Source: Peteryoungia algae (lineage in GTDB: Bacteria > Pseudomonadota > Alphaproteobacteria > Rhizobiales > Rhizobiaceae). From it: a DNA stretch of 64,000 bases. Below the pieces are notes generated by a model. The model did not search any database and was not told where the DNA came from. It saw only the letters and a list, made by a program, of their open reading frames with translations. Of the stretch, positions 1 through 64,000 are shown piece by piece. Numbering within the stretch: the stretch's first letter is position 1; every line of letters begins with the position of its first letter. A program made the position numbers and the translations under genes. Location of the stretch: the NCBI RefSeq assembly GCF_030369675.1, contig NZ_CP128477.1, positions 3,676,501-3,740,500 of the forward strand, written 5' to 3'.

Positions 1-1
1 C

Positions 2-490
2 GGCACGGCCGAATTCCGCGACGCCGATAGTGCGGCCGCGTCACCGCTCGCCTCGCGCATCTTCACGATCCCGGGCGTGACGGGCGTCTTCTTCGGCTAT
101 GATTTTGTCACCGTCTCCAAGGACGGCCCGGAATGGCAGCATCTGAAGCCGGCCATTCTCGGCACGATCATGGAGCATTTCATGAGCGGTGCCCCCGTCA
201 TGGGCACGGCCTCGACGTCCGCGCAAGTGGACAGCGACGAGGAGTTCTTCGATGCGGGTGACGAAACGATCGTTGCGACCATCAAGGAACTGCTGGAAAC
301 CCGCGTTCGTCCCGCCGTCGCTCAGGATGGCGGCGACATCACCTTCCGCGGCTTCAAGGACGGCAAGGTCTTCCTCAACATGAAGGGCTCTTGCGCCGGC
401 TGCCCGTCCTCAACCGCGACCCTGAAGCACGGCGTGCAGAACCTGCTCCGCCACTTCGTGCCCGAGGTGCAGGAAGTCGAAGCGGTCTGA
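2..490 (+). CDS. NifU-family Fe-S scaffold protein (Nfu type), 5' end cut by window
   Basis: The reading frame is open from base 2, so the true start lies outside the window; the GTG at 77 is internal. About 162 residues are visible. The N-terminal part (ending around base 190, after the residues MEHFMSG) looks like the Nfu_N domain. The C-terminal part is a NifU-like domain with the cluster-ligating CAGC motif near bases 392-403. Family members carry a transient 4Fe-4S cluster and hand it to target proteins in the cytoplasm. The gene ends 21 bases before the tsaB start, so the two are probably cotranscribed. Confidence 0.93.
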   Translation, partial: GTAEFRDADSAAASPLASRIFTIPGVTGVFFGYDFVTVSKDGPEWQHLKPAILGTIMEHFMSGAPVMGTASTSAQVDSDEEFFDAGDETIVATIKELLETRVRPAVAQDGGDITFRGFKDGKVFLNMKGSCAGCPSSTATLKHGVQNLLRHFVPEVQEVEAV

Positions 491-511
491 TTGGACCGGA
501 CTGGAGACAAC

Positions 512-1159
512 ATGATCGTTCTTGCGATCGATACGGCGGGTGTGGACTGCGCAGCCGCCGTTTTTGAGTCCGAAACGGGCAAGATGCTCGGCCGCGTCAG
601 CGAAACCATCGGGCGTGGCCATGCCGAACGCTTGATGGCCATGATCGATGATGCCCTGGCCGAAGCGAAGCTCACGCTGACCGATGTCGAGCGTATCGGG
701 GTGACAGTCGGTCCCGGATCCTTCACCGGCATCCGCGTCGGTGTCGCCGCCGCCCGCGGGCTGGCTCTGGCACTCGGCGTGGAATGTGTCGGCGTATCGA
801 CGCTGGAAGTCCTGGCCCGGACCGCATCCGGTTCCGAAAAACCCGTGCTGGCCGCGATCAACGCCCATCGCGATCAGGTCTATGCCCAGGGCTTCGAGCG
901 TGATGTGCCGCAGGGCGAACCGCTGTTGCTCGAGCTCGACGATTATCTCGCCCGCGCGACTGCGCCCGGCATCGTGCTGGTCGGCTCGGCATCGGCCCTG
1001 GTGGAAGACCAGGAGGCTGAAACCGCTCCCGATCATTATCCGATCGATCTCGTTGCGCGCATCTCAGCAACTGCGAAAGCCCAGGGCAAGCCGAGGCCGC
1101 TCTATCTGCGCGGACCGGATGCGAAACCGCAAACCGGGTTTGCCGTATCGAGAGCCTGA
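512..1159 (+). CDS. tsaB: tRNA threonylcarbamoyladenosine biosynthesis protein TsaB
   Basis: Product of 215 residues, normal for the family. TsaB is the non-catalytic partner of TsaD in making the t6A37 modification of ANN-decoding tRNAs. It has the ASKHA-type N-terminus (IDTAG, residues 6-10) and the hallmark GPGSFTGIRVG near residues 67-77. I chose ATG 512 because GGAG at 503-506 is well spaced; an in-frame TTG at 491 has no such site. The gene ends one base before rimI, a common pairing of two translation-related modification genes. Confidence 0.95.
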   Translation: MIVLAIDTAGVDCAAAVFESETGKMLGRVSETIGRGHAERLMAMIDDALAEAKLTLTDVERIGVTVGPGSFTGIRVGVAAARGLALALGVECVGVSTLEVLARTASGSEKPVLAAINAHRDQVYAQGFERDVPQGEPLLLELDDYLARATAPGIVLVGSASALVEDQEAETAPDHYPIDLVARISATAKAQGKPRPLYLRGPDAKPQTGFAVSRA

Positions 1160-1160
1160 C

Positions 1161-1658
1161 ATGCGCGACAGCCTGTTCTACCGCCAGCCCGAGTTCGAAA
1201 TCGTCCCCATGACCTCCGAACACTGCCGCGCGGTGGCCGGGCTGCATGCCGAGCGCTTCCCCCGCGCCTGGGGCGATGGCGAATTCCTCAGCCTGCTTTA
1301 CCAGCCCAATACCTTCGGCTTTGCCGCCTGGCAGACAAACACTCTCTTCTTCAAGGCGCCGCTATCGGGCTTTGTGCTCGCACGCGAAGTGGCCGGCGAG
1401 GCCGAGATCCTGACGATCGCCGTCAGCGACAAGGTCGCCCGCTTCGGCCTCGGCTGGCGGCTCATGCAGGCGGCGATGCGCGAGGCGAAGTTGAGGGGGG
1501 GCGAATCCATGTTCCTCGAAGTCGACGACGGCAACCAGGCGGCCCTCGGCCTCTACCGCAAGCTCGGCTTCGAGAAGGCTGGCGAACGGCCGGCCTACTA
1601 TATGAATGAAAACGGCCGCCGGTCCTCCGCGCTTGTCATGCGCCGCGATCTTCGCTAA
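1161..1658 (+). CDS. rimI: ribosomal-protein-alanine N-acetyltransferase RimI
   Basis: A 165-residue GNAT acetyltransferase. The acetyl-CoA loop is visible as RFGLG near residues 94-98, and the C-terminal NQAALGLYRKLGF stretch (residues 125-137) is typical of RimI. The enzyme acetylates the N-terminal alanine of ribosomal protein S18 in E. coli; the substrate here is inferred from family and context. ATG 1161 follows the tsaB stop directly, so translation is probably coupled. The open frame continues far upstream, but those codons overlap tsaB and are not convincing. Confidence 0.92.
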   Translation: MRDSLFYRQPEFEIVPMTSEHCRAVAGLHAERFPRAWGDGEFLSLLYQPNTFGFAAWQTNTLFFKAPLSGFVLAREVAGEAEILTIAVSDKVARFGLGWRLMQAAMREAKLRGGESMFLEVDDGNQAALGLYRKLGFEKAGERPAYYMNENGRRSSALVMRRDLR

Positions 1659-1702
1659 CCGGTCGGTTGGACGAACCGACCATCTGCAGATAAGCTGACA
1701 CC

Positions 1703-2131
1703 ATGAATGACGCCCTGAAATCTTTGGAAACGCTGTGTGCCGAACGGGGCATGCGCATGACCGAGCAGCGCCGCGTCATTGCCCGCATCCTCGAGGAATC
1801 CGACGATCACCCCGACGTCGAGGAACTCTATCGCCGCTCGTCCAGGATCGACGCCAAGATTTCGATTTCGACAGTCTATCGCACGGTCAAGCTCTTCGAG
1901 GACGCCGGCATCATCGAGCGTCATGATTTTCGCGACGGCCGCTCGCGCTACGAGACCGTGCCTGAAGAGCACCACGACCACCTGATTGATTTGAAGACGG
2001 GCACCGTGGTCGAATTCCATTCGCCGGAAATCGAAGCCTTGCAGGAGCGCATCGCCCGCGAACACGGCTTCCGCCTCGTCGGCCATCGCCTGGAGCTCTA
2101 TGGCATACCGCTGTCGAAGGACGAGAAGTGA
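1703..2131 (+). CDS. mur: Fur-family metalloregulator, probably the rhizobial manganese regulator Mur
   Basis: A 142-residue Fur protein: N-terminal winged helix with ISISTVYRTVKLFED (about residues 53-67), then the HHDH metal motif (90-93) and further ligand candidates E84, E104, H106, H121 and H128. Only one cysteine is present (C12), so the structural CxxC zinc site of classical Fur is absent. In rhizobia the single Fur ortholog at this position generally acts as Mur, repressing manganese uptake (sitABCD, mntH); that assignment is from family knowledge. It lies between rimI and plsC with short spacers. Confidence 0.9.
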   Translation: MNDALKSLETLCAERGMRMTEQRRVIARILEESDDHPDVEELYRRSSRIDAKISISTVYRTVKLFEDAGIIERHDFRDGRSRYETVPEEHHDHLIDLKTGTVVEFHSPEIEALQERIAREHGFRLVGHRLELYGIPLSKDEK

Positions 2132-2161
2132 GCCGATGACCACCACGCCTGCGAGGCCCGC

Positions 2162-2959
2162 GTGATCAACTGGTTGAGGGTCGGGCTCTACCTGCTCGTG
2201 CTGCTCGTGGTCTCGGGGCTGCTGATTCCGGTCCAGCTTCTGGCGCTCCGCCTCGACTGGCCGCTGCGCAGGCGTTTGCCGCGCCAGTGGCACCGCATGG
2301 CGCTCTGGTTCCTCGGCATCCGCGTCCATGTCCATGGCGCGCTCGACACCCGCCGCCCGTTGATGATTGCCGCCAATCACGCGTCCTGGAAGGACATTCT
2401 CGTCCTTGGTTCGCTGGCCGATGTTGCTTTCATTGCCAAGACCGAGGTCGCTTCCTGGCCCGTCTTCGGGTTCCTCGCCAGGCTGCAGAAGACGATCTTC
2501 GTGGTTCGCGAGGAAAAGCGCCGCACCGGCGACCAGATCAACGAGATCGCGGCCCGCATGGGAGATGGCGAAATTGTCGTGCTCTTCCCGGAAGGCACGA
2601 CCTCGGATGGCAACCGCATCCTCGGCATCAAGTCGTCCCTCTTCGGTGCGGCCGCGGCCGCCCTCCCGAATGGGGAAGATGCTGTCGTCTACGTTCAGCC
2701 CGTCGCCATCGCCTATACCCGCGTCCAGGGCATGCCCATGGGACGTTACCACCGCCCGATCGCCGGCTGGCCCGGCGACATCGGTCTCCTGGAGCATCTG
2801 ATCGGCGTCCTGCGTGCGGGCGCGCTTGATGTAGACGTGACCTTTGGCGAGACGGTCGAATTCAAGAAAGGCGACAGCCGCAAGGCACTCGCGATCCGCA
2901 TCGAGGACAAGTTGCGGACCATGCTGCTCGCCCATTTGCGCGGCCGGCACCGCCGCTGA
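2162..2959 (+). CDS. plsC: 1-acyl-sn-glycerol-3-phosphate acyltransferase PlsC
   Basis: A 265-residue membrane acyltransferase that makes phosphatidic acid from lysophosphatidic acid and acyl-ACP or acyl-CoA. The HX4D catalytic motif is NHASWKD (H73, D78) and the substrate motif is FPEGTTSDG (142-150). A hydrophobic helix covers about residues 7-29. The start is GTG 2162; no better in-frame ATG lies nearby. It begins 30 bases after the fur/mur stop. In many rhizobia the next gene is miaB; here a nuclease gene intervenes. Confidence 0.93.
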   Translation: MINWLRVGLYLLVLLVVSGLLIPVQLLALRLDWPLRRRLPRQWHRMALWFLGIRVHVHGALDTRRPLMIAANHASWKDILVLGSLADVAFIAKTEVASWPVFGFLARLQKTIFVVREEKRRTGDQINEIAARMGDGEIVVLFPEGTTSDGNRILGIKSSLFGAAAAALPNGEDAVVYVQPVAIAYTRVQGMPMGRYHRPIAGWPGDIGLLEHLIGVLRAGALDVDVTFGETVEFKKGDSRKALAIRIEDKLRTMLLAHLRGRHRR

Positions 2960-3038
2960 GCGAGACTTTGTCAGTGGTTGTAGTCTGGACGCCGGTAGGT
3001 CATCTTACTCGCAACAAAATGCGGTGGGGGAAGACCGA

Positions 3039-3542
3039 ATGTTTCGAATGCTGTTCAGGCTTTTGTTGCGTGAGACAAAGCGACGGTCCAGAGATTCTGG
3101 CAGACCTCCAGTCGTTGTGGTTCACCTGAAGCCTGAGCCTGTAACCGAACGAATTCTCAGAGGACAATGTTGGGTCGTGGATGGCGATACCATCGTGATA
3201 GACGGCACGCACATTCGCATCGCAGGCATAGACGCGCCAGAACTGGATCATCCTTGGGGTAAAAAGTCGAAGTGGACTCTGGTCCAGATGTGCAAGGGCC
3301 AAGTTGTTACTGCTAGACTGCGCCCGGATCTTTCATATGATCGTGTGGTTGCGGAGTGCTTCTTGCCGGACGGTCGCGATATTGCTGCCGAACTTGTGCG
3401 TGCTGGGATGGCCCTTGACTGGCCAAAGTTTTCTGGAGGCAGGTATCGTCATCTGGAGGCGCCGGATGCCAGAAAGAGATTGTGGCGTGCCGATGCTCGG
3501 CAACGGGGCAAGCTCCCTCCAAAATCTGAGATCAAAGGCTAA
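3039..3542 (+). CDS. thermonuclease (SNase-fold) family protein
   Basis: A 167-residue protein with a staphylococcal-nuclease domain at about residues 40-150. All five catalytic residues of the family can be matched: D50 (VVDGDT), R60 (HIR), D65 and E68 (GIDAPE) and R102 (DR). It should therefore be an active Ca-dependent nuclease. A short hydrophobic start is followed by basic residues; I do not see a clean signal peptide. ATG 3039 follows a GGGGGAAG ribosome site. Base composition is visibly more AT-rich than in both neighbours and rare codons are frequent, so transfer into the plsC-miaB junction is likely. Confidence 0.85.
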   Translation: MFRMLFRLLLRETKRRSRDSGRPPVVVVHLKPEPVTERILRGQCWVVDGDTIVIDGTHIRIAGIDAPELDHPWGKKSKWTLVQMCKGQVVTARLRPDLSYDRVVAECFLPDGRDIAAELVRAGMALDWPKFSGGRYRHLEAPDARKRLWRADARQRGKLPPKSEIKG

Positions 3543-3606
3543 AGGGTTTCATCACAAACGGAATTTTTCGGTTTAATCGCCGGCCGAAAACCACTAAATA
3601 GCGGCC

Positions 3607-5001
<1,395 letters not shown>

Positions 5002-5041
5002 AGTGAGGGTCTGAACCTGAACGCAACAGGAGCCTGATCGC

Positions 5042-6097
5042 TTGAACGCAACAGAAGTGGTTTCTTCACCCTCGCGCAATGTCCGCAACCCTGCGACCGA
5101 CGCCAATCACTTCATCTTGACGTTCGAGAACAACAGGCTTGCCAGCGAGCTCTTCGGCCAGTTCGACCAGCATCTGAAACTGCTTGAGCAGCGCCTGCAG
5201 ATCGAGGCCCGCGCCCGCGGCAATTCGGTCGCCATAACAGGCGAACTCCAGGCAACCAATCAGGCCCGTCGCGCGCTCGATTTCCTCTATGCCCGCCTGC
5301 AGAGCGGCGTCTCGGTCGAAGCTTCGGATGTCGAAGGCGCGATCCGCATGGCAGTCGCTGCAGACGACCAGTTGTCCCTCCCGACAATGGAGCGCAAGGC
5401 CAAGCTCTCCATGGCGCAGATTTCCACCCGCAAGAAGACGATTGCGGCCCGCACGCCGACCCAGGACGCATACATGCGCGCGCTGGAACGATCTGAAATG
5501 GTATTCGGCGTCGGCCCCGCCGGTACCGGCAAAACCTATCTCGCCGTCGCGCATGCTGCCCAGCTTCTGGAACGCGGCGTGGTCGATCGCATCGTGCTCA
5601 CCCGCCCAGCCGTTGAAGCCGGAGAGCGCCTCGGCTTCTTGCCGGGTGACATGAAGGAGAAGGTCGATCCCTATCTCCGGCCGCTTTACGATGCGCTCTA
5701 CGACATGATCCCCGGTGACAAGGTCGAGCGTGCCATCACCGCCGGCGTCATCGAAATCGCGCCGCTCGCCTTCATGCGTGGCCGCACGCTCGCCAATGCC
5801 GCCATCATCCTCGACGAGGCGCAAAACACCACCTCGATGCAGATGAAGATGTTCCTCACCCGTCTCGGTGAGAATGGCCGCATGATCATCACCGGCGACC
5901 CGAGCCAGGTCGACCTGCCGCGCGGCGTCACATCCGGCCTCGTCGAGGCCTTGCAGGTGCTGAAGGGTGTGGAAGGTGTCTCGGTCGTCCGCTTCAAGGA
6001 TACCGATGTGGTCCGCCATCCGCTTGTCGGCCGCATCGTGCAGGCCTATGACGCGAAGTACAAGGTACAGGACGAGAGCGAGCAGAGCGAGCACTAA
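5042..6097 (+). CDS. phoH: PhoH-family ATPase
   Basis: A 351-residue PhoH/PhoL protein with a Walker A GPAGTGKT (residues 158-165) and a Walker B ending in LDEAQN (about 258-263). The start is TTG 5042: the frame is closed by a TGA at 5018-5020, no ATG lies between them, and AGGAG sits just upstream. PhoH proteins are cytoplasmic P-loop ATPases linked to RNA metabolism; the linkage to ybeY (16S rRNA maturation) supports a role in RNA processing. The exact substrate is not known from sequence. Confidence 0.93.
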   Translation: MNATEVVSSPSRNVRNPATDANHFILTFENNRLASELFGQFDQHLKLLEQRLQIEARARGNSVAITGELQATNQARRALDFLYARLQSGVSVEASDVEGAIRMAVAADDQLSLPTMERKAKLSMAQISTRKKTIAARTPTQDAYMRALERSEMVFGVGPAGTGKTYLAVAHAAQLLERGVVDRIVLTRPAVEAGERLGFLPGDMKEKVDPYLRPLYDALYDMIPGDKVERAITAGVIEIAPLAFMRGRTLANAAIILDEAQNTTSMQMKMFLTRLGENGRMIITGDPSQVDLPRGVTSGLVEALQVLKGVEGVSVVRFKDTDVVRHPLVGRIVQAYDAKYKVQDESEQSEH

Positions 6098-6118
6098 GGC
6101 TCGCCCTGCCATGAAACG

Positions 6119-6625
6119 ATGAGCCAGTTGGACATACAGATAGCCGTCGAGGCAGACGGTTGGGCAGACGAGATCGCGCTGGAGGCTTTGGCCACGCGCG
6201 TTCTCGGCGCGGCCGAAACGCATCTCGCTTCAAGCGAAGGCCAGGCCTTCCCGAAGCAGCCGACGGAGGTCTCCCTCGTCTTCGCAGATGACGAAATGAT
6301 CCGTGAGATCAATGCCGAATGGCGCGACAAGGACAAGCCGACCAACGTCCTGTCCTTTCCCGCCTATCCGCTGACCCCCGGCAAAATACCAGGGCCGATG
6401 CTCGGCGACATCATCATTGCGCGCGAGACGGTGGAACGTGAAGCGATTGATCTGGAGAAAAGTTTCGAGGATCATCTGACCCATCTGATGGTTCATGGAT
6501 TCCTGCATCTCTTCGGCTATGACCACATCGAAATTGACGATGCCGAGAGAATGGAAGCGCTGGAGACTCGCATTCTGGCGAAACTTGGCCTATCTGACCC
6601 CTATGCGGGACAAGACCCGATCTGA
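6119..6625 (+). CDS. ybeY: endoribonuclease YbeY
   Basis: A 168-residue UPF0054 metalloprotein. The zinc motif HxxxHxxxxxH is intact (H126, H130, H136). YbeY works in 16S rRNA 3'-end maturation, ribosome quality control and, in Sinorhizobium, small-RNA regulation. It lies 21 bases after phoH and 12 bases before corC, so the three form one transcription unit. Confidence 0.95.
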   Translation: MSQLDIQIAVEADGWADEIALEALATRVLGAAETHLASSEGQAFPKQPTEVSLVFADDEMIREINAEWRDKDKPTNVLSFPAYPLTPGKIPGPMLGDIIIARETVEREAIDLEKSFEDHLTHLMVHGFLHLFGYDHIEIDDAERMEALETRILAKLGLSDPYAGQDPI

Positions 6626-6637
6626 TAGTTTGGAACA

Positions 6638-7945
6638 ATGACCGATTTTGCGACGAAAACGGCCCCCGAGGCCAAAGAGAGTAATGAGGGATCTTCTTCG
6701 GAAGAGGGCAGTAGTCCCCCCCGAGCGGAAGGCTCGGCCCGACAATCACCATCCTTCTGGGCTCGCCTGGCCCGCATTCTGAAACCGTCTTCTTCCACAA
6801 GCCTGCGCGAGGACCTGACGGTCGCCCTGAATGCCGATGCCCAGTTGGGCGAGGCATTTACGCCCGAAGAGCGGGCGATGCTCAACAACATTCTCCGCTT
6901 CCGCGAGATCCGCGTCGAGGACATCATGGTCCCGCGCGTCGATATCGAAGCGGTCGATCAGAGCGTCACCATCGGCGAATTGATGACCATCTTCGATGTG
7001 TCCGGTCGTTCGCGCATGCCTGTCTATGCCGATACGCTCGATGACCCGCGCGGCATGGTCCACATCCGCGACCTTCTATCCTACGTCACCAAGCAGGCTC
7101 GCAGCCGCAAGCGCATGGCAAAGCCGGCCGCAGCAGCAAACGCTGCAGACAAGGTGGAAAAGCCGGCCAAGCCGAAGATCGACTTCGACCTCGCCCGCAT
7201 CGATCTCATGAAGACTGTCGCCGAAGCTGGCATCATCCGGTCGATCCTCTTCGTTCCGCCCTCCATGCTCGCCTCGGACCTGATGAGCCGCATGCAGGCG
7301 GCCCGCACCCAGATGGCACTGGTCATCGACGAATATGGTGGCACGGACGGTCTCGTCAGCCACGAGGACATCGTCGAAATGGTCATTGGTGACATCGATG
7401 ACGAACACGACGATGAAGAAGTCATGTTCAGCCGCGTCTCCGACGATGTTCTGATCGCTGACGCCCGCGTCGAACTGGAAGAGATCGCCGAAGCGATCGG
7501 TCCCGATTTCGACATCAAGGATCGTCTCGAAGACGTCGATACGCTGGGCGGCCTGATCTTCTCCGCGCTCGGCCGCATCCCGGCCCGCGGCGAAGTGGTT
7601 CAGGCGCTGCCCGGCTTCGAGTTCCACATCCTCGATGCTGATCCCCGCCGCATCAAGCGTGTTCGCGTCGCCCGCAAGCGGGCCGGTGCGCGCCGTCGCT
7701 CGACCACGAAGGGGGATGTCGAAATCCGCCCCGACGGCGAAGTCGATGCCAAGGCGCCCAAGGCCGTGGCTCCCACGCAGAGCGAGCCCGCACCCAAGGC
7801 GCGGACGCGGACCAAGGCACCGGCAAAGCCTCGCGCGCCCAAAGCTGCCGCAGTGCCGAGCGAACCAGTCGTCGAACCAGCCGCCGAGCCGGTTGTCGAC
7901 GTGAGCGAGACGCTGCTAGAGAGCGCCGACCGGCCATCGTCCTGA
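6638..7945 (+). CDS. CBS-domain protein of the CorC/TlyC hemolysin family
   Basis: A 435-residue cytoplasmic protein. Two CBS motifs occupy about residues 85-265, split by a Lys/Ala-rich linker (about 148-182), and a CorC_HlyC domain follows to about residue 350. No DUF21 membrane domain is present. The last 90 residues are an Ala/Pro/Lys-rich low-complexity tail, longer than in most homologs. CorC proteins are associated with Mg/Co efflux; in this phoH-ybeY-corC-lnt block the role is probably envelope or metal homeostasis. The function is inferred. Confidence 0.9.
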   Translation: MTDFATKTAPEAKESNEGSSSEEGSSPPRAEGSARQSPSFWARLARILKPSSSTSLREDLTVALNADAQLGEAFTPEERAMLNNILRFREIRVEDIMVPRVDIEAVDQSVTIGELMTIFDVSGRSRMPVYADTLDDPRGMVHIRDLLSYVTKQARSRKRMAKPAAAANAADKVEKPAKPKIDFDLARIDLMKTVAEAGIIRSILFVPPSMLASDLMSRMQAARTQMALVIDEYGGTDGLVSHEDIVEMVIGDIDDEHDDEEVMFSRVSDDVLIADARVELEEIAEAIGPDFDIKDRLEDVDTLGGLIFSALGRIPARGEVVQALPGFEFHILDADPRRIKRVRVARKRAGARRRSTTKGDVEIRPDGEVDAKAPKAVAPTQSEPAPKARTRTKAPAKPRAPKAAAVPSEPVVEPAAEPVVDVSETLLESADRPSS

Positions 7946-8035
7946 CGGTCGGAGCCTCCAGCACCGAAAGCCGCGACACGGCCCCTGTTTTTTGGAAGAC
8001 TGCCCGCGTTTGATTCGCGGTCAAGAGGGGTGGAC

Positions 8036-9625
8036 ATGCAGGCTTTGGCAGCGAGGATCTTGCTGCTGTGGGGCGTGAGACGAGCAGGTCTCGCAGTTCT
8101 CGCAGGAGCGATCGGGGCGCTTGCCCTTCCGCCATTCGACATCTTCGCCTCGATGTTCGTCTCGTTCACACTGCTCGTCTGGCTGCTGGACGGGGCAACG
8201 GGCGATGCCGAAACGGGCAGGGCAGGGCTCTCCTCATCCTTCTGGACGGGTTGGTTCTTCGGTTTCGGCTATTTCGTCAGCGGTCTCTGGTGGCTCGGCA
8301 ATGCTCTGCTGCTCGAGGCGGATGAATTTGCCTGGGCAATCCCGCTCGCCGTGCTCGGGCTCCCCGCCGTGCTCGCGATCTTTTACGGGCTGGCCACCAT
8401 GCTGGCGCGGCAGGTCTGGTCCGATGGCATGGGGCGCATAGCTGCCCTTGCGGCGGCCTTTGGCCTCGTCGAATGGCTGCGCAGTTTCATCGCGACCGGA
8501 TTTCCCTGGAATGCAATCGGCTATGCCGCAATGCCCGTGCCGCTGATGATGCAGTCAAGTCATCTGCTCGGCATCCTCGCGATCACACCCCTCGCCGTCT
8601 ATGTCTTTTCCGCACCCGCGCTTCTCGGCACGCGCCGCGGTGCCTGGCCAGGCCTGCTGCTTGCCGCTTTGCTGCTCTCCGCCCATTTCGGCTACGGTTG
8701 CTATCGTCTCTACGTCGCTCCGCCGACGGAAGCGGACAAGACGCTGACGGTCCGCCTCGTGCAGCCGGCGATCGATCAGTCGCAGAAAATGGAGAATACT
8801 GATCGCATCGGGGTTTTTGAAAAACACCTGAGCCTGAGCGCCGCAGCGCCGGAAGACGGTAAACCACGACCCGACGTGATTATCTGGCCTGAAACCTCCG
8901 TCCCCTTCATCCTCACCGAAAACCCCGATGCCCTCGTCCGTATCGGCGATGTGCTCCAGGAAGGTCAGGTTCTGTTGACCGGCGCCGTTCGGGCGGAGGA
9001 GCGGGGCGCTGGCCAGCCGCCGCTTTACTACAATTCGGTCTACATGATCGATGACAAGGGGCAGATCCTCGGCGCAAGCGACAAGATACATCTGACGCCC
9101 TTTGGTGAGTACGTCCCCTTCGAGGACATTCTGCGCCGCTTCGGTATTGAGGAACTGATCAGCCTGCCCGGTGGCTTCACCGCTGCGGCCAGCCGGGCGC
9201 CGCTGAAATTGCCATCCGGCATCGGGTTCTATCCACTGATCTGCTACGAGGCGATCTTCCCCGCAGAAATCGCGCCTGACCTTGCCGGCGCAAATGCAAT
9301 CCTGAACGTGACGAACGACGCCTGGTTCGGTTCGACTCCAGGTCCCTATCAGCATTTTCTTCAGGCAAGGCTGCGCGCCGTCGAGACGGGCCTGCCGCTG
9401 ATCCGGGTGGCAAACAACGGCATTTCGGCAGTCGTGGACCCTTATGGACGTGTGATCGATGGTCTGGCGCTGAACGCGTCGGGGGCTGTGGATGCAACCC
9501 TTGATGTCAGCTCCGGTCCGAAACGTAACATTCAATCCCACCCGCTAAACTTCTGGTTGGTGATTGCCGCAATGGCCGTGATTGCCCTGTTTTCTAGTCT
9601 GGGTTTTATTAGGCGGACGAATTGA
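8036..9625 (+). CDS. lnt: apolipoprotein N-acyltransferase Lnt
   Basis: A 529-residue inner-membrane enzyme that adds the third acyl chain to lipoproteins. About six hydrophobic segments fill the first 220 residues and one more lies near the C-terminus. Between them is a nitrilase domain with the expected Glu (WPETSVPF), Lys (DKIHLTPFGEY) and catalytic Cys (PLICYEAIFP). ATG 8036 is preferred over GTG 8030 because the ribosome site AGAGGGG overlaps the GTG. The ortholog in Sinorhizobium (actA) is needed for acid tolerance; the next gene is the phrR-like regulator, as in that genus. Confidence 0.95.
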   Translation: MQALAARILLLWGVRRAGLAVLAGAIGALALPPFDIFASMFVSFTLLVWLLDGATGDAETGRAGLSSSFWTGWFFGFGYFVSGLWWLGNALLLEADEFAWAIPLAVLGLPAVLAIFYGLATMLARQVWSDGMGRIAALAAAFGLVEWLRSFIATGFPWNAIGYAAMPVPLMMQSSHLLGILAITPLAVYVFSAPALLGTRRGAWPGLLLAALLLSAHFGYGCYRLYVAPPTEADKTLTVRLVQPAIDQSQKMENTDRIGVFEKHLSLSAAAPEDGKPRPDVIIWPETSVPFILTENPDALVRIGDVLQEGQVLLTGAVRAEERGAGQPPLYYNSVYMIDDKGQILGASDKIHLTPFGEYVPFEDILRRFGIEELISLPGGFTAAASRAPLKLPSGIGFYPLICYEAIFPAEIAPDLAGANAILNVTNDAWFGSTPGPYQHFLQARLRAVETGLPLIRVANNGISAVVDPYGRVIDGLALNASGAVDATLDVSSGPKRNIQSHPLNFWLVIAAMAVIALFSSLGFIRRTN

Positions 9626-9702
9626 CCAAAAACCCCTAAAATTGCATAGTGGAACAGACCGGTAATCTATAAGTATGCTGAAAGATCAGCGATCACGAGT
9701 AC

Positions 9703-9713
9703 AACGTATCGTT
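9703..9713. promoter_or_regulatory. small palindrome upstream of the praR/phrR-like gene
   Basis: AACG-TAT-CGTT, a perfect inverted repeat with a 3-base centre, lies 60 bases before the regulator start. PraR proteins are known to act on their own promoters in some rhizobia, so this could be an autoregulatory site. The assignment is a guess from position and symmetry. Confidence 0.25.
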
Positions 9714-9772
9714 ATGGTTTCGTGGACGCCGGGTTCTGGTCGGAACGCCAACAATTTGTCAGGACGACTTTC

Positions 9773-10192
9773 ATGATCGAGAACAAGAAGAAGCCGAACC
9801 CGATTGACATCCATGTCGGGAGCCGGATCAGGCTCCGTCGCACGATGCTTGGCATGAGCCAGGAAAAGCTGGGCGAAAGCCTCGGGATTACCTTCCAGCA
9901 GATCCAGAAATACGAAAAGGGCACCAACCGGGTCGGCGCCAGCCGCCTTCAGAACATCTCCAACATTCTGACGGTTCCGGTTTCCTTCTTTTTCGAGGAT
10001 GCCCCGGGCGACCAGCCTTCCAATGCGACCGGGATGGCAGAAGCATCGAGCTCCAATTACGTCGTCGACTTCCTGTCTTCCTCGGAAGGTCTCCAGCTGA
10101 ACCGTGCCTTCGTCAAGATTGGCGACGCCAAGGTGCGCCGCAAGATCGTCGATCTCGTCAAGGCATTGGCGGCAGAGGCGGACAGCGAGTAA
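9773..10192 (+). CDS. praR: XRE-family HTH regulator of the PraR/PhrR type
   Basis: A 139-residue protein with a lambda-repressor-like helix-turn-helix at about residues 15-70 (SRIRLRRTMLGMSQEKLGES... QIQKYEKGTNR). ATG 9773 is chosen because AGGACGA precedes it; the frame stays open upstream to 9722. Orthologs next to lnt/actA are PhrR (low-pH induced in Sinorhizobium) and PraR (quorum-sensing and biofilm regulation in R. leguminosarum). Which of these roles applies here is inferred. A strong terminator follows and separates it from metK. Confidence 0.88.
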   Translation: MIENKKKPNPIDIHVGSRIRLRRTMLGMSQEKLGESLGITFQQIQKYEKGTNRVGASRLQNISNILTVPVSFFFEDAPGDQPSNATGMAEASSSNYVVDFLSSSEGLQLNRAFVKIGDAKVRRKIVDLVKALAAEADSE

Positions 10193-10216
10193 GCGAGCCA
10201 CGTCCTGTTCAAAGAG

Positions 10217-10240
10217 AGCGGCCGTCGGGCCGCTTTTTTT
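10217..10240 (+). terminator. rho-independent terminator after the praR-like gene
   Basis: Stem AGCGGCC / GGCCGCT (7 bp) with a GTCG loop, followed directly by a run of seven T. It sits 24 bases after the stop codon at 10192. Confidence 0.88.
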
Positions 10241-10264
10241 ATGCACGGGAAGGAAAATTCTACT

Positions 10265-10286
10265 CACATAAAGATATATTTATGTG
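10265..10286. promoter_or_regulatory. 22-bp palindrome in the metK leader, SahR-like operator
   Basis: Arms CACATAAA and TTTATGTG flank GATATA; 10 of 11 half-site bases are symmetric. The core ATAAAGATAT resembles the operator described for SahR, the ArsR-family SAH-sensing repressor of methionine-cycle genes in Proteobacteria. It lies 70 bases before the metK start codon, where a repressor could overlap the promoter. The SahR match is from memory of the motif, not from a search. Confidence 0.5.
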
Positions 10287-10355
10287 GTTGTGTCCTTGTC
10301 ATCGCCGCTGGAACTGAGTAACGATGCCGCCATCCATACTTTGAGGGGAATCCCG

Positions 10356-11594
10356 ATGCGCGCAAACTACCTTTTCACCAGCGAATCCGTTTCCGAAGGT
10401 CACCCGGACAAGGTTTGTGACCGAATTTCTGATGAAATCGTCGACCTGGTATACCGGGAAGCGGCCAAGACCGGTGTTGATCCCTGGACTGTGCGCATTG
10501 CCTGCGAAACCCTTGCCACCACCAACCGCGTCGTCATTGCCGGCGAAGTCCGCCTTCCGCCGAGCCTGATGAAGACCGACAAGAACGGCAACGAGGTCAT
10601 CAATCCGGCCAAGTTCAAGTCCGCCGCCCGCAAGGCGATCCGTGACATCGGCTACGAGCAGGACGGCTTCCACTGGAAGACGGCCAAGATCGATGTTCTC
10701 CTGCACTCGCAGTCCGCTCATATCGCCCAGGGTGTCGACAAGGCTGCTGATAGCTCCAACAGCGAAGGCGCCGGCGACCAGGGCATCATGTTCGGTTACG
10801 CCTGCAAGGAAACGCCGGACCTGATGCCGGCCCCCATCTACTATTCGCACAAGATTCTGCAGACGCTCTCCGCCGCCCGCAAGAAGGGCGAAGGCGACGT
10901 TGGCAAACTCGGCCCCGATGCCAAGAGCCAGGTCACCGTCCGCTACGTCGATGGCAAGCCGGCCGAAGCAACTTCCATCGTACTCTCCACCCAGCATCTC
11001 GACGAGAACTGGGATTCCAAAAAGGTTCGCCAGGTCGTCGAACCCTTCATTCGCGAAGCTCTGGGCGAACTCAAGATCGCTGACGATTGCGCCTGGTATA
11101 TCAACCCGACCGGCAAGTTCGTCATCGGCGGTCCCGATGGTGACGCAGGCCTGACCGGCCGCAAGATCATCGTCGACACCTATGGCGGTGCTGCCCCCCA
11201 TGGTGGCGGCGCTTTCTCCGGCAAGGACACGACCAAGGTCGACCGTTCGGCAGCTTACGCCGCCCGCTATCTCGCCAAGAACGTCGTTGCCGCTGGTCTC
11301 GCCGACCGCTGCACGATCCAGATTTCCTATGCCATCGGCATTGCCCAGCCGCTGTCGATCTATGTCGACCTGCATGAAACCGGCAAGGTCACCGAGGACG
11401 AGGTGGAAGCCGGCATCCGCAAGGTGATGGACTTGTCCCCGTCGGGCATTCGCCGCCATCTTGACCTCAACAAGCCCATCTATGCTAAGACGTCGGCCTA
11501 CGGCCATTTCGGCCGCAAGGCTGGCCGCGACGGTTCCTTCTCCTGGGAGAAGCTGGACCTGGTCAAGCCGCTCAAGGATGCGATCAAGGCTTGA
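10356..11594 (+). CDS. metK: S-adenosylmethionine synthetase MetK
   Basis: A 412-residue enzyme making SAM from methionine and ATP. The N-terminal signature is [13 protein letters not shown], followed by [12 protein letters not shown] and the P-loop-like [12 protein letters not shown] 10356 has TGAGGGGA eight bases upstream; the in-frame extension to 10284 overlaps the operator-like palindrome and is rejected as coding. SAM made here feeds methyltransferases such as trmB, which starts 5 bases after metK ends. Confidence 0.97.
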
Positions 11595-11599
11595 TCTGA

Positions 11600-12301
11600 A
11601 TGACGGAACAGGAACGCAGGACGAGGTCGACCGAAGCCTTCTTCGGTCGACGCAAGGGAAAGCCATTGCGCGACCAGCAGGTCGGGCGGATGGAAACCAT
11701 CCTGCCGGAGCTAAAGGTCGACCTGGCATCTCCGGTGCCAGCCGACCTCAAATCGCTGTTTCCCCTGCCTGTCGACAAGATCCGTCTCGAAATCGGTTTT
11801 GGGGGCGGCGAGCATCTCGTTCACCGCGCCCGCACCAATCCGACCACCGGCTTCATCGGCGTCGAACCTTTCATCAATTCCATGGCAAAGCTGCTGGCGG
11901 TCGTCGAGGCCGAGGGACTGCAAAACATCCGCGTCTATGATGACGATGCCACGCAGCTGCTCGATTGGTTGCCGGAAGGCCAGATCGACCAGATCGATCT
12001 TCTCTATGCCGATCCCTGGCCGAAGAAGCGCCACTGGAAGCGCCGTTTCGTCTCGCAGGTGAACCTTGAGCGCTTCCATAAGGTGCTGAAACCGCAAGGC
12101 ACCTTCTGCTTCGCCTCCGACATCGACACTTATGTCAACTGGACGCTGCAGCACTGCCGCGATCACGGTGGGTTCGAATGGACGGCCCGCAATGCCAGCG
12201 ACTGGCTGACGCCTTATGACGGCTGGCCGGGAACGCGCTACGAAGCCAAGGCTCGCCGTGAGGGCCGATCCTCGGCCTATCTCACCTTCCACAAGCGCTG
12301 A
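11600..12301 (+). CDS. trmB: tRNA (guanine-N7-)-methyltransferase TrmB
   Basis: A 233-residue Rossmann-fold enzyme that makes m7G46 in the tRNA variable loop. The SAM-binding motif is EIGFGGGEH, and the family signature [13 protein letters not shown] is present near residues 137-149. It is translationally close to metK, its methyl-donor source. It converges with the DUF1150 gene. Confidence 0.95.
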
Positions 12302-12341
12302 TTCGCGAGCGTCGTCGCCGCGAACTGGTCAGAGCACAATT

Positions 12342-12599
12342 TCAGTGCAGCGATACGGTTTTCAGATCGTCTTCGGCGGCCTTGAAGAAGGTGCTGGAGC
12401 GATTATCCGTGAGGAGAATGGGTGTGCCATCGGCGGCGAACAAAGCCCAAAGGTCCAGTGTAGGATCAATTTCCGGAGCTTCCGGGAAGCAGCGGGAAAC
12501 TTCGGCCGACTTCATCTTCCGGATATAGCCCACTTCGCCGGCGCCCAGATGGGCGAACTCAGACTTGGTCAGGTGGGACGAGGCTTCTTTCAGTAACAT
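12342..12599 (-). CDS. DUF1150 family protein
   Basis: An 85-residue protein that I recognise as DUF1150 (TKSEFAHLGAGEVGYIRKM near the start, LWALFAADGTPILLTD in the second half). Function is unknown. In alphaproteobacteria it is habitually the second gene after an Hsp20, as here: 49 bases separate it from the Hsp20 stop on the same strand. Shared heat-shock control is likely. Confidence 0.85.
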   Translation of the reverse strand: MLLKEASSHLTKSEFAHLGAGEVGYIRKMKSAEVSRCFPEAPEIDPTLDLWALFAADGTPILLTDNRSSTFFKAAEDDLKTVSLH

Positions 12600-12648
12600 T
12601 CCGATCCTCCGCGAATGAGGGAGAGGCGGCCGAACATTGCCGCAAGTC

Positions 12649-13071
12649 TCATTCTGCGGTGGAGATGTTAATTTTCCTTACCAGATGCACAGGATCGTGC
12701 CTTTCAATGTCGACCGACAAAAGCCCGTTCCTGAGCGATGCCCCGGTTACTTCCATCCCATCCTCGATCGCAAAGACGCGCTGGAATTGCCGGGAGGCGA
12801 TGCCTCGAAACAGATAGTCTACCTCCTCGCGGTCCACCTGCTTGCCGCAGATGATCAACTGGTTCGCCTCGATGCTGACGTCGAGTTCGTTTTCGTCGAA
12901 CCCCGCCACGGCGAGTGTCACGCGCAGCCGCTCCACCCCCATCCGCGGGGCGAGGCGTTCGATGTCGTAGGGCGGGTAGCCGTCACTACCCCGAGGCCGC
13001 CGCAATGCGCCGCCATCGGCCGTGTCGAAGGTGATGAGGAAGGCTTCCGTCGGCAGTCTGGTGCGCGTCAT
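12649..13071 (-). CDS. small heat-shock protein, Hsp20 family
   Basis: A 140-residue alpha-crystallin-type holdase chaperone. The alpha-crystallin domain covers about residues 35-125, with the signature ASLRNGLLSVDI (the A-x-x-x-N-G-x-L motif) at its end. The ending KINI (about residues 134-137) fits the I-x-I oligomer-docking motif. It is the first gene of a pair with DUF1150, and a candidate RpoH promoter lies 47 bases upstream. Confidence 0.92.
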   Translation of the reverse strand: MTRTRLPTEAFLITFDTADGGALRRPRGSDGYPPYDIERLAPRMGVERLRVTLAVAGFDENELDVSIEANQLIICGKQVDREEVDYLFRGIASRQFQRVFAIEDGMEVTGASLRNGLLSVDIERHDPVHLVRKINISTAE

Positions 13072-13117
13072 TTCATTCCTTGTTCAGCCCGGCAGGGGCT
13101 GTTGGCCAGTCATGCTG

Positions 13118-13148
13118 AATATGGGAAATCACATCCTGCCCGACAAGC
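13118..13148 (-). promoter_or_regulatory. candidate RpoH (sigma-32) heat-shock promoter for hsp20-DUF1150
   Basis: Read on the minus strand, GCTTG (13148-13144) and CCCATATT (13125-13118) are separated by 18 bases. These match the sigma-32 elements (C)TTG and CCCATnT, and the position is right for the Hsp20 start at 13071. Confidence 0.55.
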
Positions 13149-13213
13149 ACTCTCTTGCTTGACAAATGCAAGGCTGGGCTCCAAGCCTCAGGCTTTCGAC
13201 CTTAGGATGCCCA

Positions 13214-14161
13214 ATGACCGAACCCCGCAAGATCATCATCGACACCGACCCCGGTCAGGACGATGCCGCTGCCCTCATGCTTGCCTTCGCCAGCCCGGAT
13301 GAAATCGAACTCCTCGGCATCACGACAGTCGCTGGCAATGTTCCCCTGCGGATGACCAGCCGCAATGCCCGCATCGTCTGCGAACTCTGCGGCGAGACAG
13401 GCCGGCGCGTCTTCGAAGGCGCGGATCGCCCCATGGTGCGCCCGCTCGTCACCGCAGAACACGTACACGGCAAGACCGGCCTTGACGGCGCCGTCCTTCC
13501 GGAACCCACCATGACCGTGGAGACCCAGCACGCCGTCGATTTCATCATCGATACGCTGCGCAACGAACCGGCCGGCTCCGTCACGCTCTGCACACTCGGC
13601 CCGCTGACCAACATGGGTCTTGCGCTTGAAAAGGCGCCCGATATCGCGCCCCGCGTCAAGGAACTGGTGATGATGGGCGGCGGCTTCTTCGAGGGCGGCA
13701 ACATCACGCCGGCTGCCGAATTCAACATCTATGTTGATCCCCATGCTGCCGCTGCCGTCTTCGCTTCGGGCATTCCCCTCGTCGTGATGCCGCTTGATGT
13801 TACGCACCAGTTGATGACCACCAAGGCCCGCGTCGCGAAGATCGCCGCCATCGGCAACAGGCCGGCGAAAATAATGGCCCAGTGGCTGGAATTCTTCGAG
13901 CGTTTCGATGAGGCGAAATACGGTTCCGATGGCGGTCCGCTGCATGATCCGACCGTCGTCGCATACCTCCTGAAGCCGGAGTTGTTCAGCGGACGTCATT
14001 GCAACGTCGAGATTGAGGTACAGTCGGAACTGACGGTTGGCATGACTGTCGTCGATTGGTGGGGCGTCTCCGGCCGCACGCCGAACGCAACCGTCATGCG
14101 CAATGTCGATGCCGACGGTTTCTTCGACCTCCTGGTCGAGCGGTTTTCGCGCCTCCAATAA
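13214..14161 (+). CDS. inosine-uridine preferring nucleoside hydrolase
   Basis: A 315-residue nucleoside N-ribohydrolase that releases ribose from purine or pyrimidine nucleosides. The calcium-binding DTDPGQDDA motif lies at residues 10-18; further hallmarks are TLGPLTNMGLAL, MMGGGFFEGGN and EFNIYVDPHAA. No signal peptide is visible, so it is cytoplasmic. The ribose it frees could be used by the ribokinase encoded 2.5 kb downstream on the other strand. ATG 13214 has a TTAGGA site seven bases upstream. Confidence 0.92.
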   Translation: MTEPRKIIIDTDPGQDDAAALMLAFASPDEIELLGITTVAGNVPLRMTSRNARIVCELCGETGRRVFEGADRPMVRPLVTAEHVHGKTGLDGAVLPEPTMTVETQHAVDFIIDTLRNEPAGSVTLCTLGPLTNMGLALEKAPDIAPRVKELVMMGGGFFEGGNITPAAEFNIYVDPHAAAAVFASGIPLVVMPLDVTHQLMTTKARVAKIAAIGNRPAKIMAQWLEFFERFDEAKYGSDGGPLHDPTVVAYLLKPELFSGRHCNVEIEVQSELTVGMTVVDWWGVSGRTPNATVMRNVDADGFFDLLVERFSRLQ

Positions 14162-14167
14162 ACGAGA

Positions 14168-14193
14168 AGGGCCGCTGCATCTGCAGCGGCCCT
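14168..14193. terminator. bidirectional hairpin terminator between convergent genes
   Basis: A perfect 12-bp stem, AGGGCCGCTGCA / TGCAGCGGCCCT, with a 2-base loop and CTTTGTCT after it. It lies between the nucleoside hydrolase stop and the convergent chemoreceptor stop. Confidence 0.82.
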
Positions 14194-14217
14194 CTTTGTC
14201 TGCAATCTGTTCTCGGC

Positions 14218-16563
14218 TCAGAACTCTTCCCAGCTGTCGGCGCCGCCTGAGGCCCCGCCTGCCGCCGCCACCTTCCGCGGCGCCGGCGTGTAGACTGGCG
14301 CGCGGGGAGCCGCGGCCTGTGGCGTGTAGGAACCGCGCATGCTTTCCGCTGTGGCTCTGAGGATAGCAGCCGGAGCGACCGCACCACCCACCTGAAACTT
14401 CGCCACAAGCCCACGCAACGTGTCGGATTCGTTGCGCAGCGCCATGCTGGCGGCCGTCGTTTCTTCGACCATGGCCGCGTTCTGCTGCGTCACCTGGTCC
14501 ATCTGGTTGACGGCGGCATTGACCTCCTTGAGGCCCGATGCCTGTTCGCTGGCCGAAGCCGAGATCTGCCGGATCAGGCCGTTGATCTGCATGACCTGCT
14601 GGGAGATCTTTTCGAGCGTCTGCCCCGCTTCACCGACCAGCTCCACCCCGTCCTTGACCTGTGCGGCCGAGGCGTTGATCAGAGCCTTGATTTCCTTGGC
14701 AGCGGTGGCCGATCGCTGCGCCAGTTCACGCACTTCCTGCGCCACGACCGCAAAACCCTTGCCGGCTTCCCCGGCACGCGCCGCCTCGACGCCCGCATTG
14801 AGTGCCAGAAGGTTGGTCTGGAAGGCGATTTCGTCGATCACGCCGATGATGCGCGAGATCTCCTGCGACGACTGTTCGATGCCGTGCATGGAGGCAACTG
14901 CCTTCTGTACGACCTCGCCGGACTTCTCGGCATCCTTGACGGCGACCGAGACGGTGTTGGCGGCAGTACCCGCGTTTTCGGCGCTGGAATGGACCTGCTC
15001 TGTGAGTTCGTTGAGGGCTGCAGCCGTCTCCTCCAGGCTGGCGGCCTGCTGCTCGGTGCGCTTGGAGAGGTCGGCGGCACTTTCGGAAATTTCGCTCGTC
15101 CCGGCGGCAATGTTGACGACGCTGCCGTTGACCGACGCGATTGCCTGTTCGAGGCTCGCCACTGCTTCATTGAAGTCGCGCTTCAGCGCCCCGTATTCGC
15201 CGGGGAAATCCTCGGCAATCCGATGGGCCAGATTGCCCTGCGAAAGCTGGGCGAGACCACTGCCGAGCGCGGTGACCACATGCTGCTGCACCGAGGCCGA
15301 GGCATTGCGATCCTCTTCGTTGCGGCGGCGTTCGCCTTCGGCTGCCTTTCGCTGTGTCTCGGCTTCTGCTGCCAGCATGTGGCTTTCGGCAAGCTTGTGA
15401 CGGAAGCCGTTGAGCGCCTTGGCGACGAGGCCGATTTCGTCCTCGCGATGCTGGTTCGAGATGTCGCTTTCATAATCGCCCTTCGTCATGCGCTCGACAT
15501 CGCCGACGAGACCATGCAACGGGCGCTGTGCCAGAGAACGAACGGCGAGGAGCAGCGTCAGCATCACGGCAGCGAGCACGATCAGGCCGCCGACGATCAT
15601 CATCATCGTCTGCGCCTCGATCGCGGCATTGATCGCCGCATGCGGAATGTCGATGATGACAGCCCAGGTCGCGTTCACGCCGGGAACGGCGAAAGGATAA
15701 AGCAGGCGGTCGAAGCCTTCGCCGCTTGCGTTGACGAGGTTCGGGACCAGGCCGCCGGTTCCGTTCGATAGCGAAGCCTTGAGCGCGTCCGCCCCTTCGG
15801 CTTCGTAGGTCTTCATCACGAGGTCGTCTGTCGGAGCCACGAGCCACTGCGCGCCCTGCGCCACGAGCATCACGCGGCCGGTCTCGAAGGGCTTCAACGC
15901 CTTCAGCTTGTCGGACAGCGACAGAAGCGACATGTCTACGCCCGTGACGCCGATCAGCTTGCCGCCGGAGAAGACGGGAAAGGCGATGGAACTCATGGTT
16001 GTCGGAACGTCGGTTCCCTCGGCCATGTAAGGAGCCGTGATCGCGCCCTTGCCGCTCTTGGCCGCCAGCGCATACCACTCGGCCGGATAATCCGCACGGA
16101 AGGTAGAGAACTGGACCTCGCCGTTGCGGTTCTTCGACCAGTAAGGGGTGAAGTAGCCTTCGTCATTGGCCGAAAGGTCGAGCTTGCCCTTGATTTCGTC
16201 CTTCTGCCCGTCGATGGCGAGAGGTTCTTCCGCCATCCAGCTGCCGAAAGCGAACGGGTTCTGTTCGAGATTTGCCTTCAGGATATTGGTGATGCCGAGG
16301 CGGTCGAGCGACTTGCCCTCATGCCCGCGACCGATGACGCCGGACATGGTGCGTGCGGCACTGGCAAGTTCACCGATGTCACCGGCGATTTCACGCGCGA
16401 TGGATTTGGCCTCGGCGTCCGCCTGGTCCATGGTCAGGGAGTGAACCCGGTCACGGGTCTGCGAGATCAGAACGAGATTGGAGAGAATGAGCACGAGGCC
16501 GATGGCAATGCCAGTGACAACGAGAAGCTTGGCTGCAATCGAACGGTTGAAGAAGGCGAACAT
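14218..16563 (-). CDS. methyl-accepting chemotaxis protein with periplasmic Cache domain
   Basis: A 781-residue membrane chemoreceptor. It has a TM helix at about residues 10-32, a double-Cache periplasmic sensor to about residue 300, a second TM helix (about 308-333), HAMP segments, and a signalling domain containing the conserved hairpin tip [21 protein letters not shown]. The protein ends in SWEEF, the CheR/CheB-tethering pentapeptide type, so it is probably a high-abundance receptor that also assists others. The ligand is unknown; dCache domains often bind amino acids or related small molecules. No che genes lie in this window. Confidence 0.93.
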
Positions 16564-16716
16564 GGAGGCCTCGAGGACTGAGGATCAGGACGCAGGGGCA
16601 TTCGTTCCGCACTTTCATGGCGCGGCCGGGCGCGCCTTCACGCACCCCGATCACGACCGATGCTATGTTCCATTGCTTAACGGGCAATAAATCAGACTTG
16701 TCAGCTCTGTTTCAGA

Positions 16717-17616
16717 TCAGAGCGAGGCGGCAACCTCATCGGACACAGGGATCGACGGCTGCGCCCCGGGTTTGAGGCAGGCAAGCGATCCGGCAACCGC
16801 CGCGCGACGTATCGCCTCGCTGAGCATCAGTCCGGAATCGAGGCTGGCTGCCAGATACCCGCAGAAGGTGTCGCCGGCGCCGACGGTGTCGATCGGTTCG
16901 ATCTTCAGCCCCTTCGTCCGATGCAGGCGGCCCCCCTCCGCAGCAACGACGCCTTCGGCGCCGAGCGTGATGATCAGGATCTGCCCGGTCTCGGTGTGCA
17001 TCTGAAGCAGCATCTGTTCGCGCTGGTCGGCGGTCAGCGCCTCGCGCCCCACCAGAAGTTCAAATTCGGTCTCGTTGGCGATGACAATGTCTGCCAGTTT
17101 CGCGAGATCGGCAGCCTCGGCAATCAGCGGCGCCGTATTGAGCACGGTGCGCACGCCGTGCGCCTTGGCAGCCTCGAGTGCTGCCTTCACCGATGCGGCG
17201 GGCACTTCAAGCTGCAGCATGAGGATGTCACCCGGTTTGCTGCCCGAAACCGCTTTGGCTGCTTGGCCGGGGCTGAGGGTGCCGTTGGCGCCAGGCACCA
17301 CCGCAATCATGTTCTCGCCGTCGCCACCGACGAGAATGAGCGCTGTACCGGTGGGGCCATCCACGTGCGCGACGCCGGAAAGGTCCGTTTCCGCCTTTTC
17401 CAGCAGGTCGAGCGCGGGTGCCGCGAACTCGTCACGCCCAACCGCCCCCACCATGCGCACGGACGCGCCGGCGCGCTTGGCGGCCAGCGCCTGGTTTGCG
17501 CCCTTGCCGCCGGCTGCCGTTGCAAATCCGGTTCCCGGAACTGTCTCGCCCGGCTTCGGAAGGCGCGGCGTGGTGGCGACGAGGTCCATGTTGATGGAGC
17601 CGAAGACGGTGATCAT
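16717..17616 (-). CDS. rbsK: ribokinase RbsK
   Basis: A 299-residue PfkB-family kinase that phosphorylates D-ribose to ribose-5-phosphate. The N-terminal PfkB signature is GGKGANQALAAKRAG (about residues 37-51) and the C-terminal one is DTVGAGDTFCGYLA with the catalytic Asp. The NMD at the N-terminus (GSINMDL) is typical of ribokinase. No ribose transporter is adjacent; the likely ribose source is nucleoside hydrolysis or the frc transporter 31 kb away. Confidence 0.92.
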   Translation of the reverse strand: MITVFGSINMDLVATTPRLPKPGETVPGTGFATAAGGKGANQALAAKRAGASVRMVGAVGRDEFAAPALDLLEKAETDLSGVAHVDGPTGTALILVGGDGENMIAVVPGANGTLSPGQAAKAVSGSKPGDILMLQLEVPAASVKAALEAAKAHGVRTVLNTAPLIAEAADLAKLADIVIANETEFELLVGREALTADQREQMLLQMHTETGQILIITLGAEGVVAAEGGRLHRTKGLKIEPIDTVGAGDTFCGYLAASLDSGLMLSEAIRRAAVAGSLACLKPGAQPSIPVSDEVAASL

Positions 17617-17634
17617 GAGCGAGGTGCCTCCCTA

Positions 17635-17740
17635 AGGCAATTCCAGCAAAAGCGGCAACCGGTTTTGCCTCCGGAATGGCATGAAACCAGTGGGACAGAG
17701 CATTGAAGGCGACGACGTTTCGTCGGAATGCTCTGCCGTT
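17635..17740. repeat. double-palindrome intergenic repeat of the rhizobial RIME type
   Basis: Two palindromes lie in tandem in the 147-base gap between ribokinase and rmuC. The first (17637-17680) has arms GCAATTCC / GGAATGGC around nested CAAAAGCGG / CCGGTTTTG. The second (17696-17735) has arms CAGAGCATT / AATGCTCTG around CGACGA / TCGTCG. About 100 bp with two palindromes fits the description of RIME1 elements in Rhizobiaceae. Family assignment is from memory. Confidence 0.6.
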
Positions 17741-17763
17741 TTGTTCTCTTTTGGACCAGTCCC

Positions 17764-18987
17764 TCAGTCTTCGTCAACAACCCTGAGCTTGAGCATGCTG
17801 GTGCGGCTCTCCACCGCCCGCGCGGGGACATCTTCGCCATCCTCGCGTCCGCCCGGCGTCTCGAACTCCATGGCTTCGATCTTGGCGCCGCGCTTGGCCA
17901 GCTTGTCCGAGGAGGTGATGATCATCTCCACGTCCTTCTGGGCCGCCAGAAAATGGCTTTGCAGTTTCCGCGTGCGATCGTCCAGGCGGCTCAGATCCTC
18001 CATGAGGCGGATCACCTCGCCCTGGATCAGGTGTGCCTGCTCGCGCATGCGCTGGTCCTTCAGAACGGCCTGGATCACCTGGATGGACAGCATCAGAAGC
18101 GAAGGCGAGACGATGACCACCTTCTGCCGGTGCGCCTTCTGCACGACACCCTCGAAATTCTCGTGGATCTCGGCAAAGATCGATTCCGAGGGCACGAACA
18201 GAAAGGCCATGTCCTGGGTCTCGCCCGCGATCAGGTATTTCTCCGAAATGTCCCGGATGTGTACCTCCATGTCGCGCTTGAACTGCTGGGAAGCCGCCTT
18301 CTTCTGCTCGGGGCTTTCTGTCTCCCGGATCACGTTCCAGGCTTCGAGCGGGAACTTTGCATCCACCACCAGCGGCGGAGAATCATTCGGCATGCGGATG
18401 GTGCAGTCGGGGCGCGACCCGTTCGACAGTGTCGTCTGGAAGGCATAGGCCCCCATGGGCAAGCCGTCGGCGACGATCGTTTCCATCCGCGATTGCCCGA
18501 AGGCGCCGCGCGTCTGTTTGTTGGACAGGATCGCCTGCAGGCCGACGACGTCCTTGGCCAGCGACTGGATGTTGTTCTGTGCCGCGTCGATCACTGCGAG
18601 CCGCTCCTGCAGGGTCCGCAGATTGTCATGGGTCGACTTGGTCTGTTCGGTGATCGTGGCGCCGATCCGGTGCGTCATGCCGTCGAGCCGCTGGCTGATC
18701 GTCTGGTTCAGTTCGGTCTGACGGCTGCCGAAGACTTCGGCCATGGTCGCAAGCCGACCCTGCATTTCGGCCTGCGCCTTCAGGAGTTCTGCGAGCCGCG
18801 CCTCCGCCGTCTCGTCCCGCCGGGCCATCTCCTCCACTTGTCTTGCTCTGGCAGATGCCGCACGCGTCAAGAGCAGGATGAGAGCGATGATGGGAACGAG
18901 CACGACCGCTGCGGCGAGCGCCAGCAGGAAGGTGGGCGAGAGGGTGACTGAGCCGATGGTCACCGCCGGAATGTCCTGGATGTTCAT
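17764..18987 (-). CDS. rmuC: DNA recombination protein RmuC
   Basis: A 407-residue protein with one N-terminal TM helix (about residues 17-42), a coiled-coil region (about 45-150) and the conserved RmuC nuclease-like domain (about 150-370) with VVDAKFPLEAWN and FLFVPSESIFAEI. RmuC limits DNA inversions at short inverted repeats in E. coli. In rhizobia it commonly neighbours def; here two chemoreceptor genes lie between them. Confidence 0.92.
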   Translation of the reverse strand: MNIQDIPAVTIGSVTLSPTFLLALAAAVVLVPIIALILLLTRAASARARQVEEMARRDETAEARLAELLKAQAEMQGRLATMAEVFGSRQTELNQTISQRLDGMTHRIGATITEQTKSTHDNLRTLQERLAVIDAAQNNIQSLAKDVVGLQAILSNKQTRGAFGQSRMETIVADGLPMGAYAFQTTLSNGSRPDCTIRMPNDSPPLVVDAKFPLEAWNVIRETESPEQKKAASQQFKRDMEVHIRDISEKYLIAGETQDMAFLFVPSESIFAEIHENFEGVVQKAHRQKVVIVSPSLLMLSIQVIQAVLKDQRMREQAHLIQGEVIRLMEDLSRLDDRTRKLQSHFLAAQKDVEMIITSSDKLAKRGAKIEAMEFETPGGREDGEDVPARAVESRTSMLKLRVVDED

Positions 18988-19265
18988 ACGCTGACAATAG
19001 CTGATTCGGAGGAGGCTGACAGATCAAAGAGTGAACATGCGAAGCGTGTGGTGCCCGGGGCCATATGCCGACGAATCTTTTTTCCAGCCGAAACTGACAA
19101 AGCGCAAGCCAGGGGGAGGGAGCGCACCCCGAAACACCGTGTTCGATCGTATCGGCGAAAAACGGCGCCGCTGACGCAACCAAAGATTTACCATTTGGGT
19201 GCCTCCTTCCGCCTTTCCATCAGCATCATCTGATGTTTCCCTGGGTTGTAAAAAGTGAGTGTGCC

Positions 19266-20777
19266 ATGTCGCGTGCCGACAATTCCGATCTGAAAAACCG
19301 TCTTCGTTTTCTCGGGCTTGATGACCAGGGTCGTGAGACCCTGCGTCGCCTGGGGCCGCTGATCCGCCGGAACATCGGCGGCGCACTCGACATCTTCTAT
19401 GACAAGGTGCGCAAAGTGCCGGAAACAGCGGCCTTCTTCCGCAGCGAAGATCACATCAAGGGTGCCAAGAAGCGTCAGGAAGAACATTGGGGCATCGTCG
19501 GAACGGCCGAATACACCGACAGCTATGTTGAAGGCGTCACCAGGGTCGGAGAGGCTCATGCCCGCATCGGGCTGGAGCCTCGCTGGTACATCGGCGGCTA
19601 TGCGCTGGTCCTGGAACAGCTGGTCCATGCGGTGGTCCGCGAGCGCTGGCCGAGCCGCTTCGGCCGCCAGAATTCCGCGCAGCTTGCCGACGAGATCTCG
19701 GTGGTGGTCAAGGCCGCCCTGCTCGACATGGACTATTCAATCTCCGTCTATCTGGACATCCTCGCCGAACAGCGCCAGGCCGCTGAGCATGCCCGCCTCA
19801 CGGCCGAGGCAGAACAGGCGACCGCACTTGCAGCCCTCTCCGCTGTGCTCGCCAAGCTCTCCGCGGGTGATCTCGATGCCCGACTTCCGGCCGACCTGCC
19901 GGACAATTTTGTCCAGATGGCGAGCGACTACAACGCCTCCATCGATGCTCTGCGCTCGACTGTTGTGACGGTCCGCCAGTCGGCCGACGAGATCTTCAAG
20001 TCGACCGCTGCCATCTTCGATGCCACCGACGATCTCGCGCAGCGCACCGAGCAACAGGCCGCAGGACTCGAAGAGAGCACGGCGGCACTGCACGAACTCA
20101 CCCAGAACGTCACCCTGACGGCCGACGGCGCCAAGGAAGCATCACAGGTGGTCGGCGTCGCTCTGTCGGAAGCCCGTGTGTCCGAAGAGGTCGTCGGCCG
20201 CGCGGTCAGTGCCATGGGTGCCATTGAGAAGTCTTCGGACGAGATCTCGAAGATCATCGGCGTCATTGACGAGATTGCTTTCCAGACGAACCTCCTGGCC
20301 CTCAATGCCGGCGTCGAGGCCGCTCGCGCCGGAGAGGCCGGCCGTGGTTTCGCCGTCGTCGCCCAGGAAGTGCGCGAACTCGCCCAGCGCTGCGCCAATG
20401 CCGCCCGCGAGATCAAGAACCTCATTTCGCAGAGCTCCACCCAGGTCGAGGCAGGTGTCGGCCTCGTCAACAATGCCGGCGAAGCACTCGGGAAGATCAT
20501 CGTCCGCATCGGCGAAATCAATGAGATCGTCGCCAAAATCGCCCTGGCTGCAGCCGACCAGTCCGGCGGCCTGCGTGAGGTCAACACCTCGGTCGCCTCG
20601 ATGGACCAGATCACTCAGCGCAATGCTGCAATGGTCGAGGAAAGTTCGGCCCAGACCGCCACTCTCCAGGAAGAGGCGGGCCGTCTGGTCCAGGCGCTTC
20701 AGGGCTTCAAGACATCAGGAGCCTGGTCGCAAAACGCAAGCCAGTCTGCTGCCGACGGTTTTCGCCGGGCTGCCTGA
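19266..20777 (+). CDS. soluble globin-coupled chemoreceptor (HemAT-like), copy 1
   Basis: A 503-residue protein without TM helices. The N-terminal 170 residues form a globin-coupled sensor domain with the proximal haem histidine H98 in [23 protein letters not shown]-like linker and a methyl-accepting signalling domain with the tip [21 protein letters not shown] follow. Such receptors sense oxygen through haem and signal to CheA; the aerotaxis role is inferred. ATG 19266 gives the family start MSRADNSD; the in-frame ATG 19233 has no ribosome site. No CheR-binding pentapeptide. It is a paralog of the next gene. Confidence 0.92.
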   Translation: MSRADNSDLKNRLRFLGLDDQGRETLRRLGPLIRRNIGGALDIFYDKVRKVPETAAFFRSEDHIKGAKKRQEEHWGIVGTAEYTDSYVEGVTRVGEAHARIGLEPRWYIGGYALVLEQLVHAVVRERWPSRFGRQNSAQLADEISVVVKAALLDMDYSISVYLDILAEQRQAAEHARLTAEAEQATALAALSAVLAKLSAGDLDARLPADLPDNFVQMASDYNASIDALRSTVVTVRQSADEIFKSTAAIFDATDDLAQRTEQQAAGLEESTAALHELTQNVTLTADGAKEASQVVGVALSEARVSEEVVGRAVSAMGAIEKSSDEISKIIGVIDEIAFQTNLLALNAGVEAARAGEAGRGFAVVAQEVRELAQRCANAAREIKNLISQSSTQVEAGVGLVNNAGEALGKIIVRIGEINEIVAKIALAAADQSGGLREVNTSVASMDQITQRNAAMVEESSAQTATLQEEAGRLVQALQGFKTSGAWSQNASQSAADGFRRAA

Positions 20778-20786
20778 CGACACAAT

Positions 20787-20821
20787 CCCGATGGCGAGCT
20801 TCCAGGGAATTCGCCATCGGG
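20787..20821 (+). terminator. hairpin between the two globin chemoreceptor genes
   Basis: An 11-bp perfect stem CCCGATGGCGA / TCGCCATCGGG with a 13-base loop, 10 bases after the stop. There is no real T tract after it, so termination may be partial. Confidence 0.5.
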
Positions 20822-20894
20822 CATTTAGAATCTGTTCAGCAAACCGTGACAGTTCTTTTTGTAACCAGTCAATCCCGAGAGTCCGCATCGCATC

Positions 20895-22400
20895 ATGACC
20901 ACCAAAGCCCAGAACGACCTGTCAGAACGCCTTGAATTTCTTGAGATCGACCAGAAGGCACGCAGCACGCTTGCCGAGCTGCGTCCTTCGATCAAGGAGA
21001 TCATGGGCGGCGCGCTCGACAAGTTCTACGCCAAGGTGACGAAGACCGGAAAGATCGCCGGACACTTCCGCGACGGCGCCCATATGAATGGCGCGAAGTC
21101 TGCCCAGATCGGGCATTGGGACAAGGTTGCAAGCGGTCAGTTCGATGAAAACTACGTGCGAGGCGTCACCGCCGTCGGCAAGGCCCATGCCCGCATCGGG
21201 CTGGAGCCACGCTGGTATATCGGTGGCTATTCCATGCTGGTCGGCGAGCTTCTCTCCGGCATCCTCGTTAAGCACTGGCCCTTTCCTTTCGGCAGGCAAC
21301 ATGCGGTCTCGCTGGGCGAAAAGCTCCGTTCTGTGGTCAAGGCCGCCATGCTCGACATGGATTATGCGATCTCGGTCTATCTGGAAGAGCTCGATGCCAG
21401 GCGTCGCGCTCTGGAAGAGGAGCGCGCCCGTTTCGAGGCCGATCAGGCCATCGCCATGGAGCATCTTCGCCGCGGCCTGGAAGCGCTGGCCCAGGGAGAT
21501 TTCGAAGCCCGCATGACGACGGACCTGCCTGACAATTTCAAGGAAATGGCTGGCCATTACAACGAAACCGTCGATCGCCTGAATACGTCCTTCGCCGCGA
21601 TCCGCCGCGCCTCGGAAGGCATCCTCACCGGCACGGACGCGATCGCCCACGCGTCCGATGAACTCGCCAGCCGCACCACTCGTCAGGCGAGCGGGGTCCA
21701 GCAGAGTTCGACGGCCCTCCAGCAACTCTCCGTCAGCGTCAGCCAGACGGCCGCCAATGCCGAGCGCGCTTCGCACGCCGTGCGCGACACGCAACAGCAG
21801 GCGAAGACCTCGGGCACTGTGGTCTCGCAAGCCGTTTCCGCCATGGATGCCATTGAAAAGTCTTCGACCGAGATCTCCAAGATCATCGGCGTCATCGACG
21901 AAATCGCCTTCCAGACCAACCTTCTCGCCCTGAATGCCGGCGTCGAGGCCGCGCGTGCCGGGGATGCCGGCAAGGGCTTCGCGGTTGTCGCTCAGGAAGT
22001 GCGCCAGCTTGCCCAGCGTTCGGCCGATGCAGCCAAGGAAATCAAGCAATTGATCTCCCAGAGCTCAACGCAGGTCAAGGAAGGCGTCGGTCTGGTCACC
22101 GGCACGGGCGAGGTGCTGGGCGACATCATTACCCGGATTGATGAGATCGACACCTTCGTCTCCGACATCGCCGCTGCGGCCAAGGACCAGGCGATTGGCC
22201 TGAACGAAGTGAACCAGGCGACCCGCAACATGGATCTCCTCACGCACGAGAACAGTGGCATGGTCGATCGCACTTCGGACGAGACGCGCCGCCTGCGTAG
22301 CGAGGTCGCAGCCCTCGTCGAGCAGCTCTCGAAGATCCGTACCCGCGTTGACGAGGCGGGATCGCCGACCCGCCGGGCACCCGACCGCCGCGCCGCCTGA
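20895..22400 (+). CDS. soluble globin-coupled chemoreceptor (HemAT-like), copy 2
   Basis: A 501-residue paralog of the preceding gene with the same plan: globin domain with proximal H98 ([18 protein letters not shown]), a linker, and a signalling domain with the same hairpin tip. No TM segments. The sensor halves have diverged much more than the signalling tips, which suggests an old tandem duplication with selection on the CheA/CheW-contacting region. It has its own promoter space (117 bases) and may respond to a different oxygen range or gas. Confidence 0.92.
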
Positions 22401-22407
22401 CAGGACA

Positions 22408-22442
22408 GGAAACGGCAAAACGGCAGCGTTTTTTCCGTTTCC
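22408..22442 (+). terminator. nested hairpin terminator after the globin chemoreceptor
   Basis: The outer stem is GGAAACGG / CCGTTTCC. The inner stem AAAACG / CGTTTT closes on GCAG and is followed by TT before the outer arm. It lies 8 bases after the stop and isolates the chemoreceptor pair from def. Confidence 0.7.
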
Positions 22443-22471
22443 TCCGCCTGGAACTTGCGCTAATGGAGGCC

Positions 22472-22984
22472 ATGACCATCAAGCCTCTCATCATCCTGCC
22501 CGATCCTCTGCTGCGTCAGGTATCCGCGCCCATCGAGCGCGTTGATGCCGAGCTTGAGCAGTTGATCGACGACATGCTCGAAACAATGTACGAGGCCCCC
22601 GGCATTGGCCTGGCGGCAATTCAGGTCGGCGTGCCGCGCCGGCTCCTCGTCATTGACCTCGCCAAGGAGGGCGAAGAGCCCGCGCCCCTCATTTACATCA
22701 ATCCGGAGATCCTCAAGAGCTCCGACGAGCGCTCGGTTTACGAGGAAGGCTGCCTGTCGATCCCGGATTATTATGCCGAAGTCGAGCGTCCGGCATCGAT
22801 CACGGTCAAATCGCTCGGCCGTGACGGCAAGGAAACGGTGACCGAGGCCGACGGCCTTCTCGCCACTTGCCTTCAGCACGAGATCGACCATTTGAACGGC
22901 GTGCTCTTCATCGATCACATCTCCCGCCTCAAGCGCGAGATGGTGATCAAGAGGTTCACCAAGGCCGCCCGTCAGAAGATCTGA
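22472..22984 (+). CDS. def: peptide deformylase
   Basis: A 170-residue metalloenzyme that removes formyl groups from nascent proteins. All three motifs are present: GIGLAA (45-50), EGCLS (92-96, metal ligand C94) and HEIDH (136-140, ligands H136/H140 and catalytic E137). ATG 22472 gives the common family start MTIKPLI, though GGAGG is only 2 bases upstream; ATG 22463 would add three residues. It precedes fmt and truA, a conserved translation-related cluster. Confidence 0.96.
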
Positions 22985-23022
22985 TCCCGGCCGTCGTTTA
23001 ACCCGCGCGTGAAGGCAGCACC

Positions 23023-23967
23023 ATGGCACTTCGCATCATATTCATGGGCACGCCGGACTTTTCCGTCGCGACCCTGAAGGCGCTGCATGCGGCAGGCCAT
23101 CAGATCGTCATGGCCTATTCGCAGCCACCGCGTCCCGGTGGCCGCCGTGGCCTCGATCTGCAGAAGTCACCCGTGCATCTCGCCGCAGAAGACCTCGGCA
23201 TCGATGTCCGCCATCCCCTGAATTTCCGCGACCTCGCCGATCGCGAAGCTTTCGCTGCCCTGCAAGCCGATGTCGCCGTCGTCGTGGCATACGGCCTGCT
23301 GCTGCCTGAAGCCATTCTCACCGGCACGCGTCTCGGCGCCTATAACGGTCATGCCTCGCTTTTGCCGCGCTGGCGTGGGGCAGCCCCCATCCAGCGCGCC
23401 ATCATGGCCGGCGATGCCGAGACGGGCATGATGGTGATGAAGATGGACAAGGGCCTCGACACAGGCCCCGTGGCGCTTACCCGCAAGGTGACGATCGGTC
23501 CCGACGTGACCGCCGGCGAGTTGCACGATGCCTTGAGCGTCGTCGGCGCCGAAGCCATGGTCGAGGCGATGGCCCGGCTCGAGGCCGGCACGCTCGAAAC
23601 GGTCGCGCAAGTCGAGGAGGGCGTGCTCTACGCCGCCAAGATCGACAAGGCCGAAACCCGCGTCGATTTTACCCGTCCGGCAGTCGAGGTGCATAACCAC
23701 ATCCGCGGCCTCTCGCCCTTTCCGGGTGCCTGGACTGAAATGGATGTCAACGGCAAGCCCGAACGCGTCAAGCTCATCGCGTCGCATCTTGCTGAAAGGG
23801 ATGGAGCATTGGCTGCTCCCGGTACGGCGCTCGACGACGGCCTGACGATCGCCTGCGGCACGGGCGCCGTCAGCCTCGCGCGCCTGCAGAAGGCCGGCGG
23901 CAAGGCACTGAAGGCCGAAGATTTCGTGCGTGGCACGCCTCTGCCCAAGGGCACGGTGATCGCCTGA
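23023..23967 (+). CDS. fmt: methionyl-tRNA formyltransferase
   Basis: A 314-residue enzyme that formylates initiator Met-tRNA with 10-formyl-THF. The catalytic triad is N108, H110 and D146, with the [12 protein letters not shown] loop right after it; a C-terminal OB-like domain follows. It ends in a one-base overlap with truA. With def upstream, both ends of the formylmethionine cycle are encoded together. Confidence 0.97.
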
Positions 23968-24734
23968 TGCCCCGCTTTCGGATGACTGTCGAATATGATG
24001 GCTCGGCCTATGTCGGATGGCAGCGTCAGGAAAACGGTCATTCCATCCAGGCGGCCCTGGAAAAGGCCATCCTGTCGCTCACCAGCGAGACGGTCGTCAT
24101 TCGCGGCGCCGGCCGCACCGATTCCGGCGTTCATGCCATGGGCCAGGTGGTCCATGCCGATCTTGCGCGTGATTGGGTGCCGCACAAACTCCGCAACGCG
24201 CTCAATGCGCATCTGGCGATGGCGTCCGAGCAGGTTGCCGTGCTCGATGTGAAGGCCGTGTCTGACGATTTCGATGCGCGCTTCTCGGCGCTGCGCCGAC
24301 ACTATCTCTACCGCATCATCACCCGACCGGCACGGCTCGCGCTCGAGGACAAGCGCGCCTGGTGGGTGCCGAAGCTGCTCGATCACGAGGCCATGCACGC
24401 GGCTGCCCAGCAGCTCATCGGCCATCACGACTTCACCACCTTCCGCTCAGCCCATTGCCAGGCGAAAAGCCCTGTCAGGACGCTCGATCGCCTGGACGTC
24501 ACGCGCTCAGGCGAACTCATCGAGATCCGCGCCACGGCCCAGAGTTTCCTGCACAACCAGATCCGCTCGTTTGCTGGCACGCTGAAACTGGCGGGTGAGG
24601 GCAAGATGACGCCTTCAGATGTCCGGGCAGCCCTCGATGCCCGCGACCGGTCGGCCTGTGGACCAGTGGCTCCGCCGGAAGGGCTCTTCTTCATGGCCGT
24701 GGATTATCCCGACGACGAGCCGGCAGAAGGCTGA
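23967..24734 (+). CDS. truA: tRNA pseudouridine(38-40) synthase TruA
   Basis: A 255-residue pseudouridine synthase. The catalytic aspartate is D52 in [11 protein letters not shown]. The ATG overlaps the last base of the fmt stop codon, so translation is coupled. It converges with the membrane-protein gene on the other strand, with only 7 bases between the stops. Confidence 0.97.
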
Positions 24735-24741
24735 GGCGCGC

Positions 24742-25344
24742 TCAGCCCGGATAGACGCCGAGATAGCGTTCCAGCACCTCGGCGATGATCATCGAGGGGA
24801 TCAGCAGCACCATGATGACGGTCGAGACCATCAGCAATTGATCGCCCACGATCATCCGCATGATGCGGAACAGCACGGCGATCAGTGTGATCATCAGAAG
24901 AAGCCACAGGAAGGCGACGACTCCGGAAAGCGCCGGCACGAACATCATCAACAGAACCAGCAGGCCGTACGAGTAGGAAACCGGCAAGGCGAGCCAGTTG
25001 GTCACCACCACCATCGACGCGTATTTCTCGCCGATCCCGATCATCCAGCAGAGAATGCCCAGCAGTATCAGCGGAAACAGCCAGTTCGACGCCTCAACCA
25101 GCGCGAGCCGGAAGAAGAAGACGGCGCCCGGTCCAGTATCCTCGGGAAGGCCTTGGAGATAGAGCAGACGCCACCAGGCGAAGGAGATCAGGATCGCCGG
25201 CAGTGCCCAGAGGATGGCCCAGAAAGAACGCACGGCGCCGCGGTCGGTGAGGTCGAGATAGGAAAAGCCTGATGGATCCTGCTTGAACAGCAGCCAGAGG
25301 CCCCTGAGATAGAACTCGACCTCTTTAAGCGTCGGCATGGGCAA
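24742..25344 (-). CDS. conserved integral membrane protein of unknown function
   Basis: A 200-residue protein with about five hydrophobic segments (near residues 40-64, 74-105, 109-135, 139-165 and 170-195) after a short cytoplasmic N-terminus ([21 protein letters not shown]). It resembles Yip1-like rhizobial proteins found beside dapE. Its start overlaps the end of dapE by 20 bases, so it is translationally coupled. No catalytic motif is visible; I do not assign a function. Confidence 0.8.
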
Positions 25345-26518
25345 ACCACTGTTCGATGAAGGTCTGGTAGATCACGGTCAGGGTTTCCAGATCCGACACG
25401 GCGACCCTTTCGTCGACCATGTGCATGGTCTGGCCCACGAGGCCGAATTCGACGACCGGGCAATAATCCTTGATGAAACGCGCATCCGAGGTGCCACCCG
25501 TGGTCGAGAGCTTGGGTGTCTTGCCGGTGACCGTCTCGATCGCACCCGACAGCGAGGCGATCAGCGCATTGTTGCGCGTCAGGAAAACGTGGCTCGGACG
25601 CTCCGACCAGACGATATCATAGCCGATCGCTGCACGCTCCGGACGAAGCTCGGGATCAACAGCGGCTGCATCGAGACGGCGCACGATCTCGGCCTTGACG
25701 CTGTCGGCGGTCCAGAGATCGTTGAACCGGATGTTGAACTTGAACCGCGCCGAAGCCGGAATGACGTTCGTTGCGGCATTGCCGACATCGATCGTGGTGA
25801 CCTCGAGGTTCGACGGCTGAAAGTTCTCCGTGCCCTGGTCGAAAGCCGGATACATCAGGCTTTTTGCCAGCGACAGCGCGCCGCGCACCGGATTGTCGGC
25901 CAGATGCGGATAGGCCGCGTGACCCTGCACGCCCTTCACCGTCACCGTGGCCGAGACAGAGCCACGCCTGCCGATCTTGATCATGTCGCCGAGTGTGTCG
26001 GGATTGGTCGGTTCGCCGACCAGGCAGGCATCCCAGCACTCGCCGCGCCCGGCCGCCCATTCGAGCAGTTTCACCGTGCCGTTGACGGCAGGGCCTTCCT
26101 CGTCGCCGGTGATCAGCAGAGAGACCGAGCCTTTCGGCGCCTTACCGGCTTCGACCAGTCGCGCATAGGCGGCGATGAAGCAGGCGATCCCGCCCTTCAT
26201 GTCGACAGCACCGCGGCCATAGAGCATTCCGTCGCGGACATCGCCCGAAAATGGCCCGGCGCTCCAGTCGCTCTCGGCACCGACAGGCACGACATCGCTG
26301 TGGCCGGCAAACATCAGATGCGGGCCGTCGGATCCGGCACGGGCGTAGAGGTTCTCGATGTCGGGCGTGCCCTCATCTTTCGCAATCATCCGATCGACGT
26401 GGAAGCCGAGCGGCGAGAGCAGGCCTTCCAGCACATCAAGCGCACCACCTTCGGCTGGCGTGACGGAAGGGCAGCGAATGAGGGCCTGGAGAACATCGAC
26501 GGGATTGGTAGCGGTCAT
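25325..26518 (-). CDS. dapE: succinyl-diaminopimelate desuccinylase DapE
   Basis: A 397-residue M20 metallohydrolase that releases succinate to give LL-diaminopimelate. Di-zinc ligands and catalytic residues are in place: H73 and D75 (GHSDVVP), D106 (RGAVDMKGG), and E140/E141 (TGDEEGPA). DAP feeds lysine and peptidoglycan synthesis. dapD, the succinyltransferase that acts earlier in the same branch, lies upstream on the same strand with a small membrane-protein gene between. Confidence 0.96.
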
Positions 26519-26622
26519 GAATACTTTTACGGGCTTGGCCGAGTGCCGGTTCAGCCCGACCGTCGGTACCTTGAGAAGATTTGTGAGACTTAGCCGATCT
26601 GCCCGGACCTGTCACCCACCGG

Positions 26623-27003
26623 TCAGGACGATCGCAAGTCGGGCCCCGGTCCATAACGGTTGTCATCCTCGACGGATGGCCAGACGCAGAGCACGAAGAA
26701 GAGGATCAGCGAAAAGGCAGGCAGGAGCAGAAGGACTGAGACCGGCCCCGGCATGCCGATATCGTGCAGTCGCTTGGTGCCGAGCATCAGCAGGGAGACA
26801 AGCGACAGGCTTGCAGTCGTCAGGAAAAGCGAGAAGGAACCGGGCGAGATGTCGTCGGCCGATTGCCCGGTGACGAACGCGATCACCGCCGCGTTCGTCA
26901 TCATCCAGAACAGTGTGCCGAGGATGAAGACGCGTCGCCCGATGCGCCCGTCCCAGAGGAAGAGCGCCCAGCCGACCGATATCTCCCGCCCCGGCAAGGC
27001 CAT
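26623..27003 (-). CDS. DUF805 family small membrane protein
   Basis: A 126-residue protein with three hydrophobic helices. The DUF805 hallmarks are visible: a RIGRRVF start to the first helix, KRLHDIGMPG after the second, and a C-terminal NRYGPGP. Function is unknown. It starts 7 bases after the dapD stop and lies 104 bases before dapE, so it is probably part of a dapD-DUF805-dapE transcript. Confidence 0.85.
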   Translation of the reverse strand: MALPGREISVGWALFLWDGRIGRRVFILGTLFWMMTNAAVIAFVTGQSADDISPGSFSLFLTTASLSLVSLLMLGTKRLHDIGMPGPVSVLLLLPAFSLILFFVLCVWPSVEDDNRYGPGPDLRSS

Positions 27004-27009
27004 GAGGGC

Positions 27010-27870
27010 TTAGTCTCTGAGCAGTTCGTTGATGCCGGTCTTCGAGCGGGTCTTTTCATCGACGCGCTTCACGATGACGGCGCAGTAGAGATGCGGCGCC
27101 GGCAGACCATTTGCCATCACGGCATTGCCTGACGGCATGGAGCCCGCAACGACGACGGAATAGGGCGGCACTTCGCCATACATCACTTCGCCGGTTGCGC
27201 GATCGACGATCTTGGTCGACTTGCCGATGTAAACGCCCATGCCGAGCACGGAGCCTTCGCGGATGATGCAGCCTTCGACAACCTCGGAGCGGGCGCCGAT
27301 GAAGCAGTTGTCCTCGATGATCGTCGGGCCGGCCTGCAGAGGTTCGAGCACGCCGCCGATGCCGACGCCGCCGGAGAGGTGAACGTTTGCACCGATCTGG
27401 GCGCAGGAGCCGACGGTGGCCCAGGTGTCGACCATGGTGTTTTCACCGACATAGGCGCCGAGATTGACGAAGGACGGCATCAGCACGACGCCCTTGGAAA
27501 CATAGGCCGAGCGGCGCACGACGGCGTTCGGCACGGCGCGGAAACCGGCGGCGCGGAACTCGTCCTCGCCCCAGCCTTCGAACTTCGACGGCACCTTGTC
27601 CCACCAGGTGGAGGCACCCGGGCCGCCCTTGACGACTTCCATGTCGTTGAGGCGGAAGGAGAGGAGCACCGCCTTCTTCAGCCACTGCTGTACGGTCCAG
27701 TTGCCGTCTTCGCCCCGGGCGGCAACCCGCACCTTGCCGCTGTCGAGCAGGTTAAGTGCCGTTTCGACAGCATCGCGGATCTCGCCCTTTGTCGCCGTCG
27801 TGACGGTATCGCGATTGTCGAATGCCGCTTCGATGACGTGTTCGAGCTGGGTGAGATCGGAGGCGCTCAT
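27010..27870 (-). CDS. dapD: 2,3,4,5-tetrahydropyridine-2,6-dicarboxylate N-succinyltransferase DapD
   Basis: A 286-residue acyltransferase. A helical N-terminal domain is followed by a left-handed beta-helix of hexapeptide repeats (about residues 105-235, for example [20 protein letters not shown]). It transfers succinyl from succinyl-CoA to tetrahydrodipicolinate in the succinylase route to DAP and lysine. It is the first gene of the dap block. Confidence 0.96.
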
Positions 27871-28008
27871 CTGAATTCCTTAAACTTCGTTGTCTACCTT
27901 GGGGATTGAAACGATCAGGATCTGATCGAAAATTCGCGCAAAGCTCTAGCGCATAAAGGGCTGGAAGAAAACAGCCGCGGCAGCCCCGCAGGCTGGAAAG
28001 GAAGAGGC

Positions 28009-28887
28009 ATGGCACAGTGGAAGAACGGCAAGCACAGGCGCAAGGACGGATCCTGGGATCCGCTGAAGGATAGCTCGACCGACAAGCAGACGGCGCAGGT
28101 CGTTCCGCGTACCCCGCAATCGGTGTCTTCGTCCTACACGCTCGCCTATGTCGATGAGGAATTCCTCTGCCGCGAGGAGCTTCGCCCCGTCCGCTTGCAG
28201 CTCGAACTTCTGAAGACGGAAATGATCCTTGCCGAGCGCAACATCAAGTCGACGGTGGTGATGTTTGGCGGAGCGCGCATTCCTGCACCGGGTGAAGCTG
28301 CCTGGGCCGCCAAGAACGACGTCCAGAAGACGAACCTCGAAAATGCATCGATCTATTACGACGAAGCCCGCAAATTCGCGCAGCTCTGCTCGAAGCGGGC
28401 GCTTCTGAGCGATTACCAGGAATTTGTCGTGGTGACCGGCGGCGGGCCGGGGGTGATGGAAGCCGGCAATCGCGGTGCAACCGAGGTCGGCGCGCCCTCG
28501 ATCGGTCTCAACATCGTCCTGCCGCACGAGCAGGCGCCGAATCCTTACGTCACGCCGGAGCTCAGCTTCAACTTCCACTATTTCGCCATCCGCAAGATGC
28601 ATTTTTTGATGCGCGCGAAGGCGATAACCATTTTCCCCGGCGGTTTCGGGACGCTGGATGAGTTTTTCGAGACGATCACGCTCATCCAGACCAAGCGCAT
28701 GGCGCCGATCCCGCTGATCCTCTTCTCCCGCGAATTCTGGGAGGACATCATCAACTTTGAGGCGCTCGCTGCCTTCGGCACGATCGCGCCCGCGGATCTC
28801 GACCTCTTCCAGTTTGCCGAAACGGCCGAAGAAGCCTGGAAGATCATCGAGGATTTCTACGACCTGAACGACGAAGCGGCCCCGTGA
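28009..28887 (+). CDS. TIGR00730/LOG-family Rossmann-fold protein
   Basis: A 292-residue protein of the group once labelled lysine decarboxylase. The nucleotide-binding GGGPGVMEA and the active-site PGGFGTLDE motif are both present in a domain at about residues 75-280. LOG enzymes are cytokinin-riboside 5'-monophosphate phosphoribohydrolases; bacterial members hydrolyse nucleotide monophosphates or have unknown roles. A 70-residue polar N-terminal extension (KNGKHRRKDGSW) marks the longer subgroup. The stop codon is inside the following hairpin. Confidence 0.85.
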   Translation: MAQWKNGKHRRKDGSWDPLKDSSTDKQTAQVVPRTPQSVSSSYTLAYVDEEFLCREELRPVRLQLELLKTEMILAERNIKSTVVMFGGARIPAPGEAAWAAKNDVQKTNLENASIYYDEARKFAQLCSKRALLSDYQEFVVVTGGGPGVMEAGNRGATEVGAPSIGLNIVLPHEQAPNPYVTPELSFNFHYFAIRKMHFLMRAKAITIFPGGFGTLDEFFETITLIQTKRMAPIPLILFSREFWEDIINFEALAAFGTIAPADLDLFQFAETAEEAWKIIEDFYDLNDEAAP

Positions 28888-28895
28888 GGGGCCGC
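28876..28895 (+). terminator. hairpin terminator overlapping the LOG-family stop codon
   Basis: Stem GCGGCCCC / GGGGCCGC with a GTGA loop, followed by CTGTTTGG. The TGA stop is in the loop, so a terminating ribosome would cover the hairpin. Confidence 0.65.
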
Positions 28896-28927
28896 CTGTT
28901 TGGTCATCTGGGGCTCTGATCTTCCGA

Positions 28928-29611
28928 TCAGCGCATCATCATCGGCCGCTTCGGCATGTCGTCGGCGCTGATGACGCCGTCATTGTTGCGGTCCATCCGC
29001 GTGAACATCTTGTCGACCATGGCGGTTGCTTCCGCCTGGCTGATCTGGCCGTTCTCGTCGGTATCCGCGACCCGCATCATCCGGCCCTCGCCACGCATGC
29101 CATCGGGACCACGACGATTTTCACCGCGCTCTGCACGCTCGTTTTGCGCGCCGTGGCGCTTGCCGTGCTGGCCCTTGCCCTCGCCACGAGGACCATCGCC
29201 ATTCATGGCCTTTTCCTGAGGGGCATCACCCGGAGGCGGTGTCGGGGCGTCGGCCTTGGCCGCTTCCCGTTCTGCCTGGCGCTCGGCCCGCATGGCGTCA
29301 CGGTTTGCCTTGTGCTCTTCGCGCATCGCTTCACGGTGCTGGCGCATCTCGCCAGGAGTCAGCACGCCGTCCTTGTCGGCGTCGATGGCGGTGAACATGA
29401 CCGCACCCGCAGCCGTCGCCTCTTCCTTGCTGACCTTGCCGTCCTTGTTCGTGTCGTGCTGCTGCAGCATCTGCACGAACATCGTTTCCGGACCGCCACG
29501 GCCGGCGCCACCACGGCGCTCGCTACGGTCCTGCGCAAATGCGCCGCCGGCAGTGGTGCCGATGAGGAGAGAGGCTGCTACTGCCGCCAGCGTCAGGGTC
29601 TTGCCGTTCAT
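28928..29611 (-). CDS. secreted EF-hand calcium-binding protein
   Basis: A 227-residue protein with a clear signal peptide cleaved near AFA-Q (about residue 26). It has EF-hand loops of the DxNxDG type: DTNKDGKVSKEE, DADKDGVLTPGE, DTDENGQISQAE and DRNNDGVISADD. The middle (about residues 95-170) is charged and low-complexity, rich in R, E, G and K. It is similar to small rhizobial calsymin/EF-hand proteins of unknown function. Periplasmic Ca buffering or signalling is inferred only. Confidence 0.88.
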   Translation of the reverse strand: MNGKTLTLAAVAASLLIGTTAGGAFAQDRSERRGGAGRGGPETMFVQMLQQHDTNKDGKVSKEEATAAGAVMFTAIDADKDGVLTPGEMRQHREAMREEHKANRDAMRAERQAEREAAKADAPTPPPGDAPQEKAMNGDGPRGEGKGQHGKRHGAQNERAERGENRRGPDGMRGEGRMMRVADTDENGQISQAEATAMVDKMFTRMDRNNDGVISADDMPKRPMMMR

Positions 29612-29719
29612 TTGGTAATCCTTTCGAGTGTCTGCTTCGATGGGATAACCGTAGCGGCGGGAAGGTCCCGGACCTACTTAACTCTCCGTAAGCTGCATGA
29701 AACTTTCGTAAGCTTCCGC

Positions 29720-30439
29720 TCACGTGTCGTCAGCGAGCAGCCTCTGCAGGAAGGTCGTCAGATCATCGGTGAGATAATCGACGATGTCAGCATCGACATG
29801 CTCCACACGCTCCCAGGTCTCCAGGATCGCAGTACCCAGATTGCGCGGCACGAGCAGCACGGTTTTCATCCCGAGTGCCTTGGGCACCATCAGATTGCGC
29901 GGCAGATCCTCGAACATCACAGCATGTTTCGTGTCGATCCGGTTAAGGCTCGCAAACTTGTCGTATGTGGCTCCGGCCGGCTTCGGCACGTAGTCGGCAG
30001 CGACGATGTCGAAGATATCGTCGAAATGGTCGAGGATGCCGAGCGCCCGTGCTGCCGCCTCGGCATGCGCAACGGTTCCATTGGTGAAGATGAACTTCCG
30101 TCCCGGAAGCCGCTTGATCGCCGAGCCCAGCGCCTCGTCCGGGATCAGCGCCGAATAGTCAATGGCATGCGCCCGCTCCAGAAACGCGTTCGGATCGACC
30201 TTGTGATGCAGCATCAAACCGGCGAGTGTCGTGCCGTGCTCGTGGTAGTAGCGCTTCTGCAGCACCTTCGCCTCGGCCGGCTCCATTTGCAGGATCTCCG
30301 CTACGAAGGCGGTCATATTCGAGTCGATCTGCTCGAAAAGGTTGATGTGATGCGGATAAAGCGTGTTGTCGAGGTCGAAGACCCAGTCGCGCACATGGGC
30401 GAAATCGGCGGGCGAGGGGATCTTGGCTGGGGTGTTCAT
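29720..30439 (-). CDS. HAD-family pyrimidine 5'-nucleotidase
   Basis: A 239-residue HAD hydrolase of the YjjG/SDT1 type. Motif I is FDLDNTLYP with nucleophile D22 and acid D24, motif II is FTNGT, and motif IV is FEDLPRN. The family dephosphorylates UMP, CMP and related nucleotides. It is transcribed alone and a 19-bp palindrome lies just upstream of its start. In rhizobia it often sits close to dapD, as here. Confidence 0.88.
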   Translation of the reverse strand: MNTPAKIPSPADFAHVRDWVFDLDNTLYPHHINLFEQIDSNMTAFVAEILQMEPAEAKVLQKRYYHEHGTTLAGLMLHHKVDPNAFLERAHAIDYSALIPDEALGSAIKRLPGRKFIFTNGTVAHAEAAARALGILDHFDDIFDIVAADYVPKPAGATYDKFASLNRIDTKHAVMFEDLPRNLMVPKALGMKTVLLVPRNLGTAILETWERVEHVDADIVDYLTDDLTTFLQRLLADDT

Positions 30440-30463
30440 CAGGTCCTCTTGGATGGTGCGGAT

Positions 30464-30482
30464 CGCCTGATGACATCAGGCG
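30464..30482. promoter_or_regulatory. 19-bp perfect palindrome upstream of the HAD nucleotidase
   Basis: Arms CGCCTGATG and CATCAGGCG around a single A, 25 bases before the HAD start codon on the minus strand. It could be an operator or a hairpin in the leader RNA. Confidence 0.4.
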
Positions 30483-30535
30483 CGTTGTCCCTAATTAGCA
30501 TTGGTCGCCGCTTCGGGAAGTGCTATCTGGGAAAG

Positions 30536-30655
30536 ATGGGAAAGAAGATGCCGATTTCGACAATGGAACGCGTCGTGGTCCTTCAGGACCGCAAGCGCTT
30601 GCCGTCGCGGTTTCACCCGGTCAGTGCGGGCACCATTCGCCACCGCGCCGGTTGA
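30536..30655 (+). CDS. possible small protein of 39 residues, doubtful
   Basis: An open frame MGKKMPISTMERVVV..., with a GGGAAAG stretch close upstream of ATG 30536. It is basic and unlike any family I know. It sits in promoter-containing intergenic DNA before the DMT gene, so it may be chance; only conservation could decide. Confidence 0.22.
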   Translation: MGKKMPISTMERVVVLQDRKRLPSRFHPVSAGTIRHRAG

Positions 30656-30760
30656 TATACGCGGCCTTGAGCCTCAGGCGCTCTGGCGAATTTCACCACT
30701 TCATCGATCTCCCGCCGCAAGCCGGGTAAACCGCGCTGCGGCTCTTCTGGACGCTTTCCC

Positions 30761-31675
30761 ATGGAACTCTGGGCCATCATCACGGTTGGCAGTGCCTTCC
30801 TGCAGAACCTGCGCTCGACGCTGCAAAAACACCTCAAAGGCCTGATGGGCACGACAGGCGCCACCTTCGTGCGCTTCGGATTCGGTCTGCCATTCGCCTT
30901 TCTTTATCTTGCCATCCTGCATCTTGGCCTCGGCCGCCCACTGCCGGCTCCGGGGCTGACCTTTGCGGTCTGGGCGGTCATCGGCGCGCTCGCCCAGATC
31001 AGTGCCACCTTCCTGCTCGTGCACCTCTTCTCCTTCCGCAACTTTGCAGTCGGAACGGCCTATTCGCGCACCGAACCGGCCCAGGCGGCATTGCTGGCAC
31101 TCATACTCTTCGGCGAAACGATTGGCTTGGGCACCGCAGCGGCAATCCTCGTCTCCATCCTCGGTGTCATGCTGATCTCTGTGGCCCGTACGGCCTTCAC
31201 GCCCTTGAGCCTCGTCACTTCGGTCACCAGCCGCACCGCGCTGATCGGCCTCGCCTCAGGCTGTTTCTTCGGCGTCTCCGCAATTGCCTACCGCACCGCC
31301 TCGCTTTCGCTGGCGCCGAGCCTGCCTGCGCCGGATGCCTTGGTCCAAGCCGGCTACACGCTCTGCGTGGTGATCACCCTCCAGACGCTGTCCATGCTTG
31401 CCTGGATGACCTGGCGTGACCGCGCCGAACTCGCCCGCGTCCGTGCCGCCTGGAAGATCAGCGCCCTCGTCGGCTTTGTCGGCGCTACGGCCTCCTTCGG
31501 CTGGTTCACGGCGATGACCCTGCAGCAAGTGGCCGTGGTCAAGGCCTTGGCCCAGGTCGAGATGCTCTTCACCTTTGCGTCCTCGGTCCTTTTCTTCAAG
31601 GAAAGCATCAACCGGCTGGAGATCGCGGGCTGCGTGCTGATCGTGTTCGGGGTGTTGCTGCTGGTTCTGGTGTGA
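30761..31675 (+). CDS. EamA/DMT-family transporter
   Basis: A 304-residue inner-membrane protein with about ten TM helices in two EamA repeats (helices begin at about residues 2, 36, 65, 95, 122, 150, 185, 220, 250 and 275). The second half ends in FFKESINRLEIAGCVLIVFGVLLL, typical of the family. DMT members export amino acids, metabolites or drugs; the substrate is not predictable here. Confidence 0.88.
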   Translation: MELWAIITVGSAFLQNLRSTLQKHLKGLMGTTGATFVRFGFGLPFAFLYLAILHLGLGRPLPAPGLTFAVWAVIGALAQISATFLLVHLFSFRNFAVGTAYSRTEPAQAALLALILFGETIGLGTAAAILVSILGVMLISVARTAFTPLSLVTSVTSRTALIGLASGCFFGVSAIAYRTASLSLAPSLPAPDALVQAGYTLCVVITLQTLSMLAWMTWRDRAELARVRAAWKISALVGFVGATASFGWFTAMTLQQVAVVKALAQVEMLFTFASSVLFFKESINRLEIAGCVLIVFGVLLLVLV

Positions 31676-31676
31676 G

Positions 31677-31785
31677 CCCTCATGCTGGAGTGCCCAAGCA
31701 ACGCGGGCCTCGAAGCATGCTTTCGGCTGACACGTCTAAGTCCTCGTAATCCAAGGAGCGCGGTGCGTCCCTCTCAGCATGAGGG
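31677..31785. repeat. long-range inverted repeat between the DMT and MFS genes
   Basis: Perfect 11-bp arms CCCTCATGCTG (31677-31687) and CAGCATGAGGG (31775-31785) enclose 87 bases, which contain a smaller palindrome near 31710-31725 (GAAGCATGCTTTC). It starts at the DMT stop and ends 94 bases before the MFS start. It could be a leader RNA structure or the remains of a small palindromic element. Confidence 0.4.
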
Positions 31786-31879
31786 AAAAGTTTGCGCTGC
31801 CGTTTTCTCCATATGGTTGCGACCCATTCCCCAGCGCGATACACCGGATTCCGCAAGCGTGCCGAAGGCGGGAGACAAG

Positions 31880-33388
31880 ATGATGACCGAGACGCCCGTC
31901 GTAAACCGCCCTGCCGATGCACCGCCAATGTCTGCGTCCCATCCCTACCCGAAGCGTTGGACGGCTCTGGCGGTGATGATGCTGGCGAATTTCATGAACC
32001 TGCTCGATGTCACCATCGTCAATGTCGCGCTGCCCAGTCTGCAGTCGGAACTCGGGGCAACCTCAAGCCAGATCGAATGGGTGGTGGCCGGTTATGTGCT
32101 GGTCTTCGCACTCGGTCTCCTGCCCTTCGGGCGGCTCGGTGACGTCCGGGGAAAGAAGCAGGTGTTTCTCGTCGGGGTCGCGGCCTTCACCTTTGCCTCG
32201 CTGCTCTGCGGGCTGGCGCCCGATATCGGCTGGCTTGTGGTGGCACGCCTGCTGCAAGGGGCAGGGGCGGCGGTGATGACGCCGCAGGTGCTGGCGATCG
32301 CCCAGATGATGTTTCCGCCGAAGGAGCGGGCCGCGGCCTTTTCGCTGTTTGGCCTGAGTGCGGGACTTGCGGCAGTCTCTGGGCCGATCCTCGGGGGATG
32401 GCTGATTGCTCTTGATCTCTTCGAGCTCGGCTGGCGGCCGATTTTCCTGATCAACATCCCGGTTGGCATCGTAACCATCCTGCTCGGCTGGCGGTTGATC
32501 CCGGCACTTGCGCCAAAGCCCGGTCTCAGGAACGATTTCGGTGGCATCGTGCTGGCGGCGGCCGCGATCTTCTGCATCATCTTTCCGCTTATCGAGGGGC
32601 GTGGCTTCGGCTGGCCCCTCTGGTGTTTCGCCATGCTCGCCATGGCCGTTCCACTAGGTGTCGCCTTCGGTCTCTGGGAGCGGCGCCAACACCGCTTGAA
32701 GGCGCCCGAACTCTTGCCGGTCGCGCTGATGAAGAACCGGAACTACGTCATCGGCGCGCTGATGACAGCGACCTTCTTCTCGACGCTGCCCGGCTTCTTC
32801 CTGATCTTTGCGATGTTCCTGCAGCAGGGTTATGGCCTGACGCCCCTCCAGTCCGGCATGACGACCGTGCCCTTTTCCGTCGGCATCTTTATCGCCTCGC
32901 TGATCTCGGGACGTCTTGGCAATATCGCGCCCCGAATCCGCGTTATCGTCGGCGTGGTGATGGTGGCGATCGGCATGGGCCTGCTGCGGAGCGAGATCCA
33001 GACGGTCGGCGAGATCGTTGACCGTATGGCGCTTCTGCCCTGGTTCCTGTTGAGCGGCCTTGGCATGGGCATTGCGATCGCACCGATGTTCCAGCTGGTG
33101 CTGGCGGGCGTGCCGCCGCAGGATGCAGGTGGTGGATCGGGCGCGCTTCAAGCGATCCAGCAGGTTGGCAGCGCGCTCGGGATCGCGATCGTCAGCGAGA
33201 TCTTCTTCTCAGACCTGGCGCGCAATGCGGCTGAAGGACTGAGCGGCAAGGCGGCCTATGCCGAGGGCATGAGCCTCGGCTTGATCTACAACTTCGTCGC
33301 ATATGCGATCGTGCTGGGCGCGGTCCTCTCCATGCGCACTGTTACGCCCGCGAGCGAGAAACTGGAGCGCCCGCTGCCGATCGAGTGA
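31880..33388 (+). CDS. MFS transporter, DHA2 (EmrB/QacA, 14-TM) family
   Basis: A 502-residue drug:H+ antiporter type protein. It has the DHA2 hallmarks: LLDVTIVNVALPSLQ in TM1, the motif-A loop GRLGDVRGKK, and motif C in TM5 (GPILGGWLI). ATG 31880 is chosen for GGAG five bases upstream; the frame is open back to 31682 without support. No EmrA-type membrane-fusion gene or TetR regulator is adjacent, so the substrate is unknown. Confidence 0.9.
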   Translation: MMTETPVVNRPADAPPMSASHPYPKRWTALAVMMLANFMNLLDVTIVNVALPSLQSELGATSSQIEWVVAGYVLVFALGLLPFGRLGDVRGKKQVFLVGVAAFTFASLLCGLAPDIGWLVVARLLQGAGAAVMTPQVLAIAQMMFPPKERAAAFSLFGLSAGLAAVSGPILGGWLIALDLFELGWRPIFLINIPVGIVTILLGWRLIPALAPKPGLRNDFGGIVLAAAAIFCIIFPLIEGRGFGWPLWCFAMLAMAVPLGVAFGLWERRQHRLKAPELLPVALMKNRNYVIGALMTATFFSTLPGFFLIFAMFLQQGYGLTPLQSGMTTVPFSVGIFIASLISGRLGNIAPRIRVIVGVVMVAIGMGLLRSEIQTVGEIVDRMALLPWFLLSGLGMGIAIAPMFQLVLAGVPPQDAGGGSGALQAIQQVGSALGIAIVSEIFFSDLARNAAEGLSGKAAYAEGMSLGLIYNFVAYAIVLGAVLSMRTVTPASEKLERPLPIE

Positions 33389-33415
33389 CCGGCGGCAGGC
33401 AGAAGCATTGTCGGC

Positions 33416-34303
33416 TCAAGGGACGAGCAACGTGCCGGCACCGGTTTCGGTGAAGAGCTCGAGAAGCACGGAATGAGCAGTCTTGCCGTTGAGGATGACA
33501 ACGCCCTGAACGCCGGCCTGGATCGCCTCGATACAGGTTTCGACCTTGGGAATCATGCCACCTGAAATCGTGCCGTCGGCGATCAGCGCATGCGCTTCGG
33601 CGACCGAGAGTTCCTTGATCAGCGTGCCGTTCTTGTCGAGCACGCCGGGAACGTCGGTCAGGAAAAGCAGGCGCGAGGCGTTGAGCGCACCCGCAATGGC
33701 ACCGGCAAAGGTGTCGGCATTGATGTTATAGGTATGTCCATCACGGCCCGGGGCAACGGGGGCAATGACCGGGATCATTTCCGACCGTGCCAAGAGATCG
33801 AGCAGGGTGCGGTCGACTTCGACAACCTCGCCGACAAAGCCGAGATCGAGCACGCGCTCGATATTGCTGTCAGGGTCACGGACCTTCTTCTGCGCCTTTT
33901 CGGCAAAGACCATATTGCCATCCTTGCCGCAGAGCCCGATCGCCCATTCGCCGGTCTGGTTGATCAGCGCGACGATTTCCTTGTTGATCGAGCCGGCCAA
34001 GACCATTTCGACGATCTCGACCGTTTTCTGGTCGGTGACGCGCAAGCCGTTCTCGAAACGCGATTCGATGCCCATCTTGGCGAGCATGGCGCCGATCTGC
34101 GGGCCGCCGCCATGCACGACGATCGGGTTGACGCCGGACTGCTTCAGAAGCCCGATGTCGGCGGCGAAAGCCTTGCCGAGCTCGGGATTGCCCATGGCAT
34201 GACCGCCATATTTGACCACGATGGTCTTGTTCTCGTAGCGCTGCATGAAGGGCAGTGCCTGGACGAGAAGGCGGGCCTGGATTTCGCTTTCGGAAGCTGA
34301 CAT
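33416..34303 (-). CDS. argB: acetylglutamate kinase ArgB
   Basis: A 295-residue amino-acid kinase, second step of arginine synthesis. It shows the phosphate-binding KYGGHAMG (about residues 29-36) and HGGGPQIG (about 64-71) loops, plus [11 protein letters not shown] near the C-terminus. ATG 34303 gives the usual start [20 protein letters not shown]; the open frame continues upstream to 34639 but overlaps the divergent sigma-factor gene. In rhizobia argB usually follows engB; here a sigma/anti-sigma/fasciclin cassette separates them. Confidence 0.96.
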
Positions 34304-34462
34304 GGAAAACCTCGCTGTGGATCGCGGCCTTTTAGCGCATGTGTCGCCGCGATGGAATAATCGCCCGGCAATATAAGCGGCGCGTGACATGCTTCTTCTT
34401 CTCGTTGCATTGTCCGCTGCTGATGATGCGCTATATGATCGGCGGTGGCGTGAGGGGGCTGA

Positions 34463-35008
34463 ATGGAACGCGACGACATCGGCGGATTGCTGGCCCGGGT
34501 ATCCCTGCGGGACCGGAATGCCTTCTCCTTGCTCTATAGTGGTGTTTCGGCGAAACTTTTCGCCATCTGCATCCGTATGCTCAAAGACAGGGGCGAGGCC
34601 GAAGAGGCGCTCCAGGATGTGTTCGTGAAGATCTGGCACAAGGCCGGCAGCTATACGGGCGACGGAGCCAATGCCTATCCATGGCTATGCGCCATCGTCC
34701 GCTACCATTGCATCGATCGCCTGAGGGCGCGTCGACCGCAGGGGGAGGATATCGAGGCTGCGGTGGATATCGCTGATCTGGCACCCGATCCGGAGCAGAA
34801 TGCCGTGCTTCGATCCGAGGGCGGCCGCATTGACACCTGCCTGGAGGCATTGGATCCTGACAGGGCGCTGGCGGTACGCCAGGCCTATGTCGAAGGTCTC
34901 TCCTACCAGGAGCTGGCGGATCATTTCGCCGTTCCGCTGAACACGATGCGCACATGGCTGCGGCGAAGCCTTTTGAAACTGAGAGAGTGCATGGATGAGC
35001 ACGCCTGA
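34463..35008 (+). CDS. ECF sigma factor, SigK-like
   Basis: A 181-residue sigma-70 factor with region 2 ([26 protein letters not shown], about residues 33-58) and region 4 ([25 protein letters not shown], about 145-169), and no region 1 or 3. The stop overlaps the start of the RskA-like anti-sigma gene by 14 bases. That gene order and the fasciclin gene after it match the SigK-RskA group. It should direct RNA polymerase to the fasciclin gene and probably its own promoter; no shared promoter motif could be confirmed by eye. Confidence 0.9.
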
Positions 35009-35711
35009 CCAAAGCAAGGGAGACCGGTCGCGGGATGAAGTTCTCGCGGGCGAATATGTCCTCGGCGTCTTGAGCGGATCAGAACGCCAGAAGGTGGACG
35101 CGCGCCTGCGCCACGATTGGCAGTTCGCCGCCATGGTCCGTCGCTGGGAAGAGAACCTTACCCAGTTCAACGACGACTACGCCGAGGTGACGCCGCCGGA
35201 TCAACTGTTTTCGACGATCGAGGATCGGCTGTTTGCATCTCCGGCCACAACGGCTGGGGTCAGAGGCAGCCTGTGGAATTCGCTGGTGCTCTGGCGCGGG
35301 CTGAGCCTCGCCTCGATCGCAGCCCTCGGTCTCGTCTTCGGCCTCGATTATGCGGAGCAGATCCGCCCGAAGCCGCAAGCGGCGCTGATGGCAGATCTCG
35401 CCGGAGACAATCAGGCCATCGCGCTCCATGCCCGTTACGACGGAGCATCCGGACGCCTTTCGGTGACGCCGGTGGCCAGTGGCGGTGCAGAGGAGCAGTC
35501 TCTGGAACTCTGGCTTGTCGAAGGAGAGCAGGCGCCGATCTCGCTCGGCGTCTTGCCGCAATCGGGGCTGGGGGAACTCGACGTTCCCGAGGATCTGCGC
35601 GCCCGCCTGACCGAAGGCGTCGTCCTGGCCGTCAGCCTCGAACCATTTGGCGGGTCGCCGACGGGCAAGGCGACAGGTCCCGTTGTGGCGGTCGGTGAAA
35701 TACGGCCCTGA
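34995..35711 (+). CDS. RskA-like membrane anti-sigma factor
   Basis: A 238-residue protein. The N-terminal anti-sigma domain (about residues 10-75, AGEYVLGVLSGSERQKVDARL) is followed by one TM helix (about 97-116, LWRGLSLASIAALGLVFGLD) and a C-terminal extracytoplasmic RskA domain with LELWLVEGEQAP and PFGGSPTGKATGPVV. RskA proteins sequester their sigma factor and release it after regulated proteolysis. Overlap with the sigma gene ensures coupled synthesis. Confidence 0.9.
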   Translation: MSTPDQSKGDRSRDEVLAGEYVLGVLSGSERQKVDARLRHDWQFAAMVRRWEENLTQFNDDYAEVTPPDQLFSTIEDRLFASPATTAGVRGSLWNSLVLWRGLSLASIAALGLVFGLDYAEQIRPKPQAALMADLAGDNQAIALHARYDGASGRLSVTPVASGGAEEQSLELWLVEGEQAPISLGVLPQSGLGELDVPEDLRARLTEGVVLAVSLEPFGGSPTGKATGPVVAVGEIRP

Positions 35712-35749
35712 CGAAGAAATCCCCTCGTAGAATCAATGCAATGAATGCC

Positions 35750-35775
35750 AGGCGGCCGGATATTTCGAGCCGCCT
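35750..35775 (+). terminator. hairpin between the anti-sigma and fasciclin genes
   Basis: Stem AGGCGGC / GCCGCCT with a 12-base loop, 38 bases after the anti-sigma stop. There is no T tract. It may end or attenuate the sigma/anti-sigma transcript so that the fasciclin gene runs from its own promoter. Confidence 0.45.
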
Positions 35776-35892
35776 GAAACTTAGATGACCGCGCCTCCGT
35801 CCTTGAAGGTGTTCCCGCTGAGGAACGCCCCCGATGTCCCGCCCGAACCGCAGGGACACGATCGAGAACACCAAGGATAAGAGGAAACCGCA

Positions 35893-36450
35893 ATGTTCAA
35901 GACCGCTCTTCGCCCGCTCGCATTCTCCGCAGCCATCCTGGCAGGCGCTGCCGCAGCCTATGCCGCCAATCCGATGGTCGGCGGTGGTGAAATGCTCGAA
36001 ACCAAGAACATCGTTGAAAACGCCGTTAACTCGAAGGATCACACGACGCTGGTTGCCGCCGTTCAGGCCGCAGGTCTCGTTGAAACCCTTTCGGGCGCCG
36101 GCCCGTTCACCGTTTTCGCCCCGACCAATGACGCCTTCGCCAAGCTGCCGGCCGGCACGGTCGACACCCTGCTGAAGCCGGAAAACAAGGACCAGCTCAC
36201 CAAGGTTCTGACCTGCCACGTGGTTGCAGCCGACGTGATGTCTGATGCCATCGTCAAAATGATTGCTGATGACGGCGGCGAGCACGACGTTACCACCGTT
36301 GGCGGTTGCGTGCTGAAGGCCAAGGCCATGGACGGCAAGGTCACGCTGACCGATGAAAATGGCGGTGTCTCCACCGTGACCATCGCCGACGTCAAGCAGT
36401 CGAACGGCGTGATCCATGTCGTCGACACGGTCATCCTGCCGAAGATGTAA
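35893..36450 (+). CDS. secreted fasciclin (FAS1) domain protein
   Basis: A 185-residue protein with a signal peptide cleaved near residue 24 (AAAAYA-ANP). A single FAS1 domain fills the rest, with conserved boxes GPFTVFAPTNDAFAKL (about residues 73-88) and VIHVVDTVILP at the end. Mycobacterial MPT70/MPT83, the SigK targets, have the same architecture. FAS1 proteins mediate adhesion or are secreted matrix proteins; in rhizobia a related protein (Nex18/ExoE-type) is symbiosis-linked. The role here is inferred from the operon only. Confidence 0.9.
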   Translation: MFKTALRPLAFSAAILAGAAAAYAANPMVGGGEMLETKNIVENAVNSKDHTTLVAAVQAAGLVETLSGAGPFTVFAPTNDAFAKLPAGTVDTLLKPENKDQLTKVLTCHVVAADVMSDAIVKMIADDGGEHDVTTVGGCVLKAKAMDGKVTLTDENGGVSTVTIADVKQSNGVIHVVDTVILPKM

Positions 36451-36498
36451 GGCTAAGGGGGCTTAACCGCCCCTGACGCGACGACAGGCGCCTGAGCG

Positions 36499-37158
36499 TC
36501 AAAGGCCCTGTTTGACGGCCTCGGTGATTGCGCCCCGCAACTCTTCGAGGCCGTCTGCCTTCTCGGACGAAGTCGACAGCACTTCCGGGAAAGCGGCCGG
36601 ATGCTTCTTGATCTTCTCAAGCGTTTCGGCGATCAGCCGCGGTACGCCGGCTTCCTTGATCTTGTCGGTCTTGGTGAGCACGATCTGGTAGGAAACGGCG
36701 GCCTTGTCGAGCAGGGTCAGCACCTCGTCGTCATTCTTCATGATACCGTGGCGGCTGTCGATCAGCACATAAACCCGCTTCAGTGTCGCGCGACCGCGCA
36801 GATAATCGAAGACCAGCCTGGTCCAGGCGTCGACCTGTTCTTTCGGCGCCTTGGCATAGCCGTAGCCAGGCATGTCGACGAGCGCCATCGGCGGCAGGTC
36901 GCCGGCATTGCCGGAATAGCCGTCGGGCACGAAGTAGTTGAGTTCCTGGGTGCGACCCGGCGTGTTCGAGGTGCGGGCGAGGCCAGCCTGACCGACCAGC
37001 GCATTGATCAACGACGACTTTCCGACATTCGAACGACCGGCGAAGGCGACTTCGAGCGGGCCTTCCGGCGGCAGGAAGTCCATCGATGGCACGCCGCGGA
37101 TGAAGATCCACGGGCGGACGAACAGGGGATAGTCACTTCTCTGATTGGGGTCGCGCAT
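36499..37158 (-). CDS. engB: ribosome biogenesis GTPase EngB (YihA/YsxC)
   Basis: A 219-residue TrmE-Era-like GTPase needed for 50S assembly. G1 is [10 protein letters not shown]2 region SNTPGRTQ, G3 DMPGYGYA, G4 TKTDK, and G5 near STSSE. The rhizobial N-terminal extension (residues 1-30) is present. It is followed by the fasciclin gene in convergent orientation. Confidence 0.96.
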
Positions 37159-37208
37159 GGCTTGGGTCTCTCTTGAACCCGGTCAAATCAGGGTTTTGCG
37201 CGGCAAAG

Positions 37209-38117
37209 TCAAGCCGCTGCTGCATCTGGGTGCCTCGGCCCCTGCCGTGCGTGGTTGATGAGATAGGTGAAGAGGGCCGCCATGACGAGTGCGCCCCCGA
37301 TGATTGTGCGGCCGGAAGGGATCTCGTTGTGCAGGATCACCATCCAGACCGGGGCGAGGATCATTTCGGCTGTACCGATCAGGGCGGCGAGCGCCGAGGG
37401 GATCATGCGCGCGCCCGTGACATAAAGCGCCATGCCGAGCCCCAGATTGAGTGCGCCGAAGCAGAAGAGAAGTGCGAGGTCGTGTCCGCTGACGGCAAAG
37501 GTGCCGGCCTGGCTGGCGGCTATTGCGGACGCGATGAACGAGCCGCCACAGGCCGCGGGCGTCATGCGGATGCCGGGATAGCTGCGGGTGACCACCGTCA
37601 TGCAGGCAAAGATCGCCGGAATGGCTGCGGCAAGCGCCAGCCCGAGGATTGAGCCGCCGTCGCCGATCGATGATGACACCATGATACCGACGCCAAGGAT
37701 GACCGCGAAGATGGCGCCCCAGGTGACGGGCGAAATCGGCTCTTTCAGCACGATCCGCGCGAGAAGGGCGGCAAAGAGCGGGATGGAGGCCAAGAACAGC
37801 ACGACATTCGCGACCGGCGTCATCGTCACTGCCAAGACAAAGAAGGTGGAGACGAGGGCAAAGCCGACGGCGATGAAGAAGCCGGGCCAGCCCATGGAGC
37901 GGAAGAGACGGATGGTGCCGTCGAACCGATCGCGCAGCAGCATGAAGGCCAGAAGGAAAAGCCCGGCGAACTGGCAGCGCCAGAAGACGATGGTCCAACC
38001 GTCCTCCACACCGATGAAGCGTTGGATTGCACCGCCATAGCTCCAGGCCAGGGCAGAGCCGGCAACGAGCGCGATGCCGAGCCAGGCGCGTGGAGTGGGG
38101 GCAGTGATGTCCGTCAT
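37209..38117 (-). CDS. EamA/DMT-family transporter
   Basis: A 302-residue protein with about ten TM helices in two EamA repeats, beginning WLGIALVAGSALAWSYGG. It lies inside the conserved yidC-engB block, and a strong bidirectional terminator separates it from yidC, so it is probably transcribed on its own or with engB. The substrate is unknown. Confidence 0.87.
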   Translation of the reverse strand: MTDITAPTPRAWLGIALVAGSALAWSYGGAIQRFIGVEDGWTIVFWRCQFAGLFLLAFMLLRDRFDGTIRLFRSMGWPGFFIAVGFALVSTFFVLAVTMTPVANVVLFLASIPLFAALLARIVLKEPISPVTWGAIFAVILGVGIMVSSSIGDGGSILGLALAAAIPAIFACMTVVTRSYPGIRMTPAACGGSFIASAIAASQAGTFAVSGHDLALLFCFGALNLGLGMALYVTGARMIPSALAALIGTAEMILAPVWMVILHNEIPSGRTIIGGALVMAALFTYLINHARQGPRHPDAAAA

Positions 38118-38139
38118 TGGCGATCTCGTTCCAAAAAGC

Positions 38140-38169
38140 AGAAAGCCCCGGCTTGGGCCGGGGCTTTCT
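38140..38169. terminator. strong terminator between yidC and the DMT gene
   Basis: A perfect 13-bp stem AGAAAGCCCCGGC / GCCGGGGCTTTCT with a TTGG loop. On the minus strand (reading out of yidC) the stem ends in TTTCT and is followed by GCTTTTTGG, so it terminates the yidC transcript. Confidence 0.85.
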
Positions 38170-38174
38170 GATCG

Positions 38175-39968
38175 TTATTTGGTCGTTGCGGGCTTTCGCC
38201 GGAACATTCGACCAATGTTCTTGAACAGTTCGATCTCGACGCCGTGGCGCTTCATGATCAAGCCCTGCTGCAGGATCGACAGCGTGTTGTTCCAGGCCCA
38301 GTAGATCACCAGACCTGCCGGGAAAGTGCCGAGCATGAAGGTGAAGATCACGGGCATCCAGTTGAACAGCATCGCCTGGGTCGGATCCGGCGGCGTCGGG
38401 TTCATCCGCATCTGCAGCCACATGGTCACGCCCATGATGATCGGCCAGACGCCGAGATGCAGGAAGGACGGCGCATCGAAGGGCAACAGGCCGAAGAGGT
38501 TGATGAAGGTCGTCGGATCGGGCGCCGAGAGATCCTGGATCCAGCCGAAGAACGGCGCATGACGCATTTCGATCGTGACGTAGATGACCTTGTAGAGGGC
38601 GAAGAAGACCGGGATCTGCAGGAGAACCGGCCAGCAGCCGGCAACCGGATTGATCTTCTCTTCCTTGTAGAGCGCCATCATCGCCTGCTGCAGGCCCATG
38701 CGGTCGTCGGCGAACTTGGTCTTCAGCTCTTCAAGCTTCGGCTGCACGCGCTTCATGTTGGCCATGGAGGCGTATTGCTTGCTGGCGAGCGGGAAGAACA
38801 GGAGCTTCACGACGATGGTGGTGAGCAGGATGGCCACGCCGAAATTGCCAACGAGATGGAAGAAGTAGTCCATCAGGTGGAACATCGGCTTGGTGATGAA
38901 ATAGAACCAGCCCCAGTCGATCATCAGGTCGAACTTCGGAATGCCCAGGCTTTCCTGATAGCTGTCAATGACCGGAACCTGCTTGGCGCCGGCGAAGAGA
39001 AGTGTCTTCACCGAGGTGCTCTGGCCGGCGGGAATGCTGACGGCGTCGTTCTTGTAGTCGGCCTGGAAACGGGCCTGGCCATCAGTGAAGTACGAGAAGC
39101 GCGATTCGTAAGGGAGCGTCTGCTGCGGGATGAGCGACGTTGCCCAGTACTTGTCGGTGATGCCGATCCAGCCGCCGGTCGCCTTGGCATTGGCGATCGC
39201 CTCTTCCTCGACATCCGTGTAGTCGTGTTCGGCGAGGCTGCCTTCGGTTCCAAGGACGCCGAGGAAACCTTCATGCAGGACGAAGATCGAGGGCGTTGCG
39301 GGCTTGTTATAGCGCGTGACACGGCCATAGGGCGCAAGGCTTGCGGCAGCCGTGCCATTGTTGACGATCTCGTCTTCGATGGTGAACATGTAATGTTCGT
39401 CGACGGTGATCTTGCGGGAGAAGGTCAGACCGGCTTCGTTCGTGAAAGTCAGCGTGACAGGCGTCGTCTCGGTAAGCTTGGAGCCGTCCGCTGCGGTCCA
39501 GACGGTGTTCGGACCCGGAACGGACCCGGCATTTTCCCCGGCGATGAAGCCGAGTTCGGCAAAATAGGCGTCGCGGGTTTCAGCCGGATTGAACAGGGTG
39601 ACGATCGGGCTCGCCGGATCCACGGTCTCGCGATATTGGCGCAGCTTCAGATCGTCGAGGCGGCCGCCGGTCAGGTTGATCGAACCAACCAGGTCCTGCG
39701 TCTCGATCGCAACACGCGCCGTCTTTGCGACGGCTGCTTCGCGGCTGGCTTCCGCAGTGGCGACACCACCGGCCGGAAGGCTGCCATCGACGGTCGCGGC
39801 CGGTGTGGTGACCTGCTGCTCGGTCTGAGCCTGCTGCTGTTCGATCTGGGCTTCCTGGACCTTGCGCTGGGCTTCGATCCGCGGGTTCATGTAGAAGAAC
39901 TGCCAGGCGAGGACGATCACCACCGATAAGGCAATCGCGATGAAATAGTTGCGGTTGTTCTGCATCAC
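38175..39968 (-). CDS. yidC: membrane protein insertase YidC
   Basis: A 597-residue inner-membrane insertase. It has an N-terminal TM helix (about residues 7-25), a large periplasmic P1 domain (about 60-360) and a C-terminal core of five TM helices (about 370-575), with a basic tail (RRKPATTK). The start overlaps the rnpA stop by 4 bases. This rpmH-rnpA-yidC order is nearly universal. Confidence 0.97.
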
Positions 39969-40354
39969 TCTTTCCTGGGAGCGGTCTTGTCGGACCGGCT
40001 TTTGTTCGACGGGCGGTTTTCGATGCGGTGGACCAATTGCCGGGACAATTGATCAAAGGGAATACCCAGCACCTCGCGCCGGGCGACAATGACATAGTCG
40101 TGTCCCGGCTGCATTGCAAACGCCGCATTCAGTCGCACGGCTTCCTTCAACCTGCGCCGCATGCGGTTTCGCTCTACTGCATTGCCGTGTTTCTTGGTGA
40201 CGGTGAAGCCCACACGGGGCGGCGCGTCGTCCTTGCGGTCGAGCACTTCGAGAAGGAAGATGCGACCCTTGCGCGCTTCGCCGTGTCTCACGGCGAGAAA
40301 CTGGGGCCGGCTTTTCAGCCGGCCGACAGGATTTTTGGAGTCCGTGGACGTCAT
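39965..40354 (-). CDS. rnpA: ribonuclease P protein component RnpA
   Basis: A 129-residue basic protein that works with the RNase P RNA in tRNA 5' maturation. The RNR signature is [14 protein letters not shown] (about residues 59-72) and the N-terminal [11 protein letters not shown] is conserved. It lies 32 bases after rpmH and overlaps yidC. Confidence 0.96.
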
Positions 40355-40386
40355 GGGCCCGTCATCTCGTCGGGCTCATCTGGCCG

Positions 40387-40524
40387 TTAGGCCGAAAGCT
40401 TGGCGCGACCGCGACCGCGGCGAGCGTTCAAGACCAGGCGGCCGCCCTTGGTGGCCATACGCGCACGGAAGCCGTGGCGGCGCTTGCGAACAAGCTTGGA
40501 AGGTTGGAAAGTACGCTTCGACAT
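40387..40524 (-). CDS. rpmH: 50S ribosomal protein L34
   Basis: A 45-residue, strongly basic protein: [20 protein letters not shown]..., ending KLSA. It is the first gene of the rpmH-rnpA-yidC unit. Being this short it is easily missed, but sequence and position are unambiguous. Confidence 0.97.
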
Positions 40525-40747
40525 TTATTTAATACCGCGGTGTGCGGCCCTTCTTGGATGTGCAAATTGCAACAGCGTTTTAGTTCTTCGCACGGGTACG
40601 CGCCGCCGGGCGCATGTTTCCGAACGTGCGCGGCTTATAGTGTCAGGGGGCCTAGGAGTCAATCAGCCGGGCAAGAACCGTCTCCAGTCTTGCGAATTCG
40701 TGATATATGGCGGCTTTGCCGACGTCCGTCATGCAATCTCTCTCCTT

Positions 40748-40769
40748 AACATGAACGAAGTTTCATGTT
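40748..40769. promoter_or_regulatory. inverted repeat upstream of the histidine kinase
   Basis: Arms AACATGAA and TTCATGTT with a 6-base spacer. Together with the palindrome CACATG-G-CATGTG at 40783-40795 it makes a pair of symmetric sites about 150-200 bases before the kinase start. Candidate regulator-binding sites; the regulator is unknown. Confidence 0.35.
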
Positions 40770-40890
40770 TCTTCGCGACTTACACATGGCATGTGCGATC
40801 GCGCTGCATTAGTCTTGTGACGCTGCCTTGATGTTTGTGAAGCTCGGGCAGTGGACAGGGCGATAGGAACCAGGGCTGATGTTCGACCGG

Positions 40891-40920
40891 CAGGACAGTG
40901 ATCTGCAGGACAGTGATCTG
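40891..40920. repeat. perfect tandem duplication of a 15-bp unit
   Basis: The unit CAGGACAGTGATCTG occurs twice back to back and is followed by a partial third copy (CAGG). It lies 27 bases before the chosen kinase start, just ahead of the ribosome-binding site. Confidence 0.9.
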
Positions 40921-40947
40921 CAGGCAGACCTCTCCGGAGGTTACGCC

Positions 40948-42381
40948 ATGCCGTCCCGCATCCGCGGTTTGTCGGGCAAGCTGCTCTGGCTGACGATCGC
41001 CTTTGTCATGCTGGCCGAAATTCTCATCTTTGCGCCTTCTGTGGCGACCATGCGCCAGCGCTGGCTGCAGGACCGTCTCAACACGGCGGCGGCCGCAAGC
41101 GTCGTGATCGACGGCCTGCAACCGCTGGAATTGCCCCGTGGCGTGCAGGACCTTACTCTTGCGACGACAGGGACCAAGGCGATCGTTCTGCGTAAGGACG
41201 GCACGTCTCAGTTGCTCGCTGTCACGGAGATGCCGAGCGAAGTGGATGCCGCCTTCGATCTCGCTGACTATTCCGAATTCGGCTCCATCCGCGATGCCCT
41301 CTACACGCTTTTCTTCGGCGGCGATCGGCTGCTCCGGGTTTATGGCCCGATTGCCGAGACGAGCGAAGTGACCGTCGAAATCGTCATCGACGAGGCGCCG
41401 CTGCGCAAGGCTATGCTGGGTTATGCGCGCAACATCCTCGTCGTATCCCTGATCATTTCGGTCATCACGGCCTTCCTGATGTTCCTCGCCATCAACCGGG
41501 TGATGATCATGCCGGTCCGACGGCTCGCCCGCAGCATGCAATTCTTCGCGGAAGCCCCCGAGGATCCGACCCGTGTGCTGCCGACGCCCGAAGGCAAGGA
41601 TGAGATTGCCGTTGCGGGGCGCCATCTGTCGCGCATGCAGGTCCAGTTGCAGAAGACGCTGCGCCAGCAGAAGACGCTCGCCGACCTCGGTCTCGCAGTC
41701 TCGAAGATCAATCATGACATGCGCAACATTCTGGCTTCGGCCCAGCTGATGTCCGACCGGCTGGTGGATGTGGACGATCCGCTGGTGAAGAGCTTTGCAC
41801 CGAAGTTGTTGCGGACCATTGACCGTGCTGTCGGGTATACGAGCGAAGTTCTGTCCTATGGGCAGACATCGGAGGCCGCGCCGCGCCGGCGGCGATTTCT
41901 CCTGGCGGAGCTCTGCCAGGAAGTGCGCGACCTCCTGCATCTAAGTCCGGAAACCGGCATTGAATTTGTCGACAGCGTCGGCACGGATATCGAAGTGGAC
42001 GCCGACAGCGAGCAATTGTTCCGCGTGGTTCACAACATCTGCCGCAATGCGGTTCAGGCCCTGGCCGGCTTCTCGACCGACGATCCCGATCATGTCCGGC
42101 GCATCACCATCTCGGCGCAGCGCACCGGCTCTGTCGTCGGCATCGTCATCGACGACACGGGGCCAGGCATGCCGCGCAAGGCCCGCGAAAACCTGTTTGC
42201 CGCCTTCCGCGGCTCTGCCCGCTCCGGCGGCACGGGGCTCGGCCTCGCCATTGCCCGCGAACTCGTGATCGCCCATGGCGGCACCATCGCGCTGGTCGAA
42301 AAACCCGGCCCGGGCACTATGTTCCGGGTCGAGATCCCTGACAGGCCAGTGGCTCTCGACGATTGGCGCGCCCGCGCCTGA
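40948..42381 (+). CDS. sensor histidine kinase (orphan)
   Basis: A 477-residue membrane kinase. TM1 is at about residues 11-30, a periplasmic domain runs to about 160, TM2 covers about 163-183, and a HAMP follows. The phospho-acceptor is H256 in KINHDMRN and the ATPase boxes are NICRNAVQAL, DDTGPGMP and GGTGLGLA. ATG 40948 has CCGGAGG seven bases upstream; the frame is open back to 40879 but that part is the tandem repeat. No response regulator is adjacent, so its partner is encoded elsewhere. Confidence 0.9.
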   Translation: MPSRIRGLSGKLLWLTIAFVMLAEILIFAPSVATMRQRWLQDRLNTAAAASVVIDGLQPLELPRGVQDLTLATTGTKAIVLRKDGTSQLLAVTEMPSEVDAAFDLADYSEFGSIRDALYTLFFGGDRLLRVYGPIAETSEVTVEIVIDEAPLRKAMLGYARNILVVSLIISVITAFLMFLAINRVMIMPVRRLARSMQFFAEAPEDPTRVLPTPEGKDEIAVAGRHLSRMQVQLQKTLRQQKTLADLGLAVSKINHDMRNILASAQLMSDRLVDVDDPLVKSFAPKLLRTIDRAVGYTSEVLSYGQTSEAAPRRRRFLLAELCQEVRDLLHLSPETGIEFVDSVGTDIEVDADSEQLFRVVHNICRNAVQALAGFSTDDPDHVRRITISAQRTGSVVGIVIDDTGPGMPRKARENLFAAFRGSARSGGTGLGLAIARELVIAHGGTIALVEKPGPGTMFRVEIPDRPVALDDWRARA

Positions 42382-42496
42382 GCGAAGCCTGGCCGGGACG
42401 TGACAGGAAAAAGACTCTTTTTCGAAATGGACGCTTGCATTCCGGATCGTCCCGTTTTAGAGGATCGCCACACGCCGACGAACAGTCGGTTGGCAC

Positions 42497-42573
42497 GCAC
42501 CCGTAGCTCAGCTGGATAGAGCACCAGACTACGAATCTGGGGGTCAGGAGTTCGAATCTCTTCGGGTGCGCCA
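42497..42573 (+). tRNA. tRNA-Arg (anticodon ACG)
   Basis: A 77-base cloverleaf. Acceptor GCACCCG pairs with CGGGTGC, then a G discriminator and an encoded CCA. The anticodon stem CCAGA / TCTGG holds the loop CTACGAA with ACG at 42531-42533. The T arm contains TTCGAAT. A34 is normally deaminated to inosine so that CGU, CGC and CGA are read. Confidence 0.97.
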
Positions 42574-42705
42574 TTCTTTCTCTGATTATATTATTGCACC
42601 AACCTGACACTGTACGTGTCCTGGCTGCATCTATGCAGACAGCGGCGCTTGCCCGTAGTGGCGGGCTCGCTGGGTGAGACTGCACAGTCCAGGGAGATGC
42701 GGTTC

Positions 42706-43509
42706 TCAGTTCCGCAACGGCTTCTGTGCGAGCACATATAGAAAATGCAGGCTGCTGGGCCACTGATGCCCAAGGACGCTTCCGTCCCTGTCCATGAGTA
42801 GCGGATCGCTTGCAAAGCCCGCCTGTGCGAGTTGATCCAGAAGATGTCGGCGCGTGGTCGCATGCACCATGATGCCGAAATCATGCGCGCCATGCATCAG
42901 GATCGCATGGTCCTCTGCGCGCAGCTCGAGCGTTCGATGCTTCCTGAGGCGAATGGCCTTGAGGATGCCACCCTCGACATAGCGATAGAGCCTGAACCCC
43001 AGCCGTAGCGGATCCATAGTCCATGCCACCCGCCTGTAGTCGGGCAGGGCCTCGAATCCCTGCCAGTCCTTGTGAAAGGTCGAGAAGACGAAGTGCCCGC
43101 CGGGGGAAAGCACCCGGGAGACTTCTTCCAGCACCCGCACTCGACCAGCCGGATCGACCGAATCGATGCCGTTGAAGCTGAAGACGACCAGATCGAACGA
43201 TGCGTCGGCAAAGGCGCTTAGATCGCGCGCATCCATATGCTCGAACCGCAATGCCGGGTGGTTGGCCCTTGCCCGCTCCACCATGGGCGCCGTGTAGTCG
43301 ATGCCGATATAGTCCCGACCGTTCGCGAGCAGGCCTGCGGTCCGGCCGCCACCGACCCCGATATCGAGAACGCGCCTGCCGACCTGTGCCGTCCCAAGGT
43401 CGAATGCTGTTCGCTCCCCTTCGTCGAGGAAGCCTTCGCTGCGACTGTATTCGCGGATCGACCAGGCGTTTTCCCAGGTCTTGCGATTGATCGTCTCCAT
43501 CCGGTGCAT
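42706..43509 (-). CDS. class I SAM-dependent methyltransferase
   Basis: A 267-residue protein with a Rossmann methyltransferase domain at about residues 35-160: motif I VLDIGVGGGRT, the acidic IGIDYT strand end, and FDLVVFSFNGID as motif IV. The C-terminal 100 residues vary. ATG 43509 has CTGGAG six bases upstream; METINRK (43500) is an alternative. The substrate is unknown. It is transcribed toward the tRNA gene; a TTAA-N7-TTAA site lies 64 bases upstream. Confidence 0.85.
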   Translation of the reverse strand: MHRMETINRKTWENAWSIREYSRSEGFLDEGERTAFDLGTAQVGRRVLDIGVGGGRTAGLLANGRDYIGIDYTAPMVERARANHPALRFEHMDARDLSAFADASFDLVVFSFNGIDSVDPAGRVRVLEEVSRVLSPGGHFVFSTFHKDWQGFEALPDYRRVAWTMDPLRLGFRLYRYVEGGILKAIRLRKHRTLELRAEDHAILMHGAHDFGIMVHATTRRHLLDQLAQAGFASDPLLMDRDGSVLGHQWPSSLHFLYVLAQKPLRN

Positions 43510-43572
43510 GGCGGTCTCCAGTCTAGATCTGGACGAAAGCTAACACTTATGGCGGTCCGCTTCGGGAGAGAG

Positions 43573-43587
43573 TTAATAAAGGGTTAA
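43573..43587. promoter_or_regulatory. CtrA-type box TTAA-N7-TTAA
   Basis: TTAA at 43573-43576 and 43584-43587 with exactly 7 bases (TAAAGGG) between, 64 bases before the methyltransferase start on the minus strand. This is the consensus spacing of the alphaproteobacterial cell-cycle regulator CtrA. Chance matches occur, so this is a candidate only. Confidence 0.4.
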
Positions 43588-43737
43588 TTTCAGGATCGGG
43601 CTTCAGTGATGCGTTAAGCAAAAGAAGACCAGACGGCGCTCCCTCTCGACTCCCCATTGGCCCTCCGCCCCCTTGATTGTCTGTCGAACTGTTCAACAAA
43701 AGCACTTGGATGTGACACAGTGCTGATTTACAGGATG

Positions 43738-43751
43738 CTGCAACGTTGCAG
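43738..43751. promoter_or_regulatory. 14-bp perfect palindrome upstream of the proline-racemase-family gene
   Basis: CTGCAACGTTGCAG, fully symmetric, about 108 bases before the start at 43859. The CG-centred form resembles LacI/GalR-type operators. Candidate operator for a hydroxyproline-responsive or other regulator. Confidence 0.45.
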
Positions 43752-43858
43752 ATCGAGAACCGTTAGGCGGCCTCTTGAGCTCTCAGGTGTCCTTGTGATC
43801 TTGAATGGCAACGCTCCGCTTCGGGGCGGTGAATTCGACCGAGTGTGGGATAGAAGAC

Positions 43859-44899
43859 ATGAGATGGAAGCGCACACTTCAACTGCTCGATGTGCATGCC
43901 GAGGGTGAAATCGGCAGGGTCGCCACCGGTGGCGTCCCGAAGATCCCGGGTGAGACCGTGGCGGATCAGTTGCTCTGGCTAAACACGGACCCGAAGGGTG
44001 AGGCGCTCCGGCGCATGCTCGTGCTGGAACCTCGCGGTGCGCCGATTGGCTCCGTCAACCTGCTGTTGCCGCCGAAGAACCCGGCGGCCGATGCGGCCTT
44101 CGTCATCCTACAGCCGGACCAGGCCCATGCGAGCTCGGGCTCCAATTCCATCTGCGTCACGACAGCACTTCTCGAAAGTGGCATGGTCGAGATGCAGGAG
44201 CCGGAGACGATCGTGATGCTGGAAACAGCGGCCGGACTCGTCAAGGCGACGGCCACCTGTCGCGACGGGCGCTGCGAGCGGGTGAAACTCACCATGGTCC
44301 CCTCCTTCGTCCACGACCTGGATGTTTCGCTCGAGACCGAGCAATGGGGTCGCATCACCTTCGACCTGAGCTATGGCGGCATTTTTTATGCGCTGGTCGA
44401 TGTCGATCAGGTGGGACTGACCATCGAAAAGGGCAATGCAAGGGCGCTGGTCGAAGCCGGCATGATCCTCAAGGAGGAAATCAACCGGAAGATCCCGGTG
44501 GTTCATCCCGAAATCCCGGCAATCTCGGGCGTGGCCTATGTGATGTTCCGCGATGTCGATCCCGATGGCGCGATCCGCACATGCACGACCATGTGGCCGG
44601 GACGTGTCGATCGTTCCCCCTGCGGCACAGGCAATTCAGCCAATCTCGCGACACTTCATGCGCGTGGCAAGGTCAAGGTCGGCGACGTGATGCTGTCCCG
44701 CTCGATCATCGGTTCAGAGTTCGAGGTCGGTCTCGCCGCCGTTTCGGAGGTCGCCGGACGCCCGGCCGTCATTCCGACGATCAGCGGCCGCGGTTTCACC
44801 TTCGGCCTGCATCAGGTGGCGCTGGACCCCTTCGACCCCTTCGAGCACGGTTTCGCCCTGACCGATGTCTGGGGCCCGTCGTCAGGTTCGATTGGTTGA
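43859..44899 (+). CDS. proline racemase superfamily protein (hydroxyproline epimerase type, Ser/Cys pair)
   Basis: A 346-residue enzyme of the PRS superfamily. The first acid/base position, normally Cys in MCGH, is S93 in SSGSNS; the second is C255 in DRSPCGTGNSA. The Ser/Cys pair differs from classical Cys/Cys racemases/epimerases and from Cys/Thr trans-3-hydroxyproline dehydratases; Ser/Cys members have been linked to 3- and 4-hydroxyproline epimerisation. ATG 43859 gives the family start MRWKRTLQLLDVHAEGE. No transporter or dehydratase is adjacent, so the substrate remains open. Confidence 0.85.
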   Translation: MRWKRTLQLLDVHAEGEIGRVATGGVPKIPGETVADQLLWLNTDPKGEALRRMLVLEPRGAPIGSVNLLLPPKNPAADAAFVILQPDQAHASSGSNSICVTTALLESGMVEMQEPETIVMLETAAGLVKATATCRDGRCERVKLTMVPSFVHDLDVSLETEQWGRITFDLSYGGIFYALVDVDQVGLTIEKGNARALVEAGMILKEEINRKIPVVHPEIPAISGVAYVMFRDVDPDGAIRTCTTMWPGRVDRSPCGTGNSANLATLHARGKVKVGDVMLSRSIIGSEFEVGLAAVSEVAGRPAVIPTISGRGFTFGLHQVALDPFDPFEHGFALTDVWGPSSGSIG

Positions 44900-44930
44900 C
44901 TGTCTCAACTTGGTTTCCGCGTTGTTCCAA

Positions 44931-44947
44931 ATTGAATGAAATTCAAT
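44931..44947. promoter_or_regulatory. inverted repeat upstream of the Crp/Fnr-type regulator
   Basis: ATTGAAT-GAA-ATTCAAT, 7-bp perfect arms, 110 bases before the regulator start. It contains TTGA and TCAA like an FNR box, but is one base longer than the FNR/FixK spacing. Possibly an autoregulatory site. Confidence 0.35.
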
Positions 44948-45056
44948 GATATCTGGTAGCCGAATTATAAGGGTCTTGTTTTTCGGCATCTTGCTATCGA
45001 TCGACGCGACCGAATAAGTAAGATTCATAGACATGAATGCGACAAGTAATCCGTAA

Positions 45057-45791
45057 ATGAAAGCTAACCCTTCGACAGGTTCTTCCGTGCCGCTCCCGGC
45101 AAACACGCTTCCGACACTGCGCGGATGCGCGATATTTGCTGGGTTGACCCCGGAGGAAGACCGCGAGTGGCTGGCTCGCTGCCATTCGCGCACCTTGAGT
45201 GCCGGCGAAAGTCTCGTCGATTTCGAAGACATGTCCAAGGATGTCTTTATCGTGCTGACCGGGGAGATCCGCGCCGTACTGCGGTTTTCGGTCGGCAAGG
45301 AAGCCATTCTCGGTAGCTTCAAGCGCGGCGACATCCTGGGCGAACAGTCCGCCATCGACGACATGGCCCGCTCGGCGAGCTTGATGGCCGTCAGCGACGC
45401 CACGGTGACCGTGATCCCCTGCATCGTCTTTCACGATATCCTGCAGCAGAGAGCCGACGTGGCGCTGGCACTGCTCCAGCTCCTGTCCAAGCGCATCCGC
45501 GCCATGAACGACCGCCTGTCGGAACTCTCCTTCCTGGACACAAAGCACCGGCTCTACAACACCCTGCTCAGGCTTTCGCGCGTGCGCAACGACGGTGGCC
45601 GCGAACGCATCATTTCACCGCCGCTCGTGCATGCGGAACTGGCGGAGCATATCGGCGCAAGCCGTGAAACGGTATCGCGCGAAATGTCGAGGCTGGCGCG
45701 CGAGCAGCTGGTGGAGCGCACCAGCCGCGCCATTGTTCTCAAGAACCCTGTCGAGTTGTCCCGGCGTATCTCCCGCGCCCTCGAAGGGTAG
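45057..45791 (+). CDS. Crp/Fnr-family transcriptional regulator
   Basis: A 244-residue protein with a cyclic-nucleotide-binding-fold domain (about residues 20-145, SAGESLVDFEDMSKDVFIVLTGEIRAV) and a C-terminal winged helix with recognition helix GASRETVSREMSRLA (about 201-215). The four-cysteine cluster of FNR is absent, and the cAMP-pocket RS (about 104-105, ARSAS) is only partly like CRP. The effector is therefore unknown. It follows the racemase gene with 157 bases between and could regulate it. Confidence 0.88.
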   Translation: MKANPSTGSSVPLPANTLPTLRGCAIFAGLTPEEDREWLARCHSRTLSAGESLVDFEDMSKDVFIVLTGEIRAVLRFSVGKEAILGSFKRGDILGEQSAIDDMARSASLMAVSDATVTVIPCIVFHDILQQRADVALALLQLLSKRIRAMNDRLSELSFLDTKHRLYNTLLRLSRVRNDGGRERIISPPLVHAELAEHIGASRETVSREMSRLAREQLVERTSRAIVLKNPVELSRRISRALEG

Positions 45792-45794
45792 AGC

Positions 45795-46223
45795 TTACGG
45801 GTAGATCACGCCCTTGCGCAGGATGACATTGGCGTAGAGGCGCGGCTCTCCGGTCTGTACGACCGTATGGGCGGCCTTCACCCGGTTGTAGAAATCAGCG
45901 CCGATCAGGTTCGTGACGGGTACTGACGGCTCATGGCTTGCGCAGCAATCGATGATTTCCCGATGGACGGGGTCAACCTGGTCCGGCTTGCCGCCCACGA
46001 CGGAGCGGAAGATCGCTTCCGGTACAAAGTCGTCGATTGGCATCACGCTCAGGATCGCATTCAGCACGGGAACGAGCGCATGGCCATCAAGCCGCACGAG
46101 CCGTCTGGCGTGCTCCAGCGCCGGATAGTTGCCGTCGACGATGGCGATTTCGTCGCCGTGGCCCATGGCGCGCAGAGTGGCGAGAAGCTCGGGGCTCAGG
46201 AGGGGATCAATTCCCTTCAGCAT
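45795..46223 (-). CDS. RbsD/FucU-family sugar mutarotase
   Basis: A 142-residue protein. Family hallmarks are MLKGIDPLLSPELLATLRAMGHGDEIAIVDGNYP at the start (the H22/D30 region) and the C-terminal RLYANVILRKGV. It looks closer to FucU (L-fucose mutarotase) than to RbsD (ribose pyranase). These enzymes speed anomer or ring-form conversion before phosphorylation. Its start overlaps the ROK regulator stop by 17 bases, which ties it to the frc sugar locus. Confidence 0.88.
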   Translation of the reverse strand: MLKGIDPLLSPELLATLRAMGHGDEIAIVDGNYPALEHARRLVRLDGHALVPVLNAILSVMPIDDFVPEAIFRSVVGGKPDQVDPVHREIIDCCASHEPSVPVTNLIGADFYNRVKAAHTVVQTGEPRLYANVILRKGVIYP

Positions 46224-47451
46224 GGGTGGTATCCTTGAACAGCACGGTTTGATCGATCAGGTAGCGGTCGAAGATCGGCAGGCTGGCGCCGCCGATGGCG
46301 CGGGCCTGGGCGCCGACTTCGCCCTCGACGATGTCGGGAATGACGACGCCCTGCAGATCGAGACGGTTCATCGCCTCGATGGTCGCCCTGACCAGCCGAT
46401 GGCGCACCCAGGCGGGGAAGCCGCCGTCGATGATGGCTGCGGCAAAATCGATGATCGAGGCGGCGGCGATGATTGCCTGAGCAAGTGCGGCTGCCGTATC
46501 CTGCAGCCAGATCTCCAGCGGTTCACCGAAGTCGATCCAGTCCTCAGCCGCATACCACAGCGGCTGCGGATCGATGCCACGCTCGCGAAGCAGGTTTTCC
46601 AGCACGAAGATCGAGGCGATGTCGAGCAGCTGGCGCGTCTCGCCATGCTTGTCGCGAACGGGGAGGGGGCCGATGGCACCCGCCGTTCCCGTGCGCCCGA
46701 CGAAGAGCGCCGAATTCACGACGATGCCGCCGCCGATGAAGGAGCCGATGTAGAAATAAACGAAGTCGGGATAGCGCTGGCCGGCCCCGAAGACGAGTTC
46801 CGCACCGCAGGCGCTGGTGGCGTCGTTGCGCAGATAGACGGGATGCGACATCCGGGTCTGAACCTGGACCTGCAGGTCGACTTGTCGCCAGATGTCCATC
46901 GCGCCCTCGGGCGCGCCGACTTCTTCCGCCCAGTTCCACAATTCGAAGGGCGCAGCGATGCCGATACCGGCAATCCGCGTGCGCAAGGTCGTGTCCATGT
47001 CCGCTTCCATCTCGGCAATGCCGTCGCAGATGAAGGGCAGCAGATGATCCGGATGGGGGTAGCGATAGGTCCGGTGCCGCTGCTTGCGTATCTTGCCGGC
47101 AAAATCCATGAGCACGACGTCCGCGCTGCGGCGGCCGATCTTGACCCCGAAGGAAAAGGCGGCGTCCGGATTGATGAACATCGGCACGGAGGGTTGCCCG
47201 ACCCGGCCACGGATCGGTTCGCCGCGCATCAGCAGTTCGTCGCTTTCGAGCGAGCGCATGATGACCGAGACCGTCTGAGCGGAAAGTCCCGTCAGGCGGG
47301 CGATGTCGGCCTTGGAGCATCCCGGATTCTGCCGAACGAGCGACAGCACCAGCCGCTCGTTATAGGCGCGCACACGCACCTGGTTCGAGCCGCCGCCGGC
47401 ACTCACCCGGGGCGCCGGATCCGCCAGTCTTCCTTGATCATCTTGTGGCAC
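46207..47451 (-). CDS. frcR: ROK-family transcriptional regulator of the frc locus
   Basis: A 414-residue repressor-type ROK protein: a winged helix at about residues 25-85 (CSKADIARLTGLSAQTVSVIMRSL), then a sugar-kinase-fold domain. The kinase-like region keeps GIGIAAPF and a glycine-rich GSFIGGGIVV, but the usual CxCGxxGC zinc motif is not visible. GTG 47451 is preferred for its GGGAGGAG site; ATG 47505 would add 18 residues. It is divergent from frcB, the normal layout for a sugar-responsive repressor of the transporter. Confidence 0.88.
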   Translation of the reverse strand: MPQDDQGRLADPAPRVSAGGGSNQVRVRAYNERLVLSLVRQNPGCSKADIARLTGLSAQTVSVIMRSLESDELLMRGEPIRGRVGQPSVPMFINPDAAFSFGVKIGRRSADVVLMDFAGKIRKQRHRTYRYPHPDHLLPFICDGIAEMEADMDTTLRTRIAGIGIAAPFELWNWAEEVGAPEGAMDIWRQVDLQVQVQTRMSHPVYLRNDATSACGAELVFGAGQRYPDFVYFYIGSFIGGGIVVNSALFVGRTGTAGAIGPLPVRDKHGETRQLLDIASIFVLENLLRERGIDPQPLWYAAEDWIDFGEPLEIWLQDTAAALAQAIIAAASIIDFAAAIIDGGFPAWVRHRLVRATIEAMNRLDLQGVVIPDIVEGEVGAQARAIGGASLPIFDRYLIDQTVLFKDTTHAEGN

Positions 47452-47536
47452 TGAGGTCGCTCCTCCCGACCGCTTCCTTTTACGAAAGCCTCTGCAGGAT
47501 GTCACACTGATTTAATAATTCAACTGGATTTATTTA

Positions 47537-47566
47537 TTGACAGCCGAAATGTTCTGATGTTCTAAA
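47537..47566 (+). promoter_or_regulatory. candidate frcB promoter
   Basis: TTGACA at 47537-47542 followed after 18 bases by TCTAAA, about 115 bases before the frcB start. The surrounding 50 bases are AT-rich (TTTAATAATTCAACTGG, TTTATTTATTG), as expected for a ROK operator region. Confidence 0.4.
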
Positions 47567-47680
47567 TGGGGGCGTGGAGGAATGGGGGCCGACAGGCACC
47601 CGATCGGATTGCTAGGAGGCGATCCGTGCCGAAGCATTGCGGCCGGAGGAGCTGGCCGACACCATTCGGGAGGATACCAA

Positions 47681-48706
47681 ATGAAAAAGTCTCTGATTAC
47701 TGCTGCTCTCTCGGCCCTGGCCCTCGGCGTTGTCTTCGCCGCGCCGGTACAGGCCGCCGACGTTTCTGCATGCCTCATCACCAAGACCGACACCAACCCC
47801 TTCTTCGTCAAGATGAAGGAAGGCGCGACTGCCAAGGCCGCCGAACTCGGCGTGACCCTGAAGGCCTATGCCGGCAAGGTCGACGGAGACTCGGAGAGCC
47901 AGGTTGCGGCGATTGAAACCTGCATCGCCGACGGCGCCAAGGGCATCCTGCTCACCGCATCCGACACCAAGGGTATCGTTCCAGCCGTCCAGAAGGCCCG
48001 CGACGCAGGTCTGCTCGTCATCGCCCTCGACACGCCGCTGGAGCCGATTGACTCCGCTGACATGACCTTTGCCACCGACAACCTTCTCGCTGGCGAACTG
48101 ATCGGCAAATGGGCGGCAGCAACCCTCGGCGATGCCGCCAAGGACGCCAAGATCGCCTTCCTGAACCTCACGCCGTCGCAGCCGTCGGTCGACGTCCTGC
48201 GCAACCAGGGCTTCATGAAGGGCTTCGGCATCGACACGGTCGACATCAACAAGATCGGCGACGAAACCGATCCGCGCATCGTCGGCCACGATGTCACCAA
48301 CGGCAACGAAGAAGGCGGCCGGACCGCCATGGAAAACCTTCTCCAGAAGGATCCCTCCGTCAACGTTGTGCACACCATCAACGAACCGGCTGCTGCTGGC
48401 GCCTACGAAGCGCTGAAGGCTGTCGGCAAGGAAGGTGACGTGCTGATCGTCTCCGTCGACGGCGGTTGCCCGGGCGTCAAGAATGTCGCCGAAGGCGTCA
48501 TCGGTGCGACCTCGCAGCAGTATCCGCTGCTGATGGCATCGCTCGGCATCGAAGCGATCAAGAAGTTCGCAGACACCGGTGAAAAGCCCGCGGCCTCCGA
48601 AGGCAAGAACTTCTTCGACACGGGCGTCGCGCTCGTCACCGACAAGCCGGCTGCTGGCGTCGAGTCCATCGACACCAAGGCTGGCACGGACAAGTGCTGG
48701 GGCTGA
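47681..48706 (+). CDS. frcB: periplasmic sugar-binding protein FrcB
   Basis: A 341-residue ribose-type binding protein (PBP1 fold). The signal peptide is cleaved near VQAA-D (about residue 26). The mature start [20 protein letters not shown] is that of FrcB, the fructose/mannose/ribose receptor of Sinorhizobium. ATG 47681 has GGGAGGA upstream. It opens the frcBCAK operon; a strong hairpin after the stop probably protects its mRNA so that more FrcB than permease is made. Confidence 0.93.
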
Positions 48707-48734
48707 TCCCCGCCTTGCGCGCCTGAACTGCAGC

Positions 48735-48761
48735 ACTGGCGGATGGTCTCCATCCGCCAGT
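48735..48761 (+). promoter_or_regulatory. intercistronic hairpin between frcB and frcC
   Basis: A 12-bp perfect stem ACTGGCGGATGG / CCATCCGCCAGT with a 3-base loop, no T tract. The position, after a binding-protein gene and before its permease, is typical of 3'-stabilising or partial-termination hairpins. Confidence 0.7.
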
Positions 48762-48848
48762 CGGCTGATCGCCCGGCCTTGTGCGCAGCCATGTCCGGCG
48801 TATCCTTCACGGAATGACAAAAATCGACAACGGCAGGGAGGATGACTC

Positions 48849-49931
48849 ATGCAGCCGGCCAATCCCGAAACGCGAAATCCGCAGGAATTCGAGAAGGTCC
48901 TCTCGGGCAGTTCCACCCAGGTCGCGTCTTTCGACAGACACGAGCGCACGGCAATGGAGCGCTTCCAGCATTTTCTTCATTCAAGCCCCGCAGCCGTCGC
49001 CCTGATCGTGCTGGTCCTGTCGGTTGCGGCCTTCGGCTTCATTCTCGGCGACAAGTTCTTCTCGGCCTTCACATTGACGCTGATCCTTCAGCAGGTCGCG
49101 ATCGTCGGCATCGTCGGTGCCGCCCAGACATTGGTGATCCTGACCGCCGGCATCGATCTGTCGGTTGGCGCGATCATGGTTCTGTCGTCGGTGGTCATGG
49201 GCCAGTTTGCCTTTCGCTACGGCCTGCCACCCGAACTGGCCGTGATCTGTGGTCTGGCCGTCGGGGCCTTCTGCGGCTTTATCAACGGCGTGCTCGTGGC
49301 GCGCATGAAGCTGCCGCCCTTCATCGTGACGCTCGGCATGTGGCAGATCGTGCTCGCCACCAACTTCCTCTATTCCGCCAACGAGACGATCCGCAGCCAG
49401 GATATCGACGCCAATGCGCCGATCCTCAAGTTCTTCGGCGAAAACATCCGCATGGGCGGTGCCGTGCTGACCTATGGCGTCATTGCCATGGTGCTTCTGG
49501 TTGCGGTCCTCTGGTATGTGCTCAATCACACTGCCTGGGGCAGGCACGTCTACGCGGTCGGCGACGATCCGGACGCGGCGGAACTCGCAGGTGTCAACGT
49601 CAAGCGCATGCTGATCTCCGTCTACACGCTGTCGGGCCTCATCTGTGCACTCGCCGGCTGGGCACTCATCGGCCGCATCGGTTCGGTCTCCCCGACCGCT
49701 GGCCAGTTCGCCAACATCGAATCCATCACGGCGGTGGTCATCGGCGGCATCTCGCTCTTCGGCGGACGCGGCTCGGTCCTCGGCATGATTTTCGGGGCGC
49801 TGATCGTCGGTGTCTTCCAGCTCGGTCTGCGCCTGATCGGTACGGACCCGCAATGGACCTATCTCTTGATCGGCGTTCTCATCATCGCCGCCGTCGCAAT
49901 CGACCAGTGGATCAGAAAGGTAGCAGGCTGA
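48849..49931 (+). CDS. frcC: sugar ABC transporter permease FrcC
   Basis: A 360-residue BPD_transp_2 permease with about nine or ten TM helices starting near residue 45 and a polar N-terminus. Family motifs are LILQQVAIVGIVGAAQTLVILTAGIDLSVGA and NGVLVARMKLPPFIVTLG. It ends in TGATG, overlapping the frcA start by one base. It forms the channel of the FrcBCA importer as a homodimer. Confidence 0.94.
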   Translation: MQPANPETRNPQEFEKVLSGSSTQVASFDRHERTAMERFQHFLHSSPAAVALIVLVLSVAAFGFILGDKFFSAFTLTLILQQVAIVGIVGAAQTLVILTAGIDLSVGAIMVLSSVVMGQFAFRYGLPPELAVICGLAVGAFCGFINGVLVARMKLPPFIVTLGMWQIVLATNFLYSANETIRSQDIDANAPILKFFGENIRMGGAVLTYGVIAMVLLVAVLWYVLNHTAWGRHVYAVGDDPDAAELAGVNVKRMLISVYTLSGLICALAGWALIGRIGSVSPTAGQFANIESITAVVIGGISLFGGRGSVLGMIFGALIVGVFQLGLRLIGTDPQWTYLLIGVLIIAAVAIDQWIRKVAG

Positions 49932-50713
49932 TGACCCAGGAACCCATTCTCACCGCCCGCGGTCTGGTCAAGCGTTACGGCCGCGTCACGGCCCTCGATC
50001 AGGCCGATTTCGACCTCTATCCGGGCGAAATCCTCGCCGTCATCGGCGACAACGGTGCCGGAAAGTCCTCGCTGATCAAGGCGATCTCCGGTGCTGTCAC
50101 GCCTGATGAGGGCGAGATCAAGCTCGAGGGCCGAGCGATCAACTTCCGCTCGCCGATCGAGGCGCGCAAGGCCGGTATCGAGACCGTCTACCAGAACCTT
50201 GCTCTGTCGCCGGCCCTTTCGATCGCCGATAACATGTTCCTCGGTCGCGAACTGCGCAAACCGGGCATCATGGGCTCGGTCTTCCGCAAGCTTGACCGGC
50301 CGGCGATGGAGAAGATCGCGCGCGACAAGCTCTCCGAACTCGGCTTGATGACCATCCAGAACATCAACCAGGCGGTGGAGACGCTGTCGGGCGGCCAGCG
50401 CCAGGGTGTGGCGGTCGCGCGTGCGGCGGCCTTCGGTTCCAAGGTGATCATCCTCGACGAACCGACGGCGGCGCTCGGCGTCAAGGAAAGCCGCAAGGTG
50501 CTGGAGCTGATCCTCGACGTGCGCTCACGCGGTATGCCCATCGTGCTGATTTCCCACAACATGCCGCATGTCTTCGAAGTGGCCGACCGCATCCATGTCC
50601 ACCGCCTGGGCAAACGGCTCTGCGTGATCAATCCGAAGGACTACACCATGTCGGATGCCGTGGCCTTCATGACAGGAGCGCGTCCGGCGCCGGACACCGA
50701 ACTTGCTGCATGA
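49931..50713 (+). CDS. frcA: sugar ABC transporter ATP-binding protein FrcA
   Basis: A 260-residue single-domain ABC ATPase. Walker A is GDNGAGKSS (39-47), the signature is LSGGQRQGVAVARA and Walker B is VIILDEPTAAL. Most ribose-type systems use a two-domain RbsA; this short, single-domain form is the Frc type. The start is ATG 49931; the longer open frame reaching back to 48842 runs through frcC in another frame and is not coding there. Confidence 0.94.
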   Translation: MTQEPILTARGLVKRYGRVTALDQADFDLYPGEILAVIGDNGAGKSSLIKAISGAVTPDEGEIKLEGRAINFRSPIEARKAGIETVYQNLALSPALSIADNMFLGRELRKPGIMGSVFRKLDRPAMEKIARDKLSELGLMTIQNINQAVETLSGGQRQGVAVARAAAFGSKVIILDEPTAALGVKESRKVLELILDVRSRGMPIVLISHNMPHVFEVADRIHVHRLGKRLCVINPKDYTMSDAVAFMTGARPAPDTELAA

Positions 50714-51333
50714 GTTCAGAACTCGACGATCTTCTGTTTGAAATCGAGCGGCGGGCGCATGGTGGCGCCCGCTTGCTCGTCGGCGTTGCCGGACCTCCCG
50801 GCGCCGGAAAGTCGACGCTTGCGGATCGCCTGCATGCAGCCCTCGGCGAAAGAGGCCATCGCAGCGCCGTGCTGCCGATGGACGGCTTCCACCTCGACAA
50901 TTCCATTCTCGACGAACGCGGCGATCTTGCCCGCAAGGGTGCGCCGCACACATTCGACGTGCGTGGACTTGCCGATCTGCTTCGCGCGGTGAAGGCAGGC
51001 GGCGAAGTCTTCGTGCCGGTCTTTGACCGCGCCCGGGAGCTTGCGATCGCGGCGGCCCGTTGCATTTCGCCAGAGGATCGCATCGTGATCGCCGAAGGCA
51101 ATTACCTGCTGCTTGATCAGGGGCCGTGGGCAGACCTCGCCGATCTCTTCGACCTGTCCGTCATGGTGGCGCCGCCGATCGAGGAACTGGAGCGGCGGCT
51201 CATTGCCCGATGGGTTGGCTACGGTCTCACTCCGGCACAGATCGAAGCGAAAGTCGAAAACAACGATCTGCCCAATGGCAGGCTCGTGCTGCAACGCAGC
51301 CGTCCGGCCGATTTCACTTTCGACCAGTTCTGA
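50710..51333 (+). CDS. frcK: P-loop sugar/nucleoside kinase-like protein FrcK
   Basis: A 207-residue uridine-kinase-type P-loop protein: Walker A GVAGPPGAGKST (about residues 25-36), PMDGFHLDN (the substrate-binding loop) and VIAEGNYLLLD. ATG overlaps the frcA stop (ATGA). In Sinorhizobium meliloti the same gene closes the frc operon and was proposed as a sugar kinase; biochemical proof is limited. It is the last gene before the signalling module. Confidence 0.9.
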   Translation: MSSELDDLLFEIERRAHGGARLLVGVAGPPGAGKSTLADRLHAALGERGHRSAVLPMDGFHLDNSILDERGDLARKGAPHTFDVRGLADLLRAVKAGGEVFVPVFDRARELAIAAARCISPEDRIVIAEGNYLLLDQGPWADLADLFDLSVMVAPPIEELERRLIARWVGYGLTPAQIEAKVENNDLPNGRLVLQRSRPADFTFDQF

Positions 51334-51373
51334 ATGGACATTTCACAGGGCTTCGCCGAGTCTGCGTAAATTC

Positions 51374-51388
51374 TTAAGATCTAATTAA
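51374..51388. promoter_or_regulatory. CtrA-type box TTAA-N7-TTAA upstream of the signalling module
   Basis: TTAA at 51374-51377 and 51385-51388 with 7 bases (GATCTAA) between, inside an AT-rich stretch 147 bases before the receiver gene. It has the full consensus spacing for the alphaproteobacterial cell-cycle/motility regulator CtrA. Candidate only. Confidence 0.45.
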
Positions 51389-51534
51389 ATGCGCCATCGG
51401 TAAAATTGTACGGGTTCGGTTCAGCGAATATCAGCCTCTCCCTGATACAACTTCTCCATGAAAGGTTAACGCCGTTCCCGCCGGGCCAAAAGGGCTCCGG
51501 GGTTTCAAGCTGGCGTTTTCAAAGGGTGAAGGTA

Positions 51535-51930
51535 ATGGCGGTATTGATTGTCGAGGACAACCCGACCAATGCGATGATCATAAAGCACCTCGCCAAGAAG
51601 GTGACGTCCAAGGAGATCAAGGTCGCCGGCGATGGAAACACGGCATTGATGCTGTGCCATACGGAAAGCTTCGAAATTCTGATCGTCGATTACCAGTTGC
51701 CCGGCATGTCCGGGCTGCAGTTCGTCAAGGCCGTGCGCCTGATGGATCGCTACTGCGACACTCCCGTGGTGATGGTGACGGCAGACGATCAACCGCGTCT
51801 GTGTGAGGAAGCCAAGGCCGCGGGTGTCACGGATTTCCTCCGCAAGCCGGTCGAGGCTGTCGCTTTCCGCAAGTTGCTGGCCGATCATCTCGGCGCCGAG
51901 GCCGTCCATCCCGAACTCCGTTCGGCGTAA
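51535..51930 (+). CDS. single-domain response regulator
   Basis: A 131-residue CheY/DivK-like receiver with no output domain. It has the acidic pair E7/D8 (VEDN), phospho-acceptor D52 (VDYQLPG), switch Thr (VTADD) and Lys (RKPVE). ATG 51535 follows AAAGGGTGAAGG; the frame is open back to 51406 without support. Its VDYQLPG resembles IDYQMPV in the HD-GYP regulator 3.2 kb downstream, so both may take phosphate from the same hybrid kinase. Confidence 0.9.
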   Translation: MAVLIVEDNPTNAMIIKHLAKKVTSKEIKVAGDGNTALMLCHTESFEILIVDYQLPGMSGLQFVKAVRLMDRYCDTPVVMVTADDQPRLCEEAKAAGVTDFLRKPVEAVAFRKLLADHLGAEAVHPELRSA

Positions 51931-51947
51931 GAAGGGAAACATCGGTC

Positions 51948-52442
51948 ATGAGAAGCTTTGTAGGCGCACTTCTCGCAAGCCTGATCAGCGCCACCTCCGT
52001 TCCTGCGCTGGACGCGCCGACCGGCCCGGTCGTGCTGACCGTGAAGGGTGAGATCTCCAATACGAATGCGGGTGATACGGCGCAGTTCGACCTGGCGATG
52101 CTGGACGGTCTGAAGCATCGCAAGGCCGAGATGGAAACACCCTGGACGGAAGGCAAGGTGACCTTCGAAGGCCCACTGCTGCGCGAGATCCTCACCGCCG
52201 TCGGCGCGACAGGCACGATCCTCAAGGTACGCGCGCTCAACGACTACGCGGCAGACGTGCCGGCCGACGACGCCAGGCTCCAGACGATCCTCGCCACGAA
52301 ACTCGACGGAAAGCTGATGTCGGTGCGGGACAAGGGGCCCCTGATGCTGGTCTATCCCTTCGACCTCGATGCTGACCTCTACAACGAGAAATACTTCTCG
52401 CGCTCTGTCTGGCAGATCAAGGAAATCGAGGTCGGCCGGTGA
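51948..52442 (+). CDS. secreted protein resembling the molybdopterin-oxidoreductase (SUOX) fold, without cysteine
   Basis: A 164-residue protein with a signal peptide cleaved near VPALD-A (about residue 21). The rest resembles small proteins annotated as oxidoreductase molybdopterin-binding domain (LTVKGEISNTN start, VRALNDYAADVP, MSVRDKGPLMLVYPFD, SVWQIKEIEV end). There is no cysteine at all, so the usual Mo-ligating residue is missing and catalysis is unlikely. Its stop overlaps the hybrid kinase start (GTGA). I infer a periplasmic ligand-binding partner for that kinase. Confidence 0.8.
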   Translation: MRSFVGALLASLISATSVPALDAPTGPVVLTVKGEISNTNAGDTAQFDLAMLDGLKHRKAEMETPWTEGKVTFEGPLLREILTAVGATGTILKVRALNDYAADVPADDARLQTILATKLDGKLMSVRDKGPLMLVYPFDLDADLYNEKYFSRSVWQIKEIEVGR

Positions 52443-54706
52443 CCATGACGCGCGCCACAGCACGGAAATTTGCAGGCGGAGGCACGATTGCCATCGTCCT
52501 GCAGACGCTTTCGGCTGTGCTTGTCTTCGTGCTGCTCATCCTGTTCGTCGACATTGCCCGCCAGTATCGCATTATGGAAGATGGCGTGCGGGAAAACTCG
52601 CTCTGGTCTGTCTACCAGCTGGATCGGGAAGTGCGCCAGCTGACTCACAGCCTCTCGAATATGCGTGACGAAGAGCAGAACCCGAAATTGCTCGACGAGC
52701 TATCGCTGCGCTACGATATTCTCTTCTCCCGCGTTTCCATCCTCGACCAGGCAAAGTTCGGCACCTACTTCTCCGGTGACGAGAAGATCAACGGCTACAT
52801 CGCCGGCATCACCGAGGGCGTCCGCGCCGCACAGCCGATATTCGATGCGTATGCCGCCGGCACCCCGCCGACGCAGGAGCAGTTGCGTTGGCTCGAAACA
52901 GATCTTGCCGGCATGGGGCGTGTGGCCGAGGACTTCCTTCTTTACACCAATACGCGCGTCAGCCATGAGCGGGCGGACAGCCGGGCGACGATCCTCAACC
53001 TGGAGCGCACCTCGACGGTCATGCTGGCGCTCCTGATGGTCTCGGTCGTGTTCCTCGTCATCATCCTGAACCGCCAGCTCCGTTCGGTGCGTCGGTCGAG
53101 CCATGACTTGCAGGTGATGGCGACGCAGCTGAGCGAGGCTTATGAAGGCGCCGACGCCGGAAACCGCGCCAAATCTCAATTCATGGCGACCATGGGTCAC
53201 GAGATCCGGACGCCGCTGAACGCGATCCTCGGCATGTCGGAACTGCTCGAGCTCTCAGACCTTCCCGATGACGCGATCCAGAGCGTCAAGACGATCCGCT
53301 CCTCGGGCGAGGCACTGCTTGAGATCATCAACGAGATCCTCGACTTCTCCAAGATCGAGCATGGCAAGCTGGAACTGGAAGAGCGTGCCTTCGACGTCTG
53401 CGCGCTTGCGGAAAGCAGTGTCAGCATTATCAGAGGTCGTGCCGACGACCACGGCAATACGGTGATCCTGGACCTTCCGGACTCTCTGCATGCCCTCTAC
53501 GTCAAGACAGACCCGACGCGCCTGAGGCAGGTTCTTTTGAACCTGCTATCGAATGCGGTGAAGTTCACCCAGCAGGGAACCGTCACGTTGCGCCTGCGCG
53601 ACTTCTATCGCGAAGGCAAGCTGATGATCCGCTTCGAGGTGGAGGACACCGGCATCGGCATTGACGAGGCGGGTCTCGACAAGCTCTTCAAGCCCTTCTC
53701 GCAGGTCGATGCCTCGATCAGCCGCCGCTACGGTGGCACCGGTCTTGGCCTCACCATCTGCAAGCAGATCGTCGAGATCCTCGGCGGCGAACTCGGTATG
53801 AGCAGCACCGTCGGCGTCGGCTCCATCTTCTGGTTCGAACTGGCAGTTGTTCCCGTGACCCGCCTGGAGGCGAATGGTCTCGCCGCCCAGGTGGTGGCCG
53901 AGGAGACCCTGCCGCGTCGCCGCATCCTTCTGGTGGAAGACAACAAGGTCAACCAGATCGTTGCCACCCGCTTCCTGGCCCGGCTCGGGCAGGACGTGGA
54001 GATCGCCAATGACGGCGCCGAAGCCGTCTCCCTTTCCCGCGAACAGGCCTTCGATCTGATCCTGATGGATATGCAGATGCCCGTCATGGACGGCATCGAG
54101 GCGACGAAGCGGATCATTGCCGAAGGCGGCCCCTCGGCCGAAGCGCCGATTATCGCGATGACCGCCAACGCATCGGACGACGACCGCCGCCGCTGCCTCG
54201 ACGCTGGAATGAAAGGCTTCGAGTCCAAGCCTGTGACATTGGAGAGATTGCGAAAGATGATTGCTCACGCCACGTCGACGGATCGCGAAACCAGGCCGGT
54301 CCCGGTCCCGGCGCCGACGACTGCGCCCCAGAAACTGGAATTGCCGGACCTGGATCTTGCCGCCATGCCACTTCAGTCCATGCCAGAGCTCGGCATTGAG
54401 GGGTTGGACGAGGCGCGCCACGCCGAACTCGTCGACGCGCTTGGCGAAGATGTCTTCCAGGAACTGGTCGAATCCTTCTTCGACGATGCGACCGGCCTGC
54501 TCGATGAGCTGACCGAGGCGCTCCACCGGAACGATCCGGACAAGATCGACCGCGTTCTGCACACGATCAAGGGGGCAGCCTCCAATGTCGGGTTCAACGA
54601 CCTGGCGGTGAAGGCGAATGCGCTCAGGAGCCAGACCCCGGCGCCTGAAGATATCGAATTGCTCGGCGAGGAAATCCTCGCGCTTAAATTTAAACTGGTT
54701 GCCTGA
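52439..54706 (+). CDS. hybrid sensor histidine kinase with receiver and HPt domains
   Basis: A 755-residue tripartite kinase. TM1 is at about residues 16-39, a mostly helical periplasmic domain at 40-190, and TM2 at about 192-211. The phospho-acceptor is H254 (MGHEIRTPLN), followed by an ATPase domain (NLLSNAVKFT, EDTGIGID, GGTGLGLTICKQ), a receiver (about 495-615, DLILMDMQMPVMDG) and a C-terminal HPt domain (HTIKGAASNVGF). GTG 52439 overlaps the upstream stop; ATG 52445 is an alternative. It should drive a four-step phosphorelay to a separate receiver. Confidence 0.92.
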   Translation: MTMTRATARKFAGGGTIAIVLQTLSAVLVFVLLILFVDIARQYRIMEDGVRENSLWSVYQLDREVRQLTHSLSNMRDEEQNPKLLDELSLRYDILFSRVSILDQAKFGTYFSGDEKINGYIAGITEGVRAAQPIFDAYAAGTPPTQEQLRWLETDLAGMGRVAEDFLLYTNTRVSHERADSRATILNLERTSTVMLALLMVSVVFLVIILNRQLRSVRRSSHDLQVMATQLSEAYEGADAGNRAKSQFMATMGHEIRTPLNAILGMSELLELSDLPDDAIQSVKTIRSSGEALLEIINEILDFSKIEHGKLELEERAFDVCALAESSVSIIRGRADDHGNTVILDLPDSLHALYVKTDPTRLRQVLLNLLSNAVKFTQQGTVTLRLRDFYREGKLMIRFEVEDTGIGIDEAGLDKLFKPFSQVDASISRRYGGTGLGLTICKQIVEILGGELGMSSTVGVGSIFWFELAVVPVTRLEANGLAAQVVAEETLPRRRILLVEDNKVNQIVATRFLARLGQDVEIANDGAEAVSLSREQAFDLILMDMQMPVMDGIEATKRIIAEGGPSAEAPIIAMTANASDDDRRRCLDAGMKGFESKPVTLERLRKMIAHATSTDRETRPVPVPAPTTAPQKLELPDLDLAAMPLQSMPELGIEGLDEARHAELVDALGEDVFQELVESFFDDATGLLDELTEALHRNDPDKIDRVLHTIKGAASNVGFNDLAVKANALRSQTPAPEDIELLGEEILALKFKLVA

Positions 54707-54723
54707 GAAGCAAGGAGGCGTTC

Positions 54724-55809
54724 ATGCGTATTTTGTTGGTGGACGACAACAGCACCAATCTGAAGCTCCTGACGAAACTCGTCGGCAAGCTCGACAACTG
54801 CGAGGCTCTGCCATTCGCGAGCCCCGACGCCGTGCTCTCCGCATTGCCGGAGCTTGAGTTCGACATTGCCATCATCGATTACCAGATGCCGGTCTATAAC
54901 GGTGTCGAGCTCTACACGGAAATCGTGCGCTTCGAGAAGTATGCCGATGTTCCCGTTGTTTTCGTCACGGCCGACAAAGACATGACGACCCGCATGGCCG
55001 CTCTCAACGCCGGTGCGATCGACTTCCTGACCAAGCCGGTGAACCCTGTCGAGTTCCAGGCCCGCGTCCAGAATATCGTGAGCCTTTCAAGGGCTCGCCG
55101 CCAGCTCGCCGATCAGGCCGAATGGCTGCGGCGCGAGGTCGAACGTGCGGTGGGTGAACTGCGCGAGCGCGAGCAGGAGATTATCCATCGCCTGACGCTG
55201 GCCGCTGAGTACAAGGATCCCGAAACCGCTCGCCATACCCTGCGCGTCGCGGCCTATTCGGAAGCGATCGCGATTGAACTGGGTCTGCCGAGCCATGTCT
55301 GCCACGATATCCGGCTGGCGGCCCCGATGCACGACATTGGCAAGGTCGCGATGCCAGACACTGTTCTTCTCAAACAGGGCCGATTGACGGAAGCCGAATA
55401 TCGCCAGATGCAGTCGCATGCCGAAATCGGCAGCGACATCCTCGGACGCTCCCGTTCGTCGCTTCTGCAGCTCGCCTCCGAGATTGCCGCCAGCCACCAC
55501 GAGCGCTGGGACGGGCAAGGCTATCCGAACCGTCTCGTCGGCACGGCCATCCCGATCTCCGGGCGGATCGTCTGCATCGCGGACAACTTCGATGCCCTGA
55601 CGACAGAACGCCCTTACAAGCCGGCCTGGAGCTTCGAGCGTACGGTCGAGCATATTCTCGGCCGTGCCGGCACCCAGTTCGATCCGGACTGCGTGGCTGC
55701 CTTCGAGCGCGCGCTGCCTCGCATTCGGGCGATCTTGGAACAGGACCGGCGCGAGCAGGCGGAAGAGGCAGAAAAGGCCGTGGGATCGGCAAGCGATCGG
55801 GTCGCCTGA
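54724..55809 (+). CDS. response regulator with HD-GYP phosphodiesterase domain
   Basis: A 361-residue RpfG-like protein. The receiver (1-120) has D52; a short coiled coil (about 121-150) leads to an HD-GYP domain with HDIGK (203-207), HHE (258-260) and DGQGYP (263-268). All metal-binding residues appear intact, so it probably degrades cyclic-di-GMP. It starts 17 bases after the hybrid kinase gene and is its likely output, linking a periplasmic signal to motility/biofilm choice. Confidence 0.93.
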   Translation: MRILLVDDNSTNLKLLTKLVGKLDNCEALPFASPDAVLSALPELEFDIAIIDYQMPVYNGVELYTEIVRFEKYADVPVVFVTADKDMTTRMAALNAGAIDFLTKPVNPVEFQARVQNIVSLSRARRQLADQAEWLRREVERAVGELREREQEIIHRLTLAAEYKDPETARHTLRVAAYSEAIAIELGLPSHVCHDIRLAAPMHDIGKVAMPDTVLLKQGRLTEAEYRQMQSHAEIGSDILGRSRSSLLQLASEIAASHHERWDGQGYPNRLVGTAIPISGRIVCIADNFDALTTERPYKPAWSFERTVEHILGRAGTQFDPDCVAAFERALPRIRAILEQDRREQAEEAEKAVGSASDRVA

Positions 55810-55874
55810 TCCTTTGATCCCCGTGGGTGGACATGCTAAGGGCGGCGAGTACTCGTCAAGCCGGAGGCCTATTC

Positions 55875-56912
55875 ATGTCATCGCTCATCATCCGCCGCCC
55901 CGACGACTGGCACCTGCATCTGCGCGACGGCGCCATGCTGGAAGGCGTGATCGGCGATACCAGCCGACATTTCGCCCGCGCCATCATCATGCCGAACCTC
56001 GTGCCGCCGGTGGTGACGACGCAGGACGCACGCGCCTATCGCGAGCGCATCCTCAAGGCAGTGCCTTCAGGCGACCGTTTCGAACCGCTGATGACGCTCT
56101 ATCTGACCGAGCACACAAACCCTGACGACGTGGAAGAAGGCAAGCGTTCCGGCCTGATCACGGCCGTCAAGCTTTACCCCGCCGGTGCCACGACCAATTC
56201 CCACGGCGGTGTACGCGACATGGACAAGGCCATGCCGGTGCTGGAGCGGATGGCGAAGATCGGCCTGCCGCTTTGCGTCCATGGCGAAGTGACGACGCCC
56301 GAAGTTGACATTTTCGACCGCGAGAAGGTCTTCATCGACACCGTCCTCGATCCGCTGCGCAAGCGTCTCCCGGAGCTGAAGGTCACCATGGAGCATGTGA
56401 CGACCGAAGATGGCGTTCAGTATATCCGCAGCGCCGATCGCAACCTCGCGGGCTCGATCACCACGCATCACCTGATCATCAACCGCAACGACATTCTCGT
56501 CGGCGGTATTCAGCCGCACTACTATTGCCTGCCGGTCGCCAAGCGCGAGAACCATCGCCAGGCGCTGCGCAAGGCGGCCGCTTCAGGCGATGCCCGCTTC
56601 TTCCTCGGCACCGACAGCGCGCCGCATGTCGATCCGCTGAAGGAATGCGGCTGCGGTTGCGCCGGCATCTATACCTCGATCAACACCATGAGCTGCCTTG
56701 CCCATGTCTTCGAGCAGGAAGACGCTCTGGACAAGCTCGAGGCCTTCACCTCGCTGAACGGCCCCGCCTGGTATGGCCTGGCGCCGAATGAGGAGACGAT
56801 CACGCTCGTGAAACGGGATCAATCGGTGACGTTCCCGCCGAAGATCGTCACCGGCGCTGGTCCGGTGACCGTCTTTAATCCGAAATTCCCACTGCACTGG
56901 GATGTTGCCTGA
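55875..56912 (+). CDS. pyrC: dihydroorotase PyrC (class II)
   Basis: A 345-residue zinc amidohydrolase that closes carbamoyl-aspartate to dihydroorotate in pyrimidine synthesis. Metal ligands H13 and H15 (DWHLHLRDG) and the carboxylated lysine K99 (VKLYPAG) are present, as is the TDSAPH motif. ATG 55875 has CCGGAGG upstream; the open frame to 55827 is unsupported. pyrE follows on the same strand after a terminator and a small antisense-oriented gene. Confidence 0.96.
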
Positions 56913-56918
56913 TGCGCC

Positions 56919-56948
56919 AAAGGCCTCGTGCGGGTGCACGAGGCCTTT
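56919..56948. terminator. hairpin terminator after pyrC
   Basis: A perfect 13-bp stem AAAGGCCTCGTGC / GCACGAGGCCTTT with a 4-base loop. It ends in TTT and also serves the convergent DUF3096 gene. Confidence 0.82.
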
Positions 56949-56981
56949 GATGTGGCCGATCTGGACGCGTTGTCCGTCCGA

Positions 56982-57137
56982 TCAGGTGCCGAGCGAGCCA
57001 AGCTGCGGCCAGAGACCGAGCACGCCGATTATGATCAGATAAATGGCAACGACATAATTGAGCAGGCGCGGCATGATCAGGATCAGGATGCCGGCGATGA
57101 GGGCGACAAGCGGCTGGATGACGAGCATGTTGTCCAT
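56982..57137 (-). CDS. DUF3096 family small membrane protein
   Basis: A 51-residue protein, MDNMLVIQPLVALIAGILI..., with two closely spaced hydrophobic helices (about residues 5-22 and 27-43) and a short polar end. I recognise the DUF3096 pattern (QPLVALIAGILILIMPRLLNY). Function is unknown. ATG 57137 is preceded by AAGGAAT on the minus strand. It lies in the gap between pyrC and pyrE on the opposite strand. Confidence 0.82.
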   Translation of the reverse strand: MDNMLVIQPLVALIAGILILIMPRLLNYVVAIYLIIIGVLGLWPQLGSLGT

Positions 57138-57263
57138 GGGTTATTCCTTCGTGTGTGGCCAGCCGTAAAGATCTGGCGAAGCGGATTGTTCCACACGGTT
57201 GATCTGGCGGGCGGCACGGCTTGCTGCTATTGCGCTTCTGACCGTATCTGACAGGAGAGCCCC

Positions 57264-57956
57264 ATGATCCAGACCCCCTTCACCGACCCCGCCGTGATGG
57301 CCGACCTCGTGGCGAAGATGCTCTGGGAGATCAAGGCGGTGCATTTCAACGCCAGCGAGCCCTACAAGCTTTCCTCGGGCATGAAGAGCCCTGTCTATAT
57401 CGACTGCCGCAAGCTTCTCTCCTATCCGCGCGTGCGCTCCGCGGTGATGGATTTTGCCGCCGCCACCCTGATGCGCAATGCCGGCTTCGAGCAGTTCGAT
57501 TGCATCGCCGGCGGCGAGACGGCCGGCATTCCGTTTGCGGCTCTGCTCGCCGATCGCCTCGGCCTGCCGATGATTTATGTCCGCAAGGCGCCCAAGGGCC
57601 ATGGCCGCAATGCACAGATTGAAGGCAACATGCCGGAGGGATCGCGCGTTCTCGTCATAGAGGACCTGACAACCGCTGGCGGCAGCATGTTCAAGTTTAT
57701 CGACGCGATCAGGGTTGCCGGCGGCGTCGTCGATCACGGCATCGCGCTCTTCTTCTACGGCATCTTCCCCGAGGCCCAGCAGCGCTTCGACAATGGCAAG
57801 GTGAAGTTGCACTACATCGCGACATGGCGGAACGTGCTCGCCGTTGCTCGCGAGCAGAAACTGTTCGACGAGAAGACGCTCTCCGAGGTCGAGGCCTTCC
57901 TCGATGCACCGCTCGAATGGTCGGGACGGAACGGTGGGGTTTCGTCATTGGCCTGA
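57264..57956 (+). CDS. pyrE: orotate phosphoribosyltransferase PyrE
   Basis: A 230-residue type I PRTase converting orotate and PRPP to OMP. The PRPP motif [13 protein letters not shown] covers about residues 129-141, and the dimer-loop [15 protein letters not shown] (about 107-121) is present. The predicted product of PyrC, after oxidation, is its substrate. It is followed 77 bases later by a fructokinase gene, as in Sinorhizobium. Confidence 0.96.
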
Positions 57957-58033
57957 GCAAATGCTCGCCGGCGCACTGGAAATCGAGCGCGACTTGGTTT
58001 AAATCGATTGAAACGGAAGACTGGGAGGTCGAA

Positions 58034-58960
58034 ATGATCCTGTGTTGCGGCGAAGCGCTGATCGACATGTTGCCACGCGAAACCACGCTCGGCGAGCGGG
58101 CCTTTTCGCCCTATGCCGGCGGCGCGATTTTCAACACGGCGATTGCCCTTGGGCGCCTCGGCATCGAGACGGGCTTCTTCACCGGCCTTTCCGACGACAT
58201 GCTGGGCGACATCCTGCGCGACACGCTGAAATCATCCGGCGTCGATTACAGCTATTGCGCGACGCTTTCGCGCCCCTGCACGATCGCGCTGGTCAAGCTC
58301 ACCAACGGCCAGGCATCCTATGCCTTCTACGACGAAAACACGGCAGGCCGGATGATCACGGAAGCCGACTTGCCCGCGCTCGACGACAGCTGCGAAGCCC
58401 TGCATTTTGGCGCGATCAGCCTGATCCCGGAACCTTGCGGCTCGACCTATGAGGCGCTGATGACCCGCGAGCACAAGACCCGCGTCATCTCGCTCGACCC
58501 GAACATCCGCCCCGGATTCATCAAGGACAAGGCTGCCCACCAGGCCCGCATCGCCCGCATGGCCGACATGTCCGACATCCTGAAATTCTCCGACGAGGAC
58601 CTCGACTGGTTCGAGCTGTCGGGCACGCAGGACGAACGCGCCGCCTATTGGCTGACGCGCGGCGCCAAGCTCGTGGTGCTGACCAAGGGCGCGGAAGGGG
58701 CGACAGGCTACACCGCAAACTTCAAGGTCTCGGTTCCCTCGAACAAGGTCGAGGTGGTCGATACCGTCGGCGCCGGCGACACTTTCGACGCGGGCATCCT
58801 CGCCTCGCTGAAGCGTCAGGGATTGCTGACCAAGGACAAGGTCGCGACGCTCTCGGAAGAGGCGGTGCGGGAGGCGCTGACGGTAGGCGCCAAGGCTGCG
58901 GCCGTGACGGTGTCGCGGGCAGGGGCCAACCCACCAACGGCGGCCGAGATCGGGTTCTAA
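58034..58960 (+). CDS. frk: PfkB-family fructokinase
   Basis: A 308-residue sugar kinase. It begins MILCCGEALIDMLPRE, has the first PfkB signature region YAGGAIFNTAIALGRLG (about residues 27-43), and the C-terminal DTVGAGDTFDAGIL with the catalytic Asp. This form, next to pyrE, is the rhizobial fructokinase. ATG 58034 has GGGAGG five bases upstream; the frame is open back to 57824 inside pyrE. It would phosphorylate fructose brought in by FrcBCA, and pgi 2 kb away continues the route. Confidence 0.9.
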   Translation: MILCCGEALIDMLPRETTLGERAFSPYAGGAIFNTAIALGRLGIETGFFTGLSDDMLGDILRDTLKSSGVDYSYCATLSRPCTIALVKLTNGQASYAFYDENTAGRMITEADLPALDDSCEALHFGAISLIPEPCGSTYEALMTREHKTRVISLDPNIRPGFIKDKAAHQARIARMADMSDILKFSDEDLDWFELSGTQDERAAYWLTRGAKLVVLTKGAEGATGYTANFKVSVPSNKVEVVDTVGAGDTFDAGILASLKRQGLLTKDKVATLSEEAVREALTVGAKAAAVTVSRAGANPPTAAEIGF

Positions 58961-59005
58961 GGGGGCTCGGGATGCCACAACGCCTCTCACAGCACGAACG
59001 CTGAA

Positions 59006-59428
59006 CTAGGCGCCACTGATCATCAGATTCGGCATGCCGTTTGACGTCTTTTCTGCGGAGTGACCGCTGTCATCGACGACACCTCTTGCGACGCGCCGCA
59101 TATTGGTAAAACCTTCGAAGGTGACGGTGTCCACCGGCTGGTCAAATCGGATGGACACCGAGTGGCCGCTGCTTGAAGACGTAATCGCGGTAATCTCCCC
59201 CTCGAATGCCATACCGAGATAATGTCCCCTGACCCTCTGGTGCAGATGAAACCGGGTTGGAGCCGCCTTCGCGAGTTGGGCTGACAAGGTGTTCCAGTCG
59301 CGCGCGCCGTTTTGATGCGCGACCAGTTCAAGTGCTTTGGCGTGTCCGACAATGGTCCCCTCCGCAGCGAGGGTGGCACGCAGCGCCTTTGCATGCGCCT
59401 TGGCTTCCGCAATGGTTCTAACGGTCAT
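59006..59428 (-). CDS. glyoxalase-related (Glyoxalase_8-like) protein
   Basis: A 140-residue protein. The N-terminal 55 residues, with SAQL at their end and the core GHAKALELVAHQNGARDWNTL, match a helical domain seen in proteins named glyoxalase superfamily. The C-terminal half (about 65-130) looks like a small beta-domain (RVRGHYLGMAFEGEI). No metal-binding glyoxalase residues can be placed, so enzymatic activity is doubtful. ATG 59428 overlaps the MATE stop by 4 bases; the frame continues upstream inside the MATE gene. Confidence 0.7.
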   Translation of the reverse strand: MTVRTIAEAKAHAKALRATLAAEGTIVGHAKALELVAHQNGARDWNTLSAQLAKAAPTRFHLHQRVRGHYLGMAFEGEITAITSSSSGHSVSIRFDQPVDTVTFEGFTNMRRVARGVVDDSGHSAEKTSNGMPNLMISGA

Positions 59429-60822
59429 GACCGGGCTCCCCTTGCTGCCAGACCGATGCCGGCATGGCCCCGTGTCTTCATCGCGGTCGCGAGGATGAGA
59501 GCGCTGGCCGCCGCAGCGAGGATGTCGGCCGCTGGATAGGCAAACCACAATGCGTTTCCACCGAGCAGGATCGTTGCCGCCGTCACCAGTGACGGCACCA
59601 GTATGATGGGCTTGACGACCGTGAGCAGTGCGGCGCGGGCCGGCTGGCCCACCGCCTGGAAATAGAGGCCGAGCACGAGGATAGGGCCTGAAAACAGGTA
59701 GAGCGCGCCCATGATCCGGAGGATCCGGCCCACCTCGCTGATCACATCCGGGTCGGTGACAAACAGGGCGCCGAGCAGGCTTCCCTGGCTGAGGAGCAGA
59801 CCCTCCACAGCAATGCAGTAAAGCAGTGCCGTTGTAGCCCCGATCCGCAGCACCGCATCGGAACGCGTATAAAGTCCGGCGCCGACATTGTTGCCGACAA
59901 TGCTTTGCATGGCCATTCCGACAGCGATATTTGGCATGAAGGCGAACCCGAAGATGCGTGTCGCTATCCCATAGGCTGCGATGGTTTTAGCATAGTCGGC
60001 ACTTGCCGCAAAGCGCAGGGCCATAACGACACTGGCAGCGGAAAGCGCCATTCCGGCAAAACCCAGGCAGAGAGGCGCCCCGAGAATCGCGATCCGTTTC
60101 CAACAGCCAGTCCACCGGCTTCGCCAAACCATGCTCAATAGCAGCATATTGGGCAGAAGCCGGCGCAAGATGACGAGCAGGATCAATCCAAGTGTCTGCG
60201 CAAAGAGCGTAGCGAAGGCCGATCCCGCTACGCCCAGCTCCAGCCGAGCCACCAGAATGTAGTTCAGCAGGATGTTGGCGAGTGTAACACCAAGTGACAT
60301 GAGGGCCATCGTTCCGGCATGACCTTCATTGCGACAGGCATCGGCATGGACACCCAGGAGGAACTGGACGGGAGTTCCGAACAGGGTAATCGCCAGGAAG
60401 ACCCAGACCATGTCGGCAATCGGTCCGTCGGAGCCGGCAAGCTTGATCGAGAAACCTCTGCCACCGGCACAGAAGAGCAGGATAAGCGCAGACGCAATGA
60501 AGAGGGCAAGGCCATGTGCGCCTGCAAAGGTCGCTGCGGCTGCATCGCGATCTCCGGCGCCAAGCTGACGCGCCAGCAGGCTCGACATCCCGCCACCCAC
60601 AAGGGTCGACAGCGCGATAGTGACCATGAGGATCGGGAAAGTCATGCCGACCGCCGCCATGGCCTCGGCGCCGACGAACTGGCCGAGGAAGAAGGCGTCG
60701 ACGATGCCGAGCACGCCATTCATGCCCATGATCGCGATCATGGGCAGTGCGGTTGCGGCAAAGATCTTGCCAGGAGAGGCAGTCAGAAAACGATTTTCGG
60801 GCGATTGTCGCAGAGACATCAC
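59425..60822 (-). CDS. MATE-family efflux transporter
   Basis: A 465-residue inner-membrane protein with about twelve TM helices in two MatE repeats. Early helices carry MNGVLGIVDAFFLGQFVGAEAM and LSTLVGGGMSSLLARQLGAGD, both typical of the family. These are Na+- or H+-driven exporters of cationic drugs and metabolites. It is coupled by overlap to the glyoxalase-related gene. No regulator gene is adjacent. Confidence 0.9.
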   Translation of the reverse strand: MMSLRQSPENRFLTASPGKIFAATALPMIAIMGMNGVLGIVDAFFLGQFVGAEAMAAVGMTFPILMVTIALSTLVGGGMSSLLARQLGAGDRDAAAATFAGAHGLALFIASALILLFCAGGRGFSIKLAGSDGPIADMVWVFLAITLFGTPVQFLLGVHADACRNEGHAGTMALMSLGVTLANILLNYILVARLELGVAGSAFATLFAQTLGLILLVILRRLLPNMLLLSMVWRSRWTGCWKRIAILGAPLCLGFAGMALSAASVVMALRFAASADYAKTIAAYGIATRIFGFAFMPNIAVGMAMQSIVGNNVGAGLYTRSDAVLRIGATTALLYCIAVEGLLLSQGSLLGALFVTDPDVISEVGRILRIMGALYLFSGPILVLGLYFQAVGQPARAALLTVVKPIILVPSLVTAATILLGGNALWFAYPAADILAAAASALILATAMKTRGHAGIGLAARGARS

Positions 60823-61116
60823 TCACTCCTCCGAAGAGGCATTTCGATTGTGATGGGGGCCTGCATTGCCCACCGACGAAATGCTTCGAGGGTGAGAAGA
60901 ATACTGCGTACCGGCTTTACCGTGACTTTCGTCTGCAGGCGGCAGGTGCTCGGAACCTGCGCGCCAAGAACCATTGAAAGGGGAGATTGTCAATGACGGT
61001 CCGCAGGGATCGGGTCACCGGAGGGAGGGCGTGCGGACAGCCGCATCCATTCGACGGTTTTCTTGGCGCCGCCCCTCGGCCGTGTGGCGCGTAAGCGCTC
61101 GGGGGCCTTTCCAGTC
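60823..61116. other. 294-base intergenic region between MATE and pgi
   Basis: Both flanking genes are on the minus strand. The region should hold the end of the pgi transcript and the MATE promoter. I see no convincing terminator, RNA gene or small coding frame. Confidence 0.5.
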
Positions 61117-62745
61117 TCACCCCATCTTCCGCTCCGAAAGCGCCGCGACAAGCCCTGCCGTCGAGCTGTCATGTCCGGTTGCCGCGACCTTGCCCTGCAC
61201 CACCGGCAGAAGCCCCGTCGCCAGTTCCTTGCCGAGTTCCACGCCCCATTGGTCGAAGGAATTGATGCGGAAGATCACGCCTTCAACGAAGACGCGGTGT
61301 TCATAGAGTGCGATCAGGCGACCGAGCGTAGACGGGGTCAGCTGGTCATAGACGAAGGTGATCGAGGGGCGGTTGCCGGAGAAGACGCGGTGCGGGGCGA
61401 GGAAGTCGGCCTCTTCGCCGGCAATGCCCTTGGCGGTGAGCTGGCTCTTGGCCTCGGCAAGTGTGCGGCCCTTCATCAGGGCTTCAGACTGGGCGAGGCA
61501 ATTGGCGATCAGCAGCTCATGCTGGTGACGCAAGTCAGGTTCGAAACCATTGGCGGCGATCATGAACTCGGCCGGGATGACGCTCGTGCCCTGGTGGATG
61601 AGCTGGTAGAAGGCGTGCTGTCCGTTCGTGCCGGGTTCGCCCCAGACGACGGGGCCGGAGGCGCCGGCAACCGGCTTTCCGTCGACCGTCACGCTCTTGC
61701 CGTTTGATTCCATGTCGAGCTGCTGCAGGTAGGCCGGGAAGCGCGACAGCCTCTGGTCATAGGGCAGGATCGCGCGCGTCGCGTAGTTCAGAACCTTGCG
61801 ATGATAGACGCCGAGCGCGCCGAGAAGCATCGGCAGGTTGTCGCGGAAGGGGGCGGTGCGAAAATGCTCGTCCATGGCGTGAGCCCCATCGAGGAACTCT
61901 CCGAAATGGTCCGAGCCGATCGCGATCATCAGCGGCAGGCCGATGGCCGACCAGATCGAATACCGTCCGCCGACCCAGTCCCAGAAGCCGAAGACGCGGG
62001 TCGGATCGATGCCGAAGGCGGCAACCTTGTCGAGGGCTGTCGAGACGGCGCAGAAATGATGGCCGACGGCAGCCTCGCCGAGCGCATCGGCGACGAAGGC
62101 GCGCGCCGTCTGCGCGTTTGTCATCGTCTCGATCGTGGTGAAGGTCTTCGATGCCACGATGAAGAGCGTGGTTTCGGCAGACAATGTCTTCAGCGTGTCG
62201 GCAATATGGGCGCCATCGATATTGGAGACGAAATGCAGGCGCGGGCCGTCATGGAAGGGGGCGAGTGCCAGTGTCGCCATGACAGGACCGAGATCCGAAC
62301 CGCCAATGCCGATATTGACGACATCGGTGATGGCCTTGCCGGTGGCCCCCTTGGTCTCGCCCGAGCGAATGCCCTCGGCGAAGGCGCCCATGGCTGCGAG
62401 AACGGCATTGACGTCTGCCATCACATCGCGGCCATCGACCATGACAGGGCGGTTGGAGCGGTTGCGCAAGGCGGTGTGCAGGACCGCGCGACCTTCCGTG
62501 AAGTTGATCGGCGCGCCCGAGAACATCTGGTCGCGCTTGTCGGCCACGCCGGCTGTTGCTACGAGTTCCTCGAGCAGGTCGAGCACCTCGTCGTTCACCG
62601 CGCATTTGGAGTAATCCATCAACAGGTCATCGAGAGCTGCGTTAAAACGGCTGAAGCGCTGCGGATCGGCCGAGAATGCGGCACGCAGGTCTTCCGCACG
62701 GGTGGCCTGGACCGTCTTCGTCAATGTGTCGATGATGGATTGCAT
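61117..62745 (-). CDS. pgi: glucose-6-phosphate isomerase
   Basis: A 542-residue enzyme interconverting glucose-6-phosphate and fructose-6-phosphate. Both PGI signatures are visible: the [16 protein letters not shown] block (about residues 261-276) and the C-terminal [14 protein letters not shown]. In Rhizobiaceae, which mainly use Entner-Doudoroff, it channels fructose carbon back to glucose-6-phosphate. It is separated from fadD by 102 bases including a terminator. Confidence 0.97.
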
Positions 62746-62813
62746 CGGAATGTCCCTGGTTCGGCGATGATGCCGGGGACCTTATTAGCGACTTGAGACA
62801 GGATCAAGATGAA

Positions 62814-62833
62814 GGGGAGGACTCAGCCTCCCC
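62814..62833 (-). terminator. hairpin terminator after fadD
   Basis: Stem GGGGAGG / CCTCCCC with a 6-base loop, 15 bases beyond the fadD stop on the minus strand. Only TTC follows, so strength is uncertain. Confidence 0.55.
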
Positions 62834-62847
62834 AAATTTAAATCGAT

Positions 62848-64000
62848 TTATTTCCCGTCCCGCAACTCGCGCCGCAGGATCTTGCCGACATTGGTCTTGG
62901 GCAGGTCCGTGCGGAACTCGATATAGCGGGGCCGCTTGTAATTGGTCAGGTTTGCGGCGCAATGGGCCTTGAGTTCCTCGATGGTGAGGTCCTCGTCCTT
63001 CTTGACCACGAAGAGCTTGACCGCCTCGCCCGAATGCTCGTCCGGCACGCCGACGGCAGCGCATTCGAGGACGCCGGCATGCATGACGGCCACTTCCTCG
63101 ATCTCGTTCGGATAGACGTTGAAGCCGGAGACGAGGATCATGTCCTTCTTGCGGTCGACGATCTTCACATAGCCGCGTTCGTCCATCAGGCCCATGTCGC
63201 CGGAGCGGAAGAAGCCGTCATCGCTCATCACCTTGGCCGTCTCTTCCGGACGCTGCCAATAGCCCGCCATGACCTGCGGACCCCGGATGCAGATTTCGCC
63301 CACGTCGCCGACCGGCAGCGTATTGCCGTCCTCGTCGCGGATCTCGATGTCCGTCGAGGGGAGGGGCAGGCCGATCATGCCGGTGAACTCGCGCGCATCC
63401 AGTCGGTTGACGGTCGCGACCGGAGAGGTCTCGGAGAGCCCGTAACCTTCGGTGATGGGTCGTCCCGTCATCTCCAGCCAGCGCTCGGCCACCGGCCGCT
63501 GGATAGCCATGCCGCCGCCGAGCACGAGCATCAGCGAGGAGAAGTCGAGCTTCTTGAACTCCGGATTGTTCATCATCGCATTGAACAGCGTGTTGAGACC
63601 CGGGAAGATATGCGACTTGAAGCCCTGCAACTCCTTGATGAAGCCCGGGATGTCACGCGGATTGGCGATCAACAGATTGTGGCCGCCGAGCGCAATGCCC
63701 ATCAGCGAATTCACGGTGAGGGCGAAGATATGGTAGAGCGGAAGCGCGCAGACGAAGTTCAGCACCTCGGGGCGCGACTGGCCCGCAAAGGCGGCCTCCA
63801 GCCACAGCGCGATCTGCTGCTTGTTGGACAGGAGATTGGCATGGGTCAGCGTCGCCCCCTTGGAAACGCCGGTCGTGCCGCCGGTATATTGCAGGAAAGC
63901 GACGTCGCTCGAAATGACATCGACCGGCTTCAGCGCAAGCTTCTCGCCTTCCGACAGCATGGCCTTGAAGCTCTTGTGGCCGGGGATGGACCAGGCGGGC
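62848..64000 (-). CDS. fadD: long-chain fatty acid-CoA ligase, 5' end cut by window
   Basis: The frame is open to the right edge (PAWSIPGHKSFKAM lies at the boundary), so about 383 C-terminal residues of a roughly 560-residue protein are seen; the Met codon at 63960 is internal. The AMP-binding P-loop is YTGGTTGVSKGA, followed by GYGLSETSPV and the FRSGDMGLMDERGYVKIVDRKKD hinge region, with the catalytic lysine near the end (GKILRREL). It activates fatty acids for beta-oxidation or phospholipid synthesis. Confidence 0.94.
   Translation of the reverse strand, partial: PAWSIPGHKSFKAMLSEGEKLALKPVDVISSDVAFLQYTGGTTGVSKGATLTHANLLSNKQQIALWLEAAFAGQSRPEVLNFVCALPLYHIFALTVNSLMGIALGGHNLLIANPRDIPGFIKELQGFKSHIFPGLNTLFNAMMNNPEFKKLDFSSLMLVLGGGMAIQRPVAERWLEMTGRPITEGYGLSETSPVATVNRLDAREFTGMIGLPLPSTDIEIRDEDGNTLPVGDVGEICIRGPQVMAGYWQRPEETAKVMSDDGFFRSGDMGLMDERGYVKIVDRKKDMILVSGFNVYPNEIEEVAVMHAGVLECAAVGVPDEHSGEAVKLFVVKKDEDLTIEELKAHCAANLTNYKRPRYIEFRTDLPKTNVGKILRRELRDGK

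Follow-up and report, generated by a model that had tools for sequence, protein, structure and literature searches.

A PruR–hybrid kinase gene pair with a linked REC-HD-GYP regulator in Peteryoungia algae

The four genes and their products

Four genes lie head to tail on the + strand between positions 51535 and 55809 of the window (the whole stretch of 64,000 nucleotides from Peteryoungia algae that was analysed). ORF and Pfam analysis bears out the original prediction of this arrangement: the genes encode a receiver, a cysteine-free protein of 164 residues, an HK-REC-HPt kinase and a REC-HD-GYP protein (Table 1). The Pfam domains are, gene by gene, Response_reg; Oxidored_molyb (marginal); HisKA, HATPase_c, Response_reg and Hpt; Response_reg and HD_5. 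Gaps of 17 nt separate the first gene from the second and the third from the fourth, and the second and third overlap by 4 nt (GTGA), so that the genes look like one transcription unit. The predicted overlap between the stop codon of the 164-residue protein and the start of the kinase is thus confirmed, given the GTG start on which it hinges (an in-frame ATG at 52445 being a possible alternative start); with mechanical start calls, pruR and the kinase gene overlap by 4 nt in 57 of the 81 distinct loci in which an HD-GYP gene is linked to the pair (HD-linked loci).

As read by eye, the upstream segment (46207-51333) carries a minus-strand ROK-type regulator gene, then genes for a periplasmic sugar-binding protein, a permease, an ATPase and a small kinase-like protein, a set that we take to resemble the rhizobial frcR-frcBCAK fructose uptake set. 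The downstream segment (55827-58960), also read by eye, carries dihydroorotase-like (pyrC), orotate phosphoribosyltransferase-like (pyrE) and sugar-kinase-like genes.

Table 1. Features of the four-gene locus, with positions in the window
Feature	Position	Strand	Basis
Stand-alone receiver (free REC), 131 aa	51535..51930	+	ATG 51535; PF00072 5e-22
PruR homologue, putative exported pterin-binding protein, 164 aa	51948..52442	+	PDB 7RKB, 7KOS; site residues
DTB-type hybrid kinase, 755 aa, GTG start: TM, WX7E helical periplasmic domain, TM, HisKA, HATPase, REC, HPt	52439..54706	+	Pfam, TIGR02956, model
Kinase residues 40-188 (approximate): predicted periplasmic sensor domain, helical bundle	52556..53002	+	Hydropathy, AlphaFold2 model, DcpA-type matches
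REC-HD-GYP response regulator, 361 aa, predicted c-di-GMP phosphodiesterase	54724..55809	+	PF13487 4.6e-36; solved chain PDB 4MCW 1.3e-51

By every sequence test made, the 164-residue protein is a PruR. Its PDB matches include the 'Pterin Binding Protein' chains 7RKB (E 2.9e-41) and 7KOS (4.5e-38), and also 7KOM (1.9e-19) and 7KP2 (3.6e-19); according to a 2026 review, 7KOS is the PruR of A. tumefaciens and 7KP2 that of V. cholerae (PMC13259868). The same text describes PruR as a protein without the Mo-ligating cysteine, whose site is likely too small for Moco and which binds small pterins, tetrahydromonapterin being preferred. The pterin site includes Trp160, Tyr104 and Asn102 (A. tumefaciens numbering); the Trp is mostly conserved, the Tyr is sometimes Phe and the Asn sometimes Asp (PMC13259868). 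Residues N98, Y100 and W155 of the window protein are the counterparts of Asn102, Tyr104 and Trp160, with a spacing that agrees with the PDB alignment, and their columns are invariant across the 12 rows of our PruR alignment, A1 (the rows of A1, like those of the kinase alignment A2, were hand-picked from the fetched loci). Homology and these site residues suggest that the window PruR binds a pterin.

The protein contains no cysteine at all, as originally stated; a cysteine is found somewhere in the PruR domain at 22 of the 81 distinct HD-linked loci. The reading as a SUOX-family molybdoenzyme is rejected in view of the absent Mo-ligand cysteine and the strong match to PruR, the Oxidored_molyb match being marginal (24.1 bits for a cut-off of 24). 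As far as a reading of its N-terminus by eye can show, where it is hydrophobic, the protein is likely exported. It has 164 residues; PruR proteins with their secretion signal have about 170. The earlier proposal that a cysteine-free protein with a SUOX-like fold serves the kinase as a periplasmic ligand receptor is supported, since it matches the PruR literature (PMC13259868). The proposal did not name the ligand, which is likely a reduced pterin. Among the matches listed, the nearest named relative is from Rhizobium rhizophilum (L055, 89%).

A candidate contributor to ligand synthesis is a reductase gene at about 386455-387210 of G000:C1, whose product carries the TGX3RXG and YX3K motifs (28 out of 37 SDR places were searched for TGX3RXG) and matches PDB 5TGD, 'FolM', at 2.3e-88. 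This reductase is likely PruA-like; the assignment is not settled, because the best NCBIfam model, NF006597 (364 bits, cut-off 281), is named only 'SDR family oxidoreductase' and the score against the 'pteridine reductase' model (175.6) is below the cut-off of 288.

The kinase has two hydrophobic segments, at about residues 11-46 and 188-217, and the region between them is all helical in the AlphaFold2 model (pLDDT 83.8). Its motifs comprise the HisKA histidine H254, the receiver motif MDMQMP and the HPt histidine H708; pattern searches recovered HPt in 58 and HisKA in 72 of the 81 linked kinases. The WX7E signature, which marks DcpA-type periplasmic domains (PMC13259868), corresponds to W56-E64. 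Both residues are unchanged throughout the 24 kinases of A2, and 76 of the 81 distinct HD-linked kinases carry the signature close to their N-terminus (it is absent in L013, L127, L128, L133 and L207). The profile of the periplasmic domain also matches ahead of GGDEF in six of the 22 PruR-DGC/DcpA loci of the drawn set described below (L272, L303, L313, L316, L320 and L325), and in a weak pairwise match (E 0.002) the W and E of the window domain are aligned with those of the L018 DcpA. The best model for the kinase is TIGR02956 (TorS); its 424.9 bits fall below the equivalog cut-off of 676.5, hence a TorS-like core rather than TorS itself. In two of the surveyed records (L060 and L119), the kinase ORF is in two pieces.

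The fold matches of the kinase sensor domain include, by their titles, QseG-QseE and XylFII-LytS, in which helical sensor domains of kinases were solved together with an accessory envelope or binding protein. These accessory proteins are unrelated to PruR, however, and a helical-bundle fold match is not diagnostic. The WX7E signature and the coupling of the two genes suggest that PruR contacts the kinase. As PruR adjoins a kinase with a DcpA-type WX7E domain and a TorS-like core, the pair is, as judged from sequence, a PruR-DTB (DcpA-TorS-BaeS kinase) system, a class already in print (PMC13259868).

The fourth protein retains both motifs of its HD-GYP domain, HDIGK and HHERWDGQGYP, as read from the sequence, and would, as a predicted phosphodiesterase, lower c-di-GMP. 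Among the 81 linked relatives, the strict HHE..DG.GYP motif is found in 74 and HD.GK in 70; in the seven that miss the strict motif, three end in GYG and three have no HH match. The GYG form occurs in L123, L127 and L128 (Loktanella, Yoonia), and the activity of these proteins may differ.

HD-GYP genes beside PruR-kinase pairs

PF00174 is too weak for PruR, and we therefore used the A1 profile in its place; the PF00174 search of the Peteryoungia genome led to another locus only. This genome has one PruR match, making the operon the sole PruR system found there, and HD-GYP occurs at three loci (four hits). Given these numbers, and as the arrangement recurs in other species, the linkage between PruR and HD-GYP is more than chance.

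The recurrence was established on 236 PruR loci, fetched as three partly overlapping sets (near, named and drawn), of which 229 gave a usable PruR domain, 223 of them distinct. The link to a kinase gene, for which a neighbourhood survey had been suggested, recurs across these loci. In the near set, 14 of 17 loci have a PruR-kinase pair, with HD-GYP on the 3' side in 13. The named set holds the best 80 of at least 530 confirmed candidates and leans to the query's clade; in it, HD-GYP adjoins the pair, on either side, in 71 of 80 loci (including the contig-cut L096). Three of the nine others (L066, L077 and L084) are cut by contig ends and six (L101, L114, L120, L121, L122 and L125) are not so explained. 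L085 and L100, also of the named set, have PruR and overlapping ORFs. The record of L125, which is titled Verrucomicrobia, shows 56% identity to the query and two tandem PruR-kinase pairs.

For the drawn set, 385 genomes were sampled at class level and 398 at phylum level, every place at E<=1.1e-20 being kept. Its 139 loci comprise 97 PruR-kinase loci, 22 PruR-DGC/DcpA loci, 16 without a recognised partner and four that were unscored, probably on account of overlapping ORFs (L198, L227, L252 and L287). Among the 97 PruR-kinase loci, nine of which have less than 1.5 kb on the 3' side, the neighbour is HD-GYP in five and EAL in seven (four on the same strand, three converging), and none was scored in 49. 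As a control, HD-GYP was found in none of the 22 drawn PruR-DGC/DcpA loci.

An order-wide draw of 297 genomes, with six candidates scored per genome, showed PruR in 80 genomes, with 101 places in all (E<=1e-20), and HD-GYP relatives in 50 genomes, with 64 places (E<=1e-50). For 17 PruR places, an HD-GYP homologue in the same orientation lies no more than 2.3 kb away; it is on the 5' side in 15 cases and on the 3' side in two, namely in the window and in G963. The three remaining pairs on a shared contig are more than 1.5 Mb apart. Six genomes have both genes at non-adjacent places.

Other neighbours were seen as well. A scan of ten neighbours from the drawn set returned LuxR-, NtrC-, SpoIIE- and REC-HPt-type regulators among them. 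A REC-EAL or EAL protein, i.e. a second kind of c-di-GMP phosphodiesterase, adjoins the PruR-kinase pair in L266, L311, L312, L220, L274, L276 and L282; in L274, L276 and L282 the EAL gene runs in the opposite direction, and L266, L311 and L312 share one genus code. A REC-DUF3369-HD-GYP protein, which has a different HD-GYP architecture, is encoded downstream of the pair in L199 and L207. Response regulators of NtrC or SpoIIE type adjoin the pairs of L196, L247 and L206, which makes the output of the receptor seem exchangeable. Since other loci carry a regulator of the EAL, LuxR, NtrC or SpoIIE type, or no regulator at all, HD-GYP is one of several outputs.

A proposed phosphorelay towards HD-GYP and the place of the free receiver

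We consider it probable that the locus is a PruR-DTB operon with its own c-di-GMP output, working as follows. Exported PruR would bind a reduced pterin, which may be tetrahydromonapterin, with the PruA-like reductase contributing to its synthesis, and loaded PruR would touch the helical WX7E domain in the periplasm and so shift the balance between kinase and phosphatase. Phosphate would pass from His254 to the receiver Asp, to the HPt His708 and on to the receiver of the HD-GYP phosphodiesterase, bringing c-di-GMP down, and the free receiver would compete for the HPt phosphate as a sink or a branch. The domains and the gene linkage are what suggest the relay from HPt to HD-GYP; in A. tumefaciens, pterin-loaded PruR favours c-di-GMP breakdown (PMC13259868).

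The main output of a genuine PruR-kinase pair could also be another regulator encoded elsewhere, for instance a DNA-binding one, with HD-GYP as a neighbour that shares the promoter and receives no phosphate from the kinase. We regard this as unlikely. It would account for the LuxR-, NtrC- and SpoIIE-type regulators, or none, beside pairs in other lineages, and for the similar HD-GYP relatives that occur without PruR (E<=1e-20) in 27 of the 297 order genomes. The adjacency itself, however, is persistent. On a tree of the 223 distinct PruR domains (quick IQ-TREE, simple model), there is a minimum of 12 changes in the HD-GYP link and of 5 in its side, and two genomes carry duplicate modules (L011/L012 and L013/L014) in which every PruR-kinase pair has its own HD-GYP. 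Adjacency that survives side changes and duplication argues for a joint function. Moreover, all 89 HD-GYP domains found in the 236 loci lie within 1.5 kb of PruR or a kinase-related domain, and the fetched stretches hold none beyond that distance.

The phospho-acceptor region of the free receiver, IVDYQLPG, is intact. In its own genome, the free receiver scores best, itself apart, against the receiver of the HD-GYP protein (60.2 bits, 34%); next come a match at 522322 (50.8) and the kinase receiver (48.0). The same kinship holds in 27 of the 28 loci compared, where, of the HD-GYP and kinase receivers, the former is the nearer to the free receiver; on a FastTree receiver tree, the free receivers form one group (1 change), and free and HD-GYP receivers together require 2 changes. 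Of the 236 loci, 37 (32 of them distinct) encode a free receiver immediately 5' of pruR. The distinct ones comprise 31 of the 70 distinct loci with a 3' HD-GYP, none of the 11 with a 5' HD-GYP, and the contig-cut L066. These data fit a receiver derived from that of the HD-GYP protein and competing with it for the same HPt; its role as a sink is a suggestion. Together, the conserved gene linkage and the kinship between free and HD-GYP receivers favour a flow of phosphate to these two proteins.

Alternatively, the free receiver could be the chief output, as a CheY- or DivK-like adaptor, and HD-GYP a side branch. Its place as first gene of the operon and its intact acceptor motif speak for such a role, which we nevertheless hold to be quite improbable: the free receiver is not essential, since 39 of the 70 distinct loci that share the gene order lack it, and it is absent from all those with a 5' HD-GYP, whereas HD-GYP adjoins the pair in most named loci (71 of the best 80 of at least 530). 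That the 164-residue protein is, in spite of its PruR features, a redox enzyme or molybdopterin carrier and not a receptor is scarcely credible, as the marginal Oxidored_molyb match stands against the lack of any cysteine, the far stronger match to solved PruR chains, the retention of the Trp, Tyr and Asn, and a site which in PruR has no Mo ligand and is likely too small for Moco (PMC13259868).

Known PruR systems and the meaning of the module

The locus shares with published PruR-DTB systems a pruR gene directly before a DcpA-type WX7E kinase gene, a TorS-like core and a receiver domain, which that class allows (PMC13259868). That class being in print, the sensor subunit built on a re-purposed enzyme fold is not new; PruR-DcpA and PruR-DTB have both been published (PMC13259868). 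The PruR-DTB systems of the review, however, are two-gene operons, whereas the present one counts four genes and includes an HPt domain as well as a REC-HD-GYP regulator and a free receiver. The review calls DTB kinases widespread and, in the sections used here, names no target for them; its text does not contain the terms 'response regulator', 'HPt', 'phosphotransfer' or 'phosphorelay', and 'HD-GYP' appears once, in a general sentence (PMC13259868). Of the papers listed in the literature searches, the review alone was seen to treat PruR-DTB (PMC13259868), and the texts consulted gave no description of a PruR-kinase-HD-GYP module; the primary papers (PNAS 2024, mBio 2015 and J Bacteriol 2020) may report the linkage.

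Two other systems bear comparison. PruR-DcpA of A. tumefaciens has in common with the window a PruR-type receptor, the pterin-site residues, a periplasmic WX7E domain and an expected breakdown of c-di-GMP; DcpA has its own GGDEF-EAL, whereas in the window the c-di-GMP enzyme is a regulator of its own, to which the signal presumably passes by phosphorelay. Xanthomonas RpfC-RpfG resembles the window by its domains, a hybrid HK-REC-HPt kinase with a cognate REC-HD-GYP protein, RpfG, that hydrolyses c-di-GMP (PMC5391125). By contrast, RpfC itself binds the fatty acid DSF (PMC5391125), and the likely sensor in the window is a separate exported protein predicted to bind a pterin.

The four genes represent a module that is real and conserved, a PruR-DTB variant to which an HD-GYP output has been added. 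Its gene linkage is observed; the ligand, the direction of the response and the phosphotransfer are what we infer. There is about an even chance, in our view, that PruR has been wired separately to c-di-GMP breakdown in several ways: through fused DcpA (GGDEF-EAL), through a kinase with REC-EAL, and through a kinase with an RpfG-like REC-HD-GYP protein, from whose receiver a free receiver that acts as phosphate sink seems to have arisen. If this is true, periplasmic pterin would be a general input to c-di-GMP turnover, and the operon would be of a DTB type with a named output. The conserved HD-GYP neighbour (EAL elsewhere) offers a concrete, testable output for DTB kinases, which would place the fused and the phosphorelay branches of PruR signalling on c-di-GMP alike and would show how one pterin receptor has been retained through a swap of its output.
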